A stretch of 64,000 nucleotides of DNA from a virus, in the IMG/VR virus record IMGVR_UViG_3300023174_000078, positions 1 to 64,000 of that record, one strand, 5' to 3'. The translations under genes were made by a program, and so were the position numbers. How positions within the stretch are numbered: the first letter of the stretch is position 1; each line of letters starts with the position of its first letter. Shown piece after piece: positions 1 through 64,000 of this stretch. The notes under the pieces are model-generated. The model had not been told where the DNA came from and ran no database searches. It worked only from the letters and a program-made list of their open reading frames with translations.

Positions 1-720
1 ATCTAAAAATTTAGCTTCTAGCAGAGAATCCGTAGTGGTAGATGTTCCTGCGTAAATAGTAGTGGGCATTCTGGATGCCTTTTGACACTGCTCAATATCA
101 GGCAAGAAGTCCGGGTCTAGTAGCTGACATTCGTCAAAAAGGGCCTCGTCGCAAGTTTTGCTTCGAGCCTCCTGTGTATCTGTCAGGCACTTTACCATCA
201 TCGTAACGGATTCATTCGGATACTCTTTATATTTTAAATTCTGTCTATAGTCTTTATGTACTTGGTAAAATCTAAATGCTCGTTCCATTTCGCGTACACG
301 GTTTGCGTATGTGTCCAAGAAAGATTGGTGCGGAACAATATACATACTCCTCCGTTTACTCATGATATGCGCATACATCAATTGCCTAGCACTAAGACTA
401 GTACTTTTTCCTATTTGTCTCCCCGCCCGAATCGCCAAAAACCCACCGATTTGCATATGAAACATAGCAAATGAATAAGGTCTGGCAGAGCAAGATAATG
501 GCTTATCGTATGGGTACTGCGGAAAGAAATACGGAACCAGCAGCCCCGCATTGTATTTGCAAAGTCTGTAAATATCTATTATCCTACTGGCTATCTTGTC
601 ATTACCGTGCGGGTCTCCATCAGTTTCTTTTTCTAACCGTTTGATATCGTCAGTTAACGCTTTAAGTTTATACCTAAACTCAGCATTTGTTTTGACTTCC
701 CAGTTTAAATCAATGTACAT
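1..720 (-). CDS. terL: Terminase large subunit, N-terminal part (runs off left edge)
   Basis: ATPase motor that packages DNA into the prohead. Reading the minus strand from 720 gives about 240 residues without a stop up to the window edge. I see a Walker A motif, RAGRQIGKST, at about residues 98-107, and a Walker B with catalytic Glu, EALFDECQLL, at about 193-202, in the order and spacing of T4-like terminase ATPases. An in-frame TAG lies 24 bases upstream of the ATG, so the start at 720 is the first possible one. The nuclease domain would lie outside the window. The gene starts 2 bases from a divergent gene. Confident in the family. Confidence 0.88.
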   Translation of the reverse strand, partial: MYIDLNWEVKTNAEFRYKLKALTDDIKRLEKETDGDPHGNDKIASRIIDIYRLCKYNAGLLVPYFFPQYPYDKPLSCSARPYSFAMFHMQIGGFLAIRAGRQIGKSTSLSARQLMYAHIMSKRRSMYIVPHQSFLDTYANRVREMERAFRFYQVHKDYRQNLKYKEYPNESVTMMVKCLTDTQEARSKTCDEALFDECQLLDPDFLPDIEQCQKASRMPTTIYAGTSTTTDSLLEAKFLD

Positions 721-722
721 AT

Positions 723-959
723 ATGGCTTTCTCTTACACCGCTAATTCTTTAAGGCACATCCGTCCAAATCGTTTTTTTAAAGCTAGATTTAGAAATATC
801 AGATGGAATAGAGATGACACTATTGTTGTTGACAGCGCGCCTGTCAATGATAATAAATTCATACCCGCAGATCCTGAAGTAGCAAACGAACGTCTGCTTA
901 ACACACTCAATAACACAAATGGCAAACTCGAAAGAATCAGAAACCGCTACAACGGATAA
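723..959 (+). CDS. Small basic hypothetical protein
   Basis: 78 residues rich in Arg and Asn, no family recognised. It starts at the ATG inside the sequence CATATATG, which also holds the divergent terminase start, so there is no room for a ribosome binding site or promoter outside the terminase coding sequence. Its 3' end overlaps the next gene by 41 bases in another frame. Such overlap and the position beside terL suggest a small packaging or virion gene, but this is inference. Confidence 0.6.
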   Translation: MAFSYTANSLRHIRPNRFFKARFRNIRWNRDDTIVVDSAPVNDNKFIPADPEVANERLLNTLNNTNGKLERIRNRYNG

Positions 960-1377
960 AGTTGATAAGGCGGAAAATAAAACGGCTGAGAGTTTTCAGA
1001 AAGTTCTTGCATTACTTCAAGAAATTGCTAAAAAGCTTCCAGAGGTCGAAAAGACATTTGACCCTGTAGCTTACCTGATCAATTCTTTAAAACCCTCAGA
1101 CGTACTAATTGAATATAAAATTGTTGCGCACAGCAAAAATGGAGAAATATTCAACATCGAAGGCGTAAATAACTTGCCCCGATTATTTGATGAGTCAATG
1201 CTTCCAGAAGCACCTTCCAATTTTGAAAATGCATTTAATGCCAGCATCATTCGTCCTGCTCTAAATGCATTCATGAAATACACCCGGGACAAGGTTGACG
1301 AGTATAAAAAACCAACTTCCATTTCTCAGGCATTAGCGTTACCGACAGCAGATCAGCAAGATTTCATTTCCGAATAA
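919..1377 (+). CDS. Hypothetical protein, upstream of thyA
   Basis: 152 residues. The first 25 are Lys/Glu/Thr-rich and look disordered, followed by a helical, acidic segment and a mixed domain. No catalytic motif seen. It ends 5 bases before thyA, so the two are probably cotranscribed. Function unknown; a link with the terminase (for instance a small terminase) is possible from position only. Confidence 0.75.
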
Positions 1378-1382
1378 AAGTT

Positions 1383-2981
1383 ATGATTGAGTATCAAAAG
1401 TTAATGAGGCAGGTGTTAGAGAATGGTGTATATAAAATGGATAGGACCGGTACTGGTGCTATATCTGTTTTTGGTACACAGAGCCGTTACAATCTGGCGG
1501 ATGGTTTTCCGTTGGTGACCACCAAGAAAATGTTTACCCGTGGAGTAATTGGCGAACTTCTGTGGTTTATAGAAGGTAATACTAACGCGCATTACCTGGA
1601 AGAAAAATACGGAATTAAATTTTGGAAAGATTGGGCAGATCCTGAAACTGGAGAACTCGGACCTTTGTACGGTAAGCAGTTGAGAAACATTGAGTACTCT
1701 TACTGGGTAGAGCCTAAACTACGTGCGCAAGCGCCAGCAGAGTTAATCTTGAAAACTAATTACGATAAGAATGTTATTGTAGACTATTTATCCGGAGAAT
1801 CGGTATATCTGGGTAAAACAATCCAAACCAAAGAATGCGGACTATGTACAGTAGTTAAGGAGATTTCTGCGCCGTCTGGTAGAAACCAATTCGATGTGCA
1901 ATTCCACAATACTGGTTACATTCGGCGTGTAGATTACGCCGCTGTACAAACTGACACAATTAAGGATCCATACTGTCAGTCTGTATGCGGTGTAGGCTAT
2001 TACGGCGAGTTTGAAGAAGATGAACACACGCCTATATTGAAAACAGTATGGCGTGAAATGTTACGCCGATGCTATAACACTGAAAGCGACTCTTACAAAG
2101 GTTACGGGGCAAAAGGCGTACATGTGCATCCGTCATGGCTTTGCTTCGCTAATTTCAACAAGGATGCTAGAACTTTAACAAATTGGAATTGTCGTTTAGA
2201 GTATGGATCTGAATACGAGCTGGATAAAGATGTGCGCTATGCGGCCAATTACTACAGTAAAGAAACCTGCATGTGGTCTTCTAGACTGGAACAAGGTTAC
2301 AACACATCAACTAATAGACCTTTCAAATGCTTGAATCCCGCAGGAGAAGAAATTTTCTTAAAATCCGTAGGCGAGGCTAAAAGAAAATACAATCTGAATA
2401 TATCCGCTGTTCATCGTTGTTTAAACGGGGAACTTCAAACGCATCACGCCTGGAGTAATTTTGAGTATGTATATGAAGAAGGTAAAGTGTGTCGCACGCG
2501 TGTAATCGATCAACTAAAAGAAGTCATAGCTGAAATTAAACACAACCCTGACAGCAGAAGATTAATCATTAGCTTATACAATCCGCATGAAGTTGATAAA
2601 ATGAATTTACCGCCTTGTCATGGTAATATGATTCAATTCTTCGTAGACGATGAAAAAAGATTAAGCTTGCATATGTATCAAAGAAGCGGCGATGTATTCA
2701 TAGGAGTACCCGTAAATATTGCCAGCTATTCTTTGCTACTCATGATGGTAGCGCAAGTTACTGGGTATACAGCGCATGAATTTATACACACACTTGGTGA
2801 TGCGCATCTTTATGTGAACCATATTGAACAAGCTAAACTCCAACTTTCCCGGGAACCTCTGGAAGGTCCAGCTATGTTAATCAATCCAAATGTTAAAAAT
2901 ATTGATGATTTCAAATATACGGATTTTGAATTGCTGAACTACGAATGTTATCCTGCCATTAAAGCTGAGATTGCTGTTTAA
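1383..2981 (+). CDS. thyA: Thymidylate synthase with in-frame HNH-endonuclease insertion
   Basis: Makes dTMP from dUMP using methylene-tetrahydrofolate. The protein is 532 residues against about 264 for normal ThyA. Residues 1-102 match the N-terminal part ([28 protein letters not shown]). Residues from about 373 to the end match the rest, including catalytic Cys412 in PPCHG and the dUMP-binding [17 protein letters not shown]. Between them lie about 270 residues of homing-endonuclease type. No stop or frameshift interrupts the reading frame. The insertion falls in the loop after YGKQ, which varies between ThyA families, so the enzyme may still fold. A hairpin terminator follows at 3001-3032. 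ThyA identity is certain; whether the insert is removed is not known. Confidence 0.93.
1689..2498 (+). mobile_element. HNH/NUMOD-type homing endonuclease module inside thyA
   Basis: Boundaries are approximate. In order I see the N-terminal domain typical of free-standing phage HNH endonucleases ([17 protein letters not shown], then [10 protein letters not shown]), the core [10 protein letters not shown] ... [12 protein letters not shown] ... FANF ... DKD ... YSKETC, and a C-terminal NUMOD1-like DNA-binding segment ([18 protein letters not shown]). There is no intein N-terminal Cys block with a TxxH motif and no C-terminal His-Asn plus Cys/Ser/Thr, and the frame stays open, unlike most group I introns. 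It therefore looks like an endonuclease gene fused into a host gene loop rather than a splicing element. Confidence 0.75.
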
Positions 2982-3000
2982 TTTAAATTACATATTTATG

Positions 3001-3032
3001 GAAGGGGTACCTCTGCAATGGGGTACCCCTTC
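3001..3032 (+). terminator. Hairpin after thyA
   Basis: Perfect 11-bp stem: GAAGGGGTACC at 3001-3011 pairs with GGTACCCCTTC at 3022-3032. It lies directly downstream of thyA and directly upstream of the promoter-like element at 3033. The run after it is not T-rich, so it may insulate the promoter rather than act as a classic terminator. Confidence 0.6.
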
Positions 3033-3050
3033 GTGTTATATAAATTTGTA
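3033..3050 (+). promoter_or_regulatory. Repeated phage promoter element, copy 1
   Basis: GTGTTATATAAATTTGTA, repeated exactly or nearly so at five other intergenic sites in this window. The core TAAATTTG fits the Bacteroidota -7 pattern TAnnTTTG; no -33 TTG is evident. A hairpin ACCCT-tacac-AGGGT (3051-3065) follows at once. Drives the gene at 3096. Confidence 0.72.
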
Positions 3051-3095
3051 ACCCTTACACAGGGTATTAATTAATAAACAACACAAAAATATTAT

Positions 3096-3530
3096 ATGAC
3101 AACCACAACTAACCTGAACAGCATCTGGATAAATTGGACACTACAGCACACTTGTACCCGTGGTTGGGCTCACTTAGCTGGAGAGCTCCCTGACGGACGG
3201 CGAGTTATATGTTGGGGTAACACCACCAAACCGCTGAGCTGGTCAAAGTGTAAGGTAGAGGAACTTCCAGAGGAGCGCGCGGCAAAGCTTGGGGTTACCC
3301 TCCTTGCTTTCGAGCACGTCGTCCCCTGGCTGCAGCTATTTACTCGTGGGGAAAATACTATGCAGCTCAACGAAAATGAAGCATCCAGCCCATGGACAAC
3401 CGAGTCCTTGGACAATGATTGGTACCGTAAACTGGATACAATCACCGGCCCATGGACAAACGAGTCATGGACAATCGAGTGCGTACCCGATGATTGGAAA
3501 CTTAAACTGGATACAATCAAACGCCGTTAA
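3096..3530 (+). CDS. Hypothetical Trp-rich protein with internal repeat, probable early gene
   Basis: 144 residues, very rich in Trp (WINWTLQHTCTRGW at the start). The C-terminal half holds two related units, SPWTTESLDNDWYRKLDTI and GPWTNESWTIECVPDDWKLKLDTI-like, about 25 residues each, so it has grown by internal duplication. It lies alone between promoter copies 1 and 2, with a terminator behind it, so it is a single-gene transcription unit. Function unknown; single-gene early units in phages often encode host-takeover proteins. Confidence 0.75.
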   Translation: MTTTTNLNSIWINWTLQHTCTRGWAHLAGELPDGRRVICWGNTTKPLSWSKCKVEELPEERAAKLGVTLLAFEHVVPWLQLFTRGENTMQLNENEASSPWTTESLDNDWYRKLDTITGPWTNESWTIECVPDDWKLKLDTIKRR

Positions 3531-3547
3531 TCCTAATAATACAGAGA

Positions 3548-3580
3548 AAATCCCACATAGCAATATGTAGGATTTTTTTT
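3548..3580 (+). terminator. Rho-independent terminator
   Basis: AAATCC...ACATA pairs with TATGT...GGATTT around a GCAA loop, with one internal C/A mismatch, followed by a run of T to 3580. It closes the unit of the gene at 3096. Confidence 0.8.
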
Positions 3581-3595
3581 ACTTATTAGCTATAG

Positions 3596-3631
3596 GCAAT
3601 GGGGTACCCCTTCGTGTTATATAAATTTGTA
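3596..3631 (+). repeat. 36-bp direct repeat carrying promoter copy 2 (first copy 3015-3050)
   Basis: Bases 3596-3631 are identical to 3015-3050: GCAAT, the palindrome GGGGTACCCC, TTC, then the promoter element (3614-3631). A different hairpin follows, GTACG at 3629-3633 with CGTAC at 3652-3656. The perfect identity over 36 bases points to a recent duplication of the control region. It drives the gene at 3667. Confidence 0.8.
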
Positions 3632-3666
3632 CGCACCGGAATTATCTAGGACGTACTTTCATAGTC

Positions 3667-5664
3667 ATGTTTAAAAACATAAAGCAACAAGTACAACAGC
3701 GCTTCAGTGAGCTGGTTAATAACGGACCCATTTTTTATGTGTCCGTTGATAAGGAGAAGATCTGGGATATTTATCTCAACGCCTTCCCCGAACAACATAA
3801 GCAGGAAAATACCTGCAACTGTTGCAAGTCGTTTATCCGCCAGTTCTCATGTCTGGTTGGAATCAAGGATAATAAAATCCTGACCCTTTGGGATTTCGAA
3901 TGTACCGACCCGGAATACAAAGACGCCGTTAAGGCACTCCGGGATTATATCCTTACTTGTCCTATCGATTCCGTGTACGTCAATTCGTTCGACAAACTTG
4001 GCACGGATAGAAATCCTGATACAAAGCGCAACCTTATCTGGGAGCACTATTTTGTTACCCTTCCTAAATCAATGGTTTTGAAGGAGGATAAGATTGGTCC
4101 TCATCAAGGCACAGCTCGAGACAACAAGAACGTTCTGAAGCGTTCATTGGAAGAGATCACGGATGATGCGGTCAATACCACATTGGAATTGATATCGCAA
4201 AACTCCCTTTACCGGGGCAACGAACATCAAGCAACACTGGTGGCGTTCCGCAAACTCAAAGAAGAATTCAAGAAGGTTCCAAAGGCCTTACGTGATAACT
4301 TCTGCTGGGTTCAGTCCATGGGTACTCACGCCGCAGTGTGCCGCGTTCGGAATACGTCTATCGGTACACTGCTGGTTGATCTGTCTGAAGGTCGCGAGCT
4401 GGATGCCGCAGTCAGCGCGTTTGAGCGCGTTGTGGCTCCTGCTAACTACAAGCGCCCTACCGCCCTGGTTACACCCAGGATGATTGAACAGGCACAGCAG
4501 AGACTAACAGAGCTGGGACTGTTGGGTTCGCTGGAAAGGCGTGTCCTGGACAGTCGTGATCTTAATGTGAACAACACTCTGTTTGTTCATCGTCCGTCTG
4601 GTGGCGTGGTCGCTGATGTATTCGCAGAACTCAAGAAGGAGACCGTTGTTAATCCCAAAAGCCTGAACAAGGTAGAGGAAATTAGCATTCAGGACTTTAC
4701 AGATAAAGTCCTCCCAACTGCCAAGGCAATTAAAGTTCTAGTGGAAAATCACCACATGCCGAACTTCGTTACAATGGTAGGTCCGAAGAATGCGACTGAC
4801 CCGACCATGTTCAAGTGGGGCAACAACTATTCCTGGGCATACTCCGGGGATGTTGCGGATTCAATTAAAGAACGTGTGAAAGCAGCGGGCGGTAACGTCA
4901 CTGGCGTTCTGCGTATCAGCCTGTCGTGGTCTAACCACGATGACCTGGATCTGCACGTCTTTGAGCCGAACAATTATCGCATTTATTACGGTAACAGGTC
5001 GCAGACCTCTCCGTCAGGTGGGCGGCTTGACGTCGACATGAACGCAGGCCGCGGACAATCTCGTCAGCCTGTTGAGAATATCTTCTGGGCGCAAGAGCCT
5101 AAGCTCGAGGGTAAATACGCAGTTGTTGTGAACAACTATTGCCGCCGCGATAATAAAGATGGCGGCTTCGAGGTGGAGATTGAATACAATGGCGAAACTG
5201 AGATTTTTACTTCCAGCACTAATGCTGCGTCAGGTAAAGATTTCCATATTGTTGAATTCAATTACACAAAGAAAGACGGTATTCAGTTTATCAATTCAAA
5301 TGGTAAATCGAATATTGCCAAATATAATTCCAGAGAAAAGTGGGGTGTTAAGACCGGACAGTTCGTACCTGTTCGCGCGGTAACGCTCTCGCCTAATTTC
5401 TGGACTGAAGCAGCAGGAAACAAACATTACATGTTCCTGTTGGAAGGTTGTAAATCGGATGAGAAAGCTCGTCCATTTTTCAACGAGTTCCTTACACCCG
5501 AACTGAGTGCGGATCGTAAGGTATTCGAAATTCTAGGCAGCAAAGTCAATGTGGAAAAGGCAGAAGATGAATTGTCCGGTCTCGGATTTTCCGATACAAC
5601 GCGCAATCATGTTTTTGTTGAAGTCGAAGGCGCGTTCAAGCGTGTCGTCAAAGTTAAGTTCTAA
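3667..5664 (+). CDS. Large protein with DUF2135 (YfaP-like) domain
   Basis: 665 residues, soluble, no signal peptide. Residues about 410-530 form a DUF2135-like beta domain: DLDLHVFEPNNYRIYYGN, GGRLDVDMNAG, ENIFWAQEPKLEGKYAVVVNNY. In bacteria this domain occurs in proteins of unknown role, often beside von Willebrand-type modules. The N-terminal 400 residues match nothing I recognise and contain a CNCC cysteine group near residue 50. Base composition is richer in G+C than the flanking genes. It is followed by the gene at 5701, and the pair may form an early operon under promoter copy 2. Function unknown. Confidence 0.85.
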   Translation: MFKNIKQQVQQRFSELVNNGPIFYVSVDKEKIWDIYLNAFPEQHKQENTCNCCKSFIRQFSCLVGIKDNKILTLWDFECTDPEYKDAVKALRDYILTCPIDSVYVNSFDKLGTDRNPDTKRNLIWEHYFVTLPKSMVLKEDKIGPHQGTARDNKNVLKRSLEEITDDAVNTTLELISQNSLYRGNEHQATLVAFRKLKEEFKKVPKALRDNFCWVQSMGTHAAVCRVRNTSIGTLLVDLSEGRELDAAVSAFERVVAPANYKRPTALVTPRMIEQAQQRLTELGLLGSLERRVLDSRDLNVNNTLFVHRPSGGVVADVFAELKKETVVNPKSLNKVEEISIQDFTDKVLPTAKAIKVLVENHHMPNFVTMVGPKNATDPTMFKWGNNYSWAYSGDVADSIKERVKAAGGNVTGVLRISLSWSNHDDLDLHVFEPNNYRIYYGNRSQTSPSGGRLDVDMNAGRGQSRQPVENIFWAQEPKLEGKYAVVVNNYCRRDNKDGGFEVEIEYNGETEIFTSSTNAASGKDFHIVEFNYTKKDGIQFINSNGKSNIAKYNSREKWGVKTGQFVPVRAVTLSPNFWTEAAGNKHYMFLLEGCKSDEKARPFFNEFLTPELSADRKVFEILGSKVNVEKAEDELSGLGFSDTTRNHVFVEVEGAFKRVVKVKF

Positions 5665-5700
5665 TTCAAATCAAACCAGCACACCAAGAAATAAAACAAA

Positions 5701-6093
5701 ATGACACTGGAAACACTCGTTATCAAAGCCGCCCGCCAAAAATGGCGTTTTGCCAGCACCAAGGGACATCTGTCTTTTGAAGATCTCTGGGATCTCAATC
5801 TTGAGGCCCTGGACAAAGTGGCCGTCGCATTGGATGAAAAGATCCAAAAGGGAGGGCGTAAGTCTTTCATCACCAAGCGCACCGAAAGCATGACCGAAGA
5901 ACAGGGCATGTTCGATCTCGTCACATATGTGATCGAGACCAAGATGGCAATGATGGAAGCGGCCAAAGATCGCGCAGCCCGTGCCTCGCAGAAGGAGTTC
6001 CTTGAGGACCTCAAGAAGCGTAAGCAGATCGCGTCGCTGGAGAATCTGTCTCTCGAGGACATCGAGAAGCAGATCGCGTCTCTCGACGTGTAA
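5701..6093 (+). CDS. Conserved phage hypothetical protein, helical
   Basis: 130 residues, highly charged and almost entirely helical, with a C-terminal coiled-coil-like stretch full of Lys, Glu and Ala. The N-terminal pattern (IKAARQKWRF ... FEDLWDLNLEAL) is one I associate with small conserved phage proteins of unknown function. It follows the DUF2135 gene by 36 bases with no terminator between them and ends just before the hairpin at 6101. Confidence 0.78.
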   Translation: MTLETLVIKAARQKWRFASTKGHLSFEDLWDLNLEALDKVAVALDEKIQKGGRKSFITKRTESMTEEQGMFDLVTYVIETKMAMMEAAKDRAARASQKEFLEDLKKRKQIASLENLSLEDIEKQIASLDV

Positions 6094-6100
6094 AGCAAAG

Positions 6101-6133
6101 AGTACTGCCGGGAAGTACCTGGCAGTACTATTT
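6101..6133 (+). terminator. Hairpin terminator
   Basis: AGTACTGCC at 6101-6109 pairs with GGCAGTACT at 6121-6129 around an 11-base loop, followed by ATTTT. It lies only 14 bases before the next start codon. Confidence 0.65.
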
Positions 6134-6142
6134 TATGCCTAT

Positions 6143-6619
6143 ATGAGAACAATCGTCAGATACGCATCAGAGCTAGGAGTAGAATTTGATACAGCAGAAC
6201 TCGCCGCTAAAGATGACGAGCGCTTGCCTAGAATTATAGAAACCTACCGGCACGACTTACAAAGAATGGAGTCGGGGCTGGAGACTTTCGGGAAAAGCCC
6301 AGTGACTGAAGAGTTGAAAGAGCACTGGCGCGTCGCTATCAAAGAGTACGAACTACTATGGGAGAAAGCTCAGGCGAACAAGCCTAAAGGTACACAAGCT
6401 AAAATTGAACTTCTGTACAACGGCGATTATCCCGGGTATCAATGCGTACGTGTAAATGACGAATGGTTGACTACTGCAGAAGCCGCCCTACTGTGTAAAG
6501 TCTTTAAGACTAACAACCTTGAAGAGCTGTATGACAAAGTAGGATTATCAAAAAATTGGGATGGTATACCGAGCGAAGAACACGAACCCTTCACAGGGGT
6601 TATAGCCATCTCGCAATAA
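6143..6619 (+). CDS. Hypothetical protein
   Basis: 158 residues, no known family. The frame is open from 5981, but that extension would overlap the previous gene and read through the hairpin; the ATG at 6143 gives a normal start (MRTIVRYASELG). The first 100 residues are acidic and helical, the rest is mixed alpha/beta with YPGYQCVRVNDEW. It ends just before promoter copy 3. Confidence 0.75.
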   Translation: MRTIVRYASELGVEFDTAELAAKDDERLPRIIETYRHDLQRMESGLETFGKSPVTEELKEHWRVAIKEYELLWEKAQANKPKGTQAKIELLYNGDYPGYQCVRVNDEWLTTAEAALLCKVFKTNNLEELYDKVGLSKNWDGIPSEEHEPFTGVIAISQ

Positions 6620-6630
6620 TACACATTGTT

Positions 6631-6648
6631 GTGTTATATAAATTTGTA
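6631..6648 (+). promoter_or_regulatory. Repeated phage promoter element, copy 3
   Basis: Exact GTGTTATATAAATTTGTA. It drives the genes at 6768 and 6958. A hairpin, ACGGAT (6648-6653) with ATCCGT (6664-6669), begins at its last base. Confidence 0.75.
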
Positions 6649-6746
6649 CGGATAGGTATATCCATCCGTGAGTTTCCTCACCCATCGTGTGATGGGAGTG
6701 AAGAAAAACCCCACCCTGTGCTTAGTGGATTCGCTTAGGGTGGGGC
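6648..6746 (+). promoter_or_regulatory. Structured 5' leader after promoter copy 3
   Basis: About 100 bases that can form a chain of hairpins: ACGGAT/ATCCGT, GTGAG (6668-6672)/CTCAC (6677-6681), CCCATC (6681-6686)/GATGGG (6691-6696), and CCCCACCCT (6709-6717)/AGGGTGGGG (6737-6745). The first two share two bases and so compete. The start codon of the next gene follows at 6768 after an A-rich stretch. Could protect the transcript or regulate translation. Confidence 0.55.
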
Positions 6747-6767
6747 TAACTTCAAAACATAAAACAA

Positions 6768-6971
6768 ATGACCATCATCGAAAGAAACAAGCAATTGCTT
6801 GAAAAAGCAAAAGCGTGCTCTGGTACAGACGCGCAAATACTACATGCGTTGTCTCAGACGACAGACGCACTGGATGCTCTTTTGTCGCAAGCCCATGCGC
6901 AGTTCGCTGCCGGAGATCGGCATGCGACATTCAATAAGCAAACAATAGAGAGATGCCATGAAACAGGTTAG
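6768..6971 (+). CDS. Small hypothetical protein
   Basis: 67 residues, helical, no family recognised. First gene after the structured leader of promoter copy 3. Its 3' end overlaps the next small gene by 14 bases. Confidence 0.65.
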   Translation: MTIIERNKQLLEKAKACSGTDAQILHALSQTTDALDALLSQAHAQFAAGDRHATFNKQTIERCHETG

Positions 6972-7122
6972 AATAATACTTTTATTGATAAGTATATTTA
7001 TATTTGCAATGGCGTTTACTGTTAATTGCTTTGAGTATAACTTATCTCCTGTTGGTGTGCTACTCACAGTATCAATGTCTATAATATTGGCAGTAACATG
7101 TCCATTTATTAAAGATAAATAA
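6958..7122 (+). CDS. Small two-helix membrane protein
   Basis: 54 residues from the ATG at 6958 (MKQVRIILLLISIFIFAMAF ...), ending in a TAA at 7120-7122. Two hydrophobic segments, residues about 5-22 and 33-50, joined by a short polar loop, predict a small inner-membrane protein. The Lys/Arg near the N-terminus places that end in the cytoplasm. Overlap with the previous gene suggests coupled translation. Role unknown; small early membrane proteins of phages often alter host permeability or exclude other phages. Confidence 0.65.
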   Translation: MKQVRIILLLISIFIFAMAFTVNCFEYNLSPVGVLLTVSMSIILAVTCPFIKDK

Positions 7123-7248
7123 TTGCTCTTAAAGCGCCCCACGCGCTGCTTTGGCAGAATGTGGACGGTTACAAGGCCGAACGCCGCTCCCAGGGTCCGA
7201 GGGAGCTGTTGCTCTGCTTCTTTGCAGAGAACGTTGAGTAAGAGCAAT
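7122..7248 (+). ncRNA. Candidate structured non-coding RNA, domain 1
   Basis: A perfect 10-bp outer stem closes the region: ATTGCTCTTA (7122-7131) with TAAGAGCAAT (7239-7248). Inside it I see AGCGC-cccac-GCGCT, GCTCCC-agggtccga-GGGAGC and CTCTGC-ttcttt-GCAGAG, i.e. a multi-branched fold. The G+C content is far above that of the surrounding genes, and no reading frame of note fits it. It does not match a tRNA, tmRNA or RNase P that I can recognise. Confidence 0.55.
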
Positions 7249-7333
7249 CTTGAGGTACTCTATAAAAAAAAGGAAAATACCTATTAAGCGTGGCCGCGTT
7301 AATGCTGCAATATTGACAAAGCCCCACCTCAAG
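7249..7333 (+). ncRNA. Candidate structured RNA, domain 2
   Basis: CTTGAGGT (7249-7256) pairs with ACCTCAAG (7326-7333), enclosing an inner hairpin of the form ATTAAGCG-tggc-CGC(G)TTAAT. It begins at the base after domain 1, so the two may be one RNA of about 210 bases. The rest of the 7123-7435 gap holds only the two hairpins listed next. Confidence 0.4.
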
Positions 7334-7360
7334 GGAAACAACGACCCAACACGTAATATA

Positions 7361-7377
7361 AACCAGGCCTGGTTTTT
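7361..7377 (+). terminator. Short palindromic terminator
   Basis: AACCAGGCCTGGTT is a perfect palindrome followed by TTT; as RNA it gives a 5-bp stem with a GGCC loop and a T-tail. It would end the transcript of the structured RNA. Confidence 0.55.
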
Positions 7378-7396
7378 GATCGTGTCCTAAGTTGTA

Positions 7397-7437
7397 GAAA
7401 AGCGCGTAAAGTAGAAATACTTGCGCGCTTTTCTTTT
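7397..7437. terminator. Bidirectional terminator
   Basis: GAAAAGCGCG (7397-7406) pairs perfectly with CGCGCTTTTC (7424-7433), with T-rich tails in both directions. It lies between the + strand RNA region and the 3' end of the - strand gene at 7436. Confidence 0.75.
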
Positions 7438-8131
7438 ATATATTATGTAGCCAAGGATCTACGAGATAAGGTCTACCTGCGCGATTAAACATTACGTTGC
7501 CCGCGCCTCTAATATCGCTTATGGCTACAGGACCTTTAGATGTTTGCATAAGTGCAGTATTTGGTAAGCCTCCTGCATTATAGCTGCCGAACCTTTTCGC
7601 CGTGGGGATAGAAACCTTTTCAGGCTCTAATGTAGATTTTTGAAAACGGTTTACGAAATCTAGCCATTGTTTTTTATTGCTAGAAGGCAACGACAGCAAT
7701 TCTTTTAAAGGGTTACTTGTTGGCGGTAAAGGCTGTAGCCGGGGGATCGCATAACCTCTACCTCCGCGTATTGTTGATAATACCTGCGGGAAAATGTCAG
7801 ATGAAGAAAACAAATTTTTAATACTATCTATTCTTTTTTCATTAGCTGCTGAAGGTCGTGCAGATATTAATTTTACAGCAGATGGTCCGTGACCTCCGGT
7901 AAAACTCTCATACACGCGACCCTCACCTCCAGCACCCAAAAGCTTTGGTTTGTTATTTATATTTTTTAAAAGCCTTGTTTTGTTTTCAGGTAAAGTTTGA
8001 ATTAACTTTTTTAAACTAGCACTAGACAATCCACCGCCAGCTAAAGCTCTAACCCAAGCCGGTGTTGCTTTTTTGGTAATGCTGCTAATCAAATTTACTT
8101 TTAACTGTTTCACACTTATACAATAAACCAT
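7436..8131 (-). CDS. Protein-kinase-like protein
   Basis: 231 residues on the minus strand. A glycine-rich loop, LLGAGGEGRVYESF (residues about 64-77), is followed by AVKLIS with the expected ATP-binding Lys (about residue 87). Near the C-terminus ISDIRGAGNVMF resembles a kinase catalytic loop (Asp ... Asn-Val-Met) and YLVDP resembles the metal-binding DFG position. The Asp-to-Asn spacing is one residue longer than the usual D-x4-N. The N-terminus (LKVNLISSITKKA) resembles a motif shared by several virion-region proteins. It is short for a kinase. Could be an active small kinase or a pseudokinase; substrate unknown. Confidence 0.65.
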   Translation of the reverse strand: MVYCISVKQLKVNLISSITKKATPAWVRALAGGGLSSASLKKLIQTLPENKTRLLKNINNKPKLLGAGGEGRVYESFTGGHGPSAVKLISARPSAANEKRIDSIKNLFSSSDIFPQVLSTIRGGRGYAIPRLQPLPPTSNPLKELLSLPSSNKKQWLDFVNRFQKSTLEPEKVSIPTAKRFGSYNAGGLPNTALMQTSKGPVAISDIRGAGNVMFNRAGRPYLVDPWLHNI

Positions 8132-8140
8132 GTAAAATAT

Positions 8141-8356
8141 ATGACAATTTCAAAAGCAAGAATTACAGAACAACCGAAACAAATGTTTGACCCGATGCCA
8201 GAAGTATGGGTTACATATGAAGACGGGAAAGAAGAAAAACTCTTCTCCTATTATCCGGATGAGATTTCATTTACGGAGTTTGAATTTATAGGTTTAACCA
8301 AAGAAGAAGCACACCAGCTTTTTCACAAAAAAGACGTAGCATATTTAAGGTCATAG
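8141..8356 (+). CDS. Small conserved hypothetical protein
   Basis: 71 residues, acidic, ending one base before the SbcD-like gene, so probably in the same transcript. It starts 10 bases from the divergent kinase-like gene. VWVTYEDGKEEKLFSYYPDE suggests a small beta domain. Function unknown. Confidence 0.7.
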   Translation: MTISKARITEQPKQMFDPMPEVWVTYEDGKEEKLFSYYPDEISFTEFEFIGLTKEEAHQLFHKKDVAYLRS

Positions 8357-8357
8357 T

Positions 8358-9500
8358 ATGATTAAAGTAATACACACAGCCGACTGGCATTTGCGCGATA
8401 TGCAATTCGGTAAGACAGCGCGCGCTCAAGACTTCACTGATTCTGTCTTTCGTATTGTAGACATAGCAGTTCAGAATCAAGTGGATTACATTCTATGCGC
8501 TGGGGACATTCTGAACTCCAAGCGTCCTAGCAGTAGAAATATCGCAGACTTGATTCGCCTGAACCAAAAGCTTCTGGCAAATAAAGTTAAGCTATTTGTT
8601 ATCACTGGTAACCACGACAAATGTCATCCTTCCTGGATCAAGGTATTACAGGAAGAAATGCAGGAGAATGGGCAGTGCGCTATTTACGATATCGATTTCC
8701 AGCTTAAGCGCATTCAAAGCAGAGATGGTAATTACTATACAATCTATGGCGTACCAGATATGGCTCCAGATGATTTCCGAGAAAAGAGCGTGAACTTTCC
8801 GGAGGCTGACTTCATGATGTTCCATGCGCTGATCAAGGACTTTGCATCATTTGATGCTGGTGACAAAGTTTTAAAAGTGGACGACTTACCTACAGACAAA
8901 TACAAAGCTATTCTGCTTGGTGATATTCACACGCATAAGTATATCAAAAAGAATGACTGTCTAGTTGGGTATCCCGGCTCTACTGAACTTTGTTCTCGTA
9001 ATGAAGATATTAATAAATTTGTAAGTTTAATAACACTGCAGGACAGCGGTAGACTGGAGTGGGATTCCATTCCTCTGAAACTCAATAAACCAATCATCGC
9101 TGAAGATGTTCGTACAGTAGAAGAAGCTAATGATTTACTGCTTAGAATTAATGATGTTAAAGATGAACATCCTACCATTCTGGTTCGCAAAGATCCTGTG
9201 TTCACAGATCTTTATATGCGTATAGCTCGTATTGTAGACACTAGTAAATGTATTATACGTGTTACAAACCTACAGACAGCAGGTTTCAAACTTTTAAATA
9301 TCGTTAGCCGTAGGACTGACAATCCTGTTGGAAAGCAACCAGTAGATTTTATCTCGGACTATTTTCCAAACAACTCCGATATATTCGAATTAGCGCAAGC
9401 ACTTTGCGACCCGCAGGCAGCAGCTCCTCATCTTCTCGAAAATTTCATAGACAAAAGATTATATGCGAATCAAAAAACTACAGATAAAAAATTTGGGTAA
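8358..9500 (+). CDS. sbcD: SbcD/Mre11-like nuclease subunit
   Basis: Calcineurin-like metallophosphoesterase that, with the SbcC-like partner encoded next, opens and trims DNA ends for recombination (T4 gp47 counterpart). 380 residues. Metal-binding motifs are in order: IHTADWHLRD (residue 5), CAGDILN (about 49), ITGNHDKCHP (about 84), FHALIKD (about 156) and LGDIHTHKY (about 192). The end overlaps the next gene by 38 bases, typical of the gp47/gp46 pair. Confidence 0.92.
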   Translation: MIKVIHTADWHLRDMQFGKTARAQDFTDSVFRIVDIAVQNQVDYILCAGDILNSKRPSSRNIADLIRLNQKLLANKVKLFVITGNHDKCHPSWIKVLQEEMQENGQCAIYDIDFQLKRIQSRDGNYYTIYGVPDMAPDDFREKSVNFPEADFMMFHALIKDFASFDAGDKVLKVDDLPTDKYKAILLGDIHTHKYIKKNDCLVGYPGSTELCSRNEDINKFVSLITLQDSGRLEWDSIPLKLNKPIIAEDVRTVEEANDLLLRINDVKDEHPTILVRKDPVFTDLYMRIARIVDTSKCIIRVTNLQTAGFKLLNIVSRRTDNPVGKQPVDFISDYFPNNSDIFELAQALCDPQAAAPHLLENFIDKRLYANQKTTDKKFG

Positions 9501-12000
9501 ACACAGACAGCTAGGGGCAACTCTAGATGGTGCTGTAGTGGGTCTTATGGGACCAAACGGTTCTGGTAAATCTACCATACTCAAGCTTATACATTTTCTG
9601 ATAACGGGCTGGACTCCTGCCAAGGAAACACAAGAATCGTTCATCCGTAAAGTTGATCCTGAAATCGAAGCCGAACCTTCGTCTGGTTTAGCTGAAATGG
9701 AGTTCTCAGCCCAAGGGAATACGTATAAAATTAGCCGTAAAATCGGATCTCCTTCGTCACGAAAGCTTGCCCGCCTAGACAGCAAGGGAAATGAAATAAA
9801 AGAAGATACCTATACCGGGGCTGCGGAAATACAAGCGCAGCTGACTGACATTCTAGGTGCCGATAAATACGCTATCGATAATGCGGTGTTTCCAGAGCAG
9901 GGTGCTTTGGATAAAATTATATTTGGCTCTCAAGCGGAGCGTGAGGAGTTGCTGGTAAAGCTGCTACTCCTTGGACATATGCAAAAAGTTGCGGATGTCG
10001 CAGCAGGTAAAATTAAAATTCTAGCCTCAGAAATTCAAGATTTCTCAACCCTGCATGATGAGTTACAAGCATCCAGGAATAGTGCGGAAGTGGATTTAGC
10101 GAATGCAGAAGAACAGCTTATACGTACTCGAAGCTACGATGCAGAAATTAAACTGTATGAAGATTGGGAGCGGGCGGTTAATGATCTGACATCTAATTCT
10201 TCGCATTTATTAAGCGCTAAGAATGCTGCGCGTATAAACAATGAAAAAGCTAAAACTGCTTTAGATGAACAGGCGACCAAGCTTGGCTTAGTTTTGCAAT
10301 CCGCCGATGAACTTAGCAACTGGATTGAAAAGCTTAAAAATAAAATTAAAGCGACGCGTCAAACGGTGACCACCCTGCAGGATACCAAAGGTAAAGCCGT
10401 GCAGCACAAGAGCATCGTTGCGCGTATAGACAATCACAATAAAGAACTAATACAGCTCAAAGACGAGTGCCCAGAGCCTGTACCCGCGAGTATACTGGAT
10501 GATCTGAGCAGACGAATCAGCGAGCAACAGTCCCGGGAAATCTATAAAGAGGAGCTCGATGAAGCTATTACTAAGGGGAAAGAAAATAGGAGCGCCGTTG
10601 AAAATCTTGTAGTTTTGTCTAACGGTCTAGCTGAAGAGCTGAAAAGTATCGAGGATGAAGAACAAGCCGTATCAAATGAAAGGGCGCTGTTCAGAACCAT
10701 CACCGATACTTGTCGTTTAGCGTTAGATAGTAATTGTTCAGCCGATTGCCCTGTATGTGGTGAAAACGTTTCTCATGAAAAATTGAGATCCAGGCTGGAA
10801 ACATATAGTGTTAAGTTGAGTGACGCGTCTTATCAAGTGCAGATCATTCGCGCGAGACACGAGCAAAAGAGTAAGCAAATGCGTGAAACTACGCACGAGC
10901 TTACTCAACGCCAGACTCTGCTGACTTTGTATACTAAAAAGTATAAAGAGAATAAAGCGTTGCTAGACGCCGGTGCCGACGAGGATGTGCAAAGTTTGAA
11001 AGAACAGCTCACAAGTCTGAATTATACCACGGCGAAACGCGTGGCTGACATCAAAAATATAAATAAAATTGAATTCGAAATTGAGACATTAGAGTTCGCA
11101 CTTCAAGGTTACACCGAAGAAGAAATTAAAAGTTTCAACGAGCTTGATATTGTTACCTTGGATCAAGCGGTCAACGAGCTCAACGATAAAGTAGAGCACT
11201 GGAGCTTAAAGCTAGATGAGTTATCAAAAACTTATATTACTATTAATCAACTCATTTCAGCCAGAGATACGGAGACAAAACGCTCCGAGGAATTTGCTGT
11301 CGCCTGCGAGGGGCTTGCTCTAAAAAGGGATGCAATCTTTGATTCTTTTCCGCCGCAACTAAAACAATTGGTTGAGCAAGGGGGTGAGATAAAAGACACG
11401 CTTTTAGAGAAGAATAAAATATATAATCAACTTGAAGCCAAAGCAGCGCAGCTTAAAATCCAGGCCAACGGTGTCCGTAAAAGGTTACGCGAGATCGAAG
11501 ATAAAATTAAACTAGATCAAGAAAAGCGCACAGTAATCCAAGAGCTGCAACAAGTGGTTCATGCCTTCTCAAGGCAAGGTATTCCTATGGCTTATGTGCA
11601 GCATAAATTTGATGGTCTTGTCAGTATGACGCAAGACAATCTAGAAATAATGGATGCCAACTTTGCTATTATCCCACATCCTTCCAAACCAGTGAGCCTG
11701 CAGTTCTACCGTACGGATGAGCCTGGGCAGGTATTGTTCGATCATGACAAGTTGTCTGGCGGGCAGAAGGTGCGTTTATCCATAGCGTTCCTTTTAGCAG
11801 TTCAACAACTCGTGATCCCGGAATTAGGATTCCTAGTTTTAGATGAGCCGTCCACGCACTTAGATGAAGAAGCTAGAGAAAATTTAAAAGAGCTCTTGCT
11901 TAATTTGAATCAGCAGCTAGAAAGTACAGATACTCAAATTCTCGTATGCGACCACGCCCGGGAATTGGAGCCTGCCTTTGTAAATGTAATTCAATTATGA
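9463..12000 (+). CDS. sbcC: SbcC/Rad50-like ATPase subunit
   Basis: SMC-type ATPase partner of the upstream nuclease (T4 gp46 counterpart). 845 residues. Walker A GPNGSGKST lies near residue 31. Two long coiled-coil arms flank a zinc hook, CPVCGENV, near residue 428. The C-terminal lobe has the signature LSGGQKVRLSIAFLLA and Walker B LGFLVLDEPSTHLD. All parts needed for a working enzyme are present. It overlaps the following gene by an ATGA. Confidence 0.93.
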   Translation: MRIKKLQIKNLGKHRQLGATLDGAVVGLMGPNGSGKSTILKLIHFLITGWTPAKETQESFIRKVDPEIEAEPSSGLAEMEFSAQGNTYKISRKIGSPSSRKLARLDSKGNEIKEDTYTGAAEIQAQLTDILGADKYAIDNAVFPEQGALDKIIFGSQAEREELLVKLLLLGHMQKVADVAAGKIKILASEIQDFSTLHDELQASRNSAEVDLANAEEQLIRTRSYDAEIKLYEDWERAVNDLTSNSSHLLSAKNAARINNEKAKTALDEQATKLGLVLQSADELSNWIEKLKNKIKATRQTVTTLQDTKGKAVQHKSIVARIDNHNKELIQLKDECPEPVPASILDDLSRRISEQQSREIYKEELDEAITKGKENRSAVENLVVLSNGLAEELKSIEDEEQAVSNERALFRTITDTCRLALDSNCSADCPVCGENVSHEKLRSRLETYSVKLSDASYQVQIIRARHEQKSKQMRETTHELTQRQTLLTLYTKKYKENKALLDAGADEDVQSLKEQLTSLNYTTAKRVADIKNINKIEFEIETLEFALQGYTEEEIKSFNELDIVTLDQAVNELNDKVEHWSLKLDELSKTYITINQLISARDTETKRSEEFAVACEGLALKRDAIFDSFPPQLKQLVEQGGEIKDTLLEKNKIYNQLEAKAAQLKIQANGVRKRLREIEDKIKLDQEKRTVIQELQQVVHAFSRQGIPMAYVQHKFDGLVSMTQDNLEIMDANFAIIPHPSKPVSLQFYRTDEPGQVLFDHDKLSGGQKVRLSIAFLLAVQQLVIPELGFLVLDEPSTHLDEEARENLKELLLNLNQQLESTDTQILVCDHARELEPAFVNVIQL

Positions 12001-12479
12001 GCAATGTAGCTACTCTGTATAATCTGAAGATCAAGTTGACTTCTGTTTGGCTGGGCAATCAGCGTACACGCGAGAATGTCAGACGTTTTCGCCGTGATCG
12101 CGATGGTAAAATTGCTGTAGATTTGGCCCAATGGAATTGGACATTTCAGCAAGCTGCCGATGCCCTGCATATGGATGACATCGACACGGATACTATCCGT
12201 CCGCAGGTCAATATTGATCCGCCGTCTTTGGTTTTGTACAGACGTAACTACACACATAAAAATAAACAGCAGTGTGAAATGTTTGAAGCCCTGCGTGAAA
12301 ACTGTGTTTTAAATATACAGGTTCTAGTCACGACTTCAGACAAGCAAGATAAGTTTCCTCCAGATCTGGCTAGGCTCAGTAATATATTTAGATTCACTGG
12401 TATGTTACTGGGTCTAAGCCCTTGGGGAGGACAGTATGGATACGGTAGATTTGATGTAGAGGATTTAACTCCACTATAA
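11997..12479 (+). CDS. Hypothetical protein in recombination operon
   Basis: 160 residues starting at the ATG that overlaps the sbcC stop (ATGA), implying translational coupling. Mixed alpha/beta, basic N-terminal third (LGNQRTRENVRRFRRDRDGK), C-terminus ending GGQYGYGRFDVEDLTPL. It looks like a small nucleic-acid-associated protein, but no family is recognised. Confidence 0.78.
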   Translation: MSNVATLYNLKIKLTSVWLGNQRTRENVRRFRRDRDGKIAVDLAQWNWTFQQAADALHMDDIDTDTIRPQVNIDPPSLVLYRRNYTHKNKQQCEMFEALRENCVLNIQVLVTTSDKQDKFPPDLARLSNIFRFTGMLLGLSPWGGQYGYGRFDVEDLTPL

Positions 12480-12507
12480 AACAACAAAACAAAAAACGAG
12501 TACAACT

Positions 12508-12729
12508 ATGGACACACCAGAAATCGAAAAAATGATAGAGGAAATGACAGGGGCTATCCAGCACCTTGCTGATGCCATTACACCCACAAACGCCTATGGA
12601 TCGCACGACGCATCTGGAGGATTTGTGAGCTCGCACACGGAAGCTTTGATGGGACTCACATCGTCCATGCAAAGTATCGCTAGCTCTATTAGCGACTTGG
12701 CGGATGCGATCAGGGAATCTCGTAGCTAA
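12508..12729 (+). CDS. Small helical protein
   Basis: 73 residues with heptad-like hydrophobic spacing at both ends (IEKMIEEMTGAIQHLADAI; MQSIASSISDLADAI), so probably a short coiled-coil oligomer. It lies in the operon between sbcC and the SF2 helicase. Function unknown. Confidence 0.62.
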   Translation: MDTPEIEKMIEEMTGAIQHLADAITPTNAYGSHDASGGFVSSHTEALMGLTSSMQSIASSISDLADAIRESRS

Positions 12730-12763
12730 CGATAAAACAGCAAAAAGTTCAAAAAATATTATT

Positions 12764-13060
12764 ATGACAGAAAAAACGTTAGATGTTACTTCAATAGCGG
12801 ATGCTCAAAACAAAGTCTCGGACATTCAAGTCGTAGGTAATGGTGACTTATTTACGCTTCTGTGCAAGGCTTCGTCTAAATCTCAAGGATGGATGAAGTC
12901 TACAAAAGCTATGCAATTGTATAATGGATGTGTAGTGCAAGTCACTACACAGCAAGGCGACAATGTGGCGGAGGCACTAACCTTTGTTCCTGATGTGTAC
13001 ATCGTTCCTGACGTGAACGGAGGTCACAGGCTTATGGTAAAAGGAGAAGAGTATCTGTAA
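12764..13060 (+). CDS. Hypothetical protein
   Basis: 98 residues from the ATG at 12764. An upstream ATG in frame at 12704 would overlap the previous gene, and the A-rich stretch before 12764 looks like the other starts here. Predominantly beta, no catalytic motif. Followed by the palindrome at 13083. Confidence 0.65.
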   Translation: MTEKTLDVTSIADAQNKVSDIQVVGNGDLFTLLCKASSKSQGWMKSTKAMQLYNGCVVQVTTQQGDNVAEALTFVPDVYIVPDVNGGHRLMVKGEEYL

Positions 13061-13082
13061 GCAATAGGATCTGATTCAAATG

Positions 13083-13112
13083 TAATACGGGACAGTATTC
13101 TGTCCCGTATTA
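13083..13112 (+). terminator. Perfect 13-bp hairpin
   Basis: TAATACGGGACAG (13083-13095) and CTGTCCCGTATTA (13100-13112) form a perfect stem with a TATT loop. No T-run follows, so it may be a protein-binding palindrome or RNA processing site instead of a terminator. Confidence 0.55.
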
Positions 13113-13163
13113 TAGTAGCGAGCATTGTTTGCTTTATTTAATAAGTAATTAAAAGTCTATAGT

Positions 13164-14603
13164 ATGAGTAAAGAAGTTCATCTCATGTGGGATGACTCTG
13201 TATTGACTATTGCCCCGTCCAGTCCTGCACTGGAAAAGTTTCTGACTTACCGGGAAAAGAAGTTGGTTCAAGATCCAAAAGTCCCATGGAAAAGAGTTAC
13301 CAAGGTAACTGTAAATCCTTTATATAAAGTCGTCAGCGAGCAGAAAGAATACACCGTTATCCAAACTATGCAGGGTATGTGGCTGAAGGTGAAAACCTTT
13401 TTAGAGTCTAATGGTTGTGACGTGCGATTTTATGACATGCGCATAACCTTTCCAAAACCACGATTAGATTTAATGTGTGGTTTTAGATTTAAGCAGGAAG
13501 AACTGCTTACTTCTTTTTTACATACCAACTGTAGCGGCCTGTTAGGTGCGCCCACCCGGTACGGAAAAACAACTTTAATTAAAAATACATTACGCGCATT
13601 TCCAAATGTACATACTGTAGTTACTGCACCAGGGGCGGATTTAGTGAAACAGCTTTACGAAGATGTGAAGGAAGCCCTACCGCATAGAGAAGTTAAACTT
13701 ATTGGAGCTGGCTCAACAAAAAGTCCATGCGACGATGTAAACGTTGTGAGCATGGATAGCTTGCACAAGTGTGATGCACCAGCATGTAAACTGTTATTGA
13801 TTGACGAACCACATGCGTGTGTCACAGACAGCCGTTTGCCTGAATTAGTTAAGTTTGATAAAGCAAGACGTATTGGGTTTGGCGCTACACTGAAAGGTAG
13901 ATTCGATCAGCGCGACATATTAATTGAAGCACTGATTGGCCCTGTGATAGCGGAGCGGACATTCCAAGAAGCTGTAGCAGAAGGAGCTGTATGTCCTCTT
14001 ATAGTGTACATGGTTGTAATACCACTAGCTGGTGTGTGTGATGACCGTGACCGCGCTTATAAAACACATCTCTTTAAAGGCGAACGCGTAGCAAAAGCTG
14101 TGCGTTGGATTTGCCATGAATTACTGCCTCAAGATTGGCAGACTCTTATCTTCATTAAAAACGAAGATCAGGCTGAATACTTTTTAGACTGGGTTGGTCA
14201 GGACGGCACCATAGCCATGGCCAAACGCATGACTAAAACAGAGCGCGAAAATATGATGGAGCGAATGCGCGGAGACGAAGTTAAACGTTGTTTAGCCAGT
14301 GAAATCTACGCGCAAGGTGTGACATTCAATCATGTCCGTGCTTTGATTAATTTAAGCGGTGGTGGAGCTAGCACATCTACAATTCAAAAACCTGGCAGAC
14401 TTGCAGAAGTTCGCCCAGACAAGAAATGTGGTGTCGTATTTGATTTCTTCTTTACCCCGGGAACGGGGAAGGGGAATGGTGTGCAGGCTTTGTACCGCGA
14501 GTCATTAGCCAGAGTTAAAGCCTACGCAGAAAAAGGCTACGAGATTATTTATGTAGACAGTTACAATGCGCTCGAATCTTCTTTCAAATCTAAAGCTATC
14601 TGA
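13164..14603 (+). CDS. SF2 DNA helicase (UvsW-like)
   Basis: ATP-driven helicase or translocase, probably for branch migration or replication restart. 479 residues. Motif I GAPTRYGKTT (about 128-137), motif Ia TAPGADLVKQL, motif II LLIDEPHA (DEPH rather than DEAD/DEAH), motif III GFGATL, and a C-terminal RecA-like domain with LIFIKNEDQAEYF and the motif VI region NLSGGGASTSTIQKPGR. The N-terminal 110 residues resemble a UvsW-like DNA-binding arm in placement only. Alone in its stretch between two intergenic gaps. Confidence 0.88.
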   Translation: MSKEVHLMWDDSVLTIAPSSPALEKFLTYREKKLVQDPKVPWKRVTKVTVNPLYKVVSEQKEYTVIQTMQGMWLKVKTFLESNGCDVRFYDMRITFPKPRLDLMCGFRFKQEELLTSFLHTNCSGLLGAPTRYGKTTLIKNTLRAFPNVHTVVTAPGADLVKQLYEDVKEALPHREVKLIGAGSTKSPCDDVNVVSMDSLHKCDAPACKLLLIDEPHACVTDSRLPELVKFDKARRIGFGATLKGRFDQRDILIEALIGPVIAERTFQEAVAEGAVCPLIVYMVVIPLAGVCDDRDRAYKTHLFKGERVAKAVRWICHELLPQDWQTLIFIKNEDQAEYFLDWVGQDGTIAMAKRMTKTERENMMERMRGDEVKRCLASEIYAQGVTFNHVRALINLSGGGASTSTIQKPGRLAEVRPDKKCGVVFDFFFTPGTGKGNGVQALYRESLARVKAYAEKGYEIIYVDSYNALESSFKSKAI

Positions 14604-14706
14604 TTTTATTATGCTCTGTGGCTTTGTGGCTAAACAACGATTAGCTTGACTGTGCCATACATCCGTGGGAAATAAGTACGCCACTATCAACTGAGGAAAT
14701 AGCCAC

Positions 14707-14946
14707 ATGGGAACACGCTTTAAAAAACTACCAGAACCCGAAAAACCTTCATGGTTAAAAACATCAGAAGAACTGGACGCAGAAGAGGGCTGGGCTGTTT
14801 TATACAGGTTTAAAACTAAAACCGAAATGGCCATGTTCGTCAATAACCCGGACAACATTGCCGAATTAGAATACAGATATCCTTATGATGTTTACAGGCG
14901 TAAACTAGACATAGATAAAAACTATATTGCGGTACTGAGACGTTAA
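14707..14946 (+). CDS. Small hypothetical protein
   Basis: 79 residues, charged, rich in Lys/Glu/Tyr. It overlaps the next start by one base (TAATG), so the two are coupled. The 103 bases before it hold no obvious structure. Function unknown. Confidence 0.65.
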   Translation: MGTRFKKLPEPEKPSWLKTSEELDAEEGWAVLYRFKTKTEMAMFVNNPDNIAELEYRYPYDVYRRKLDIDKNYIAVLRR

Positions 14947-15590
14947 TGAATCAAGATCAATTAGACGCTATAGCGCGCGAGATACGCCGCTATTATATTG
15001 AAAGAAAAAGTGCGCTATACAACAAAACTTTCAAGCTGACAGGAAATAATGCCGAGTTCATTCACTGGCAGAAAGCCGCAGCGGTGTGCGTAGAGTTAAA
15101 CGCGACGCCAGAAGTTTTTGTCGACGCGGCATTTTCAAATAGCCGTAGCACATTTGGTCCTTTTCCAAATGCGATGTACGGCGCTGCGTGTCGTAGTTGG
15201 TACAGAGATTACTCTTCTTCAAGAAAAACTTATAATCAGGCTAAGCAAAAAGCAGAGCAGGACGGTAAAGACGCTATGTTCGACGCAGAAACTGATACGT
15301 ATACAATAGACCTTAAGTACGAAATTGAATTAGTTGAACGCTCTTTGACTAGATTAACAGGTACTAAAAAAATTAATGCTGTTACTATAGAATACGTTAA
15401 CAGCCTGACTACTAGCTATCCCACGCATGTGCGTGTATTGCTGGGATATAAGAACGATAAAGTTAAATTATTCTTTGGGCGTGACGCCTTAGAATTTTAC
15501 AACACAAGGCCTCATATGTATCGCGCAGCGCAAACCCTTGGATATCCAATCAAAGACATTTTGTTATGGCTAAATGCCCACCACAACTAG
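14946..15590 (+). CDS. Hypothetical protein upstream of replicative helicase, possible loader
   Basis: 214 residues, basic and helical, no recognised motif. It overlaps the helicase gene by 25 bases. In many phages the gene just before a DnaB-type helicase encodes its loader or a primosome factor, so that is a plausible role from position alone. A DNA-binding protein of another kind is equally possible. Confidence 0.72.
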   Translation: MNQDQLDAIAREIRRYYIERKSALYNKTFKLTGNNAEFIHWQKAAAVCVELNATPEVFVDAAFSNSRSTFGPFPNAMYGAACRSWYRDYSSSRKTYNQAKQKAEQDGKDAMFDAETDTYTIDLKYEIELVERSLTRLTGTKKINAVTIEYVNSLTTSYPTHVRVLLGYKNDKVKLFFGRDALEFYNTRPHMYRAAQTLGYPIKDILLWLNAHHN

Positions 15591-17080
15591 AAGCGTATAT
15601 AGACAAAAATTACAAATGGTTTGAGCAAGCTATTCTTGCTGTTTGTAGTTCCGATCTTCAGAGTTTCAAAAAATTCAGCCTAGTGCTGTGTTTAAAATCC
15701 GGGTCTAAGGACAAACATTCGGACGACTTTGAGGAGCAGTACCACAACATAATCTATGATGCCATACGTGGTTACAATGGATTATTCGAGGGCGCGAGCG
15801 AAAGCATATTCAAGCCTATGGGCTCCTCGCAGCTACAAGCCATGCTCAATGAGCGTGCGAGTAAAGGCGAAGTCGTATCGTTTTCCGAGATACCGGATAT
15901 AGTTAAATATTTTGAAGAGGTGATTTTACCTTTTCAGGCCGGAGAGGATACGCTGTACTTGGTCAACACAGGTATAACCTACTACCTAAAGAATATCAGA
16001 GCGAAGAAGATCCTAAACAGCGCTTCGTTGTTGGGTGTCAATCTGGATGATCTGGCTTTGCTATGTGAGAAGGACGTGGAACTCATTAATAAGCTAGATG
16101 AGGGAGACAAGATTCTAAAAGATGTCCCGGATAGGATTCAACTGGCTGCCATTGATGAGTTTGATGATCCTAATCGTATTTTAGTAGAGACTCTGGATTG
16201 CGATATACCAAAGCTGAATGAAGCTATTTCTTCATTCCGAAAAGGACATTCTTATTTATTTATAGGCGGGACTGGATCGGGTAAAACTATCATAGCGTGT
16301 CAGTTAGCCTGCGCATTTTCTTACATCAACGGGGCCTCTGGACTTTACATATCTACGGAGCAAAAACACGACGAGCTTTATCGCCGTATCATTTCCAACA
16401 AATGCAGCATTCCGCATAGGTCCATTAGCCAAGGTATTTTTAAAGAAAAACTAACTCCCGCTGAGCTCCAGCGATATTTGGAGTTTAGAAACAAGGTCAT
16501 AAATTTAAACTCTGGCGATGCCCAGTTTATTAACTGGGGAAATTTTCAAAAACAAAACGACATCAATATCAGTAAAAAAATCGAAGAGGAGATTGATACG
16601 TATGAGAAAGAAAGCGGAAAGAAAGTTGATTACGTTATTCTAGACTGGATTGGTGGGGCATTAGGATCGATGGTCGATGCTGGCGATAAAACGCGGTTTA
16701 TATACCAAGCGGCGGCAGACGCATTAGAGGCGCTTTGCAGGAAAAGAAATTTTGTTGCTATAGCCTTTGCGCAGGCCGTACCTTCGTCAGTTAATAAAGT
16801 AAAAATAGACTCTCTAGATTTAGCTGAGTGTAAAACTATGGGTAGAAATTACTCGGCTATTATCGGTATATCCAGTTTGTATTCCGAAGAGTACGCTAAA
16901 CAAATTGACCAAGAAAAAAATAAAAAGCGGAAGGACTACCGTATAGGATCGGAGTTGGATGACACAGCCACATTCGCCGTTAAGCAATTCTTGTTTATAT
17001 CCAAGTCCCGCTTCGCGGATCCAAAAGCCGTGCCTTATAAGAGAGAGTACGAATATCAACGCGCAGCACCCTGGACGTAA
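15566..17080 (+). CDS. dnaB: DnaB-type replicative helicase
   Basis: Hexameric 5'-3' helicase of the replication fork (T4 gp41 counterpart). 504 residues. The C-terminal RecA-like core starts near residue 210: Walker A LFIGGTGSGKTI (about 230-241), LYISTEQKHDEL, Walker B VDYVILDWIGG (about 353), then FAQAVPSS and the arginine-finger region. The N-terminal 200 residues are helical as in DnaB. Flanked by the possible loader and, two genes on, the primase. Confidence 0.9.
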   Translation: MAKCPPQLEAYIDKNYKWFEQAILAVCSSDLQSFKKFSLVLCLKSGSKDKHSDDFEEQYHNIIYDAIRGYNGLFEGASESIFKPMGSSQLQAMLNERASKGEVVSFSEIPDIVKYFEEVILPFQAGEDTLYLVNTGITYYLKNIRAKKILNSASLLGVNLDDLALLCEKDVELINKLDEGDKILKDVPDRIQLAAIDEFDDPNRILVETLDCDIPKLNEAISSFRKGHSYLFIGGTGSGKTIIACQLACAFSYINGASGLYISTEQKHDELYRRIISNKCSIPHRSISQGIFKEKLTPAELQRYLEFRNKVINLNSGDAQFINWGNFQKQNDINISKKIEEEIDTYEKESGKKVDYVILDWIGGALGSMVDAGDKTRFIYQAAADALEALCRKRNFVAIAFAQAVPSSVNKVKIDSLDLAECKTMGRNYSAIIGISSLYSEEYAKQIDQEKNKKRKDYRIGSELDDTATFAVKQFLFISKSRFADPKAVPYKREYEYQRAAPWT

Positions 17081-17134
17081 AAAAGCGTTTTTTGTGCTTG
17101 CGCGCAAAGCGCGTTTCGCTAGTATCCAAGTCCT

Positions 17135-18601
17135 ATGCTTTGGAAACCTGCGATGTTCGTTCGGACTGAGAAACACCCACGCCGCCCTGTAGCGCATAAC
17201 ACGATCAGCATCCCTGACCATATGGTTACGGCGTCTGAGAGTGATATACCAGAACTCACTATCAAGCTGAATTACTCTAGCTTGGAAGACAGAACTAAAG
17301 GCGAGGTTTTTGCACTGATTCAGCACATGAATCGGCTTGGTAAATTTGTATCCAAGACTTGGGTATGTAACAGATTAAATTTTAGAGAACGCAAAGCTGA
17401 TGATATTTTTGCGGAACTTAAACGCGAGGGGCAGATTGAAGATTTCATGGCCGTACGCGGAGGTCGCAATCACGGATCCTACTGGCGTGTGTCAGGAAAG
17501 AAGGCACGCAGAGAGATGCAGGTTGTGCATGCAAACATGAGGCGTGCGCTACGCGCCTCCCCTTTGGAGAGTATTAACTCTCCTAAAGGTTCTCTGAAAA
17601 ACAGAGAAGATTTCCAAACCGATTCTATTTCCGGGGTTGGTTTGGAAAAAGAATTCGAACCTGTAGAAAAAATATCCCTGAGACATCAGGCAGTTACCCG
17701 GAACTACGAAGATGGTTCTCCGGGTGACGGGCAGAATGGAACGCAGTACACAGAAGCAGGATGCTTTGACCGTATGATTTCCCCGGAAGCCAACCCGGTA
17801 GAGTACGAACTCGTGGAGTGCTTGATCGATGTTTCAGATGACAAAATGTTAACCCCGGCAGCAGCAAGAAGTGCTGCCCGCCGTATGGATTCTGGTGTGA
17901 TTAATAAGCAATCAGTTGCTAAAATGTGTGACATAATTAGGTCTAAAGATCTGGCTTTCAGTCTTTTAGACATAATCAGAAACTTTGAAGATATCCTCAA
18001 GGAGCACTGCGAAACAATACGCCCCGGAGAAATTAGCTACATATCTGAGCAGATAAAAGAGATGGCCGAAGGCACTTCTGAAAACTATGTCTTCGAAGAA
18101 ATTACTCTTGCTTCAAAAACTTTATATGAACTTAAACCTGATGTTGAAAAATTAACTTACCAAGACTATCATAACTTTATTATTACTTACGGCATATCTG
18201 TTTATGCTAAACTTGTTGTTTTAAGTCTTTCTAAATATTATAAACCTCATATTATAAAATTGTTGGCTGCTGAATTTGAAGATAAACTTTTTGCTGAGAT
18301 GAGCGCTAACATAGCTGTGTATAATTTCCTAAAGAATTTTAAGAAGTTTGATTTTATTGACTGGGCTGCTTTTGCTAAATATCGCCATAAAAAAGTTGAT
18401 AGCTTGAGATGCACTTTGTTTATAAATAAAATTAAAAATAGAAAGTTGGACATGTTTGCTAATCAGTTACACTTTTTTGATCGTTTGTATGCACACGGAA
18501 ATCAACACAACGCAGGGACTAGTCTCGAGCACAATACCGAGAGACATTATGATACTTGCGGAAGCATTGAGTCGCCTGCATGGGCCAGCAATCATTCGTA
18601 A
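17135..18601 (+). CDS. Hypothetical protein with winged-helix-like N-terminus
   Basis: 488 residues. Residues about 45-120 look like a winged helix: KGEVFALIQHMNRLGKFVSK, then RKADDIFAELKREGQI and GSYWRVSGKK. The rest is helical and acidic. The last third is much richer in A+T than the first, which suggests a composite gene. Position between helicase and primase suggests a replication role such as origin binding, but this is inference. The 3' end overlaps the primase start by 53 bases. Starts at 17135 or at the ATG of residue 7. Confidence 0.7.
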   Translation: MLWKPAMFVRTEKHPRRPVAHNTISIPDHMVTASESDIPELTIKLNYSSLEDRTKGEVFALIQHMNRLGKFVSKTWVCNRLNFRERKADDIFAELKREGQIEDFMAVRGGRNHGSYWRVSGKKARREMQVVHANMRRALRASPLESINSPKGSLKNREDFQTDSISGVGLEKEFEPVEKISLRHQAVTRNYEDGSPGDGQNGTQYTEAGCFDRMISPEANPVEYELVECLIDVSDDKMLTPAAARSAARRMDSGVINKQSVAKMCDIIRSKDLAFSLLDIIRNFEDILKEHCETIRPGEISYISEQIKEMAEGTSENYVFEEITLASKTLYELKPDVEKLTYQDYHNFIITYGISVYAKLVVLSLSKYYKPHIIKLLAAEFEDKLFAEMSANIAVYNFLKNFKKFDFIDWAAFAKYRHKKVDSLRCTLFINKIKNRKLDMFANQLHFFDRLYAHGNQHNAGTSLEHNTERHYDTCGSIESPAWASNHS

Positions 18602-19754
18602 TGAATCTAATGGATTTCACATATATTTACCTTCTCCGGAATGTTTAAAAACTGACGGAAGAAAAGAAATACAAAGTAAACACCTAACTGTTAACGCTTC
18701 CAGGTATAAACAAACAGATGACTGGATTCAGAAGCATGGTTATCTCCAAGACGAACTTGCCCGGGATTACAGCGCCGTATGTCATAAGACCGACACTAAG
18801 TATAAGGTGTCCGATCTGTTGAATGAGCGAAAGTTTCCCACGTTAGAAAAAAGAGGATTACCCAACATCTCCTCTAAAATTATTCAGGCCGCAACGCAGC
18901 GTACTGCGAGTTTAGTAGATGATGGTCAGGGTAATCTGGTCCCGATGAATCCTGGGGTTGTCGTTCCCATTACGGAGCTACCGCCTTTTCATCCTGCTGT
19001 CATTTACTTAAAGGATCGCGGCTACGATTTGCACCTGCTGTATAAACAGTTCAAGTGTTCGTTCTGTACGCAAGAAACTCCTGAAAATTCAGAGAAAGGT
19101 ATTTTCTACAAACGCTTGCCTCTGGATTTCAAAGACACACCACAGGGAAGAATAGTGTTCTATTCTTTTATTAACGGTGTACAGGTCGGCTGGCAGGCAC
19201 GTATTATTGAACGTGTAGAAGGTAATTTAAAATACTACCTTCATCCTTATAAAAGTAATTGGGTGGCTGCAGAGCAAAAAAATAGCGAGACCGGGAAATG
19301 GGAACCACTTCCCGGTGTAGAGATTAAACTGGAAGGTTACACAATAGAATGGAAGCCATCCAAATATAAGACGGCGTTTGGTATGCAGCGTAATGAAACC
19401 CTCATGGGTTTAGACGCTGCTATAGAGTTCAATAAAACACTTGGACTTCGTAAACCCACGGCTTGTATAGTGGAAGGTCCTTTAGATGCCGCGCGTATTG
19501 GTCCGGGAGCTATTGCGCTGCTGGGTAAATACATGAGCGAGCGTCACGCAGATATACTGGTTAGCAAATTCAAAAAGCTAATAGTAGTGGCGGATAATGA
19601 TAAAGCCGGAAAAGAAATGGCTGATAGAATTAAGTATTTAATGAGTGACAGAAGGGCTGAGCTTGTATTCGTCGACATTCCTGATTGTTACAAGGATGTA
19701 GGTGAAATGACATATGCTGCAGCCATTGATATGGTATTTAAACACATAAACTGA
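18549..19754 (+). CDS. TOPRIM DNA primase
   Basis: Makes RNA primers for lagging-strand synthesis. About 401 residues from the ATG at 18549, which is preceded by GAGAG; the frame is open further upstream only from a TTG. The TOPRIM core is clear: ACIVEGPLDAARIG (catalytic Glu), then IALLGKYMS, and KLIVVADNDKAGKEMA (DxD). The N-terminal part holds Cys and His that may form a degenerate zinc site (Cys/Leu-Thr and Cys-His pairs). Four genes of replication type flank it. Confidence 0.85.
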   Translation: MILAEALSRLHGPAIIRNESNGFHIYLPSPECLKTDGRKEIQSKHLTVNASRYKQTDDWIQKHGYLQDELARDYSAVCHKTDTKYKVSDLLNERKFPTLEKRGLPNISSKIIQAATQRTASLVDDGQGNLVPMNPGVVVPITELPPFHPAVIYLKDRGYDLHLLYKQFKCSFCTQETPENSEKGIFYKRLPLDFKDTPQGRIVFYSFINGVQVGWQARIIERVEGNLKYYLHPYKSNWVAAEQKNSETGKWEPLPGVEIKLEGYTIEWKPSKYKTAFGMQRNETLMGLDAAIEFNKTLGLRKPTACIVEGPLDAARIGPGAIALLGKYMSERHADILVSKFKKLIVVADNDKAGKEMADRIKYLMSDRRAELVFVDIPDCYKDVGEMTYAAAIDMVFKHIN

Positions 19755-19755
19755 A

Positions 19756-20994
19756 ATGAGCACACAAAACAAAAATACAGCTATTAGCGGTATTAACCAT
19801 CGCGTTCGCAGCGGTGGTTTGTACTGGAAACAAGTTAATATTGGTAAAGGTCACTACGGCGCGAATCGCCAAGGTGTTTGGTATTTCACTTCGGAAGCTA
19901 AGCTCGCTGAAGTGGACATGCCGAGATGGTTGATTAGCAATAGAAATTTAGCTACGTTACTTTGCGTAAGTTCCAATAGCCTTGCACGTTACGCCAACTT
20001 CACATACGCGAAGCACACAGTTTATCATGATGATGCTCCGACTCATTTTGTTTCGGAAGACATCAAGCATACTAAACGAACACGCCAATTGATGTGGACT
20101 CTGGACGGAGTTCATTTTATTTTTAATAAGTCGGGTATCCGCCTTAATGCGAATGTTAAGAAGGAAATGGAACTTTGGATTGCTGGGCAAGCTGCTGTAT
20201 CCGGACATAGGAATACCGAAACGCCTGATATAGTCGTGCCCAATAGTACCGAGGAAGATTTTGCCTCTGCTATAGATATAAAATCTGTACAGGCAGCAAA
20301 GCATACTATTATTGAGGCGGTTAAGTACGTCACAGACATAGTGGACCAGCTTTGGTTCGAGCGTAACAAGCGCCGCGAACTGGAGGTGGAGGTTTCCTCC
20401 CTCAGGGATCAGATTGAGCGGTTCAGTAGCCCGCGTGCCGCTGGCGCGTCTAGAGCAGAAGTTAATGTCAAATCTTTGAAATCGGTTAAGGCAGCTGTTG
20501 CGGCTAAGCAAAACATATTAGTGGATCTAGCGAGCGCCGAAAGCCTCAGCCAGTACCTTTCCCGGAATGGTAAAAAACAGTATAAAGCCGAACAGCTGAC
20601 GCGCATGGGTCTGCTTAATAGTGAGCAGATTTACTCTTTGTTTCCCGATTCATGGTTAGATAAATCTACCAGCGAGTTGATACAAAAGGATAAATTCCAA
20701 GATTTATTAAGGCAGATATTTCATTTGAAACATTCCAGCCATCGCACGCCAATGCTTAAGGCAGAAATGATCCGGGATAACATGGCGGTCGTATGCCAGG
20801 TGTTCTGCAAGAAGAAACCCAATCCTACGGATGATTATGGTAATAAACTGGAGTTGGATAATCCGGCTTATACTTCTAGCAGCGATCCCTGTGTTCGTTT
20901 TCAGGTACGCTACACGGCGAAAGCTATTGACTACCTGAGGAATAATTGGTATATGCTACTTGATTCGGTAAGTGAACAAAAAGTTACAGTTTAA
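19756..20994 (+). CDS. Hypothetical protein in replication block
   Basis: 412 residues. Starts one base after the primase stop. The first 140 residues are beta-rich with many Tyr/Trp/His; a coiled coil follows at about residues 195-220 (FERNKRRELEVEVSSLRDQIERF-like); the C-terminal part is helical and basic. This plan, a domain plus coiled coil plus basic domain, is reminiscent of phage regulatory or antirepressor proteins, but no domain can be named with confidence. Confidence 0.7.
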   Translation: MSTQNKNTAISGINHRVRSGGLYWKQVNIGKGHYGANRQGVWYFTSEAKLAEVDMPRWLISNRNLATLLCVSSNSLARYANFTYAKHTVYHDDAPTHFVSEDIKHTKRTRQLMWTLDGVHFIFNKSGIRLNANVKKEMELWIAGQAAVSGHRNTETPDIVVPNSTEEDFASAIDIKSVQAAKHTIIEAVKYVTDIVDQLWFERNKRRELEVEVSSLRDQIERFSSPRAAGASRAEVNVKSLKSVKAAVAAKQNILVDLASAESLSQYLSRNGKKQYKAEQLTRMGLLNSEQIYSLFPDSWLDKSTSELIQKDKFQDLLRQIFHLKHSSHRTPMLKAEMIRDNMAVVCQVFCKKKPNPTDDYGNKLELDNPAYTSSSDPCVRFQVRYTAKAIDYLRNNWYMLLDSVSEQKVTV

Positions 20995-21160
20995 ATTGTC
21001 ATCTAGACTGGCTCATCTTGAGAAATTAAAAGATGAGCCGGTTATGGATGATTTTGATTCTGGGCTTCATGCCGCGCGTCACGACGAATACGCATTTTTA
21101 AAAGAGGTTTTGAAAGAACATGGAGAATCCAAAGAAGGACAAGGTAATACCTGTTCCTGA
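20972..21160 (+). CDS. Small hypothetical protein (GTG start)
   Basis: 62 residues, charged and helical. Starts at a GTG that overlaps the end of the previous gene by 23 bases and its own end overlaps the polymerase gene by 41 bases, so it fills the junction between the two. Function unknown. Confidence 0.55.
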   Translation: MNKKLQFKLSSRLAHLEKLKDEPVMDDFDSGLHAARHDEYAFLKEVLKEHGESKEGQGNTCS

Positions 21161-24100
21161 CTATACACTCCCGCCACTCTCTCTAGTCGAGAAGACTGGG
21201 TCTATAATCGGGCACAACGGTGTAACATTTATTGCTGGCGAGGGCATAAAACCTGCCGATATAATGTTTATTTCTTCTTGTGTCTCACCGCAAGAGGCTA
21301 GTAAATTTATTAAAGGAAAATATAATGAGGAGGGTGTTCGCGTGAGGCCTCGTTATCTTCGTTCTGACGCAGGTGTTATGTTTTCTGACATCTTTAATCA
21401 AGAAGGTATAGACTTATACAAGTGTTATTACACAGCTTTAGTAAAATGGTTACTACCTAAAAATGAGCGTATCAAAATCCCAAAGGATGTTATAGCCTGG
21501 GCATTGCCAGCGCTTGAAGCGGAGATACAAAGTGTTAATCCTAAAATTATAGTTTGTATAGGTAAGCCTGTATTTGATTTGCTTACTGAAATTAAACTAT
21601 CTTTGAGCGACGCTAAAAGTGGTTGGTTCTATAATAAAAAATATAATGCTAAATTATATTTAATAGATGACACGTACAAACTTGTTACTAATCCCGAATA
21701 CATCGGAAAGTTCAGGGTTGAGGCAAGGGAGATACACCGTATGCACAGAGAGGTATGCAATCTCGCTACAGATCGGATTCCTCTTGAGTACGAGACGATT
21801 ACTAACTCCGCCGATTTAAAACGTGTAGTCAGTAATTGGAAACAAAATAATTTCAATGTTATAAGCGTTGACTGTGAGTGGGCTGGTAATAACCACATTG
21901 ATGGACAACTTAGAAGTACACAGTTTTGCTGGGCTCCCGGTAAAGCTTGTTATGTCCGTTGGATGGATGACAAAGGTAACTATACTTTTGATACATCGTA
22001 TAAGGAGGCTGGTAGTATTTTATCTTCTTGGTTGGACCGTGAAGAGGTCAAGTATATAGGGCATCACTTTGCGGCTGACGCCCCGTGGCTGCATCATGTG
22101 CTTGGTTTGAATTGGTATGAGAAGTGTATATTCGATACCGAGTTTGCGCAGCAGACAGCGAATGAAGCTGAAGATCTTTCTTTAGAGCGTATAGCTTTGA
22201 AGTATACAGATCTGGGTCGTTATGATTTGGATCTTGTCCTATGGGTTAAACAAAATAAAGCTTTAATGGTTGATGGTGGTTACGGCGCAATACCTGATGA
22301 CATACTTATTCCTTATGCTTGTAAGGACGTAGATACTGTATTTCGTGCGTGGCCGTTTATACATCGCAGCCTGCAAATTCAAGACTTGTTGGATTACTAT
22401 AATAATGTGTTCCATCCTTTTGTGACGGATGTGTTCGTGAGTTTTGCTGTAGTGGGACTTCCGATGGATGTCGCTATGATGGATGAACTGCGAGTATTAT
22501 ACACATTTGCGCGCGACAAAATGGAAGTTGTGCTACGCGAAGATATTCATGTAGAGGCTAAGAATTTTATTTTGATGGCGTTTGCTACAAGACTCCCACC
22601 TGAGCTGGCAGCAAACTCCTATTTAGAATTTATTTCTTTAATAGCTAATTCGGATCATGCGCAGGCTTGGAGTATACTGAAGAGCGCAGCCAAGAAACCC
22701 GATGACGTACCTAAGTTAAAATTTATATTTGATCATTTTATTGATAGCTCGAATTTCAATATTCGGTCTGCGGCACACTTAAAACGTTGGTTGTTTCAGG
22801 TTAAAGGCTATGAGCCTATCAAATCAACCAACAACAAAGATAAGGGCCTGCCTGCAACATCTTGGGAGAAGATTAAAGCCATGCCTTTAGATGTGCAGAA
22901 AAATTATAATCCCGCAGTAGACAAACAGACGTTGCAGATTTTATCCGAACAAAATGACGATAGAATTCTGCGCAAACTTCTACAGCTGAATGCGGTCGGT
23001 AATATATGCAAAGCATTTCTTAAGGAGGCAGATACCGACGATGACGGTAATGTTCTAAAAGAGAACGGTCTTCATTTTTACCTATGCAGTGATAACCGCG
23101 TGCATGGTCAAATGAGCACCACAGAAACCGGACGACCTCGTAGCTGGAAGCCGAACTCCTTGAACTGGCCTAGTTATGTTAACTCTATGATTTCGAGTGG
23201 TATCTCAGATCTGTTTGGTAAACTAAAAGAACGCGACGAGTTACCGGAAGAGTTTGAGAAATTTATAATTAAGGACGATAAGGGAGACTACAAGATTAAG
23301 GTACCTTCTATACGTAGCTGTGTTAAAGCGCCGGATGATTGGTGTTTTGTGGAGTCTGACTACCAGACTGCGGAGATTAGAGGGCTGGCATTCATTTCTG
23401 GAGATAAGAATCTCATAGATATTGTATGCAATCCCGATTTAAATTTTGCAGTCACAAAAGATGACAAAAAAGTTAGACTATCTTTTCCGTCAGAAGTATT
23501 CCCTCCTTCCGCGCAGGAAGAATATAAGTCCCTCCTCATTTCCCCGGATGATCCCTCTTTAATGAGAAAAGAAGACGGTTCATTGAAACACCCAAAGCAG
23601 GACCTTCACTGGTCTCTGGCTGAGATGGTTCATATTAAGCCGAGAGAAGTTCTTGACGATAAAAAAGACCGTGGTGCGGCGAAGGTAGGAAATTTTTCGT
23701 GTATAGCTAAAGACTCCTACTTACACACGCCTTCAGGGCCAAAACTTGTTACTAACATATCACTTGACGACATGTTGTGGGATGGTGTAGAGTGGGTAAG
23801 TCATGAAGGTATACAGTACCAAGGAAATAGATGCACAATCAGATATCAAGGTCTGGCAGCAACCCCAGATCACGTCATCTGGCTTGCTAACGGAAATAAA
23901 TGTTGCTTCGGGGATGCCGCTATCAACGGCTGGAAAATCAAAGAGGAACAAACCCTTCCGATGTGCCGACCCCAGAGCCAAAATGCTAAGAGCCCGTTAT
24001 CACGCAATGATTCAGCGTTGCTACAAAGACACGCACGTATCTTCTGTAAATTACAAAGGCCGGGGAATAGAAGTATTATTCACTTCCCTGGGCGATTTTG

Positions 24101-25520
24101 TACAATGGGCTTTAGACCGGTGGCCGAATACAAACTTCAAAGGTTTGGATTTCGACCGTATAGACAATTCAGGGCATTACTCGAAAGAAAATCTGAGGCT
24201 CGTAACGCGCCTGATGAACTTGAGAAATACAAGAGCATCAAAGTGGTCTTTTCGCACACGCGCCGAAGCCATAATAACTGCTTATCCAGATTTACCAGTA
24301 GCGATGAGGACTATTTGGAATATGCTGCAAATGGGCATAACCGAAAAAGAGATATTCGAGAAAGTAAAGTCCGGAGAAATAAAGAGCCGGAAGGCTATAT
24401 TATCCAACGCGAAAGTATTACGAGCCAGGAAATTAATACAATTGAATCCGAGCCTGGGTGTAGGCGAGAAACAGATAATGAAATTATATCGGAAAGGATT
24501 AACCGATCAGGATATAGTAGCACATGTGGCCAAGCACAAAGAGTTAACTTTGCGTATTCGGAAAGCTATGCAACGCGAAGAGCACGCTTTACAACGTGCC
24601 GCCCGTTTAGGCATAGGCTTTGCAGACAGCACTATAAGGAAAATGATACGCGCGGGATTATCCGACGAACAGCTGATAGCAGCCTGGGAAAAAGCATCTT
24701 TAAAGTTAGAATCAGTCAGGCAGAAGATAGAGAGGCTTGGCTTAAAACTCAGCGCCGCTACTACTCACAGGTTGATGAAGCGGGGAATGTCGGATGTGCA
24801 GTTAGAAGAATATTCGAAGAAAAGGGTTTTAAGCTCACAAAAGAGCCAGTCTATGATATAATAAATGCGGGCCCTAGACGTAGATTTGTAGCTAACGGGT
24901 TGTTGGTTTCAAACTCAGCTTACGGCGCGTCTGCCTCTACGCTGGAGCGTAAAATCGAACAAGACACTGGTAAGAAACCAGAAGAAGGAACCGGGCAACG
25001 GCTACTTAAGGCGCTGGAAAAGCGTCAGCCTGTTGCGCAGGACTTCCTGATTAAAATGGAACGCGTACCTGAGAAGCCTGGATATTACCGCGCAGCCTCT
25101 GGAAGACTTCGTCATTTTTCTTCGCACGATCCTAAATACATCGACGAGATTGACGAGCAGTTGACTATGGGATTGTTCAGGTCTATGGGTAGAGAGGCTC
25201 GTAACTTTCCAATGCAAGAGAGTGTAGCTGCTACTGCCGCGCGAGCGGGCAAGTGGCTGCTGGACGCTTACATAAAGTTAGGTATGCAAGCCAGACCATT
25301 GATTATTTTATATGATTCTGTTGTTACTCTTTGTCCTCTTGAAGAACGCTTTAAGGTTGCGCAGCTGCACCAGCTCTTTATGACGGATGAGAACACCTGG
25401 ACGTACCACGGTCGAACGATGAACTATCCAATTGATCAATTGTTTTGCTACAGATGGTCCGATAAACCATCAAAAGATGAAACTAAACTGCTAGAAGACA
25501 AAACTTACAAAACTAACTGA
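21120..25520 (+). CDS. polA: Family A DNA polymerase with glycosylase-like N-terminus, interrupted by an intein
   Basis: Replicative polymerase. The precursor is 1466 residues; removing the 405-residue intein leaves 1061. Domains in order: a uracil-DNA-glycosylase-like domain (about 20-225; KPADIMFISSCV, ADIFNQEGIDLYKCYYTALV-like, PKIIVCIGKP), as in SPO1-type polymerases; a 3'-5' exonuclease (about 245-420; VISVDCEW, IGHHFAADAPWL, YACKDVDTV); and the polymerase. Motif A is FVESDYQTAEIRG. Motif B reads AAKVGNFS joined to SAYGAS after splicing, so the intein sits in the active-site O helix. Motif C is LIILYDSVVTL, where Asp is kept but the usual HDE is YDS. Until the intein is removed the enzyme cannot work. 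Confidence 0.92.
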   Translation: MENPKKDKVIPVPDYTLPPLSLVEKTGSIIGHNGVTFIAGEGIKPADIMFISSCVSPQEASKFIKGKYNEEGVRVRPRYLRSDAGVMFSDIFNQEGIDLYKCYYTALVKWLLPKNERIKIPKDVIAWALPALEAEIQSVNPKIIVCIGKPVFDLLTEIKLSLSDAKSGWFYNKKYNAKLYLIDDTYKLVTNPEYIGKFRVEAREIHRMHREVCNLATDRIPLEYETITNSADLKRVVSNWKQNNFNVISVDCEWAGNNHIDGQLRSTQFCWAPGKACYVRWMDDKGNYTFDTSYKEAGSILSSWLDREEVKYIGHHFAADAPWLHHVLGLNWYEKCIFDTEFAQQTANEAEDLSLERIALKYTDLGRYDLDLVLWVKQNKALMVDGGYGAIPDDILIPYACKDVDTVFRAWPFIHRSLQIQDLLDYYNNVFHPFVTDVFVSFAVVGLPMDVAMMDELRVLYTFARDKMEVVLREDIHVEAKNFILMAFATRLPPELAANSYLEFISLIANSDHAQAWSILKSAAKKPDDVPKLKFIFDHFIDSSNFNIRSAAHLKRWLFQVKGYEPIKSTNNKDKGLPATSWEKIKAMPLDVQKNYNPAVDKQTLQILSEQNDDRILRKLLQLNAVGNICKAFLKEADTDDDGNVLKENGLHFYLCSDNRVHGQMSTTETGRPRSWKPNSLNWPSYVNSMISSGISDLFGKLKERDELPEEFEKFIIKDDKGDYKIKVPSIRSCVKAPDDWCFVESDYQTAEIRGLAFISGDKNLIDIVCNPDLNFAVTKDDKKVRLSFPSEVFPPSAQEEYKSLLISPDDPSLMRKEDGSLKHPKQDLHWSLAEMVHIKPREVLDDKKDRGAAKVGNFSCIAKDSYLHTPSGPKLVTNISLDDMLWDGVEWVSHEGIQYQGNRCTIRYQGLAATPDHVIWLANGNKCCFGDAAINGWKIKEEQTLPMCRPQSQNAKSPLSRNDSALLQRHARIFCKLQRPGNRSIIHFPGRFCTMGFRPVAEYKLQRFGFRPYRQFRALLERKSEARNAPDELEKYKSIKVVFSHTRRSHNNCLSRFTSSDEDYLEYAANGHNRKRDIRESKVRRNKEPEGYIIQRESITSQEINTIESEPGCRRETDNEIISERINRSGYSSTCGQAQRVNFAYSESYATRRARFTTCRPFRHRLCRQHYKENDTRGIIRRTADSSLGKSIFKVRISQAEDREAWLKTQRRYYSQVDEAGNVGCAVRRIFEEKGFKLTKEPVYDIINAGPRRRFVANGLLVSNSAYGASASTLERKIEQDTGKKPEEGTGQRLLKALEKRQPVAQDFLIKMERVPEKPGYYRAASGRLRHFSSHDPKYIDEIDEQLTMGLFRSMGREARNFPMQESVAATAARAGKWLLDAYIKLGMQARPLIILYDSVVTLCPLEERFKVAQLHQLFMTDENTWTYHGRTMNYPIDQLFCYRWSDKPSKDETKLLEDKTYKTN
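23700..24914 (+). mobile_element. Intein in DNA polymerase motif B
   Basis: 405 codons from Cys1 (CIAKDSYLHTPSGPKLV) to the last Asn (NGLLVSN) before extein Ser. Block A and block B (AATPDHVIWL with TxxH) are clear, as is the C-terminal block (EPVYDIINAG ... RRRFVANGLLVSN). Between about 23983 and 24861 the intein frame shows only Arg-rich sequence of no recognisable fold, because the real coding there is a homing endonuclease in the +1 frame. The splicing halves therefore amount to roughly 95 plus 30-40 residues, which matches a mini-intein in size. Confidence 0.9.
23983..24861 (+). CDS. HNH homing endonuclease overprinted on the polymerase intein (+1 frame)
   Basis: 292 residues from the ATG at 23983. 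The core matches the common phage HNH family: MIQRCYKD, YKGRGIEVLF, FVQWALDRW, GLDFDRIDNSGHYSKENLRL, RLMNLRNTR. Behind it come four helix-turn-helix-like repeats: LQMGITEKEIFEKV, YRKGLTDQDIVAHV, IRAGLSDEQLIAAW, MKRGMSDVQLEEYS. The frame is open upstream to 23803, but residues before 23983 are a shadow of the intein frame. It stops at 24859-24861, just before the intein's C-terminal block. Expected to cut intein-free polymerase genes. How it is translated is not clear: no strong ribosome site precedes 23983, so internal initiation or frameshifting are both possible. Confidence 0.85.
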   Translation: MLRARYHAMIQRCYKDTHVSSVNYKGRGIEVLFTSLGDFVQWALDRWPNTNFKGLDFDRIDNSGHYSKENLRLVTRLMNLRNTRASKWSFRTRAEAIITAYPDLPVAMRTIWNMLQMGITEKEIFEKVKSGEIKSRKAILSNAKVLRARKLIQLNPSLGVGEKQIMKLYRKGLTDQDIVAHVAKHKELTLRIRKAMQREEHALQRAARLGIGFADSTIRKMIRAGLSDEQLIAAWEKASLKLESVRQKIERLGLKLSAATTHRLMKRGMSDVQLEEYSKKRVLSSQKSQSMI

Positions 25521-25521
25521 A

Positions 25522-27084
25522 ATGTCATTTATTCCTACTGATTACTCACAAATTCAACGTCAACTTAAAGCTGAAAAAGAAAATAGCTATTGGGGCGGTT
25601 ACTACAAGCCGGGCGTTTATGGTGGTACACCCACGCAAAAGAAAATATATTCCGGTCGTATTCTACCGGCATTTGATTACAACTTATCGCAAGCAGATTC
25701 TGAATTTCCAAATTCTTGGATGCCTTATCGTAATGCCGATAATATCGACACAGAAACAAATCAGCCTGTTCTCAGCGCTTTCTTTGCTGTTGTCGCTGCC
25801 TATTCCTGGTTTGGTAATAAACAGGTCTCGTTTCTAAGTCCCTCCACTTTGCGGTTTACACAAAGTATATCCAAGGGCCCGGAGCTAATTGATCCTGTGC
25901 AAGACTTGCGCAACTTCGCCAAAAAGCATGAAGATCCTGCTATACGTGCGTTGATTGAACGTCCTGAAAATAAGAAGGATGCTAAAATCATCATTCCTTA
26001 TGCTCAGCGTCGTTATGTATTTAACTTTTACGGTACTGCTGGTGTGGATCGTAATTTCAGAAACTATCTGGTCGACGTGTCACAGAAAGCCTTTGAAGAT
26101 CTTGCTGCTAAGCTTTCTGAGTGGCGTCCGGCGCACGAACAGACTATAGATTCTAACTGGCCTAATTATCTTTATGGGGATATCACTGATCCCAACACTG
26201 GTGTATTAGTTGAAACTACAGCCATCCCAGCTACTCCACAGCCGTTCAATGGTTTTGTATTCACGACAGGTTCGCATAAATCATTAAAGGGTATCAGGCA
26301 GTATCCCGTTCCGCCAGAAGCTATGGCTGGCCGGTACCAGCTTTATGGTGATAATTCCGCGTTCAAAATTATGAGCGTGCAAGATATTGTTGAATTTCTT
26401 GTAGAGGACGGTGCTATTCCGTACCACTTGATTCAGGAGGTTTGTAGTAACTATGCGCATGTTCCGCCTCGCCCTGGTAATACCAAGGTGTTTCCCGGCG
26501 CATCGCATGATGAAGAAGACATGGACTCTTTCCGCCCACCGGTGAGTAATCCATTTACGCAACCAAAACCTGCAGCGCCTCCCATGCCGGTTAAATCAGC
26601 CAGCGAGGAAGCGCCGCCTTGGAACACAGCCGCCGTTGCTCCGCCGCCACCACTTCCTGCACCCTCAGCGCAACCAAGGTTCTGGGTGTCTATGAATGGT
26701 GATACAGCCGACGAGCCACGCACCCAAGCCGAAGTGCAGCAGCTCATTAATAGCAATCCAGGGCAAGTGTTTATGCTTTGTGGTACTGGAACGAACAGCG
26801 CGTGGCAATCCCCTGCAGAAGCGGGTTTTGTAGTTCCGGTTAATAAGCCAACTCCGCCGCCCATGCCTGGCGCACCGCCAGCTCCACCGGCTTTGCCTCC
26901 GATGCCTAGCTCTCCTCCTCCAGTATTACCGTCAACGTCAGCAGCACCGACATCTGCTGCTGCTTTAACGCCGGAAGAGACGCAGGAGTATAATGCTCTA
27001 AAAGTTCTATTTGATGCGGGCACGCTTCCAACTTCAGATTTGATGAAGTTTGTGAAGTTCGTAAATCGTATCGAAAAGGCTTAG
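25522..27084 (+). CDS. Possible ssDNA-binding protein with Pro-rich linkers and GYF_2-like domain
   Basis: 520 residues. The N-terminal 330 form a mixed domain of unknown family. After it comes a proline/alanine-rich linker, then a GYF_2-like segment (PRFWVSMNGDTADEPRTQAEV ... GTNSAWQSPAEAGF in pieces), a second proline-rich linker, and a short helical C-terminus. Position between the DNA polymerase and the RecA-like recombinase, plus abundance implied by strong codon bias toward common codons, fits a single-strand binding protein, but this is inference. GYF_2 domains bind proline-rich peptides, so the linker may bind the protein's own domain. Confidence 0.65.
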   Translation: MSFIPTDYSQIQRQLKAEKENSYWGGYYKPGVYGGTPTQKKIYSGRILPAFDYNLSQADSEFPNSWMPYRNADNIDTETNQPVLSAFFAVVAAYSWFGNKQVSFLSPSTLRFTQSISKGPELIDPVQDLRNFAKKHEDPAIRALIERPENKKDAKIIIPYAQRRYVFNFYGTAGVDRNFRNYLVDVSQKAFEDLAAKLSEWRPAHEQTIDSNWPNYLYGDITDPNTGVLVETTAIPATPQPFNGFVFTTGSHKSLKGIRQYPVPPEAMAGRYQLYGDNSAFKIMSVQDIVEFLVEDGAIPYHLIQEVCSNYAHVPPRPGNTKVFPGASHDEEDMDSFRPPVSNPFTQPKPAAPPMPVKSASEEAPPWNTAAVAPPPPLPAPSAQPRFWVSMNGDTADEPRTQAEVQQLINSNPGQVFMLCGTGTNSAWQSPAEAGFVVPVNKPTPPPMPGAPPAPPALPPMPSSPPPVLPSTSAAPTSAAALTPEETQEYNALKVLFDAGTLPTSDLMKFVKFVNRIEKA

Positions 27085-27099
27085 TTCTTAGTTGTAATA

Positions 27100-27128
27100 T
27101 GGCACGCTGTATAATCTACAGCGTGCCA
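27100..27128 (+). terminator. Perfect 12-bp hairpin before recA-like gene
   Basis: TGGCACGCTGTA (27100-27111) pairs with TACAGCGTGCCA (27117-27128) around TAATC. An A+T-rich stretch follows up to the next ATG. The stem-loop includes TATAAT, so it may double as a promoter region. Confidence 0.6.
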
Positions 27129-27148
27129 AACTTTAATTTTAATATTTT

Positions 27149-28789
27149 ATGTCAACAGAACTTACAAAGAAACGCAGAGGTCGCCCACCGGGCTCCGCCA
27201 AAAAAGTTGCAGACCAAGAATCGTCTGTAGAATCTTTAGTAGATAACGATGTTATTGAGAGTCCGCCAGCGCAAATGGCTGGTGCTAATATTGATTATGG
27301 TTTTCACTTTTTAGATAGTGAAGAAGACTATGGTGATAAATTTAAAATTGCTTTAGACGGTGCTGTTTCTTCTAGAAAGAATCAAAGCGTAAGTTTCAAG
27401 AAAATGTCTGAAATACAGGAAGGCTTTGCTTTTCCATTTCGCCACTTCTTACTTCAGTACGCTGTAGGCCAGTATGGTATCCCTTCTCAAAAAATTATAG
27501 ATATTATTGGGGCAGAAGGCATCGGGAAGTCCACCTTGGTTATGGACATGTTGGGTAGTGCCATGGACGTTGGTTGTCCTGCGCTCTACATTGAATGCGA
27601 GTCCAAGCAAATTCCAGCGTCACGTGTTATGCGCGCGCTGCATCCCAGCATTACCCGGGCTTATAAAATGCTTAATCGCTTACGTGTAGAGCCGGTGAAC
27701 TCACTGGATCACATGTGGCAAGCGATGAAAGATTTCGTGTATATAGCTAGAGGCACAAAAGGAACAAAGGATACGCCGCGAGTTCCTATGCACGTACCTA
27801 TTGTCATCGCAGTAGACCCGTGGTCAAAATTGTTAAATCCTGACGAAGCTGCCGGGTTTTACAACTACGGCGATAACATGTCTGATGCTAAGAAGAAGAA
27901 ATTCAAAGAGATCAGTGAGGGCTCAAACCTTGGTCATGCCAAGTGGGCTCATAAGTGGTGTCGTCTTCTTCCTGCATTTCTTAAACAGTACAACGTTGTG
28001 TTGATTGTAGTAAATCATCAAAACGATAAGATTGATATGGGTGGTAGCGCGCCCTCCTTCATGTCGCCTGAGACTAGTGCTCTATATAATAAGACTACTC
28101 TAGGGGGTAAAGCATTACGTCAAAACACTGCACTGACTTTAATTTTGTCGCGCAAAGGACTGGCTAAAAATGGTTCCGGGGACATTACTGGAAATTTGAT
28201 TACTTGTCGTGTAGCCAAGAACTCTCTTGGTCCTGGTGATATTAAATTTCACTATGAACTTCGTTCCGGGCATTACAATGATACTTTGACGCATATGGAT
28301 TCCGCAATCAATTTTAACATTGGTTTTGCCGCTATGTGTGCTGAGCAGAAATGGATGAGTACATCCGTGAAAGGCTCCAAGTTCTCCAGCCCGGTGCTAG
28401 GAGTTACTGAAGTATCAGCTGATGAGTTTTGTGAAGCATTTGATGCTAATCAGGCAGTGAAATTTAATCTTGGTAAACAGCTTGGTATTAATGGTTATGT
28501 TGATGTTGTTGATAATATTAAATCGATGATAGAAAAGAATTATCACGCTGAACATGATGACTCTGTTGAATCTGAAATTGAATTAGGTACGCAACTTGAT
28601 CTCGAAGCGCTGGAAGCTTTGCGACAAAAGATGGAACAAGGTAACGGCTTTAGTTTACCTGAATTACCTGAAGAAACCGATACCGTTCCGGAAGAAGATG
28701 AAGAAGCTGCGCATCTGATGTCTGTAATTGAAGATATAGATACTAATCAAGAAAACAATAGTGAGGACCTCCCAACCCAAGACGAATGA
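27149..28789 (+). CDS. RecA/UvsX-like recombinase
   Basis: Strand-exchange ATPase. 546 residues. After a basic, disordered start (KKRRGRPPGSAKK, an AT-hook-like sequence) the ATPase core has Walker A IGAEGIGKSTL (about 119-129), the Glu-containing YIECESKQ, Walker B PIVIAVDPWSKL and LIVVNHQND, followed by GGKALRQNTALTLIL. The C-terminal 60 residues are strongly acidic, as in RecA. It sits behind the polymerase and possible SSB, a usual arrangement for a recombination-dependent replicator. Confidence 0.88.
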   Translation: MSTELTKKRRGRPPGSAKKVADQESSVESLVDNDVIESPPAQMAGANIDYGFHFLDSEEDYGDKFKIALDGAVSSRKNQSVSFKKMSEIQEGFAFPFRHFLLQYAVGQYGIPSQKIIDIIGAEGIGKSTLVMDMLGSAMDVGCPALYIECESKQIPASRVMRALHPSITRAYKMLNRLRVEPVNSLDHMWQAMKDFVYIARGTKGTKDTPRVPMHVPIVIAVDPWSKLLNPDEAAGFYNYGDNMSDAKKKKFKEISEGSNLGHAKWAHKWCRLLPAFLKQYNVVLIVVNHQNDKIDMGGSAPSFMSPETSALYNKTTLGGKALRQNTALTLILSRKGLAKNGSGDITGNLITCRVAKNSLGPGDIKFHYELRSGHYNDTLTHMDSAINFNIGFAAMCAEQKWMSTSVKGSKFSSPVLGVTEVSADEFCEAFDANQAVKFNLGKQLGINGYVDVVDNIKSMIEKNYHAEHDDSVESEIELGTQLDLEALEALRQKMEQGNGFSLPELPEETDTVPEEDEEAAHLMSVIEDIDTNQENNSEDLPTQDE

Positions 28790-29192
28790 TCATAGGCTGA
28801 TTACTCACATTGCTAAGCACTTTAAACTGGATCCTACGGATTATGATAATCTAGAGGATTTGTTTTCTGCGCTTGATGCAATGTGGGCTTCTCCGCCCTT
28901 GGCTCTTCGTGATTTGTTGTGCGTCTACGAGACGTTTCCTGTATTTGGTGAATTTATGTTTCCGAAGGGCAAAAGTTACTTGTGGCAATTGATTGAATCT
29001 ACGGATTCGCCTATGTTACTAACTGATGCACTTATTTCCGGTAAAGACGGTTTGTTTATTTGCCAGGCCGTGGCTACCGAAAAGGTGGCGACAGAAGCAG
29101 AAAGAATTCTTTCTAAATTAACTAATCCGACGATGTGTATTAATCATCGCCATGGCGTGACTGCCTTGCTTTATCCTTTAAATTCTTTATAG
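28761..29192 (+). CDS. Hypothetical protein (GTG start)
   Basis: 143 residues, helical, no family seen. Starts at a GTG inside the last 29 bases of the recombinase gene; no ATG is available near that point. It shares one base with the next GTG start. Function unknown. Confidence 0.65.
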   Translation: MRTSQPKTNDHRLITHIAKHFKLDPTDYDNLEDLFSALDAMWASPPLALRDLLCVYETFPVFGEFMFPKGKSYLWQLIESTDSPMLLTDALISGKDGLFICQAVATEKVATEAERILSKLTNPTMCINHRHGVTALLYPLNSL

Positions 29193-29650
29193 TGGAAAAT
29201 ATGTCTTCAAATACGGAGTGTATCAATGGGTGGATCGAGTTATTGCATTTTAAAACCGATCCAAGGCAGATACATCTAGCTAAGCCATTTGTTAAAGATA
29301 CTGATTCTTTGGAGAATTTCAAAGAAGAGCATTATCAAATGGTTGGCAGCCACATACCCCTTTGCGAATACTACTCCGCGATTGAAGTGTACAAACAATT
29401 TGTTGTACCAGTAGATAAAGAATTCAACATACCAAGACCTTTAGGTAATTTCGATGCTATGAATTTATGTATGCGAGATCCTAAGTTTGGTAGAAAACTT
29501 TTGACATTTATATTTTACCCTAAAAAATTACACCATTCTGTTAAATTCAGAGAACAGCGAGTGCAATACCATCCTGATTACCCGCATGCGCTGTTAATTA
29601 GAAAAGAACCATTTAGATCTTTTATAAGAAAATCTGAAGAATCATCTTAA
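29192..29650 (+). CDS. Hypothetical protein
   Basis: 152 residues from GTG at 29192, or from the ATG three codons on (MSSNTECINGW). Mixed alpha/beta with many aromatic residues. It overlaps both neighbours by one base, so the run from the recombinase to the RecQ-like helicase is translated as one coupled series. Function unknown. Confidence 0.68.
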   Translation: MENMSSNTECINGWIELLHFKTDPRQIHLAKPFVKDTDSLENFKEEHYQMVGSHIPLCEYYSAIEVYKQFVVPVDKEFNIPRPLGNFDAMNLCMRDPKFGRKLLTFIFYPKKLHHSVKFREQRVQYHPDYPHALLIRKEPFRSFIRKSEESS

Positions 29651-30192
29651 TGTTGAACCAAAACTACTCCATCATTGCTTTCCTCAAAGAAACTGATGAT
29701 GGAGTTTCCTTCCCATTTCTTCCAGAGCAAATCTGGGATGACTGCTACGATATATATTGTATTAACTACGATACAATTGGTCCTGACACTGAAAAAATGG
29801 ATGCGGCTAGTACAGTTATTCATATACCTGCGTGTGATGTCGACAAACAAGGTAATATAGCTGACATCCTAGCCTCTTTAATTCATTCAGACGGTATGGA
29901 TCAAAGAAAAGTATTTACAGTGCATCCTAATAATATACTTCTTCCTATTTATAAGTGGTACCTGTTAAGGCATGGTGTTACTATGTTTAACGTCGAGCAA
30001 TTCGTACAGCGTTTGTCACGGGTTACCGTGGACATATGTGATGCGTTTCACAAACCCGCTATTCTTACGCTTGACCGCAGGCAAAATTTTAATTATAAAA
30101 CTATAGCTAGGTGGTTGAACTTTAATCCTGAAGGTACCACCAAGAAAGATCAGTGTCTGAGTACTTTAAGATATATATGTCATCGATTGTAA
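29650..30192 (+). CDS. Hypothetical protein
   Basis: 180 residues. Alpha/beta pattern with strands such as YDIYCINYDT and AILTLDRRQNF. Start ATG overlaps the previous stop (TAATG). It ends 16 bases inside the helicase gene. Function unknown. Confidence 0.68.
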   Translation: MLNQNYSIIAFLKETDDGVSFPFLPEQIWDDCYDIYCINYDTIGPDTEKMDAASTVIHIPACDVDKQGNIADILASLIHSDGMDQRKVFTVHPNNILLPIYKWYLLRHGVTMFNVEQFVQRLSRVTVDICDAFHKPAILTLDRRQNFNYKTIARWLNFNPEGTTKKDQCLSTLRYICHRL

Positions 30193-31847
30193 AGCCAGCT
30201 AGAGAGTCAAAGATTAACATGGATGCGCTGAAAGGCGGATATTCACAATTACCGAACGCCTTGAGTGTTATGGGGTTTTCCCAGTTACGCGAAGGGCAAG
30301 AACCTGTGATTGTAAATATTATGGCCCAACGGGATACGCTATGTATTCTTCCGACCTCTACGGGTAAAACCGCGTGCTTTGTGATTCCGACGTTATGCCT
30401 TGGTTGGCGAGCAATTGTATTCTCGCCCCTGGTCGCGCTTATGCGCGATCAGGTCCAAAGCCTAAATGCTAAAGGAATCAAAGCGCAGGCGTTATCCTCT
30501 ATGCAGACAGACGCGGAAAACCAGGCAGTTATTAAACGCTGGGCCGCAGGTGAACTGCAGTTCATTTATGTAGCGCCAGAGAGACTACACAACGAAGCAT
30601 TTAGAGACGCCATGATGCGTGTACCGCCAGACATGGTAGTCATGGACGAGGCACACTGTTTATCGCAGTGGTCTGATAATTTTAGATCGAGCTATTGTTT
30701 GGTCGGTGATTTTATCAGAGAGAAGAACCCTAAGGTTGTAGCCGCCTTTACAGCTACATGTCCGGATGAAGTAGAGCATGACATACGCCGTGTTCTATAT
30801 CTTGAAAACGCACAAAAAATTTCTTATTACCCTAGAAGAACCAATCTTCATTTAAAGAGTGAAAACATGATTAGCGAAATGCAGATCGCGGATTTTATTT
30901 CCGGCGTCGATGGTCCTGTTATTGTTTACTGCGCTACGATTAATAGAGTGGAGCAGACAGCCAAACAGTTAATGTCCGCTTTACGTGAAGATGTAATTAT
31001 TTTTCATGGAGAATTGTCACCTACAGACAAGCGTGTTAATCAGGACATGTTCATGAATGACAAAATTCGTGTCATGGTGGCGACAAATGCGTTTGGTATG
31101 GGTGTGGATAAAGGCAACATCAGAGGTGTTGTTCATAGAGATATTCCAGGCTCGCTGGAGGCGCTAGCGCAAGAAGTAGGACGCGCTGGGCGTGACGGTA
31201 AAGACTCTGTTTGTATGACATTCTATTCCCCGGATAGTTACAACACACAGAAGTTTTTTATTGAGTGTAGCTATCCTTCGCAGTCTGAAATTAATGCTGT
31301 GATGCGTGTCTTGAATTTGGCAGCGGATAGTAACGGCGTTTCGCAGCTTACCATTAATGATATAGCTAAAAAGACTAATTTGTTTAGCCGTAAAGTTCCT
31401 GCTATTCTTGAAGTTCTAAAAGCTAATAAGATTATAGAGCGCGAGAAAAACGGCGAGAAGATAGCTAAAATCAGGCTGGACGAGAATACTCCTGAAGACG
31501 ATTCCAGATTTGAATTATGGTGGAATACTATTTTAGAGTATGGTATTGAAGAAGATGGTTTCTTTAATATAGATTTAAATTGGTTCGCTGATCATATAGG
31601 CTTGGGGTATCAGACTATTACTAATCATTTTAAGAAGTGGGATGACCAGTCTGTAATTCGTTTCATTCCGCCATATAGAGGTTCAGCAACCAGAATTACA
31701 GGCTCTGTAAATCAAATTGACTTTGATCGGCTATCTGCTAAAGCAGCAGGAGCACACGCCAAGTTGGATCAAGTATTGGGCTATCTTAAAACTCCTGATA
31801 ATGATAAGCATAGTTATTTAGAAAAATATTTTCAAGTTAATAATTAA
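30177..31847 (+). CDS. RecQ-like DNA helicase
   Basis: 3'-5' helicase for recombination and fork repair. 556 residues from the ATG at 30177; a GTG eight codons upstream is also in frame. Motifs: FSQLREGQEPVI (motif 0), LPTSTGKTACF (I), FSPLVALMRDQV (Ia), VVMDEAHCLSQW (II, DEAH), AAFTATCP (III), VATNAFGMGVDKGNIRGVVH (V), QEVGRAGRDG (VI). The C-terminal part has a winged-helix-like stretch (TINDIAKKTNLFSRKV), but no RecQ zinc site with four Cys. Its last codons are part of a 45-bp repeat. Confidence 0.9.
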   Translation: MSSIVKPARESKINMDALKGGYSQLPNALSVMGFSQLREGQEPVIVNIMAQRDTLCILPTSTGKTACFVIPTLCLGWRAIVFSPLVALMRDQVQSLNAKGIKAQALSSMQTDAENQAVIKRWAAGELQFIYVAPERLHNEAFRDAMMRVPPDMVVMDEAHCLSQWSDNFRSSYCLVGDFIREKNPKVVAAFTATCPDEVEHDIRRVLYLENAQKISYYPRRTNLHLKSENMISEMQIADFISGVDGPVIVYCATINRVEQTAKQLMSALREDVIIFHGELSPTDKRVNQDMFMNDKIRVMVATNAFGMGVDKGNIRGVVHRDIPGSLEALAQEVGRAGRDGKDSVCMTFYSPDSYNTQKFFIECSYPSQSEINAVMRVLNLAADSNGVSQLTINDIAKKTNLFSRKVPAILEVLKANKIIEREKNGEKIAKIRLDENTPEDDSRFELWWNTILEYGIEEDGFFNIDLNWFADHIGLGYQTITNHFKKWDDQSVIRFIPPYRGSATRITGSVNQIDFDRLSAKAAGAHAKLDQVLGYLKTPDNDKHSYLEKYFQVNN

Positions 31848-31875
31848 ATATGAATTAGGAGTTACCCCTGCCTGC
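31831..31875 (+). repeat. 45-bp direct repeat, left copy
   Basis: Covers the end of the RecQ-like gene (codons for Gln-Val-Asn-Asn and stop) and a broken copy of the start of the gene now at 32118. It is 43/45 identical to 32099-32143. One of the two changes turns the second Gln-like codon of the copied start into TAG, so the copied start reads Met-Asn-stop. Confidence 0.9.
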
Positions 31876-31884
31876 AGTTTTAAC

Positions 31885-32115
31885 ATGAACTATCCGTATC
31901 CCAAAAAAGCAATTATTAAATATGTAAATGCATATAAAGATGGCGGTACAAAACAATTTGAAGTACTTAATAGTGAAGAGATTGGAATTAAACACATCTT
32001 CCAGGACTTTAGATTGCATTCAACATCGCAAGGAAAATTTTTCACTGATTATCCGGGAGGAAGTGCTTCAGTTGAAATTATAGATGCATTCATTAATATT
32101 CAAGTTAATAATTAA
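31885..32115 (+). CDS. Small inserted gene flanked by 45-bp repeats
   Basis: 76 residues, no family recognised; the last residues (Gln-Val-Asn-Asn) are the same as those of the RecQ-like helicase because its 3' end lies inside the right repeat. The gene plus one repeat copy forms a 268-base unit inserted between two genes that must once have been neighbours. Reads as a real protein (YPKKAIIKYVNAYKDGG ... FFTDYPGG). Confidence 0.65.
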   Translation: MNYPYPKKAIIKYVNAYKDGGTKQFEVLNSEEIGIKHIFQDFRLHSTSQGKFFTDYPGGSASVEIIDAFINIQVNN

Positions 32116-32143
32116 ATATGAATCAGGAGTTACCCCCGCCTGC
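32099..32143 (+). repeat. 45-bp direct repeat, right copy
   Basis: Matches 31831-31875 at 43 of 45 positions. It carries the end of the small inserted gene and the intact start of the zinc-finger gene at 32118. Confidence 0.9.
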
Positions 32144-32528
32144 CCAAAGAGCGTTTAAGCTACTCAGTAGTTTACCGCCGCTTACAGACGCAATTACATC
32201 TGTCACACACAGTCCCTGCGTTGCGTGTGGTAGACCAAAGCATCTTACGGATTTCAAAATTTACAATTCCGGTGTCGTCGATAATGTGATGGAGCCGATT
32301 TGTAAACTCTGCATAGGGGCCTATACGGAGTGTGCTAAATTCGTGTGCTGTAAGTGTAAAATGGTTATGGGTTGGGTGGACCCGCATAAAGATAGCGATG
32401 GTTTTATATTTGAAAAAAAACAGTCTTACCACATTCAGGCTTGCCCTAATTGTACTCCTGGGTTATTGAAAGCCGACTTGATAGAAAAAATTATTTACCT
32501 ACAACGCAAACAAAAAGGACTTTTATGA
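32118..32528 (+). CDS. Zinc-finger protein
   Basis: 136 residues with four Cys pairs: CVACG (about residue 35), CKLC (about 62), CCKCK (about 75) and CPNC (about 113), so probably two zinc sites formed by crossed pairs. No catalytic residues. Probably nucleic-acid or protein binding. Its end overlaps the next ATG by 4 bases. Confidence 0.75.
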   Translation: MNQELPPPAQRAFKLLSSLPPLTDAITSVTHSPCVACGRPKHLTDFKIYNSGVVDNVMEPICKLCIGAYTECAKFVCCKCKMVMGWVDPHKDSDGFIFEKKQSYHIQACPNCTPGLLKADLIEKIIYLQRKQKGLL

Positions 32529-33115
32529 GTAATACCACAGTATCCAGCATCCCAGCTCCCGGGGCTTTGACTAAACCAAAGCGTGAGAATATTAAGAAAA
32601 CAGAAGCTTTCAGTATGAAGCCACCGGTGGTGGAAGCTGATCCTGATGGCGGCGATAACCACAAGTATCTATGTAAATTTGTGTCAAATAATTACCGCGA
32701 GGTAAAACAAGTTTGTACATTCGATGTCTGGAAAAGATGCGAAGGCAGACAGACTCCAGGCAAAGTACGAGACGGCCTAGATTCCCGGCTTCATAACGAC
32801 TTTGTGATTATCCAAGATAAGGAGGGGAAAGTAATTGATGTTGATGTCATTCCTAAAACTTATTATACTAGCCGTGCCGTTCTGCCTGATTATCTACAAG
32901 ACAAGCACGATATAATTATAAAAGTCAATACCAAGACAGGAGGTGTTGAGGTTACGCAGTGTCCTGCTGGTGTGACTAAATCTAACATTTTGAAGCTTAT
33001 TAATTCTTTGGATGCGGTAACAGCCGTGTCCACAGGTGACACACTGCCAGGAGGATTTGAAGTTTTGAATGTATCTGGTAATCAGATTTCTGTTGTTTCT
33101 ACGGCTCGCAGTTAG
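32525..33115 (+). CDS. Hypothetical protein
   Basis: 196 residues from the ATG at 32525, which follows AAAGGAC; the open frame further upstream overlaps the zinc-finger gene and is not needed. Basic, proline-rich N-terminus, then beta-rich. No family recognised. Confidence 0.72.
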   Translation: MSNTTVSSIPAPGALTKPKRENIKKTEAFSMKPPVVEADPDGGDNHKYLCKFVSNNYREVKQVCTFDVWKRCEGRQTPGKVRDGLDSRLHNDFVIIQDKEGKVIDVDVIPKTYYTSRAVLPDYLQDKHDIIIKVNTKTGGVEVTQCPAGVTKSNILKLINSLDAVTAVSTGDTLPGGFEVLNVSGNQISVVSTARS

Positions 33116-33151
33116 TTTGTAATACAACGTTCTGTTGTGTTATAAATAATT

Positions 33152-33355
33152 GTGGACCGCTCACATATTATCACCACCGCCACAGGTGCAGTTACTCTCG
33201 CAGTAGCTGCACCTGTTTTAATTTCTATGGTCGGAATAATTTCTATATTATGGCCAGTGATTCCTATTTTGGCTGTTGGTTCCATGTGGGCTGCAGCTAG
33301 CAAACCAGCAAATAGCAACAACAATGCCAACAACACAAAAAGCGAACGCGCCTAA
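33152..33355 (+). CDS. Small membrane protein (GTG start)
   Basis: 67 residues. One long hydrophobic stretch, residues about 10-49, can form two membrane helices (LAVAAPVLISMVGIISILW; PVIPILAVGSMWAAA), followed by an Asn-rich tail. A weak variant of the repeated promoter (33136-33153) sits directly before it. Overlaps the next gene by 32 bases. Function unknown. Confidence 0.58.
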   Translation: MDRSHIITTATGAVTLAVAAPVLISMVGIISILWPVIPILAVGSMWAAASKPANSNNNANNTKSERA

Positions 33356-34235
33356 CACAGCGCAACAACCTATTGTAGAGACTGTGCTCGCGCACAGCCC
33401 TCTGATGATAGGAGGTAAGGTGCAGCAGGAATGCTGGGCCAATTTCGGCGTATCCTTCCATACGCAGCGCGGTCAGGCGCATCTCCAGGCAGGGCAATTT
33501 CTGCCTATATGGGAGCTCCGCTCAGGGCGCTGGCAATACCGTACACCTGCACAGATTAGCATTGTATCGGCGTTTGTCATGAACAGTCGGTACATGATTC
33601 GTGGGGGGGATGCCAAATTATCCTCTCATCCGGAGGTTAATGAGTGGGAAGGCGCTAGCCCTGTGAAGGGGCAGTCGTCGGAACTTCGTCAGCCGGGCGG
33701 TGTTCGCCGCCTTAATCCCAGCAACCTACCGGTCATAGCCACAAATGCCAGTAATTATGAATCTCGCGCTACAACGGCCAGAGCGTTTCATGATCACTTC
33801 GGCAAGTCTGCGCTGTACGAAGGGTGTCCGCTAGTATTAGCATGCCGGGCGGATGTTACTCCTGAAGTAGACATTGGGCGTAATATTCCCATGTTGGACC
33901 TTATCCGGCAGGACACTATCTCTGGGTATGTGCTCCCGCTACCAATAGTGGCGTCCAACGAAGAGGAAGTCGTACTGAAGGATTATCCGCAGAATTGGAT
34001 AAAGGCCGCCATCGAATTCTTGGATTTGTACAGCATTACTGAAGTCGGTATTTGGTACAAAACGCAAGGGGACGATATTGTTGATACGGTCAGCAGCGCT
34101 AGACCTAAGGAGGTTTATCGTAACGCTATTAACAAAAAAGATCTGGGGTTCAGTACACTGGATCCAGATTTGTACGAACGGATGCTGCCGTTCGCTACAG
34201 GTAAGCTGGATCTAGACATGCTACCGCAGGCCTAG
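33324..34235 (+). CDS. Hypothetical protein
   Basis: 303 residues from the ATG at 33324; an upstream in-frame start at 33276 would overlap the membrane protein more. G+C-rich compared with neighbours. Mixed alpha/beta, no motif I can name. A strong terminator follows, so it ends the replication-side transcription unit. Confidence 0.75.
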   Translation: MPTTQKANAPNTAQQPIVETVLAHSPLMIGGKVQQECWANFGVSFHTQRGQAHLQAGQFLPIWELRSGRWQYRTPAQISIVSAFVMNSRYMIRGGDAKLSSHPEVNEWEGASPVKGQSSELRQPGGVRRLNPSNLPVIATNASNYESRATTARAFHDHFGKSALYEGCPLVLACRADVTPEVDIGRNIPMLDLIRQDTISGYVLPLPIVASNEEEVVLKDYPQNWIKAAIEFLDLYSITEVGIWYKTQGDDIVDTVSSARPKEVYRNAINKKDLGFSTLDPDLYERMLPFATGKLDLDMLPQA

Positions 34236-34244
34236 GTCAGCAAA

Positions 34245-34276
34245 GAGCTCGCGGATAACTACCGCGCCTCTTTTTT
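34245..34276 (+). terminator. Strong rho-independent terminator
   Basis: GAG(CT)CGCGG (34245-34254) pairs with CCGCG(C)CTC (34262-34270) around ATAACTA, followed by six T. It separates the replication block from the RNA polymerase block. Confidence 0.88.
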
Positions 34277-34328
34277 ATCTATCAGGTTTTGCTTTTTTTT
34301 AGATATCAAGTAAATTATCTTATACCAT

Positions 34329-35516
34329 ATGCAGAAAAATATTGAGCCAGAAGAAGAATTACCCAAAGGCGTCATACTGCGCGACTTTGATGACTTCAAT
34401 ACATTACGCAATCAAATTTTTGATGGTGTAAAAAGTTCTATGATCAAATCATTTCCTGTTAACTATGGAAGTGTAAGAATGGAATTACATGACGTGGATT
34501 ACGATGATCGAGATGACGTGCCTGTGTCCCAGCAGAAACAAATGCTGCTGGAAAATAAGTACATAACTAAAAAGTTAAGAGGTACGGTAAAACTATTCGA
34601 TAACACTAATGATCAGCTGCTTGAAGAGAAACGGTTGTCATTAATGAAGGTACCTTACCTGACCAACCGGGGGACCTTTATCCATGGAGGTAATGAGTAC
34701 GCATCGATCATGCAATCCCGGCTCCTCCCCGGAGTGTACACACGTAGACAAGCTAACGGAGAACTTGAAACACAGTTTAACGTTAAACCTGGTACTGGTG
34801 TAGGATTTCGTGTTGGCTTTGAGCCCGAAACAACGCAGTACAGAGTAAAGATTTCACAAGCCAACTTGCACCTGTATAGTCTATTAAAAGATTTAGGTAC
34901 TAATGATAAAGAATTAGAGAAAGCTTGGGGTCCAGAAATTTTCCGCGCTAACCAAATGAAATATGATGCGCGCGTATTTGATAAAGCATATGACCGCCTT
35001 GTTCCAGCACGTCAAAAGAAATTGGATAAATCAAGAGAAGATAAAATGACGTCTGTTCGTAACGCCTTAGAAGCTGCACAGATTCATGCACGTGTGGCGC
35101 AGAAAAACCTACCTAATATGTTTGATCCGAAGGTAGCCTCTCAGTGGGAAGCTCAATGGCAGGGTAAACAAGCAGCTGAAAAAGTTATTGATGAAATGCC
35201 TTTTAATCCTGACTTAGAGCCAGAGGAGGTTTATGAGAATTATTTTGATCCTGATGCTGAAGTTAAATCAGCAGCAGACATGCATGCATTAATGCAGGCG
35301 CGTAGACACAGTGCGCAGGCTAAAGAAGAGTATAAAAAGAAGACAGCTATTATGGCAGCAGCTTTAGCCAGATATCCTGATGAATTTATTGTAGATCAGG
35401 ATGGACGTATGTCAGGTATTGTTCATTTACCTACAGGTTTCCGTATCCACGTTCCCAGGGAAGTCATACCTGCCAAAGTAAAACGTGTATTTCAGGAGGT
35501 AGAAGACGATGAATAA
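34329..35516 (+). CDS. RNA polymerase beta-subunit homologue, N-terminal fragment
   Basis: 395 residues. Around residues 115-140, VPYLTNRGTFIHGGNEY ... LLPGVYTR follows the bacterial beta pattern of MTxxGTFxxNGxERV ... RSPGV. The start (VILRDFDDFNTLRNQIFDGV, FPVNYGSV) also fits the beta N-terminal lobe. It ends after a charged helical stretch, so only the N-terminal lobe is encoded. The gene overlaps the next by 8 bases and is separated from the next beta fragment by two unrelated small genes. Expected to form part of a phage multisubunit RNA polymerase. Confidence 0.8.
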   Translation: MQKNIEPEEELPKGVILRDFDDFNTLRNQIFDGVKSSMIKSFPVNYGSVRMELHDVDYDDRDDVPVSQQKQMLLENKYITKKLRGTVKLFDNTNDQLLEEKRLSLMKVPYLTNRGTFIHGGNEYASIMQSRLLPGVYTRRQANGELETQFNVKPGTGVGFRVGFEPETTQYRVKISQANLHLYSLLKDLGTNDKELEKAWGPEIFRANQMKYDARVFDKAYDRLVPARQKKLDKSREDKMTSVRNALEAAQIHARVAQKNLPNMFDPKVASQWEAQWQGKQAAEKVIDEMPFNPDLEPEEVYENYFDPDAEVKSAADMHALMQARRHSAQAKEEYKKKTAIMAAALARYPDEFIVDQDGRMSGIVHLPTGFRIHVPREVIPAKVKRVFQEVEDDE

Positions 35517-36126
35517 TATTGATAAATTAAATTTATCTTTAGGGCTGGTTAAACAGGCCTTTTTAAAAAGATTAACTAAAATGTTTAAACCTTCACTTAG
35601 TGATTTAATGAAGGCTAGAAGAGGCATGCATATGACAAGTAATCCTTTCGATGCTTATTTTGAATTTAGTCATCGTTATGCAAAACAGCATGGTATCGAC
35701 ACATCTGATATTCCTGATGATGTTATGGCAAAGTTTAAAGATGCAGTTTTTAACAACCATGGCGTTTATTTACCTCAATACAAACTAGGATATATAAGTA
35801 GAAAAAATAAGGCTAATCTTGAAGCATTTGTTAGAACAAAGCGGCATGAACTAATTCATGGTATACAACATTCTTTACCTTTTATGCGGTCTACTTTGGC
35901 TGGTAAAGTAAACAAAATTCCTTTTATAGGTAAAAGATTTGGTGCTTTGGCTGATGAATTAGAAGCGCATGCTTATCAAGATCCTAAATATAAGTTGGGA
36001 GGAATCAGACGTTTTAATCACGCATTACCTTCATATATAGCCTCACATAAAGATACTCCGGAAGAATTAGGTTTTAAATTATACGATAAAGCTAGAACGA
36101 TGTGGCCATTAAATAAATATGAATAA
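35509..36126 (+). CDS. Putative zinc metalloprotease between RNA polymerase fragments
   Basis: 205 residues. RHELIHGIQHS (about residues 113-123) contains HExxH, and ADELEAHAYQ about 35 residues later offers the third ligand Glu, as in gluzincin-type peptidases. The N-terminus (DKLNLSLGLVKQAFLKRL) shares the motif of other genes in this region. No signal peptide. It could mature virion or polymerase polypeptides, but its substrate is unknown. Confidence 0.62.
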   Translation: MNNIDKLNLSLGLVKQAFLKRLTKMFKPSLSDLMKARRGMHMTSNPFDAYFEFSHRYAKQHGIDTSDIPDDVMAKFKDAVFNNHGVYLPQYKLGYISRKNKANLEAFVRTKRHELIHGIQHSLPFMRSTLAGKVNKIPFIGKRFGALADELEAHAYQDPKYKLGGIRRFNHALPSYIASHKDTPEELGFKLYDKARTMWPLNKYE

Positions 36127-36529
36127 TTCAGAATTCATTCCAGATTATAAACCTGAAGATATTCAGGATGCCTACAATGCCATTTACGGTCACTACGGTC
36201 CCCGGTTAGCATCTATGGATAAATGGCCTTCTGAATGGATTAAAAGTGATGTCGATCCTATGGGCTGGTTGCAATGGTACGAGCAGTATAAAGCAGGACG
36301 TAGATCAGAAGATGATGACAGACAGATTAAAAGGTGGAAGTCTTTTAAAGCTAGACATGGTTCTCAGTTCAAAAAGAATCCAACACCTCGCCGTGCTTTT
36401 GCGTTACGTAACTGGGCTATTGATCCTCTGAAAATAATTGAGGATGAAGAAGCGCGTGGACAATTAGCTGAAGCTATGGAAAATTATAAACAGAAAGCTT
36501 GGGATAAATATAATAAAGAAAAAGCATGA
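36119..36529 (+). CDS. Hypothetical protein
   Basis: 136 residues rich in Trp, Tyr, Lys and Arg (GWLQWYEQYKAGRRSEDDDRQ in pieces). Resembles, in composition only, small phage proteins of the RNA polymerase neighbourhood. Overlaps both neighbours (8 and 4 bases), so it is translated in series with the polymerase fragments. Confidence 0.7.
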   Translation: MNNSEFIPDYKPEDIQDAYNAIYGHYGPRLASMDKWPSEWIKSDVDPMGWLQWYEQYKAGRRSEDDDRQIKRWKSFKARHGSQFKKNPTPRRAFALRNWAIDPLKIIEDEEARGQLAEAMENYKQKAWDKYNKEKA

Positions 36530-38229
36530 ATAAATCCCAAATAGACGAGATACTTTCGAAAGTACAGAAGCAAGCGTCTGCAGTTGCTAAGGTTCGCTCC
36601 ATTCTGCCTAATCGTAAAGTTGATGCAAACGATAACGGCATACCAGACGATGAAGAGGAATATGTTCCTGTAGGAGTTAAGGGATTACTATCTGCATCTC
36701 AGAAACTGCTGGCTGTGAACCGGGGTTTAGATAAACCTGACGAGCGAGATAGTTTATTATTTAAAAGAATATTAACTACAGATCGTTTATTATCTGAACG
36801 TGTGCGTTTAGATAGTGACAGAGTACGTGGTTCTATGATGCCTCTTATTGCGCGACATAAGAATCTTAAAGCTGTAGGACCATTTGCTTTTGACTCTTAC
36901 ATGGAGAAATTTCTGATTGGTAATCCGCTGTCCTCGCCACTAGAAGAGATTAATCCGTTACATCTTTTGGAGCAATCCCGTAGAGCCACACAGATGGGAC
37001 CTGGCGGTATTGGGACTGACAACGCTATAACGGAAGATATGCAAGCTATTCGCGTTGATCAGTTTGGATTTATTTCAACTTTAGAAGGACCGGAGTGCGC
37101 GGACTCAGAGACAAAAGTTTTTACTAAAAGAGGCTGGTTACTCTGGCCTGAAGTTAAGGACGACGACCTATTTGCCTGTGTTGTTGATGATCGTATGCAG
37201 TTCCTTCCTGCTTCCCGAATCGTAAGGGAACATTATGAAGGCGAATTGATCAGTATAGTTCATAGGTATTTTTCAGCTTTACTCACACCAGGGCATAGAC
37301 TGTTGTACACGACATCTGGAAATTGTAAAAGCTTCGAATCTTACAAGATTAAAACAGCTGAGCAATTGTATGGTAAGAGAATTATAATACCTTCGTGGTC
37401 CCCTGCCTATTGTGGAAATGCAGATGTTACGCATATCGATACTCCTTACGGTCCTATTCCTGTAGATGACATGGGAGAATTTTTGGGATGGTTTCTCAGT
37501 GAGGGGAGCTGCGGAACTTATAATACGGCAAAAGGTAAAAGTTATGTTGTGGCTATAAGCCAGTGTCCTTTAGCTAATCCTGTAAATTATGAAAGAATTA
37601 AAAGTCTTTTAGAGAGAATGGGTATAAAGTATTCAGCAGGCGAACATTCTTTAAATATATATTCGAAATCATTTTTACAATTTATTGAAGGTTGGGTTCC
37701 AAATTGTAGTGGATGTAAGGTTAAGCGCTTTCCGCAGGATGTATTTGACTGGCCGTTGTCTGCTCGTAGTCGTATTTGGGAATCTTACAGATTGGGGGAC
37801 GGAAGATCTAACAAAGATGCTTCCGTCGCCACCTCGTCTAAGTATATGAGTGTTGATATGGAAAATTTTATTGTTACTCTTGGCAATATGAGCACGCGCA
37901 AGCTGCAGCGGGATGGTATGTATGTGGTTAGGCGCTTGCAATGTCCCGAGGCGCATATATTACCGAGGCATTGGAGTCGTGTTAATTACTCCGGTACTGT
38001 ATACTGCGCCACTGTACCAGGCGGTAGACTCTTGTTCTCAAGAAATGGGCAGACGCCATTCTGGTCTGGCAATAGCGAGAAAATAGGAATAGATGTTCGC
38101 CTGGCCTGGGGTTCTAAAATAGGTTCAGATGGAAGACCTTATCAAAAGTTCCTTAATCGTAAAACAGGTAAATACCAGTGGATGAGCCCGGAGGATCTCG
38201 ACGGCTTGACTGTTAAATTACCTGATTAA
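36526..38229 (+). CDS. RNA polymerase beta-subunit homologue, middle fragment with intein
   Basis: 567 residues; without the intein (191-516) 241 remain. SRRATQMGPGGIGTDNAI followed by DQFGFISTLEGPE joined to SEKIGIDVRL matches the bacterial beta region KRRLSALGPGG ... VCPIETPEGPxIGL. This is the part that contacts template and transcript. The protein stops soon after (DLDGLTVKLPD), so the C-terminal half of beta, with the catalytic-lysine and beta-prime docking regions, must lie elsewhere. The intein sits in the most conserved motif. Confidence 0.82.
   Translation: MNKSQIDEILSKVQKQASAVAKVRSILPNRKVDANDNGIPDDEEEYVPVGVKGLLSASQKLLAVNRGLDKPDERDSLLFKRILTTDRLLSERVRLDSDRVRGSMMPLIARHKNLKAVGPFAFDSYMEKFLIGNPLSSPLEEINPLHLLEQSRRATQMGPGGIGTDNAITEDMQAIRVDQFGFISTLEGPECADSETKVFTKRGWLLWPEVKDDDLFACVVDDRMQFLPASRIVREHYEGELISIVHRYFSALLTPGHRLLYTTSGNCKSFESYKIKTAEQLYGKRIIIPSWSPAYCGNADVTHIDTPYGPIPVDDMGEFLGWFLSEGSCGTYNTAKGKSYVVAISQCPLANPVNYERIKSLLERMGIKYSAGEHSLNIYSKSFLQFIEGWVPNCSGCKVKRFPQDVFDWPLSARSRIWESYRLGDGRSNKDASVATSSKYMSVDMENFIVTLGNMSTRKLQRDGMYVVRRLQCPEAHILPRHWSRVNYSGTVYCATVPGGRLLFSRNGQTPFWSGNSEKIGIDVRLAWGSKIGSDGRPYQKFLNRKTGKYQWMSPEDLDGLTVKLPD
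37096..38073 (+). mobile_element. LAGLIDADG intein in RNA polymerase beta
   Basis: 326 codons from Cys1 (CADSETKVFTKRGW) to Asn (TPFWSGN) before Ser. Block B is LLTPGHRLLY. The two endonuclease motifs are MGEFLGWFLSEGS and IWESYRLGDGR. The residue before the final Asn is Gly, not His, which is uncommon but known among inteins. All splicing and homing parts appear present. Confidence 0.88.
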
Positions 38230-38310
38230 TATTGTGTAACGAAATTGGTTCTTAAATAGAATGTCCTTGACTTAAAAACCAAATTACGTTTTATTAACGA
38301 CACACATTAT

Positions 38311-38787
38311 ATGAATTCGCACACCAAATTGACAGCTTCAGTATTCCTTATTAAAAGAGCATTTGCCAACTACCTTGGTATGGGCGGAGCTGCTGATACA
38401 GGCGGTTATGCGGAACCTGCGCCCACCGCTACAGCTGCGCGGCTTCCTACGACTATTAATCCGAACTACGCTAACGCACGCGGCAGAGGTATAGGCAGTA
38501 TTCAACCCATGGAAAGAGCGCAACCTAGCGCGGCTATCAAAGGTTTAGCTACGCACAATCTGGGAGCTAATTCCAGTAATGTAAATCCCACGAAGCCGCC
38601 AACCGCATCCCCAGCAGCTAACACAGACCTGAACGCTACGTTTAAAAAGTATATGGGCTCGGCCTTTGATCCTAATAGTAAGCTGGATCAGTCTAAAATG
38701 AAATACCTGCAAGGGTTGGCTGATAAGGGTGTAACCATGAATGCCGCTAATATCTATGACAAAGGACAAGGCTACGGTAAGTTTTAA
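38311..38787 (+). CDS. Hypothetical protein, possible virion protein
   Basis: 158 residues. Begins NSHTKLTASVFLIKRAFANYL, the shared N-terminal motif, then a low-complexity Ala/Pro/Asn/Thr-rich stretch and a short folded C-terminus. Such composition is common in minor virion proteins. No known family. Confidence 0.7.
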   Translation: MNSHTKLTASVFLIKRAFANYLGMGGAADTGGYAEPAPTATAARLPTTINPNYANARGRGIGSIQPMERAQPSAAIKGLATHNLGANSSNVNPTKPPTASPAANTDLNATFKKYMGSAFDPNSKLDQSKMKYLQGLADKGVTMNAANIYDKGQGYGKF

Positions 38788-38831
38788 ATTACCACTTGCT
38801 TAAATAACAGACACACATATACTCATTTATT

Positions 38832-39020
38832 ATGTCAAAAGAAATCACTCCAGACCTCATCCGCCAAGCCAAATACGAAGGTTTTATTCGTCACACATCC
38901 GCTACGTATGACAAAGATACTACTGGGCAAAAATTTGCTGACTATGTAGAAAAAGACAAAGCAAGAGAACAAAAATTTGTAGAGCTTCGTGGTAATATCC
39001 TCGAAGGATTGCAGGCATAA
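38832..39020 (+). CDS. Small hypothetical protein
   Basis: 62 residues, helical and charged (LIRQAKYEGFIRHTSATYDK). The first 30 residues resemble the shared N-terminal motif loosely. Followed by the hairpin at 39038. Confidence 0.62.
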   Translation: MSKEITPDLIRQAKYEGFIRHTSATYDKDTTGQKFADYVEKDKAREQKFVELRGNILEGLQA

Positions 39021-39037
39021 TTTTGATGCATATTTTC

Positions 39038-39075
39038 ACCTCCGTGGTATAATACTGTTACCACGGAGGTTTTTT
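39038..39075 (+). terminator. Terminator whose 3' arm carries the next ribosome site
   Basis: ACCTCCGTGGTA (39038-39049) pairs perfectly with TACCACGGAGGT (39059-39070), followed by T to 39075 and then the ATG at 39076. The GGAGG in the 3' arm is also the only Shine-Dalgarno sequence of that gene. Confidence 0.85.
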
Positions 39076-39468
39076 ATGCCTAAATCTAAGTCTACGACTC
39101 CTAATAGCGCAAAAAGTAACAAGAAGGTTAAGCTCGTAGAAACAAAACTAGGGCATAGGCGGTCTCTTGGTTTATGGGAGCAGGTTGATAATCGAACATC
39201 AATGATCACGATTGATGCGCGCTTAAAAGGCTTTCAGAGATTGTTGATTGTATTGCACGAAGCGCTGCACGAAACGTGTCGCGATTGGACTGAGGAAAAA
39301 GTTGTGGATGTAAGCGAATTTTTAGCTCGCATTCTTTGGGAATGCGACTATAGACATGTCGATCATTCCGGGGAGGCTGAACCTTCGTATGAGACGCCTA
39401 TTAAAAAAGATAAAAAAAAGACTGGGGCTAAAACCAAGGAGATATGGGATACAAAAAACCAAAGCTAG
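39076..39468 (+). CDS. Putative metallopeptidase-like protein
   Basis: 130 residues from the ATG at 39076. SMITIDARLKGFQRLLIVLH leads into LHEALHETC, an HExxH motif of the kind seen in small phage ImmA/IrrE-like peptidases. Acidic helix follows, then a Lys-rich tail. A third metal ligand is not obvious, so activity is uncertain. Confidence 0.6.
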   Translation: MPKSKSTTPNSAKSNKKVKLVETKLGHRRSLGLWEQVDNRTSMITIDARLKGFQRLLIVLHEALHETCRDWTEEKVVDVSEFLARILWECDYRHVDHSGEAEPSYETPIKKDKKKTGAKTKEIWDTKNQS

Positions 39469-40145
39469 GACCATTCGCTACCCCGGCGCAGACACAGCGC
39501 TGGCTTAAGTGTGTAAACAGCTGGGCTAAGGCGAATAATAAAAATCAAACTGACATTTCGAATACGCTTGGATTCTCTAGCAGATCCGCGTGGTATCGGT
39601 TGTTGCAGGGCATTAATAAGCGCGCCCGTCTAACTTTAGTGAGATCCTCAACGCAGCAGTTGTGTCTGGATGCGAATTTCATTAATGGCATCTATGATTT
39701 CAAGGCTAAGTTTTCTGAAGCGAGAAACATATTCACAGATTTTAAAGAGCTATACGCGAACTGTATTAGCAACGGCAATCAGTATCAGGCATCGCAGATT
39801 GTACGTAAGGCGGCTATGTTTCTTTTTGAGACATTGGTTCCTAAAGATATGATTCTATCTTTAGAATTCATTAACAGAAAGAATGAGTACGAGACAGCTA
39901 AGATTTGTTGCAGCTCAGACGAAAGTATTTTCTATGACATAGTAATATTTGGAGGCCATATGTGTGTTATGTTCACTTTATCTAAGCAATTGGGAAATAT
40001 GAGTGTGCCTATAATGGAAGGTGATCTAGATATTCATGCGGTTAGCGCTATTAAACATCAAGTATCTGTAGGCAAGAAAAAGTACTATAAGTCACAGAAG
40101 AGTATTGATAAGTTTGCAGATAATGCTAAAAAATTCACTATATAA
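39444..40145 (+). CDS. Hypothetical protein with helix-turn-helix
   Basis: 233 residues. NQTDISNTLGFSSRSAWYRL (about residues 35-54) looks like a helix-turn-helix of XRE type. The remainder is alpha/beta. It has a good ribosome site, AAGGAGAT, just before the ATG, within the previous gene. Could be a regulator. Confidence 0.68.
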   Translation: MGYKKPKLGPFATPAQTQRWLKCVNSWAKANNKNQTDISNTLGFSSRSAWYRLLQGINKRARLTLVRSSTQQLCLDANFINGIYDFKAKFSEARNIFTDFKELYANCISNGNQYQASQIVRKAAMFLFETLVPKDMILSLEFINRKNEYETAKICCSSDESIFYDIVIFGGHMCVMFTLSKQLGNMSVPIMEGDLDIHAVSAIKHQVSVGKKKYYKSQKSIDKFADNAKKFTI

Positions 40146-40147
40146 TT

Positions 40148-40729
40148 ATGTCATTAGGTATTGATACTGCGGTTGAAAGAACGCCACCGAATGTTGCGGC
40201 TATGAAGATGTTCAAAGATAAGTTGTTGCAGGGGCACAAAGTCACTGCAGCACAATTTGGCGTTGAGCTACCTGACATGACAGTCCAGGATAATGTTGTA
40301 TATGTTACTGACACTGATGACGATGAATCAGTTTTAACAGATAATTTAACCGAGAATGATAATTATCAAGATCCAGATGCGCTGACTCATATGAATAATA
40401 CAGCATTGGGGCAAGAACGTATAATGGCAAAGAAAGATCCCGTACAGATGTTAGCAGAGTACTTAGAGCAAACGCCAGCGAAGGAAGAGGTTAAGATTGT
40501 GGGTCCTTTTGGTAAGCTTGGCTTTAGGGCTTTGAATGTCAGTATAACTGAATTCGGCGTTGCCTTCATAATTAAAAAAGAAGCAATACAGTTTGAGCCA
40601 AATATAAATACAGAATTGACTATACAATACCGAGGCCAAGACTATTCTGTAATTTATGCAGGCGGGTTCTTTACTTTTCCAAAAATCCCTTTTACATTTG
40701 TATCTTTCCTACGCATTCAACCTGACTAA
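40148..40729 (+). CDS. Hypothetical protein
   Basis: 193 residues. Acidic middle (DTDDDESVLTDNLTENDN) between a helical N-terminus and a beta-rich C-terminal domain. Upstream of the portal in the same orientation and probably the same transcript. Function unknown. Confidence 0.7.
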   Translation: MSLGIDTAVERTPPNVAAMKMFKDKLLQGHKVTAAQFGVELPDMTVQDNVVYVTDTDDDESVLTDNLTENDNYQDPDALTHMNNTALGQERIMAKKDPVQMLAEYLEQTPAKEEVKIVGPFGKLGFRALNVSITEFGVAFIIKKEAIQFEPNINTELTIQYRGQDYSVIYAGGFFTFPKIPFTFVSFLRIQPD

Positions 40730-40731
40730 TT

Positions 40732-40902
40732 ATGATTAAAGAAGGAGTTGTTATAAAAAACAAAACATTGTGTCCTAGCACAGGAAAACCTTGTGACTGT
40801 AATAATCCCAACGTTGAATGTGAAAGAGACAAGTATAAAAAGGCGTCGTTGCAGCAGCTCAGCAGCGAACTCGATGACAAAAAAGATTTTATTAAATTTT
40901 AA
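40732..40902 (+). CDS. Very small Cys-containing protein
   Basis: 56 residues, ATG at 40732, TAA at 40900-40902. CPSTGKPCDCNNPNVEC has four Cys in 17 residues and may bind a metal ion. The last 20 residues are a charged helix. It fits exactly between its neighbours with 2-base gaps, which supports it as a gene. Confidence 0.68.
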   Translation: MIKEGVVIKNKTLCPSTGKPCDCNNPNVECERDKYKKASLQQLSSELDDKKDFIKF

Positions 40903-40904
40903 TT

Positions 40905-43673
40905 ATGGTCAATTATCCCGGCGACAATGACGCATTTGCAGTTTGGACAGGTAAGAATCGCGTATTCGCAGATCCGTTCTTACTTCCTAGTAGTACAGCA
41001 ATACCTACTGAACTTCAGTCGGCTTTAGACTTTTGTTTATTTTTATATTATCTAAACCCCCTTTATCGCCGCGCTTCCACGCGCGTAATCAGTCACTTTG
41101 TTACAGATATTGATTTTGTTGGTAAGGATGGTGACCAGGATGAGCGGGATGAATTCAAAAATTTCCTGATTAATGAGTTGGATATCTTTGGCGCTTTACT
41201 TGAGGTGGGGCAGGAGTGGAGCTGCTTTCAAGGCGACACTAAAGTTGTTACGCAAGAAGGTTCTGTACCTATTAAATCTTTGACAGGTCGGAGAGTCAAT
41301 GTGTTGTCTAGAGATGGTATTTATAGACCGGCAGATTTTAAGTCTTACGGTGTTCAGTCCCTAATGGAGATTGAGTTCAGTGATGGGCGTATGGTGTACG
41401 CTACACCTGAACATAAATGGTATGTTAAAAATTGTTCTGGTAAGGAAGTTACTGTTACTACGGCCCAACTTAAAAATAGACATCGCATAAAAAGGACATT
41501 AGCGCCCCGTCCTGAAAAGAACGAAGAGTACCACGAAGGTGTGCGTCATGGTTTTATTTTTGGCGATGGTGCAAGAGCTGGTGCCGGATCTGCAGCGCTA
41601 TTTTGTGGTAAAAAGGATGAAGCTTTGTTGTCTTATTTCACAGGCTATGGTAATAAATACAGAGTACGCAAGGATCGCACACAGGTTGGGCGTATGTCCG
41701 GGTTCCCTGCTACGTATAAAGACTTACCTGCTGTAGATGAAAGCGCGAGCTACTGGTACGGCTTTGTGAGTGGTTTCTTGGCGGCTGACGGGACTGTAGA
41801 CACTTACGGCTGTGCTATGCTCACGCAGATCAAGAGAAACACGTTAGAGGCCATTGAGGCGCAGCTACCTAGGATTGGCATGTGCGCTGGTCCTATTCGC
41901 GCGCAGAGACGCGACACGCAACCGGGACTGCATCTAGGCAACGCTAAAGTTTATGACAGCACCATCCACTTTATGACGCTTCTCAAGCGGTTCATGCACG
42001 AAGATGATTTTATCATTCCCGCGCATAAAGAAAAGTTCATTAAAAACCGAAGTACTTCAGATAAATACGGCGAATATGTCGCTATTAAGTCTGTTAAAAT
42101 GACAGACAGGATAGAAGAAGTGTTCTGCTGTGTTGAGATGGAGACGCATTCAATGGTTGTCGACAATGGAATTTTAACTTCCCAATGCTACGGTAACGCA
42201 TTTCTAAGACTGCACCTACCTTTCGACCGTGTACTCATCGATCATAGAGACGGTAAATATAAAGAATACGCACTTCCGATGTTTGGTTCAGACGTGAAGT
42301 ATGATTATAAGGCCATGAAATATGATGTGCCTGATCCTACTACTTTTGATAGGCCAAAAGAGAAAAGATCCAGAGTAAAGCTGGATTTCATCGACCGCCC
42401 TTCCCGGGATAAATCACGGATTAAATTACGTAAATTGGATCCTAGACAGATTGTGCTGCAGCATTCATTTATGAGCGGTAAGCAGCAGATGATTTATCGT
42501 TTCGAGCCTGAGTGGGTTACTATGATTAAAAATAGTATCATGTATCAGGTGAACGAGACACCGATGAGCATGCTTAAAGCTATTGCGCTTGAGCAGGATT
42601 TCTTGTTTAATGAGGGACAAGTCTTCCACTTTAAGTCCCCTACTATTTCAGGTGTTTCTAATTACGGTTGGGGATTACCTGAAACCATAGCAAACTTTAG
42701 ACATATCCATCAACTGCAAGTGTTGCGTAAAATTGATGAGGCGGTAGGTCTGGATTATATGCTTCCTTTCCGTATGTTTCATCCCGTCCCTTCCGCGCAG
42801 GCAAGTGATCCTATGAATTATATGTTAATGAACCGGTGGGGTTCAGAGATTAGAGAAGTCATCAAGCGGCGCAGACTTGATCCTTTTGCAATGCATGCCT
42901 TACCATTTCCTGTAAGCTATCAGGAGTTTGGTGCTCAAGGTAAAAATCTGGCACCTAAAGAATTAGTAGAGTATCATAATAATGTGCTCTTAGATTCAAT
43001 GGGCTACCCGGCAGAGTTGTTTAAGGGTTCGTTACAAGTCCAACAAATTCCTACCGCTGTTCGTTTGTTTGAAAATTCATTTCATTTTGTACATCAAGGC
43101 TTTGATAGAATTGTGAAATGGGCGTCTGGTAGAATTTGTGATTATATTGGGCAACAACGCCTGGAAACCTCTCTGCAACTCCCGCGCCTTGCTGATGACC
43201 TCGAACGCCAGCGTGTATACATGCAATTGGCTGCAGGTGCAGAAATTCCACGGTCCATTGCTTATGGTCCTTTCGGCATCAAAGATCCTGTTGAGGCTGC
43301 TAAACAGCGCGCTCAAGAAGATATTGAAATCGAGAAAGAGCAAATAAAGCTGCAGGCTGATTTTCAAAGACAGCAACAGCTGGGCTCCATGGATACTATA
43401 TTGGCGCAGCAAGCGCAGCAAACAGCCGGTGGTAGCTCGCCTGCTGGTATGGAAGGTGCAGGGGATGGTGGCGATATGAACCCGCTTGACATCCAGAATA
43501 AAGCTGCTGAAATGGCACAGCAATGGTTGCAGATGCCTGTCGGTGAACGTCAGAAGCAAATGGCAGCTGTTCGCACTTCAAATCCAAACCTGCATGCAAT
43601 GGCTAAGCAAAAGATGGAAGAAATGAGATCTCAAGCGGAAAGCCAAGGTAGGCAGGCCTTATCACAACCTTAA
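40905..43673 (+). CDS. Portal protein interrupted by an intein
   Basis: Forms the ring through which DNA enters and leaves the capsid. The precursor is 922 residues; without the intein (107-427) 601 remain. Portal features: the start LPSSTAIPTEL ... YYLNPLYRRASTRVISHFVTDIDFVG-like region; EWS joined to CYGNAFLRLHLPFDRV, the conserved GNxF segment; LDPRQIVLQH; VFHFKSP ... YGWGLPET; ELVEYHNNVLLDSMGYPAELF. The C-terminus is a Gln-rich helical tail. The neighbouring small genes are probably virion components. Confidence 0.83.
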   Translation: MVNYPGDNDAFAVWTGKNRVFADPFLLPSSTAIPTELQSALDFCLFLYYLNPLYRRASTRVISHFVTDIDFVGKDGDQDERDEFKNFLINELDIFGALLEVGQEWSCFQGDTKVVTQEGSVPIKSLTGRRVNVLSRDGIYRPADFKSYGVQSLMEIEFSDGRMVYATPEHKWYVKNCSGKEVTVTTAQLKNRHRIKRTLAPRPEKNEEYHEGVRHGFIFGDGARAGAGSAALFCGKKDEALLSYFTGYGNKYRVRKDRTQVGRMSGFPATYKDLPAVDESASYWYGFVSGFLAADGTVDTYGCAMLTQIKRNTLEAIEAQLPRIGMCAGPIRAQRRDTQPGLHLGNAKVYDSTIHFMTLLKRFMHEDDFIIPAHKEKFIKNRSTSDKYGEYVAIKSVKMTDRIEEVFCCVEMETHSMVVDNGILTSQCYGNAFLRLHLPFDRVLIDHRDGKYKEYALPMFGSDVKYDYKAMKYDVPDPTTFDRPKEKRSRVKLDFIDRPSRDKSRIKLRKLDPRQIVLQHSFMSGKQQMIYRFEPEWVTMIKNSIMYQVNETPMSMLKAIALEQDFLFNEGQVFHFKSPTISGVSNYGWGLPETIANFRHIHQLQVLRKIDEAVGLDYMLPFRMFHPVPSAQASDPMNYMLMNRWGSEIREVIKRRRLDPFAMHALPFPVSYQEFGAQGKNLAPKELVEYHNNVLLDSMGYPAELFKGSLQVQQIPTAVRLFENSFHFVHQGFDRIVKWASGRICDYIGQQRLETSLQLPRLADDLERQRVYMQLAAGAEIPRSIAYGPFGIKDPVEAAKQRAQEDIEIEKEQIKLQADFQRQQQLGSMDTILAQQAQQTAGGSSPAGMEGAGDGGDMNPLDIQNKAAEMAQQWLQMPVGERQKQMAAVRTSNPNLHAMAKQKMEEMRSQAESQGRQALSQP
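41223..42185 (+). mobile_element. LAGLIDADG intein in portal protein, C-terminal Gln
   Basis: 321 codons from Cys1 (CFQGDTKVVTQEGSVPIK) to Gln (VVDNGILTSQ) before extein Cys. Block B is YATPEHKWYV. Endonuclease motifs: GFIFGDGARAG and GFVSGFLAADGTV. The last residue is Gln instead of the usual Asn and the residue before it is Ser instead of His; a few active inteins with C-terminal Gln are known, so splicing is expected but needs proof. Confidence 0.88.
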
Positions 43674-43685
43674 TAAATAAATCAA

Positions 43686-44027
43686 ATGGAAAAAACTGAA
43701 ATCGACTGGGTAGACATGATGAACGTTGTTGCTGCAGATATTTATCAGAATGCAGTTAACAAAGGATTCTGGGACAAAGAGCGTAATGACGGTGAAGCTA
43801 TCGCGCTTATCCATTCAGAACTATCTGAGGCTCTAGAAGCTTTGAGGCACGGGAATCCTCCTGATGACAAAGTAAATGAATATACAGGAGTGGAAGCTGA
43901 ATTAGCAGATGCGATCATTCGTATCTGTGATCTGGCTTCTGGTAGAGGCTGGCGTGTGTTTGAAGCTATGGCCGCTAAGATGGACTACAACACAACGCGC
44001 GAAAGGCTACACGGAAAAGAATTCTAG
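43686..44027 (+). CDS. MazG-like nucleotide pyrophosphohydrolase
   Basis: Hydrolyses nucleoside triphosphates or alarmones to monophosphates. 113 residues. ALIHSELSEALEALRHG (Glu-rich first helix) and ELADAIIRICDLASGRGW (ExxD second helix) are the metal-binding pattern of the all-alpha MazG fold. It follows the portal, ahead of the hairpin at 44046. Confidence 0.82.
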   Translation: MEKTEIDWVDMMNVVAADIYQNAVNKGFWDKERNDGEAIALIHSELSEALEALRHGNPPDDKVNEYTGVEAELADAIIRICDLASGRGWRVFEAMAAKMDYNTTRERLHGKEF

Positions 44028-44045
44028 TATATTTGTATTTGTCTT

Positions 44046-44084
44046 AACATCCATGGTATGCTAAAATATACCATGGATGTTTTG
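44046..44084 (+). terminator. Perfect 14-bp hairpin over a start codon
   Basis: AACATCCATGGTAT (44046-44059) pairs with ATACCATGGATGTT (44068-44081) around an 8-base loop, followed by TT. Both candidate starts of the next gene lie inside it: ATG 44058 at the end of the 5' arm and ATG 44073 in the 3' arm. Confidence 0.78.
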
Positions 44085-44342
44085 ACTAAACTAGCCGCAA
44101 GCTTTTATCTGCTTAAAAGAGCGGATCAAACTTGTATAGAAAAAGGACAATCTACGCAGGTCAAAAATTGGGACGCCATAAAGGGTATTCCCGGATCATC
44201 CGGTAATCAAAACTATACTGATCCTTGGCGTCCTAACCCTGAAGATATGCCAGTCGATATAGGCATTAATAATAAACAAATGGTTACTGGCACTGGCGGC
44301 GGTGCTTTAATCTATGGGCGTTACCGTAATGGAGACAGATAA
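44073..44342 (+). CDS. Small protein with shared N-terminal motif
   Basis: 89 residues from ATG 44073, or 94 from ATG 44058. Begins MDVLTKLAASFYLLKRADQ, the clearest example of the N-terminal motif shared in this region. The remainder is polar and Gly-rich, ending with GTGGGALIYGRYRNGDR. Probably a virion component; function unknown. Confidence 0.68.
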   Translation: MDVLTKLAASFYLLKRADQTCIEKGQSTQVKNWDAIKGIPGSSGNQNYTDPWRPNPEDMPVDIGINNKQMVTGTGGGALIYGRYRNGDR

Positions 44343-44344
44343 CA

Positions 44345-45334
44345 ATGACAAACGACCCGTCTCTAAGCGCGCTGTACACAGCTATTGATCCTGCTGTAAA
44401 AGGTAAGATCAAGAATAAAATATATGATTTTGCGACACCTGATTCGCAAACCATAACGACACCAAACCCTTTTTCGCCTAATAAAGCAGATAATATTGAG
44501 ATGTCGCCCCTGCAGTGGATGTCGACTTACGATGATGAATTCAAAAAACAGAATCCGCAATACGCGGCATTAAACGCTTATTATAACCCTTTTCAAAGTA
44601 ACAGATCGTTTGGTTACGTCATGGGTGATAACTTGAATAAACTGTATAAAGGCTATGGGCCTGTTATAGGTAATATTTTAAATAAAGGACCAGTGGCTGG
44701 TGGATTACTTGCAACCGCTCCAGGTTTGTTACTCGGCGCAGCTGGTACTGGTTTATTAAATTTATTGACTGGTAAATCAGTATCTAGTGATTTACTACGG
44801 AATGCATTGATTGGTGGTTTAGCTGCTGGGTCTTTGGGTGCCTACAGTGGATACTTGCGCAAATACAAACCGCAATGGGCTGAGCCGGAAGCAGCGCCTG
44901 AGCAGTGGACACAAGAAGAGCTTCAAAATATTCACGCGATGAATAGAGTCAAGGCTCTAACTGGTATGAATAAACAAAGCGGACATGTAAAATTCGCCGC
45001 TATGAGTTCCTCGGAGGCGCAGGCGCGAGTGGTCCAACTTATCCAATCTGCCCCGGGGTTATCATTTAATGAGAAAAGCCAACTCATCGCTGGTGTTTCT
45101 CAGTTATCTGGAAATGAAGTTTCGCAGTTGTCTAGTTCTTTAGTTGGATTTGGTGGTGCTGCGGTGGGTGCCATAGTGGCTAGGTTTTTAATGAATAAAG
45201 GTTTGATAGGTACAGTTTTAGGCGCTATTTTTGGGGGAGCAATTGCTAAGTCTGTATTTGGGCCTTCAGTGACCAGGAACGATTTAGGACAGCCTTCTTT
45301 ACAAGGTAGAAATTTATTAGGACAATATCTTTAA
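44345..45334 (+). CDS. Membrane-segment-rich protein, probable virion component
   Basis: 329 residues. Hydrophobic Gly/Ala-rich segments lie at about residues 117-140 (GPVAGGLLATAPGLLLGAAG), 150-175 and 258-295. Between them is a polar helical part. A protein with such segments beside the portal is typical of ejected internal virion proteins that line a channel, but this is inference. Confidence 0.7.
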   Translation: MTNDPSLSALYTAIDPAVKGKIKNKIYDFATPDSQTITTPNPFSPNKADNIEMSPLQWMSTYDDEFKKQNPQYAALNAYYNPFQSNRSFGYVMGDNLNKLYKGYGPVIGNILNKGPVAGGLLATAPGLLLGAAGTGLLNLLTGKSVSSDLLRNALIGGLAAGSLGAYSGYLRKYKPQWAEPEAAPEQWTQEELQNIHAMNRVKALTGMNKQSGHVKFAAMSSSEAQARVVQLIQSAPGLSFNEKSQLIAGVSQLSGNEVSQLSSSLVGFGGAAVGAIVARFLMNKGLIGTVLGAIFGGAIAKSVFGPSVTRNDLGQPSLQGRNLLGQYL

Positions 45335-45335
45335 T

Positions 45336-45983
45336 ATGAATGATTCATCATTTTTTAATTTAGGCGTTAAATTAGCGGCCTCTGCACGTGGACGTGATCC
45401 CCAAAATCTTGTAACTATTTCCGGTTTAGTTTCTACCATTGATAATCCCAAAGAAGCAAACTATGGATTTGTGCAGAAGATTATGTGCAAGGTTGCTGCA
45501 CATGCATTCGAAGAAGCTGGTCGTAAAAACGAAATAGAGTATCATATTTTTGAAAAGTTAGCACACACGGCCATGTGGTACCCCGAGTTAGACAAGTACT
45601 CGAATGCGGCGTTATCTGCGCTTGGTAAGATCGCCCTCGAGCACGAACAACAAATTAAAGAAGCGTCCAATGAAGAGATAACAAAACAAGCTCAGAATTT
45701 ACTTCCCGGATTACTAGCGATGGCTGGAAAATCTACCCCAGAGGTTATTAAAGCTGTAGCCGGGGCAGGCGCTCTTGGCGGGGGTGTCACAGGTGGGTTG
45801 TACTGGTTGCTTAATAGACATGCGCAAGAAGACGAAGACGAAGCAGAAGTAATCAAGGCTAAAATTGATTATTACAATAAAATTTCAGATGAGATCAAAA
45901 GACAATTAAGAACTCAAAAATTAGCACCTGCGCAGCTAGCTGCACAAGTTCAAGACATAGTAGATCGCGAAAACTTATTTTAA
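45336..45983 (+). CDS. Hypothetical protein with one membrane segment
   Basis: 215 residues. N-terminus FFNLGVKLAASARG resembles the shared motif. Helical middle, then a Gly/Ala-rich hydrophobic segment at about 145-165 (AVAGAGALGGGVTGGLYWLL) and a charged coiled-coil-like tail. Starts one base after the previous stop. Likely virion-associated. Confidence 0.7.
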   Translation: MNDSSFFNLGVKLAASARGRDPQNLVTISGLVSTIDNPKEANYGFVQKIMCKVAAHAFEEAGRKNEIEYHIFEKLAHTAMWYPELDKYSNAALSALGKIALEHEQQIKEASNEEITKQAQNLLPGLLAMAGKSTPEVIKAVAGAGALGGGVTGGLYWLLNRHAQEDEDEAEVIKAKIDYYNKISDEIKRQLRTQKLAPAQLAAQVQDIVDRENLF

Positions 45984-45989
45984 TACTGC

Positions 45990-46427
45990 ATGAGACCCAA
46001 CTACGATTTTACAGCTATGATGGACCCCGGCGCTGGGGTTAATGTAGATCCAAACCAAGTATCCCCGTCGTTTGCTATTCCCGCCTCCTCCGAACAACCA
46101 CGCGTTGAGGAGGATAGTACTGACTCGGATTTTGAAGAGCACAAAGACCCTAAAGGAAAAACAATTTGGACAACCACGCCTACATTTGAAGATCAGTATA
46201 AACGTTTTCCTCAGACTACTAGACTGGTTGGACCTCTCGTGGCGGTTTATGACGCGGCTAACCCGGAGCAGCTTAAAGAATTAAACATCTTGTTTTCTAA
46301 GCAACAACCAGAGGACGCGCCTTCGATTATTCTTGCGAGTCGTAAAGAAAATTTCCACGAAGGAAAATGGTTGATGCTTTTGGAATATTTTAGAGTAGAA
46401 TACAAGCAACTCATTACGACTTCTTAA
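45990..46427 (+). CDS. Hypothetical protein
   Basis: 145 residues. Disordered, acidic first 60 residues, then a folded domain with TRLVGPLVAVYDAANPEQLK and WLMLLEYFRVEYK. No family recognised. Between two membrane-segment-rich genes. Confidence 0.7.
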   Translation: MRPNYDFTAMMDPGAGVNVDPNQVSPSFAIPASSEQPRVEEDSTDSDFEEHKDPKGKTIWTTTPTFEDQYKRFPQTTRLVGPLVAVYDAANPEQLKELNILFSKQQPEDAPSIILASRKENFHEGKWLMLLEYFRVEYKQLITTS

Positions 46428-46428
46428 A

Positions 46429-47781
46429 ATGGAAAAGATAGCTTTAACTCCCCGCAGTCAAGAATTAATCAAAAACTACCTCATAGGAGGTGCAGCTCTA
46501 GGCGGTTCCGGTGCGCTGCTAACCTCATTGGTTAATTATATTAAAACCCTAAAACAGCAAGTCCCGTCTGACGAAGAAAAAGAAGATGATGACACGCTTT
46601 ATTTGAATGTAGGTAAGTCGGCCAATGAAAGTTCTGGTGCTACTGATTTCGCTGCTGGAGGTTTAGCTGTAACTGGTGGTCTGCTATCCACACTTGGTAC
46701 TTACGCGTTAGTCAGAAAGCTTTATCAAAACGTTAAAAGGAAACAATTACAAGAGCAACTAGATCAGGCGCAACAAGCATTTTTATCAAATGCAGAGCAA
46801 GAAGCGCAAGTTAAAAATGCCACCGCTTTAGAAAGCGGAAAGCCTATGGGCTTAGCGGAATTAAGCTGGTCTTCACCAATAGCTTTTGCGCTACTCAGCG
46901 CTATAGCTGCTGGAGCCTTGACGAATAAAGCTTTGGATAAAACCTTTCCTAGTATTAAGAAACCTAAAGATACTGCACCAAAGCGTATCGTTATTCGTAA
47001 GCCCCTGCCTAAAGAGAATAGCGAGGAAGACGAGAGTGCAGCCTATGACAAGGCGGCATCTGCGGAACAAGTAGACGATGCCTTAGAGTTCTTGGTCCAC
47101 CTGTGCATGGGTAGCAAATCAGCGGCACAATCAGAACTGGTTGATATTATCCATGCCGCAGCCCAAGGCAGAGGGCCTGAATTAACTACACATATCCTGG
47201 AGTATGGTTTTGATTCGGCTATGGATACGATTAAGGGTGCTGCCGATTACAGTATTACTCCTGCGCAGAAACAATGCGCCATTAGCTATTGCGTTAAAAG
47301 CGCCGCGTTAAACCCTATTGTTTCTCTGTTGGCTGCGGCAGAGTATAACGACATGGCTCCTAAGTTTACTAAAATAGCCAGCCTACAGCATGCAGATTGT
47401 GTGTCGACGCTAATTAAAATAGCTGGAACTATAGGTGCAATTAATAGAGTTGAAACTATTGGAGATTTAGATAGTAGTTTTGAAATTAGCAAAGAAGCTA
47501 ATGATATGTCACTTGAAGATATTCTAGCGCTGATAAACAGAATGAAAGACCAAGGCGCGCACACATCTGAAGAAGATGATATTGAGCAAAATGAAGATTT
47601 AAATTCTGAAGACAGTATCGATTCTGGGGAAGAGAAACAAGTCAATGATAGAAAGCCTTTTGCGACTAATAAAGCTACGCCTGATGTCATTGATGAATTA
47701 TCTGAAGAAGATGACTTGATTGATCAAGCAATGTCTGCTCCTGTTACACCTGCTAAAGCAATAGCAGCTGAAAACAAATGA
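46429..47781 (+). CDS. Membrane-segment-rich protein, probable virion component
   Basis: 450 residues. Hydrophobic segments at about residues 16-40 (YLIGGAALGGSGALLTSLV), 68-100 and 145-165. The middle is helical; the last 100 residues are acidic and look disordered. Similar in plan to the protein at 44345, so the pair may act together. Overlaps the next gene by 4 bases. Confidence 0.7.
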   Translation: MEKIALTPRSQELIKNYLIGGAALGGSGALLTSLVNYIKTLKQQVPSDEEKEDDDTLYLNVGKSANESSGATDFAAGGLAVTGGLLSTLGTYALVRKLYQNVKRKQLQEQLDQAQQAFLSNAEQEAQVKNATALESGKPMGLAELSWSSPIAFALLSAIAAGALTNKALDKTFPSIKKPKDTAPKRIVIRKPLPKENSEEDESAAYDKAASAEQVDDALEFLVHLCMGSKSAAQSELVDIIHAAAQGRGPELTTHILEYGFDSAMDTIKGAADYSITPAQKQCAISYCVKSAALNPIVSLLAAAEYNDMAPKFTKIASLQHADCVSTLIKIAGTIGAINRVETIGDLDSSFEISKEANDMSLEDILALINRMKDQGAHTSEEDDIEQNEDLNSEDSIDSGEEKQVNDRKPFATNKATPDVIDELSEEDDLIDQAMSAPVTPAKAIAAENK

Positions 47782-48248
47782 CTGTACCCCGCAATAAAAC
47801 ATCTGCGTCCAAGTTACTTGCGCTCGTAGCTAAGAGTAAAAAAGCAGGACGCTATAAAGTTTCTTCGAAAGAAACAAGAACATACGCAGGTATTGTTTTT
47901 GACTCTAAATGGGAATCAGAAACATATAAGTTATTGTCTACTCTTTTACCGGCGGATACACATATACATAGACAGGTAAATTTTTTACTTCAAGAGAAGT
48001 TCAAGGCTCCCAATGGAAAGGCTATCCGAGAGATTCATTACTCTGCCGATTTTGTAATTACCCGGGAAAAAGAATTACAGGATAATGTAATCCCTACTGA
48101 CGCATTAGTAATAGATTCAAAGGGACATCTTACTGATATTTTTAAAATCAAGAATAAGATGTTCATGTTCAGATACAATGCGCTTATTCATCAGGTGAAA
48201 TCCGCGAAGGATGTCGCGGCTGTGGTTGACGTGTATAAGGCGCAATAA
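47778..48248 (+). CDS. DUF1064-type predicted nuclease
   Basis: 156 residues. RTYAGIVFDSKWESETYKLL (split here as the N-terminal motif), IREIHYSADFVITREK and DALVIDSKGHLTDIFKIK follow the DUF1064 pattern, which belongs to the PD-(D/E)xK nuclease fold: Glu in the first helix, Asp before the strand, Asp-x-Lys in the next. Probably a Holliday-junction or single-strand nuclease used in recombination or packaging. Promoter copy 4 starts right after its stop. Confidence 0.75.
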   Translation: MTVPRNKTSASKLLALVAKSKKAGRYKVSSKETRTYAGIVFDSKWESETYKLLSTLLPADTHIHRQVNFLLQEKFKAPNGKAIREIHYSADFVITREKELQDNVIPTDALVIDSKGHLTDIFKIKNKMFMFRYNALIHQVKSAKDVAAVVDVYKAQ

Positions 48249-48259
48249 AAGCCGCCCAT

Positions 48260-48277
48260 GTGCTATATACATTTGTA
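48260..48277 (+). promoter_or_regulatory. Repeated phage promoter element, copy 4 (variant)
   Basis: GTGCTATATACATTTGTA, two changes from the other copies, both leaving the TAnnTTTG pattern intact. It is followed at once by a structured leader. Confidence 0.68.
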
Positions 48278-48350
48278 GCGGGTAGTGATATCTGCTAGCC
48301 GAAAGGCCGCATGACTTATGTTGTCATGCGTGGGCGTGAGCCCTTTTTAC
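48276..48350 (+). ncRNA. Structured leader or small RNA with GNRA loops and terminator
   Basis: TAGCGGG/TCTGCTA (48276-48297, with G-T pairs), then GCC-GAAA-GGC, then GCATGAC-ttatgtt-GTCATGC, then GGGC-GTGA-GCCC followed by TTTTT. Two of the loops are GNRA tetraloops. The last hairpin with its T-run would end most transcripts about 70 bases after the promoter, so this may be an attenuator for the gene at 48380 or a separate small RNA. Confidence 0.55.
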
Positions 48351-48379
48351 CTATAACATCTAAAACATAAAACATTAAG

Positions 48380-48808
48380 ATGGGACGAAAACACACACCT
48401 GAGACTAAAGAGAAAATTAGACTATCAAAGCTGGGTAGAAAACACACACCTGAGACTAAAGAGAAAATAAGGCTATTAAAACTTCAACAAACACCTGAGG
48501 TTAGATATAAAAATAGCCAAGCTCATCTAATTAAAGGACCACAACACCCTGCTGGCGTTGTTTGTGATTTCAGATCTCCTACTAATGTTGTTTGGCATGT
48601 TTCTAACATAGGTCATTTTGTCCGCACGCATAAACATCTTTTTGATGAAAGCGATGCTACATGGATAAATAGTGGCCGTAGCCTGCGTTGTAGGGCGGCA
48701 GACGGGCTTCGGTCCTTGTGTTCCCGCGCCAGCCCCCTGAGCTCCTGGAAAGGCTGGACACTAGTCAGTGATGTGGAGCGCTTCAAGAATAGCGCAGGTA
48801 TAGTATGA
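48380..48808 (+). CDS. NUMOD3-repeat protein, remnant of a homing endonuclease
   Basis: 142 residues. Two tandem NUMOD3 DNA-binding units at the N-terminus, GRKHTPETKEKIRL twice with a 17-residue period; the DNA is identical over 31 bases (48387-48417 and 48438-48468). The C-terminal part (SPTNVVWHVSNIGHFVRTH, SSWKGWTLV) resembles the DNA-recognition end of GIY-YIG or HNH homing enzymes. No catalytic domain is present, so it is a remnant or a stand-alone DNA binder. Confidence 0.72.
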   Translation: MGRKHTPETKEKIRLSKLGRKHTPETKEKIRLLKLQQTPEVRYKNSQAHLIKGPQHPAGVVCDFRSPTNVVWHVSNIGHFVRTHKHLFDESDATWINSGRSLRCRAADGLRSLCSRASPLSSWKGWTLVSDVERFKNSAGIV

Positions 48809-48828
48809 TGGCAACGCGCCATGAGGTT

Positions 48829-48846
48829 GTGTTATATAAATTTGTA
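48829..48846 (+). promoter_or_regulatory. Repeated phage promoter element, copy 5
   Basis: Exact GTGTTATATAAATTTGTA. A hairpin ACGGT (48846-48850) with ACTGT (48859-48863, one G-T pair) starts at its last base. Drives the gene at 48902. Confidence 0.74.
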
Positions 48847-48901
48847 CGGTAGCTAATAACTGTCGCACAATTGTATGTTCAACATTCAACTTAAAAACAA
48901 T

Positions 48902-49123
48902 ATGCAAAACAACGAACGATTAGTTGGAATTCTCGCTGCCCGGAACTACTTGCTCAGCCTCCACCCCCGCAAAATGCAGGTGGTTGCGCTGGCAGAACTT
49001 GGTGATGAGGTTGCTCCTCCCACCAGTCTGTACGGCATGCCTGCATTGGAGCCAAAACCATCACCCACCAGGGTGGCGCTGAAGAACGCGCTCGACCGAC
49101 CTCTGCCGGTCCTATCCCTGTAA
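48902..49123 (+). CDS. Small hypothetical protein
   Basis: 73 residues from ATG 48902; ATG 48875 in the same frame would add 9. Helical first half (RLVGILAARNYLLSL), Pro-rich second half. Alone under promoter copy 5, with a bidirectional terminator behind it. Function unknown. Confidence 0.6.
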   Translation: MQNNERLVGILAARNYLLSLHPRKMQVVALAELGDEVAPPTSLYGMPALEPKPSPTRVALKNALDRPLPVLSL

Positions 49124-49175
49124 AGGGATTACAATGACACAGGTGGCACATGTGTTGTTGGTTTGTGATAGCAAC

Positions 49176-49204
49176 GCTCGCGCCGTAGCCACCACGGCGC
49201 GAGC
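49176..49204. terminator. Bidirectional terminator between convergent genes
   Basis: GCTCGCGCCGT (49176-49186) pairs perfectly with ACGGCGCGAGC (49194-49204). It separates the + strand gene ending at 49123 from the - strand HNH gene ending at 49217. Confidence 0.72.
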
Positions 49205-49216
49205 CTATCTTCACTT

Positions 49217-49573
49217 TTAACTGTCAAAGCACTCCTTGTATGCTTGTTCTTGTGTGAATTTGTTCTCATATATAAGCTTCCACATACGAGTCATTTTTTT
49301 TAGCGCAAGCTCTGGATTGTGAATTTCGCTATGACAGTTGTGGCATACAAGTACGCATCTCCGCATTTCTTCCTCCGCCCCCGGGACAGACATCCGGAGT
49401 AAATTACTCCCATTCAGGTTGGCTCCTTTTTCGTGCAGATGATGAAATGCTAATGCTGATAAATTCTTTTTGTAACCACAGACTGCGCATTGGCCACCCG
49501 CTTTGATGATCATGCTATACTTGCGCGTAAGGCGCATAACCCTGTTCCTTTTAGCTGACGAAGGTTTAGGCAT
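49217..49573 (-). CDS. HNH endonuclease
   Basis: 118 residues from the minus-strand ATG at 49573; the frame is open to 49606. CAVCGYKKNLSALAFHHLHEKG and later RRCVLVCHNCHSEIH form an HNH fold with the zinc-binding CxxC pairs, the catalytic His pair and the final His. Free-standing mobile-type nuclease, in the opposite orientation to its surroundings and next to tRNA genes. Confidence 0.85.
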   Translation of the reverse strand: MPKPSSAKRNRVMRLTRKYSMIIKAGGQCAVCGYKKNLSALAFHHLHEKGANLNGSNLLRMSVPGAEEEMRRCVLVCHNCHSEIHNPELALKKMTRMWKLIYENKFTQEQAYKECFDS

Positions 49574-49681
49574 CGCATACTGTACGACAAGCGCAGCTAG
49601 CAGCAAGCAGACTTCACACGCGAAATTTATTGAATAAGTCCTTGCGCTTTGTGGCGTGCCGCCTATTGAATAACAAATTAA

Positions 49682-49757
49682 GCACTCGTAGCTCAGTGGA
49701 TAGAGCAGCGGATTTCTAATCCGCTGGTCGTTGGTTCGATCCCAACCGAGTGTGCCA
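49682..49757 (+). tRNA. tRNA-Arg (anticodon TCT)
   Basis: Full cloverleaf: acceptor GCACTCG/CGAGTGT with one G-T pair, D-arm, anticodon stem GCGGA/TCCGC with loop TTTCTAA, T-arm TTGG-GTTCGAT-type, encoded CCA. It reads AGA. Confidence 0.95.
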
Positions 49758-49779
49758 GTTCTTTGATATTACCAATTTC

Positions 49780-49855
49780 GCGCCTGTAGCTCAATGGTTA
49801 GAGCGGAGGACTCATAATCCTTAGGTTCACGGTTCAAGTCCGTGCGGGCGCACCA
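49780..49855 (+). tRNA. tRNA with CAT anticodon (Met or Ile2)
   Basis: Acceptor GCGCCTG/CGGGCGC with a wobble pair, anticodon loop CTCATAA, T-loop TTCAAGT, encoded CCA. Elongator Met and lysidine-modified Ile2 cannot be told apart from sequence alone. Confidence 0.93.
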
Positions 49856-49883
49856 CTTTTTGCAGTACAACAAACTTTCATAA

Positions 49884-50108
49884 ATGAGCTTACAAGACGA
49901 TTACTTTGATTTGGATGCCCAATTGAAGGGCGAACAGAAGAGAAAACTGCGCAGGATATGGAAAACCCTTTGCGAGGCTGAATATACAGCCGAAGAAGCG
50001 TCCGAGTGCGTGCGTCTGATAAACGCTGCGCGCAGGTTACTTGCCGACAAGCCACCGCTATTCATGTCGCGTAAAATACGGGATAAGGCCAAAGGAGCTA
50101 AACCGTGA
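49884..50108 (+). CDS. Small hypothetical protein in tRNA cluster
   Basis: 74 residues, helical and basic (EQKRKLRRIWKTLCEAEYT). It occupies the gap between the CAT tRNA and the tRNA-like gene. Function unknown. Confidence 0.65.
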   Translation: MSLQDDYFDLDAQLKGEQKRKLRRIWKTLCEAEYTAEEASECVRLINAARRLLADKPPLFMSRKIRDKAKGAKP

Positions 50109-50179
50109 GCATTCACTGCTAGCTCGGCTATAACTAAACAACCCGTAATTCCTCGGTAAGGAAGTAATTATAATAATTT

Positions 50180-50350
50180 GAGCGTGTGGCGGAATTAGAC
50201 GCGGCCTCTGGAAGCCGAATCCTTTGATGCATCGGGGACCGGATGAAAAGTATAGCGTAAGGGGACTGACATCAGATTTTAAATCTGTAAGGCCCGATAA
50301 GCGATGAAAACACAAGCTAGCAATTGCAGGTTCCAATCCTGCCACGCTCA
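50180..50350 (+). tRNA. tRNA-like gene with large insertion and abnormal D-loop
   Basis: A perfect 7-bp acceptor stem joins GAGCGTG (50180-50186) and CACGCTC (50343-50349), the latter followed by A and then CCT instead of CCA. A Leu/Ser-like D-arm follows the 5' end (TG, GCG ... CGC) but its loop lacks the GG pair. A T-arm GCAGG-TTCCAAT-CCTGC precedes the 3' strand. The span is 171 bases against 85-90 expected. Candidate anticodon arms are CGGC-CTCTGGAA-GCCG (50202-50217) and CAGA-TTTTAAA-TCTG (50273-50287). GGCCT near 50203 could also pair with AGGCC at 50290. Could be a tRNA with an intron of about 80 bases, a decayed tRNA or a tRNA mimic. Confidence 0.6.
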
Positions 50351-50375
50351 CCTCTTTATTAAGCAATAACCAAAC

Positions 50376-50561
50376 ATGAAAATAAAGATAAAAAGATCAC
50401 ACCCGCATTATGCGGCAAAGGTGGTACGCCACCGTGGACCAGGTAACGGATTCAAAATTAAATACCGCGACGGTTCCCTTTCCCCGGAAACATACGCAAT
50501 GCGCGCTGGTGCGCAAAACATGATAAATGGAACCTTCGGAAGTGTAGGTGGAATCTCTTAA
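50376..50561 (+). CDS. Small basic hypothetical protein
   Basis: 61 residues, very basic (MKIKIKRSHPHYAAKVVRHR), likely to bind nucleic acid. Lies just after the tRNA-like gene. No family recognised. Confidence 0.62.
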   Translation: MKIKIKRSHPHYAAKVVRHRGPGNGFKIKYRDGSLSPETYAMRAGAQNMINGTFGSVGGIS

Positions 50562-50573
50562 CAAAATAAAACT

Positions 50574-50783
50574 ATGGCATCACAAAAATCACTAGTACTT
50601 GCCGTCGTCGCTGTACGCGACAAACTTGAACTGCTACGCAAGCGGATATTAGAATACGAAGACTATCTGCGAAAAGCTGACGCCAGCGAAGAAAGCAAAG
50701 AGTTCTGGACACACCAATTGAGTTACGTCAAAAATCTCATCCAAGAATACCGCGCAGCGGAAACTGACCTTCTAAATAGCTGA
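50574..50783 (+). CDS. Small helical hypothetical protein
   Basis: 69 residues, coiled-coil-like and charged throughout (VRDKLELLRKRILEYEDYL). Starts 12 bases after the previous stop and ends one base before the next start. Function unknown. Confidence 0.65.
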   Translation: MASQKSLVLAVVAVRDKLELLRKRILEYEDYLRKADASEESKEFWTHQLSYVKNLIQEYRAAETDLLNS

Positions 50784-50784
50784 T

Positions 50785-51054
50785 ATGACAAATAACGCAA
50801 AGCTAGCGATTGCGAGCACAATTGCGAATGTGCCTATATTGATAGCACTCGCTTTATCCCTTTCCCAGGAACCTACCCAGGAAGAAACTTTCGACCGCGT
50901 TTCAAAGTATGCGCTTGCATATGAAGAAGCCGTCGATAAAGAAGAGTACATGACTCGAATTTACGAAGATATCAAAAGTATTGATGAGAGCAGTCTACCA
51001 CCTGCGCTCAGGACTTTTGTGATTAACGTAAAGGTAAGTCAGTTCTGTAAATAA
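50785..51054 (+). CDS. Small protein with N-terminal membrane segment
   Basis: 89 residues. Residues about 5-27 (KLAIASTIANVPILIALALSL) form a membrane anchor or uncleaved signal, followed by an acidic helical domain probably outside the cytoplasm. Ends 5 bases before the Leu tRNA. Confidence 0.63.
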   Translation: MTNNAKLAIASTIANVPILIALALSLSQEPTQEETFDRVSKYALAYEEAVDKEEYMTRIYEDIKSIDESSLPPALRTFVINVKVSQFCK

Positions 51055-51059
51055 TAAAC

Positions 51060-51145
51060 GGCCCAGTGATGGAAAGGTAGACATAGCAGACTTAAAATCT
51101 GCTGCTTTAACAAGCGTGCCGGTTCGAATCCGGCCTGGGCTACCA
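51060..51145 (+). tRNA. tRNA-Leu (anticodon TAA)
   Basis: 86 bases. Acceptor GGCCCAG/CTGGGCT, anticodon stem GCAGA/TCTGC with loop CTTAAAA, a long variable arm, T-arm GCCGG-TTCGAAT-CCGGC, encoded CCA. Confidence 0.94.
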
Positions 51146-51194
51146 CCGAGGAATAACCGCACATGCGTGTTATTTCTTTAATTATCAAATAGTC

Positions 51195-51467
51195 ATGACC
51201 CAAGAAACCGATTCTAATACTAAGATACCTGAAATTGAGACAATCTTCAATCAATTGAATGCCATAGATTTCACTCTAGCGCAGCTGGCAATTGATCTCA
51301 AAGATCCTGACAAACGCCAAGAGATTGGCATCAGGCTTGTCGAAAATATTAACGAGGCATTCTCAAAGGGCCTCGAATTTGCTGATGTGAAAGTGAAAAG
51401 CAAAGCCGGTATGGCAACTGTTTCATTCAAATTCTCGGCATCCGCTTTAGCTAAAAAGAATACATAG
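51195..51467 (+). CDS. Small hypothetical protein
   Basis: 90 residues, helical N-terminal half and beta C-terminal half (DVKVKSKAGMATVSFKFSA). First of a run of short genes after the tRNAs. Function unknown. Confidence 0.65.
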   Translation: MTQETDSNTKIPEIETIFNQLNAIDFTLAQLAIDLKDPDKRQEIGIRLVENINEAFSKGLEFADVKVKSKAGMATVSFKFSASALAKKNT

Positions 51468-51470
51468 TGT

Positions 51471-51680
51471 ATGCGTTACTTCTGTTTACCTCGTGAGATC
51501 GTAGAAGCTATTCAAAATTTCGCGCCTGTTAAAGAAGTGTATCGCCCAGTTACATTCGTATTGAAAGACGGATCTATACGTGCCGACGTAACTGTAATAA
51601 ATTGTGAATTCTGCGCAATGGACGAGTCAAGGCACAAATATTTTGAACCTAGTGAAATTGTTTTAGCTGTTGAAAATTGA
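51471..51680 (+). CDS. Small hypothetical protein
   Basis: 69 residues, mostly beta, no motif. Starts 3 bases after the previous stop, so the two are coupled. The 116 bases that follow it hold no clear structure. Confidence 0.63.
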   Translation: MRYFCLPREIVEAIQNFAPVKEVYRPVTFVLKDGSIRADVTVINCEFCAMDESRHKYFEPSEIVLAVEN

Positions 51681-51796
51681 AAATTTATTTTTTCCACTTG
51701 CTTACTTTATAAATCTCGCCATCATTAAAAATCAATCCTGGATGAATTCAGTTACGATTCCAGCACGATCTAAACCCAAAAAACACACAACTAGAT

Positions 51797-52054
51797 ATGA
51801 AAAGAAAGACATTGCCTGAAATTATCAAGGGACTTGAGCCGCTTGAAGCCAACATTAAAAGAGTGCGCACAAAGGCCCGCAAAAGCCTCTGGGATGAATT
51901 CTTCGGATCGCTTGTTAGCGGCGACTCCTTTGAGATCGAGGCGCTGGAAGTTAACACAGTCAAAGCGCATGCAGAAAAGCATGGTTTTGAATTGCGGCAC
52001 AAGAAAACTGAAGGCGATAAAGTTATCGCTCAAGTGCTTACAGCTGACGCTTAA
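51797..52054 (+). CDS. Small basic hypothetical protein
   Basis: 85 residues; basic helical start (LEANIKRVRTKARKSLW) and a mixed C-terminal domain. May bind nucleic acid. Closed by the terminator at 52074. Confidence 0.65.
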   Translation: MKRKTLPEIIKGLEPLEANIKRVRTKARKSLWDEFFGSLVSGDSFEIEALEVNTVKAHAEKHGFELRHKKTEGDKVIAQVLTADA

Positions 52055-52073
52055 ACATTAGTCAGTACGTCCG

Positions 52074-52104
52074 GGGCTACCACTTAATTGTGGTAGCCCT
52101 TTTT
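52074..52104 (+). terminator. Rho-independent terminator
   Basis: GGGCTACCAC (52074-52083) pairs perfectly with GTGGTAGCCC (52090-52099) around TTAATT, followed by TTTTT. Confidence 0.93.
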
Positions 52105-52130
52105 ATTTATGTATCAAATCTCAAACAAAC

Positions 52131-52703
52131 ATGACAACAGACGAAATTAAAACTGAAATTGATAAAGCATTAGCCGGAGACAGAACGGTGATGCTTAAAG
52201 GCTACAAGAGTTCGGATGGTTCCGTAAAAGACTATGTAGTGCTCTTACTGCCTGATGATGGCTACAAAAATTTGGTAAAGCTCAGTCAGGAAAAGCTGAA
52301 TAGAGAACCTGAGTTTTTTATGAATGAACTTAGACCTGCTGACGCTGATATAGGTGAGTGGGCTACAGCAGTCACAGAGCAAATAGCTAGTTTTACCAAG
52401 AGTATGAGTGATGAAAAGCCTGCACGCGACATGCAGTTCAAGAACCCAACAGTTAAACAAGGTGGTATGCATTTCTACCAGAATGAGCTGGAAGCTGGAA
52501 ACACGAATACTGTTATTATTAAACATGTGCAGGTGCTCTCTACGACCAATCACACACCTGACAAGGAAGTGAAAGAACCTAAAGGGAACATTCCAAGGTA
52601 CAAGAATCTGATCCGGTCTAAATTACCAATCAGTCAGTACGTAGGGCAATTCAACCTATCCCCGGATAAGGTGGAGATCGTGAAATCCCTTTTCATGCCT
52701 TGA
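52131..52703 (+). CDS. Hypothetical protein
   Basis: 190 residues, mixed alpha/beta, no known motif. Two halves joined by a polar stretch near residue 105. It lies between a terminator and promoter copy 6, and no promoter of the repeated type precedes it. Confidence 0.7.
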   Translation: MTTDEIKTEIDKALAGDRTVMLKGYKSSDGSVKDYVVLLLPDDGYKNLVKLSQEKLNREPEFFMNELRPADADIGEWATAVTEQIASFTKSMSDEKPARDMQFKNPTVKQGGMHFYQNELEAGNTNTVIIKHVQVLSTTNHTPDKEVKEPKGNIPRYKNLIRSKLPISQYVGQFNLSPDKVEIVKSLFMP

Positions 52704-52719
52704 TATAGTAGCCCTGCGC

Positions 52720-52737
52720 GTGTTATATAAATTTGTA
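52720..52737 (+). promoter_or_regulatory. Repeated phage promoter element, copy 6
   Basis: Exact GTGTTATATAAATTTGTA. A perfect hairpin TAGCGC-agc-GCGCTA (52736-52750) begins within its last two bases. Drives the genes from 52757. Confidence 0.75.
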
Positions 52738-52756
52738 GCGCAGCGCGCTATTTATC

Positions 52757-53389
52757 ATGAAACTACAACATTATCATGCGAAAAGTTTACTGTCCTTAAC
52801 ACATGAAGGGCAGGCAACTGGAAATCGAATCTGTCAAATCCTGACAGATGTTGACGCTTTCAAAAGCGTTAAGAATATTAATTTGGCAAATCCAGCGGGG
52901 ATTGGCTATAGGGCAAACCACGAATCACTCTTGCTCCACAGCGCAATAGCTGCTGTGGATTACGCGGAGGAATCCGCGACGGAACTAATCCAAGTGACAT
53001 CCCGGCGAAAGATGCCCGTGACAGACGCGTATATAAATCTAGCACTTAAGGCCCAAGAGCTGGGTTCTCGTTTGTACCGTAACATGTGGGAGATCGCATT
53101 GTCGGACAGAGACAGAAAGGCAATGCGTCAGCTGGTAAACCGGATTGCGCAGATATCGGTCTGGGAAGACCTTCCAGCGCCAGTATGCGGCCTTTCATAT
53201 GATGAAGTAGTCAATGAGATGACTGGCGTGATTGCTTATAATCACGCATACGGTATAAGTTTTGTTGAGTACAAGAACGGTTTGGCTGCGACTGGGTGGA
53301 CTGTTTTGCGGCCCGCATTGGAAGAAATAGTTACCCTAGCCCGTTCTGAAATGGAATTGGCGTCGGCACTTTTAATGCCAACAACATGA
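52757..53389 (+). CDS. Hypothetical protein, probable early gene
   Basis: 210 residues, almost all helical. No motif. First gene after promoter copy 6; the start codon lies 7 bases behind the leader hairpin. Overlaps the next gene by 4 bases. Confidence 0.72.
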   Translation: MKLQHYHAKSLLSLTHEGQATGNRICQILTDVDAFKSVKNINLANPAGIGYRANHESLLLHSAIAAVDYAEESATELIQVTSRRKMPVTDAYINLALKAQELGSRLYRNMWEIALSDRDRKAMRQLVNRIAQISVWEDLPAPVCGLSYDEVVNEMTGVIAYNHAYGISFVEYKNGLAATGWTVLRPALEEIVTLARSEMELASALLMPTT

Positions 53390-53592
53390 GCCAAACAACG
53401 CAAGTTGCTAAACAAAAAACGGAGAAAGCATTACGTAAGGCCGTAGCGGGCAGTGTGTTATGCGCGGCTCTTGCGCATCCCGACAGGATGCATCCGGCTA
53501 TTGTAGGTAGCATTGTTAAACGCGTAGCAGGTCAACTGCTCGCGCAATTCGATATCAAACCCAAACGCAAACACAGCGCGCTTGTCCGGTGA
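53386..53592 (+). CDS. Small basic hypothetical protein
   Basis: 68 residues, basic, Ala-rich helices. Coupled to the previous gene through ATGA. Its stop codon lies in the loop of the terminator at 53578. Confidence 0.65.
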   Translation: MSQTTQVAKQKTEKALRKAVAGSVLCAALAHPDRMHPAIVGSIVKRVAGQLLAQFDIKPKRKHSALVR

Positions 53593-53614
53593 TTCCGGGC
53601 AAGCGCTTTTCTTT
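53578..53614 (+). terminator. Terminator overlapping a stop codon
   Basis: GCGCTTGTCCGG (53578-53589) pairs with CCGGGCAAGCGC (53595-53606), one G-T pair, loop TGATT, then TTTTCTTT. The preceding gene's TGA is in the loop. Confidence 0.85.
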
Positions 53615-53621
53615 AGCACAT

Positions 53622-54533
53622 ATGCTTCCTTCAAATCCATTCAATATGCTTTTGGACAAGTTCCAAAACAGTCAAGAGCAGGCCAATATTTTTATTGGTG
53701 TTTATTTAAATAAAACAGGGCACATACGCATTATGCGTGATAGTGCCGGTAAATTGATCTGGTACAAATCGGTAGCCATTCTGCACGCGGAGTTTCTCCG
53801 TTGTATGACGACCAATCCCCAAGAGTTTCAAGCCTGTGATTTCTACGCAATTAGTGGACCGCGTTATACTGGTGATAAGCTGCTGCTAAATTTGTATGAA
53901 ACTGCAAAAATAAAAGTAACTTCAACTATGCTGCTTATTTTTAATGCAGTTGAGTTGGACTTTCACAGAAAGGCAAGTGTGGGTATGTACATGCCTCTTC
54001 AGTTTAATTTAGATAACCTTTATGCTAAGGTTCAAAAAGATCCTAGCGTTTTATTCGAGGTCGCAGCCCGTGCCAAACATTTGATCTTTAACGAAAGCAA
54101 GCCGTGCGTTTCGTGCGGTATCCTCTGCCATGTCCCGGATATTACAGGGCATCCAGGTGTTTCCTCTTTAGCGCACAAAGAATTAATGCTTATCGAAGAG
54201 GAAAACAAGAATTTCTGTTTTGATTGCGGTAAAACTCTCATCGCGAACACAGCGAAATATAAGATGTTAAGCTGCAGTGACTTTAATAAAGTGAATACTG
54301 TTACAGCCTTGGTTGCTGATATTGAAAAGTTAAGTGCGTTTGATACGCCTTTTGATTTTGATAAAGCGCAAAATATCCTGCGCGAAATCATGCAGCATAC
54401 AAGCAAAAGCAGCATGCTTATTTTAGACGGCGACACCGTTATAAGACAGGAAAAACCAAAAAGTGATGTATTGATGAATATCAAGAATGCAGCTGTTACC
54501 AAGCCGTCTGAAATTCCACCCTATATGAATTAG
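53622..54533 (+). CDS. Zinc-ribbon protein
   Basis: 303 residues from ATG 53622; a GTG at 53589 is in frame but lies inside the terminator. A zinc ribbon is formed by PCVSCGILCH (about residue 165) and FCFDCGKTL (about 205). The rest is mixed and unrecognised. It could be a transcription-associated or nuclease-associated protein; nothing catalytic is visible. Confidence 0.73.
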   Translation: MLPSNPFNMLLDKFQNSQEQANIFIGVYLNKTGHIRIMRDSAGKLIWYKSVAILHAEFLRCMTTNPQEFQACDFYAISGPRYTGDKLLLNLYETAKIKVTSTMLLIFNAVELDFHRKASVGMYMPLQFNLDNLYAKVQKDPSVLFEVAARAKHLIFNESKPCVSCGILCHVPDITGHPGVSSLAHKELMLIEEENKNFCFDCGKTLIANTAKYKMLSCSDFNKVNTVTALVADIEKLSAFDTPFDFDKAQNILREIMQHTSKSSMLILDGDTVIRQEKPKSDVLMNIKNAAVTKPSEIPPYMN

Positions 54534-54534
54534 C

Positions 54535-54873
54535 ATGAGCACCATTACAACTGAACTCTTTAATTTTGGCGAAGAACTCGCGCCAAGTATCCAGCCTAAT
54601 AATACGACGTCGTTCCTACTGTCTGATGATGAATGTGCGTTTGTGCATGCGCTCAACCTGCAAAGTTCTTCGCTTAAAACAATGTTAATCAGCATTGTGT
54701 CTGCTGCAGAGGAGCAAATGGAACAACAGACTAAAGTTCTAGGTGCACTCAGAGATCAATTCATAACTGCACTAGCTAAAAAGCATAACATTGTTATTCA
54801 GGAAGATGGAGATTTTGACATCGACCTCCCGAATAAACTTATGCTGTACAAGCCCAAGAAAGAAAAAGAGTAA
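54535..54873 (+). CDS. Hypothetical protein
   Basis: 112 residues, helical, with an acidic middle and Lys-rich end. Starts one base after the previous stop. Function unknown. Confidence 0.68.
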   Translation: MSTITTELFNFGEELAPSIQPNNTTSFLLSDDECAFVHALNLQSSSLKTMLISIVSAAEEQMEQQTKVLGALRDQFITALAKKHNIVIQEDGDFDIDLPNKLMLYKPKKEKE

Positions 54874-54918
54874 GCGCTTTTAAAGTATATTGAGAAATGC
54901 TTGTGCCTAGTTAATTAA

Positions 54919-54963
54919 AGATCGCGGGAGGCGATCTGAATTCTCAAACCTCCCAACCTTTTT
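54919..54963 (+). promoter_or_regulatory. Pseudoknot-capable leader before zinc-finger gene
   Basis: AGATCG (54919-54924) pairs with CGATCT (54932-54937); the loop between them contains GGGAGG (54926-54931), which can pair with CCTCCC (54949-54954) further on. The start ATG is at 54964. This is the topology of an H-type pseudoknot. Confidence 0.5.
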
Positions 54964-55227
54964 ATGATCGAGAAAACTAGCAGTAGAATTCAGTGCAAAG
55001 CTTGCGACTGGACTGGATTAATGAAAGACCTGCTTTCTGCAGGCAATCCTTTTAATGTTGAAGAAACCATATTCGGTTGCCCGGAGTGTAATCAATGTAC
55101 AGCGGGATTTGATAATTTATGCTGTCTGCATGACTGCAAAGAATTAGCGGTTTGTGGTTTCCCCACAACCACTAATGGATATTTATTTACTTGTCACGAG
55201 CATTACAGAGGATATAAGGACACTTAG
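54964..55227 (+). CDS. Small zinc-finger protein
   Basis: 87 residues with CKACDWTG (about residue 11), CPECNQC (about 41), CCLHDC (about 54) and a final CHEHY. Two zinc sites are likely. No catalytic residues. Its leader may control translation. Confidence 0.7.
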   Translation: MIEKTSSRIQCKACDWTGLMKDLLSAGNPFNVEETIFGCPECNQCTAGFDNLCCLHDCKELAVCGFPTTTNGYLFTCHEHYRGYKDT

Positions 55228-55244
55228 ACTATAAAAACACGACT

Positions 55245-56063
55245 ATGATCACAACACAAGAAACAAAGATTGATTGGAGCAAGCCAGTTCAAACCAAAGA
55301 AACACCGCCGCGTAAGGTGCGTATCTTAACGACTGAAGCGCTTGGTTACTATCCCGTTGTCGGTAATATTGAAGGTGATGATACGTATCGCACTTTTACG
55401 ATTGACGGCAGTTACCGTGGCGGAATAATAGATGAATTTGACCTCGAAAACACCCCAACATGGAAACTCCCAGAACCACCACCAAACCAGCAATGGCATC
55501 GAGTGGACGGTTGGATCGAAGAGATGCTTCCGGCTGGGTGTAGGCCGTTGCTTAGAGGCGAGGCTATGGTGGATGGTGATGAGTACGGGGACGCCTACAA
55601 GCTACCCGATGGATCGCCACCACATCGTTGGTCTACCTTCCCAGGCCTACGATCAACTACCACGCATATGCGCACCAAACGCCCTCTTCCGCAGCCCGTT
55701 GATCCCTGGGCTGCTGAAAAAGCTGCTTTTGCGGCTGGGGAGACGATTCAGCATAAGCCAATATTACATCCAGATGTAGCTTGGAAGAATACTTCTGTCC
55801 CCATTTGGGCCGATGATAGCATTTACCGAATCAAACCAAAGCCCATCCGCGTTCCCCTTGGGCCGGAGGATGTTCCACCTGGAACGGTGATTCGGCTTCA
55901 AGAAGGAAACTGGAAAATTATTATTGGAGTTACATCCGAAGGCGTTCACACGCTTGAACATGGACTAATCGAATATGGTTTGCTTAATAATAACACCTGG
56001 CAAATCAAACGCCCCACCGACACAGAGTGGCAACCCTGCTACAAGGAGGTCGAACAGCCATGA
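55245..56063 (+). CDS. Hypothetical protein with beta-rich repeats
   Basis: 272 residues with many Pro and Trp. Similar short units, such as RVLTTEALGYYPVVG-like, PPNQQWHRVDGW and PVWAD-DSIYRIKP-like pieces, suggest repeated small beta modules of the kind found in conserved phage proteins of unknown function. Overlaps the next start by 4 bases. A good ribosome site for that next gene, AAGGAGG, lies near its end. Confidence 0.7.
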   Translation: MITTQETKIDWSKPVQTKETPPRKVRILTTEALGYYPVVGNIEGDDTYRTFTIDGSYRGGIIDEFDLENTPTWKLPEPPPNQQWHRVDGWIEEMLPAGCRPLLRGEAMVDGDEYGDAYKLPDGSPPHRWSTFPGLRSTTTHMRTKRPLPQPVDPWAAEKAAFAAGETIQHKPILHPDVAWKNTSVPIWADDSIYRIKPKPIRVPLGPEDVPPGTVIRLQEGNWKIIIGVTSEGVHTLEHGLIEYGLLNNNTWQIKRPTDTEWQPCYKEVEQP

Positions 56064-56293
56064 CAATAGCAGAACTATGTAAACAGTTGGGAGACATTGC
56101 GGCAGAAAATCCGAGAGGTATGGATGCCGAAGTTGTTATTTGGTTACGTTCGCGTAAAGCAATAGAACATTTAGCTATTCTAAATATATCGCACGCCGAA
56201 GTGGGGTACAGGCAGAGTTTGGGTGGTTCGATTGCCTGCATATGTGCATCTCTAGATGTCCCGCAAGAACCGCCAACGACCCCCAAACAATAA
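56060..56293 (+). CDS. Small hypothetical protein
   Basis: 77 residues from ATG 56060, preceded by AAGGAGG. Short alpha/beta domain. Function unknown. Confidence 0.68.
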   Translation: MTIAELCKQLGDIAAENPRGMDAEVVIWLRSRKAIEHLAILNISHAEVGYRQSLGGSIACICASLDVPQEPPTTPKQ

Positions 56294-56296
56294 TAT

Positions 56297-56734
56297 ATGA
56301 GTGGCACACCAAGAACAGATGCGGCAGTTCAGGCTTACTATGATACAGGGCAATCCTTCTCCGTGGTAGAGCCGGAACTAGCTCGGCAACTTGAGCGCGA
56401 GCTCAACGAAGCCAACGCCGACAGGCTGCGGTTGCGGGCCGTCCTTCAATCAATAGACCTATCGCCTTGTGACGGAGGATCGTGTCAGGTTGCGACAGAT
56501 GCTGATGATTATATTCAGGCAGCGCTCGCAACCACATCCGCACCCGCGCCAGTAGTCGCAAAAGCTGATGCGGATGCGTTGGCTGAGGAGCTTTACGAAT
56601 CAATGGCCCTGAATATCAATGTATTTTCAGATGCCGATACGGAGACGTGTAGCTATTACTCTGAGCACAAAAAGGTTATAAAAGACGCAAAAGCAGCACT
56701 TGAAACCTACCACGCCAAATACCCAAAGTCGTGA
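56297..56734 (+). CDS. Hypothetical protein of modular phage family
   Basis: 145 residues. Starts SGTPRTDAAVQAYYDTGQ, then VVEPELARQLERELNEANADRLRL, a start seen in many small phage accessory proteins. Coiled coil in the middle. Function unknown. Coupled to the next gene by a GTGA overlap. Confidence 0.68.
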   Translation: MSGTPRTDAAVQAYYDTGQSFSVVEPELARQLERELNEANADRLRLRAVLQSIDLSPCDGGSCQVATDADDYIQAALATTSAPAPVVAKADADALAEELYESMALNINVFSDADTETCSYYSEHKKVIKDAKAALETYHAKYPKS

Positions 56735-57081
56735 CAACTGAAGAACATCTAGCTAAAATTAAGTCCAAATGCCGGGAGATACTGGAGCTATCAAAAGCCC
56801 GTACTCCCGGTGAGTGGAAGATCAATAAGAGTGTCAAGGGTACATTCGTTAGGCGCGCTGATCCATACAAAGTGGGTGAGCCAAATGACGTATGTAGAAT
56901 TTGGAATTGCTCAAGAAGTGAAGGTAACGCAGCATACATAGCTGCATCTGCAGAAGTATTAGAAGCTAGTTGTCGGTCCACTATTGCGGCCATTGAGGGG
57001 CTGCAGTACATGACTCCTGGTATGAGTCAGACAGAGACTATCAAACAAATTATGGCCGCATGGCCCGAGGAATTACTATGA
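56731..57081 (+). CDS. Ea22-like accessory protein (GTG start)
   Basis: 116 residues. SKARTPGEWKI near residue 20 and NAAYIAASAEVL near 70 give the pattern of Ea22/ead-type accessory proteins of phages. No activity known for the family. Confidence 0.62.
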   Translation: MTTEEHLAKIKSKCREILELSKARTPGEWKINKSVKGTFVRRADPYKVGEPNDVCRIWNCSRSEGNAAYIAASAEVLEASCRSTIAAIEGLQYMTPGMSQTETIKQIMAAWPEELL

Positions 57082-57416
57082 AACCAGAACAACAACGAAT
57101 AGCAATCGCGGAAGCGTGTGGGTGGAAGCAATGTCAGTGGAACGGAGCCTACAATACATACAAGGGCGTTCCACCTGTCCGCCCCTCAGTGTTTCAGGAT
57201 ATTCCCGATTACCTCAACGACCTCAACGCCATGCACGAAGCGGAAAAGGTAATAGCCGGAAGTTTCCAGTGGAACAAGTATACGGAAGTCCTTGCGAATA
57301 TTTGCCATTGGAATAAGAAAAGTCACGATACGAGGACGATGGCGAACATTGTTTGTTCGGCCACCGCATCCCAACGCGCCGAAGCATTCCTTAAAACATT
57401 AGGGCTTTGGAAATAA
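57078..57416 (+). CDS. Conserved phage accessory protein
   Basis: 112 residues from ATG 57078. RIAIAEACGW, PDYLNDLNAMHEAEK and ASQRAEAFLKTLGLWK form the fixed pattern of a family common in environmental phages; its role is unknown. A GAGG site precedes it within the previous gene. Confidence 0.72.
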   Translation: MKPEQQRIAIAEACGWKQCQWNGAYNTYKGVPPVRPSVFQDIPDYLNDLNAMHEAEKVIAGSFQWNKYTEVLANICHWNKKSHDTRTMANIVCSATASQRAEAFLKTLGLWK

Positions 57417-57440
57417 TAATTAACATACACAGTATCCCCC

Positions 57441-57815
57441 ATGAACGAAACACTAGAACCCTACGTTAAGAAGATGTTAGACGGCGGACTCAAAACCGCT
57501 GAAGATGTTGCTAAATTTATTGAAGTACAGACGCCCGAGTTGGGTAAAGAGATCATTGTATGGGGTGCCGCTTCCGAAATGGTGGCACCTATCATCAGCT
57601 TAATAGCTATTGGGTTAACGGTGGTTGTGCATTTTAAATACAAGCGTGCTGACTGGTATTGTGACTGGACGGATGAAATGCCGTTTGCCGTTGCTAATGG
57701 TATATTGTTTCTGATATCGAACATGATATTCTGGGTAAATATCATGGACGTTGTATACCCGCTTGTGGCACCTCGCCTGTTTATCCTTGAAAAGGTTAGT
57801 TCATTAATTAAATAA
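57441..57815 (+). CDS. Small membrane protein, paralogue of next gene
   Basis: 124 residues. Two membrane segments at about residues 49-66 (MVAPIISLIAIGLTVVV) and 82-105 (AVANGILFLISNMIFWVNI). Ends with LVAPRLFILEKVSSLIK, which matches the end of the next protein. Size and two helices fit a holin-like protein, but no lysin gene is in the window. Confidence 0.68.
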   Translation: MNETLEPYVKKMLDGGLKTAEDVAKFIEVQTPELGKEIIVWGAASEMVAPIISLIAIGLTVVVHFKYKRADWYCDWTDEMPFAVANGILFLISNMIFWVNIMDVVYPLVAPRLFILEKVSSLIK

Positions 57816-57819
57816 GCAC

Positions 57820-58248
57820 ATGGCAAATCAAAATACACCGCCTCCGGCAATGGAATCCATTGATCAATTTGTTAATTGGGCTGTAGAGACAGCGCAAGTA
57901 AAAGGTCCCAAGATTGTGGACTGGCTTTATGCCGAGGTACCAGAAGTTGTTGCGCAATTTCTAGCATGGAGCTTTGCGGAAAGTTTCATATCTTTCATTA
58001 CAAGTGCATTCTTTATTTTCATTTATCCTATTTTGTATTTTTACATAGTTAAAAAAATCTATGTGCGATGTGAAGTAGGTAAGATGCGGGATCAGTCAAA
58101 CTTCTGGGGCGGCTGTGGCTTCCTCGGTATCAGTACCTTTGGTATTTCACAAATAGTAAGCTGGAATTCTATTAATTTGACTTGGTTACAGGTTTGGCTT
58201 GCGCCGAAGGTGTTTCTATTGGAAACGTTTGCGAACGTAGTCAAATAA
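57820..58248 (+). CDS. Small membrane protein, paralogue of previous gene
   Basis: 142 residues. Same plan: amphipathic start, membrane segments at about 55-78 (FISFITSAFFIFIYPILYFY) and 95-118, and the closing WLAPKVFLLETFANVVK. The two arose by tandem duplication. Could be a two-component holin-like pair. Confidence 0.68.
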   Translation: MANQNTPPPAMESIDQFVNWAVETAQVKGPKIVDWLYAEVPEVVAQFLAWSFAESFISFITSAFFIFIYPILYFYIVKKIYVRCEVGKMRDQSNFWGGCGFLGISTFGISQIVSWNSINLTWLQVWLAPKVFLLETFANVVK

Positions 58249-58249
58249 C

Positions 58250-58438
58250 ATGAGCATATTTCAGAAACTGATATACAATATATTTCTTAAGGTATTAAAT
58301 CCGTACTTCACCAGACATCCCGGGGCGCTCATACCGATTATGTTCTCGCTGCAGGATCAACTTAAGAAAGCTGGATTTACTGATGAGGAACTGAGCAGAA
58401 TAAGGAAAGCATATGACCGCCGAAAAACATACAGGTAA
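58250..58438 (+). CDS. Small hypothetical protein
   Basis: 62 residues, hydrophobic first half and basic end. It overlaps the next gene by 26 bases. Function unknown. Confidence 0.58.
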   Translation: MSIFQKLIYNIFLKVLNPYFTRHPGALIPIMFSLQDQLKKAGFTDEELSRIRKAYDRRKTYR

Positions 58439-58736
58439 AGTGACGAAATTTTTTGTTTCTCTCACTGCATTTTTAATTATAACTGCAACAGCGTGTGCTT
58501 TTGTTTTTAGTTTGTATTCCGCTGCATACTTGACTGCTCGGCTCAAAGTAAACATCGACACGGGAAGTAAGGAGGAACGCTTAGTAAGGGCTATTGAACA
58601 ACTACCTGATTGCGCGTTAAAAAGTAATTGTTACGTTGTACTAGCCGCTGAATACGGCAAGGACAGTGATGAGTTGAATGACCTGTTAAACGCATATGCG
58701 GAGATGAAATTACAAGATTTGAAAGCGTCACAATGA
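58413..58736 (+). CDS. Membrane-anchored small protein, possibly spanin-like
   Basis: 107 residues. One N-terminal membrane segment (about 13-38, FFVSLTAFLIITATACAFVF) and a C-terminal helical domain with two Cys (CALKSNC). The topology, inner-membrane anchor plus periplasmic helix, is that of an i-spanin or similar; with the two holin-like neighbours it may belong to a lysis cassette. Evidence is positional. Confidence 0.62.
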   Translation: MTAEKHTGKVTKFFVSLTAFLIITATACAFVFSLYSAAYLTARLKVNIDTGSKEERLVRAIEQLPDCALKSNCYVVLAAEYGKDSDELNDLLNAYAEMKLQDLKASQ

Positions 58737-58742
58737 TGCGGT

Positions 58743-59471
58743 ATGCGTGCTTTAAAGATTGAGTTACGGAATTATTGTGTTGAGATTGCTATACATGATT
58801 TGCCAGTGCCTAAAAAAGCGCAGTATCAAGGTGATATTCATGATGCTATGCACAAACAGATCAAAGGTTGGATGGATCCAAATAGGTCCACGCCATGGTA
58901 TGTGTGTGGTAATGTGGGTTACATACATGGAATATTGTTTGATAGTGATTTAGAGGTTGTTGTACGTAATGAGCGTGACGAAGTAATAGACAGCTTTAAG
59001 GGAGCTGATTGTTTTGAGCAGACATTCACAAAATACATATACTCCGCACAGCCATTTAAGTTACACCGTGGGTACACCACAGGTGGAAGAGTTACAGGAA
59101 TGGAAGTGAGGAAAGAAGGAGTAGCTAATTGCCTCATTAAATTACCCGCATACGCTCCCCCGTATTCCCGGGATAGCTTGCATTTATTATTAACGAAGGT
59201 AAGCAACATAGAGTCAGTTGATGAAAATTCATCTTACTATAAACGTGCCCATGCTTTTGTTGTTGATACGGGTGTGCTATCCTACAAAGGATCCGAATTT
59301 AATAATTACTTGATACCTTACGAAACAGACTTACAGGCGACAGAGCAAAAGCAACAACACCTATTTGCGGGCGCGTGGTTGCATGTAAAACCAAAGACAT
59401 ACACCGAAGCCAACCCAAAAGACTGTGATAGTTTGCGTAAATTGTATATTTCTAAAAAAGAATTTGTGTGA
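58743..59471 (+). CDS. Hypothetical protein
   Basis: 242 residues, beta-rich, with no recognised motif. Last gene before a hairpin and a 170-base gap. Function unknown. Confidence 0.7.
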   Translation: MRALKIELRNYCVEIAIHDLPVPKKAQYQGDIHDAMHKQIKGWMDPNRSTPWYVCGNVGYIHGILFDSDLEVVVRNERDEVIDSFKGADCFEQTFTKYIYSAQPFKLHRGYTTGGRVTGMEVRKEGVANCLIKLPAYAPPYSRDSLHLLLTKVSNIESVDENSSYYKRAHAFVVDTGVLSYKGSEFNNYLIPYETDLQATEQKQQHLFAGAWLHVKPKTYTEANPKDCDSLRKLYISKKEFV

Positions 59472-59495
59472 ATAGCAGCTTCAGCATGCGCCTAA

Positions 59496-59531
59496 ATGTC
59501 CGGGGGCCGATTAATTTCTGCTCCCGGACAT
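59496..59531 (+). terminator. Hairpin terminator before the glycan cassette
   Basis: ATGTCCGGG (59496-59504) pairs with CCCGGACAT (59523-59531), followed by ATAATTTG. The A+T-rich stretch 59530-59641 has promoter-like pieces (TATAATTTG twice) but no full copy of the repeated promoter. Confidence 0.65.
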
Positions 59532-59641
59532 ATAATTTGTTTGCGTGTGTATAATTTGTGTTTACTATGCTTTATTAATGGATAGCTAAAAAAGAGGCAT
59601 AAACACTATTAGCGTATAAATATTTAACAGTAATTATTTTA

Positions 59642-60589
59642 ATGTCCGATTCATCTTTTGTTCAATCTTTACAGCAACTAGTCCGCAAGAATGAAGGAAG
59701 ACCTCATTCGCAGGCTGAAGTACTGCGGGAGCTGGATCAGCGTTACTTGGATACATTTAATTTGAGTGTAGAACCATTGGGGAAGAAAAACCTGATTTAC
59801 TTTACTCTTAATTATAATTTAGAGTATATTGATTTATTTATTTATTGTTTGCGTTCTATTGTTAATAAAGACAGACCTGATTTATTTGATTTATTGATTA
59901 TATGTCCTCCTTTGTTTGAAACAACGATTAATGAATTAATTGAGGCGCGTAACATAGACCTGAAAGGATTTAAATTAATGTTTCATCATGTGGATGAAGC
60001 GGTTGATGGTATCGAGGCTTCTATGAATAAACTGAAGATATACCAATTCAAAGATATAAACGCATACGGAAAGATATTATTCCTTGATGTTGATATTATG
60101 GCTGTAGAACCAGTCAGTAATTTATTCAAACTTGATGTAGACCCGAATAAATTACACGCAGCTATTCATTCTACGACCTTGCATTTACATAATACTAAGT
60201 ACCACAGGCTAGTGGATTATGACGCTGGTAAGATGAATGAATTTAGGGATGCTGGTATATATGCCTTTAATGCTGGGCAGTTTTTATTTAACAATAGTGC
60301 GAGGATGCTGCAGCATATGCGTAATGTGGATTGGTTATCCTCCACATGGCCCGGTGAATATTTCTTCGAACAATCTTATTTAAACCACTATTTTAATTGG
60401 TACGGCATTTCTGATATAGACTTGCTAGATAACTGCGTTAAATTCGAGGCTGTCCATTTAAACAATAAAGTAGGATTTAATTGGCAAATTAAATTGAATT
60501 ACTCTATTATACACTTTGCTGGGCATGCATGTGATGCGGGCAAGAAAATAGAATACATTCGTAACTTTCATCTTGAATTAATTAATTAA
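59642..60589 (+). CDS. Glycosyltransferase-like protein (GT-A fold)
   Basis: Transfers a sugar from a nucleotide-sugar donor. 315 residues. The DxD motif is in ILFLDVDIMAVEP (about residues 140-152); a C-terminal SIIHFAGHACDAGKK resembles the HxG region of GT8-type enzymes. NAGQFLFNN and FEQSYLNHYF lie between them as in that class. First gene of a four-gene operon; the next starts 6 bases on. Acceptor unknown. Confidence 0.7.
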   Translation: MSDSSFVQSLQQLVRKNEGRPHSQAEVLRELDQRYLDTFNLSVEPLGKKNLIYFTLNYNLEYIDLFIYCLRSIVNKDRPDLFDLLIICPPLFETTINELIEARNIDLKGFKLMFHHVDEAVDGIEASMNKLKIYQFKDINAYGKILFLDVDIMAVEPVSNLFKLDVDPNKLHAAIHSTTLHLHNTKYHRLVDYDAGKMNEFRDAGIYAFNAGQFLFNNSARMLQHMRNVDWLSSTWPGEYFFEQSYLNHYFNWYGISDIDLLDNCVKFEAVHLNNKVGFNWQIKLNYSIIHFAGHACDAGKKIEYIRNFHLELIN

Positions 60590-60595
60590 TTAATT

Positions 60596-61222
60596 ATGTC
60601 AAACTACATACTATCCCATTGTAACTTTATCCACATTCCTAAATGTGGAGGTTCAGCATTAAATAATACTTTCCATAGGCTAGGTTTAGTTACCGATCCA
60701 GATAAACAGATGTTAAAGGAGCCGCATTACGGACATCTATTCCCATGTCAGATGCCTGAGAGCGAGAATCCGTACTTTGCATTTGTTAGGCATCCTGCTT
60801 CGTGGTGGTTGTCTTATTACCACTTCAACATGAACACAGAACATTCGCGGTTTTCAGCTGCGGAACTCTCCACGACTTCATTTGATGAATGGGTGCGTGA
60901 CTACGGTCCTTTTTGGTTGGGATTTTATTCTAAAATAGTGCAGCGCTATTTGGGCCGCGATCCCAATTTTCCGGCGAGTTCTAAAATAGAGTTAATCGGA
61001 CGCACTGAGTATTTATTCAGTGATTTACGCCGCATCTTTAATGTTATAGGACAACCATACAATTCAAATGTACTGCGTGATTTAATTTCTGGTAAACTTA
61101 AACTAAATGATAAACAGGCAAACAGGCAGGACTATGATCATACAGACATGTCCCAAGCATCCCGGGAAATAATCTTTGAGTGTGAACAACCCGTTTACAG
61201 GATGTTCAGCTATAAAATGTAA
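60596..61222 (+). CDS. PAPS-dependent sulfotransferase
   Basis: Moves sulfate from PAPS to a hydroxyl group, usually on a carbohydrate. 208 residues. FIHIPKCGGSALNNTF (about 11-26) is the 5'-phosphosulfate-binding loop and FAFVRHPASWWLSYY (about 62-76) the 3'-phosphate-binding motif. LIGRTEYLFSDL fits the later part of the fold. Its PAPS could come from the APS-kinase-like gene two positions downstream. Gap to the next gene is 2 bases. Confidence 0.82.
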   Translation: MSNYILSHCNFIHIPKCGGSALNNTFHRLGLVTDPDKQMLKEPHYGHLFPCQMPESENPYFAFVRHPASWWLSYYHFNMNTEHSRFSAAELSTTSFDEWVRDYGPFWLGFYSKIVQRYLGRDPNFPASSKIELIGRTEYLFSDLRRIFNVIGQPYNSNVLRDLISGKLKLNDKQANRQDYDHTDMSQASREIIFECEQPVYRMFSYKM

Positions 61223-61224
61223 TT

Positions 61225-61953
61225 ATGGAAGCATATGATCCGTTATTAATGGGGAATTGGCATCATGATATTGTCATTAATGCTGCTGTTAGAACGCGCG
61301 ATTTATCGCCAGCATACAATGACAGATCTACAACCAGTAAAGAAGGCTTGGCTAAAGAAATAAAGGACATATACGGAGAAGCATTAAAAGATAAGAATGT
61401 ATTGGATATTGCCTGTAATGCGGGCGGTCATTTGTATGCGTTAAACAGATTTGGTATTAATTCCGGGTTTGGCTTTGATGCGCGGTCCTTATGGATACAG
61501 CAAGCGCATTGGTTAAAAAGGAATATAGATATTCCGTGTGATAACCTGACATTCGTGGAAGGTAGCTTTGATGTACTGCAAGACTTTGAAGACAGACATT
61601 TTCATTTGTCTTTGTTTAACGGGATATTCTATCACTTAGCCGATCCTATAACGCAGCTAGCTAAAGTAGCGGAAAAGACATCTGAGTTGCTTGTTATTAA
61701 TACTGCTTATGCGCCTCAGCACTCTGCAGGTCCTCCTGCGTTAATATTCAAAATGGAGGATGCGTCTATTGAAACAGGTTTAAGTGGTCTGGATGGATTA
61801 TCTTGGCTTCCTAGTGGTGAATATGTTCTTTACCGTATTCTTAAACATATGGGCTTTCCATATGCGCAGCTCATGTTCAAAAGTCCTAAGACCAATCGCC
61901 TAGCTGTTATTGCGGCACGCGAGGAAGGTTTACTAACTATTGCTGATGTATGA
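61225..61953 (+). CDS. SAM-dependent methyltransferase
   Basis: 242 residues, class I fold: motif I VLDIACNAGGHLYALNRFG (about 57-75), acidic motif II FGFDAR, motif IV HLSLFNGIFYHLADP, then LLVINTAY. The motif IV sequence, lacking Pro-Pro-Tyr, does not suggest a DNA amino-methyltransferase; a small-molecule or sugar methyltransferase fits better. Overlaps the next gene by 4 bases. Confidence 0.78.
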   Translation: MEAYDPLLMGNWHHDIVINAAVRTRDLSPAYNDRSTTSKEGLAKEIKDIYGEALKDKNVLDIACNAGGHLYALNRFGINSGFGFDARSLWIQQAHWLKRNIDIPCDNLTFVEGSFDVLQDFEDRHFHLSLFNGIFYHLADPITQLAKVAEKTSELLVINTAYAPQHSAGPPALIFKMEDASIETGLSGLDGLSWLPSGEYVLYRILKHMGFPYAQLMFKSPKTNRLAVIAAREEGLLTIADV

Positions 61954-62456
61954 CCCCGCCAGTGCTATGGTTGTATGGTTTATCTGGGAGCGGTAAAACG
62001 ACTGTTTCTCGCTATGCGCAGTATATCATTAACTCGTGGCACGCACCCGTGATTGTATTAGATGCAGATGTATTGAGAAAAGATTACTGGCCTGAGATAG
62101 GATTAACCAAGAGTGCCCGGCTAGAGAATACACGGCGTATCGCTAAATTAGCGAAGACTTATAAAGATCTGAATATTGCTGTATTGGTAGCTGCGTGTGC
62201 GCCGTTCCAGGAACAAAGAGAGGATGTACTTCGTTTATTACCTGACACTAAGTTTGTTTACATGGACACACCATTAGACATATGCCGGGAGCGTAAACCT
62301 TACACATATAAAGATCCGGCGAGATCAGTTACTTCGGTAGAGCACACACCACCCCCTTGGGCAACTATAGACGGTAAACAAGATATCGACTCGATTCTTA
62401 CCGCGACTTCAGTCATCTTAGAGCGATGGCTTCCCTTTCAAATTTCAAGTACCTAG
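61950..62456 (+). CDS. Adenylylsulfate (APS) kinase-like protein
   Basis: Expected to phosphorylate APS to PAPS, the sulfate donor. 168 residues against about 200 for CysC. LYGLSGSGKTTVSRY (P-loop, about 8-22), VLDADVLRKD (LDGD-like), IGLTKSARLENTRRIAKLA and VLVAACAPFQEQREDVLRL follow the CysC order, and PLDICRERKPYTYKDPAR the lid. DAD replaces the usual DGD. A different P-loop kinase remains possible, but the neighbouring sulfotransferase supports this call. Confidence 0.72.
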   Translation: MTPPVLWLYGLSGSGKTTVSRYAQYIINSWHAPVIVLDADVLRKDYWPEIGLTKSARLENTRRIAKLAKTYKDLNIAVLVAACAPFQEQREDVLRLLPDTKFVYMDTPLDICRERKPYTYKDPARSVTSVEHTPPPWATIDGKQDIDSILTATSVILERWLPFQISST

Positions 62457-62478
62457 AGGTACGAACAAACAACAAATA

Positions 62479-62721
62479 ATGAACTCACTGGTTAACTCTG
62501 TACCAGCTTTTAATGGTTGCTTTACGCATCAGATAAAAAGATTTGTATCCTACGGCGTGTTTACGCCTGTAATTCTAGCTTCATCCGCTGCTGTAACTGG
62601 CGATGTTTTAGGAGAGCTGTATAGCAAACTGTTTCAGCTCAGCCCTTTTTTCTCTGAATCACAATTGCAACTGAGACATGTTATTAAAACCAAACTGTAT
62701 GACGACACTGAATACGGGTGA
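62479..62721 (+). CDS. Mini-gene 1 of tandem array
   Basis: 80 residues. Hydrophobic, no family known. It is the first and most divergent of the row of short genes that fills the right end of the window. Overlaps the next start by 23 bases. Confidence 0.55.
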   Translation: MNSLVNSVPAFNGCFTHQIKRFVSYGVFTPVILASSAAVTGDVLGELYSKLFQLSPFFSESQLQLRHVIKTKLYDDTEYG

Positions 62722-62941
62722 ACGTCGCGAATTTGCTGCGTATCACCTACTGTACAAGCGGTCTGTATTTAATACACAAGACGACGTGATTGACCTGTTT
62801 GATATTTTATCAAACTTCACGGATTGCGTGCATGGTGATGTATGGGATGTGATTTTAGTTAATCTACGAACGCCAATATATCAAGCGGCAGGTAGCCATA
62901 TAGCAAATTATGCGTCCGCAATCCTGAATGAGACAATATGA
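62699..62941 (+). CDS. Mini-gene 2 of tandem array
   Basis: 80 residues from ATG 62699. Contains VHGDVWDVILVNLRTPIYQAAG, matching the recurrent pattern V-x-D-x-V-W-x3-I of the array. Coupled to the next gene by ATGA. Confidence 0.6.
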   Translation: MTTLNTGERREFAAYHLLYKRSVFNTQDDVIDLFDILSNFTDCVHGDVWDVILVNLRTPIYQAAGSHIANYASAILNETI

Positions 62942-63150
62942 GAAGAAAAAAAGATTACTTAGGTGATTATGTCGCTGATAGTGTAAACGATATATGTTGG
63001 AGTTGTGTGATACACATTATCACGGATATCATTTTTATGGCGACATCTCGTCCTGTTTACAAGGAAATTTATGGATTTATAGATACACATGTTTCTGATT
63101 CTGTAGGCAATATAGTTCATATAAAAATAAATAATGAATGCGATTTATAA
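62938..63150 (+). CDS. Mini-gene 3 of tandem array
   Basis: 70 residues. SVNDICWSCVIHIITDIIF carries the array pattern, followed by VYKEIYGFIDTHVSDSVGNI. Function unknown. Confidence 0.6.
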   Translation: MRRKKDYLGDYVADSVNDICWSCVIHIITDIIFMATSRPVYKEIYGFIDTHVSDSVGNIVHIKINNECDL

Positions 63151-63180
63151 ATCTGTTAACGCTACGTATAGCCGAAAAAC

Positions 63181-63384
63181 ATGAAAACACTTTCTGATAC
63201 TGTCTGGTCTCAAACTTGGTATTGTATTCACATTTCTATATGGACCTCGATAGGCCGCGCGACTAATGCTGATACGGCGGTTTCTACGCACGAATTTGTT
63301 TCGGACGCAATTTTTGAACCTGTAGCTAAAGCTACTGGCACGCGTTACGTCGATTCAACAATATATGAAATTGTTAAATCCTAA
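63181..63384 (+). CDS. Mini-gene 4 of tandem array
   Basis: 67 residues. SDTVWSQTWYCIHISIWTSI near the N-terminus, then repeated short units with Asp/Val/Ala spacing. Function unknown. Confidence 0.6.
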   Translation: MKTLSDTVWSQTWYCIHISIWTSIGRATNADTAVSTHEFVSDAIFEPVAKATGTRYVDSTIYEIVKS

Positions 63385-63406
63385 AAAACAAATGAGTACA
63401 CACTAA

Positions 63407-63640
63407 ATGATGAATGATAAAACTCTTTATAACTCTATAACGACGCTAGTGTCTGTTTTTGCGCTCGATGGTTTAGAAGATCATGTTTTTAGCGTTACTC
63501 GCGGCTCCTGCGCAGCTAGGTCTGTGTGGATAACTGTTATGCATCAAGTCTTTGACATTACGCACAGGGCTACAGCCGATCCTAATTATGGTATTACCTC
63601 ACGTCTTGCCAAAGTATTAAATAAAAAAATAAATGAGTAA
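63407..63640 (+). CDS. Mini-gene 5 of tandem array
   Basis: 77 residues. AARSVWITVMHQVFDITHRA carries the pattern. Overlaps the next gene by 8 bases. Confidence 0.6.
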   Translation: MMNDKTLYNSITTLVSVFALDGLEDHVFSVTRGSCAARSVWITVMHQVFDITHRATADPNYGITSRLAKVLNKKINE

Positions 63641-63839
63641 TATTTACTACTCTATTTGGACATCTATTTGCGATAATGTCTGTGGTGGCGTGGAGCGCAA
63701 TGGGCTTGACACTTTATGGGATACAGCGCGCTATTCCGTAGAGGATACTGTTTGGTTTGCTATCAGCGCCAATATCTTCGGGATTATGCCCGACGCTGTA
63801 GAAAAAACTATTTGTAACCATCTTTATGCTAAAACTTGA
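63633..63839 (+). CDS. Mini-gene 6 of tandem array
   Basis: 68 residues. YYSIWTSICDNVCGGV and SVEDTVWFAISANIFGI both carry the pattern, so it may be an internal duplication. Overlaps the next gene by 14 bases. Confidence 0.6.
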   Translation: MSNIYYSIWTSICDNVCGGVERNGLDTLWDTARYSVEDTVWFAISANIFGIMPDAVEKTICNHLYAKT

Positions 63840-64000
63840 AAAATCCGTTTCACACTTCGCGCGTATTATGGTTCAGCCCAATATAATTGACCCCGTTAAA
63901 CATAATGCGTGGCAGGCTATTAGTGAGCAAGATTGGGAAGACGTATGGCTAATTCCTGCCGAATCGATATATACCGCCGCACGTAATAACGTGAGTGAGC
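63826..64000 (+). CDS. Mini-gene 7 of tandem array, runs off right edge
   Basis: At least 58 residues from ATG 63826, open to the window end. NAWQAISEQDWEDVWLIPAE again has the D-V-W element. The array evidently continues beyond the window. Confidence 0.55.
   Translation, partial: MLKLEKSVSHFARIMVQPNIIDPVKHNAWQAISEQDWEDVWLIPAESIYTAARNNVSE

Follow-up and report, generated by a model that had tools for sequence, protein, structure and literature searches.

How can an endonuclease gene be kept inside an intein when it is read in a different frame from the splicing domain that surrounds it? This question is raised by a DNA polymerase gene in a 64,000-nucleotide stretch (the window) of a 121,276-base record from a virus of bacteria (IMGVR_UViG_3300023174_000078). 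An earlier note, made from the letters alone, claimed that the polymerase intein has clear splicing blocks at both ends and that the DNA between them encodes an HNH endonuclease in the +1 frame. We examined both frames in the window and in its relatives. The features are collected in Table 1.

Table 1. Features of the polymerase gene and its intein, in window coordinates
Feature	Position	Strand	Description and basis
Family A (PolA-type) DNA polymerase precursor	21120..25520	+	1466 aa including the intein; Pfam and PHROGs
Intein	23700..24914	+	405 aa, Cys1 to terminal Asn, then extein Ser; splicing motifs
N-terminal splicing half	23700..23945	+	Cys1, TPDH at 23862-23873; alignments, pLDDT 95-97
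Overprinted HNH endonuclease ORF, +1 frame	23803..24861	+	352 aa from ATG 23803, the more likely start; stop TAA 24859-24861
Intein-frame reading of the overlap	23964..24720	+	Arg-rich, unconserved; predicted disordered passenger linker
HNH core motif LDFDRIDNSGHYSKENLRLVTRLMNLRNTR	24145..24234	+	phrog_3377 and phrog_374 matches; alignment
Four helical repeats, C-terminus of the HNH protein	24301..24825	+	Sequence and model; probable DNA-binding units
C-terminal splicing half (VYDIINAGPRRRFVANGLLVSN)	24837..24914	+	Alignment, AF2, motif check

Two reading frames in a polymerase intein

The polymerase precursor comprises a UDG-like N-terminus, a 3'-5' exonuclease and a polymerase domain (PF03167, PF01612 and PF00476; phrog_17, E 2e-49), and its frame is free of stops throughout. 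The intein is inserted between KVGNFS and SAYG. As claimed, splicing blocks are present at both ends: the nucleophile Cys1 at 23700, a block B TxxH motif (TPDH), VYDIINAGPRRRF, and LLVSN, whose last Asn ends at 24914 and is followed by the extein Ser. Arg replaces the block-F His, which is retained in the relatives L003 and L004, and the penultimate residue is Ser rather than the common His. The penultimate and block-F His are common but not strictly required, and variants are known among active inteins. Because of this Arg and the Ser before the last Asn, splicing of the window intein may be slow. Judged from its clade, splicing is likely.

When the intein frame was modelled with AF2, Hint strands were predicted at approximately residues 1-80 (pLDDT 95-97) and at residues 371-405 (pLDDT 93-96), and most of residues 89-338 scored at roughly 30-45. 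The top Foldseek matches to this model were inteins (gp41-1, MchDnaB-1 and NpuDnaE). The model thus predicts a Hint fold for the two ends with high confidence. The stretch between them had been described as Arg-rich, stop-free and of no known fold in the intein frame. This description was borne out, as the frame is open and searches of it against Pfam, NCBIfam and PHROGs for an in-frame function of the overlap returned no matches.

Searched separately, the +1 frame matches phrog_3377 (E 7.5e-23) and phrog_374 (E 6e-20). When aligned to its relatives, the window copy has intact HNH core residues and lacks a zinc ribbon that the relatives possess. The AF2 model of this frame (mean pLDDT 85) has a beta-beta-alpha core and four helical repeats, with helix pairs at model residues 115-137, 169-215, 222-259 and 265-298; the relative placement of these parts is uncertain because the pTM is low (0.37). 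The four C-terminal repeats had already been reported in the earlier note and are visible in both the sequence and the model; a search for DNA-level direct repeats behind them gave none that were useful. Comparison of the HNH sequence with solved structures gave no matches. The HNH nickase 4h9d was considered as a structural relative and set aside, its Foldseek match being weak (E 2.4).

Elsewhere in the window, a thymidylate synthase gene (1308-2978; PF00303, E 7e-99) carries an in-frame interruption of ~250 residues whose sequence resembles that of HNH endonucleases and has an I-HmuI/NUMOD-like end (PF22083, 1e-4). Inspection by eye showed no intein motif in this insert, and Rfam no group I intron; from the sequence, an endonuclease appears to have been inserted in frame into an essential enzyme. 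The window also has three phage-encoded tRNA genes, at 49682-49852 and 51060-51142.

The out-of-frame layout is conserved among relatives

Relatives were searched for with the N-terminal splicing block. This gave at least 315 in IMG/VR, from which the best 80 were taken, and 51 in bacterial genomes, which are presumably mostly prophages. In 138 of the ~150 loci fetched, which comprise these relatives and the phage loci named below, the intein frame runs without a stop as far as the C-terminal block and an HNH-family sequence lies out of frame (67 in +1 and 71 in +2). These counts are not of independent events, because they come from one search motif and one clade and include near-duplicates. 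Within the total of 138, three entries are repeat fetches of contigs already counted and some are decayed copies; on a strict count, a substantial HNH is present in 126 loci. The census also contains fourteen short inteins without an HNH, and the short inteins of the clade align solely to the two intein ends. Among the ~150 loci, no intact intein with the HNH in frame was found: in L158 the HNH is nominally in frame, but the intein frame is broken.

Independent contigs with HNH identities of 87%, 72% and about 30% preserve the layout intact, as do complete phage genomes from different laboratories. L004, from IMG/VR, is 75% identical to the window over the intein frame and 87% identical in the HNH. 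In both L004 and L003 (complete), the two frames are open as they are in the window. The HNH is in +1 in Streptococcus Javan113, Gardnerella AB1, APSE-1, Caulobacter RW and Shewanella SFCi1, and in +2 in Sodalis SO-1, Shigella EP23, Salmonella LP31, Vibrio 97.13, EBPR siphovirus 2 and Pseudomonas MR14.

These comparisons bear on whether the layout is an artefact. The window is a single metagenomic record, assembly frameshifts occur, and L158 shows that a broken frame can be present in the census. The earlier note had accordingly named a pair of compensating frameshifts, near 23980 and 24860, as the finding that would overturn it; such frameshifts, whether from sequencing, from assembly or recent and real, would have displaced an endonuclease that is otherwise in frame. 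When we examined this explanation it failed. The layout is found at every divergence, in independent contigs and complete genomes, always with both frames open; codon choice is adapted to the overlap; and the frame label requires one change on a tree of 122 rows. Since the layout is conserved across the census, we reject displacement by frameshifts, to which we give practically no chance of being correct. Because it is kept in well over a hundred viral and prophage relatives, the out-of-frame layout is real and long-lived and is not a sequencing error.

The two frames of the overlap are under different kinds of selection

To obtain expected numbers of stops, synonymous codons were permuted within each HNH gene, so that the protein and its codon usage were held exactly. 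For the window, 13.6 stops were expected in the intein frame and none was seen (P<5e-5), which upholds the claim that a stop-free stretch of this kind would be rare by chance; the third frame has 42. Sixteen further genes also have no intein-frame stops, against 1.7 to 22 expected, the weakest case being Vibrio 97.13 (P 0.1). In free-standing HNH genes, the other two frames contain 9-39 and 13-55 stops.

The openness of the intein frame is visible in codon choice. In the +1 geometry, an intein stop arises when an HNH codon xxT precedes AA, AG or GA. Before these dinucleotides, +1 HNH codons end in T in no case and in C in 185, compared to a T:C ratio of 401:354 elsewhere (Fisher 2e-52); this effect is absent from the +2 cases (117:144 vs 244:312). 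In +2, ATG followed by A is an unavoidable intein stop, and Met-[IMTNK] accounts for 0 of 24 Met, compared to 22 of 63 in +1. The zero counts in these contrasts are a logical consequence of the open frame, and the informative part is the expected numbers.

Comparing the window to L004, changes that are silent in the HNH occurred at 0.092 per opportunity when they alter an intein residue and at 0.007 when they create an intein stop; changes altering both proteins occurred at 0.019. The constraint ratio is 0.20 for the HNH and 1.1 for amino acids in the intein frame. These substitution rates indicate that the HNH is under purifying selection and suggest that, in the overlap, the intein frame is selected almost only to stay open; a weak intein-frame constraint could be missed, because the contrasted changes sit at different HNH codon positions. 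The earlier note had suggested selection on both frames and proposed looking for dual-frame constraint in relatives. Selection was found on both, in a refined form: the HNH is constrained for its amino acids, and the intein frame is constrained almost solely to avoid stops, with no amino-acid constraint detected.

If the HNH were instead a dead passenger, the open intein frame would be all that is maintained. Such a history could account for the repeated loss or truncation of the HNH and for the missing zinc ribbon in the window copy. It is at odds with the intact core residues and with purifying selection in the window's own lineage, and we consider it very unlikely.

Conserved Hint motifs argue for protein splicing over an intron

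HNH proteins are frequent in phage introns, and a GenBank note on SO-1 invokes an intron. The element could thus be a group I intron that is removed without protein splicing. However, the Hint motifs are conserved: Cys1 is present in 149 of 149 loci, Asn is the last residue in 148 of 149, preceding Cys or Ser, and the terminal pair is HN in 137 of 149. The frame is also maintained without stops, for which an intron would have no need, and AF2 predicts a Hint fold. An Rfam search for the catalytic RNA core of a group I intron gave zero matches even at E 1. Lacking a match to an RNA family, the intron was rejected, and we regard it as extremely improbable. An intein remains the preferred reading.

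Translation of the HNH frame

The HNH frame may begin inside the N-terminal codons of the intein. One +1 subgroup has a strong Shine-Dalgarno sequence, formed by the intein K-E-V codons (for example AAGGAGGTAATCGAGTATG), ahead of an ATG at intein nt 145. Across 38 loci, the mean energy of this site is -9.7, compared to -6.8 after synonymous recoding, and in 30 of the 38 it is better than its own null. In +2, the ATG is at intein nt 92 (51 of 69) within E-W codons, and the Shine-Dalgarno is no better than the null. In the window, the candidate ribosome site is weak and likewise no better than the synonymous-recoding null. A Shine-Dalgarno sequence as a general rule was therefore rejected, being supported in the one +1 subgroup only.

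The earlier note placed the HNH gene at 23983-24861. The frame and the end at 24861 were correct; the start at 23983, which would give 292 residues, is probably not the one used. The open stretch reaches back to 23800, and the ATG of L003 lines up with that at 23803 despite different intein residues in L003 (HE to YD). Because a start conserved in two relatives aligns with ATG 23803, the predicted product is more likely the 352-residue protein than the 292-residue one.

Programmed frameshifts are used by phages, and the window has no convincing ribosome site. Ribosomes might then reach the HNH frame not by internal initiation but by shifting from the intein frame, which would fuse the N-terminal intein part to the HNH. 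Against this, the strong Shine-Dalgarno and ATG at nt 145 beat synonymous recoding in the +1 subgroup, the start matching 23803 is kept in L003 despite changed intein residues, and the +1 and +2 layouts would require opposite shifts. We judge frameshifting unlikely and favor internal initiation.

Empty alleles and repeated loss of the nuclease

Intein-free alleles are present in IMG/VR. In L162 and L164, the polymerase reads contiguously as GNFSSAYG at the insertion site, and these intein-free polymerases show 98% protein identity over the matched 166 residues. Copies that have lost the nuclease are also present: in L023, L155, L076 and L133 a stop breaks the HNH frame and the intein frame is open, and at some other loci the HNH is deleted with the intein frame still open. 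On a splicing-domain tree of 122 rows, which rests on only 106 columns and in which many forks are open, the +1/+2 label needs one change and the HNH-less group needs ~16. Together, the tree and the broken HNH copies fit an old overlap with repeated nuclease loss.

The data directly show two conserved frames under opposing kinds of selection, together with empty alleles and many HNH losses. The explanation that we strongly favor is a mobile intein whose endonuclease lies outside the intein polypeptide, through a two-frame reading of the polymerase mRNA; here we infer splicing, HNH translation, the cleavage site and homing. In the polymerase frame, ribosomes would cross the entire insert, and the intein ends would fold into a self-excising Hint domain. 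Between these ends, ~270 residues would form a disordered loop whose sequence is immaterial as long as it is stop-free. In the other frame, an independent HNH endonuclease would be translated from a start inside the N-terminal intein codons; it would cut intein-free polymerase alleles, and repair would copy the intein in.

Other nucleases share the out-of-frame layout

The layout is also present with other nuclease families. An HNH_3 nuclease lies in +1 in the second intein of L003 and in the related L160 (PF13392, 4e-10 and 3e-11), and in L161 (2631-4037; 63% GC) a 469-aa DUF559 (Vsr-like) nuclease is in +1 of a phage PolA intein (PF04480, 1e-9). The HNH_3 and DUF559 inteins have zero intein-frame stops, compared to 8.5 to 10.7 expected. 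The first intein of L003 has an ordinary in-frame LAGLIDADG nuclease (PF03161). Therefore, both architectures occur in one polymerase.

Relation to known systems

A phage methylase with an out-of-frame HNH and no splicing domain was published in 2025 (PMC11855218). As in the window, the HNH is in a shifted frame, the host-gene frame is open, and a patchy distribution is read as homing. The methylase has no intein motifs or fold and its insertion is thought to be retained in the protein, whereas in the window a complete Hint domain surrounds the endonuclease. The window thus shares the out-of-frame HNH and open host frame of a ShiLan-type insertion and differs from it in having a splicing domain. 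For overlapping frames, the methylase study cites Gosselin et al. 2025 (bioRxiv 10.1101/2025.01.02.630785, 'Non-Canonical Architecture') and Gorbalenya 1998.

PI-SceI and PI-MtuI resemble the window intein in having a Hint domain, an endonuclease stretch between the splicing halves and an insertion in a polymerase active-site motif. Their endonuclease is an in-frame domain of one polypeptide, whereas that of the window is encoded in another frame as a protein of its own. HNH-bearing group I introns, such as those in T7-like phage polymerase genes, also have a separately translated endonuclease ORF inside a self-removing element; unlike these, the window element would be removed at the protein level, and its host frame has to remain free of stops. 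Split inteins in fractured genes, reportedly described by Dassa et al. in 2009, are said to have a free-standing endonuclease between the halves. As in the window, their endonuclease is separate from the splicing domain, and it is of the DUF559/EDxHD type also found in L161; in contrast, the window intein is unsplit and both products are on the same DNA.

APSE-1 P45/P46 and Sodalis phage SO-1 gp38/gp39 belong to the same intein clade and have the same layout. In GenBank, APSE-1 P46 and SO-1 gp39 are already annotated as ORFs inside polymerase genes, with the intein unnamed. The SO-1 polymerase (L011, 2094-5282) is annotated as having a type I self-splicing intron; its sequence reads as an intein.

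The earlier note knew of no described class with this layout. For inteins this holds in the literature that we searched, where no intein with an out-of-frame endonuclease was found described; it does not hold more broadly, given the published methylase. A 2025 preprint by Gosselin et al. reportedly concerns non-canonical actinobacteriophage inteins and may overlap with the present layout.

Implications for inteins and overlapping genes

On balance, we lean toward the view that there is a widespread intein class of old origin, represented by at least three endonuclease families, in which one frame of a shared DNA stretch encodes splicing and another encodes mobility. In such a class, selection would maintain a stop-free intein and a functional endonuclease, each could be tuned or lost separately, and the choice of frame would be fixed over deep divergence. 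If true, bifunctional and split inteins would be joined by a third architecture. In the textbook intein a single protein performs both functions; here overlapping genes would divide them, and a homing endonuclease could invade or persist in an intein without fusion to it. Nonsense mutations could kill the nuclease with the polymerase unharmed, whereas the polymerase would not survive an indel in the nuclease. The copies L023, L155, L076 and L133 would be natural controls for splicing without the nuclease.

Long overlapping genes on the same strand occur naturally at these loci and bear a recognizable signature: C and not T before AA, AG or GA, and no ATG before A. This signature could be used to find further cases dropped by annotation pipelines, and inteins listed as having large endonuclease-free inserts warrant re-reading in their other frames.
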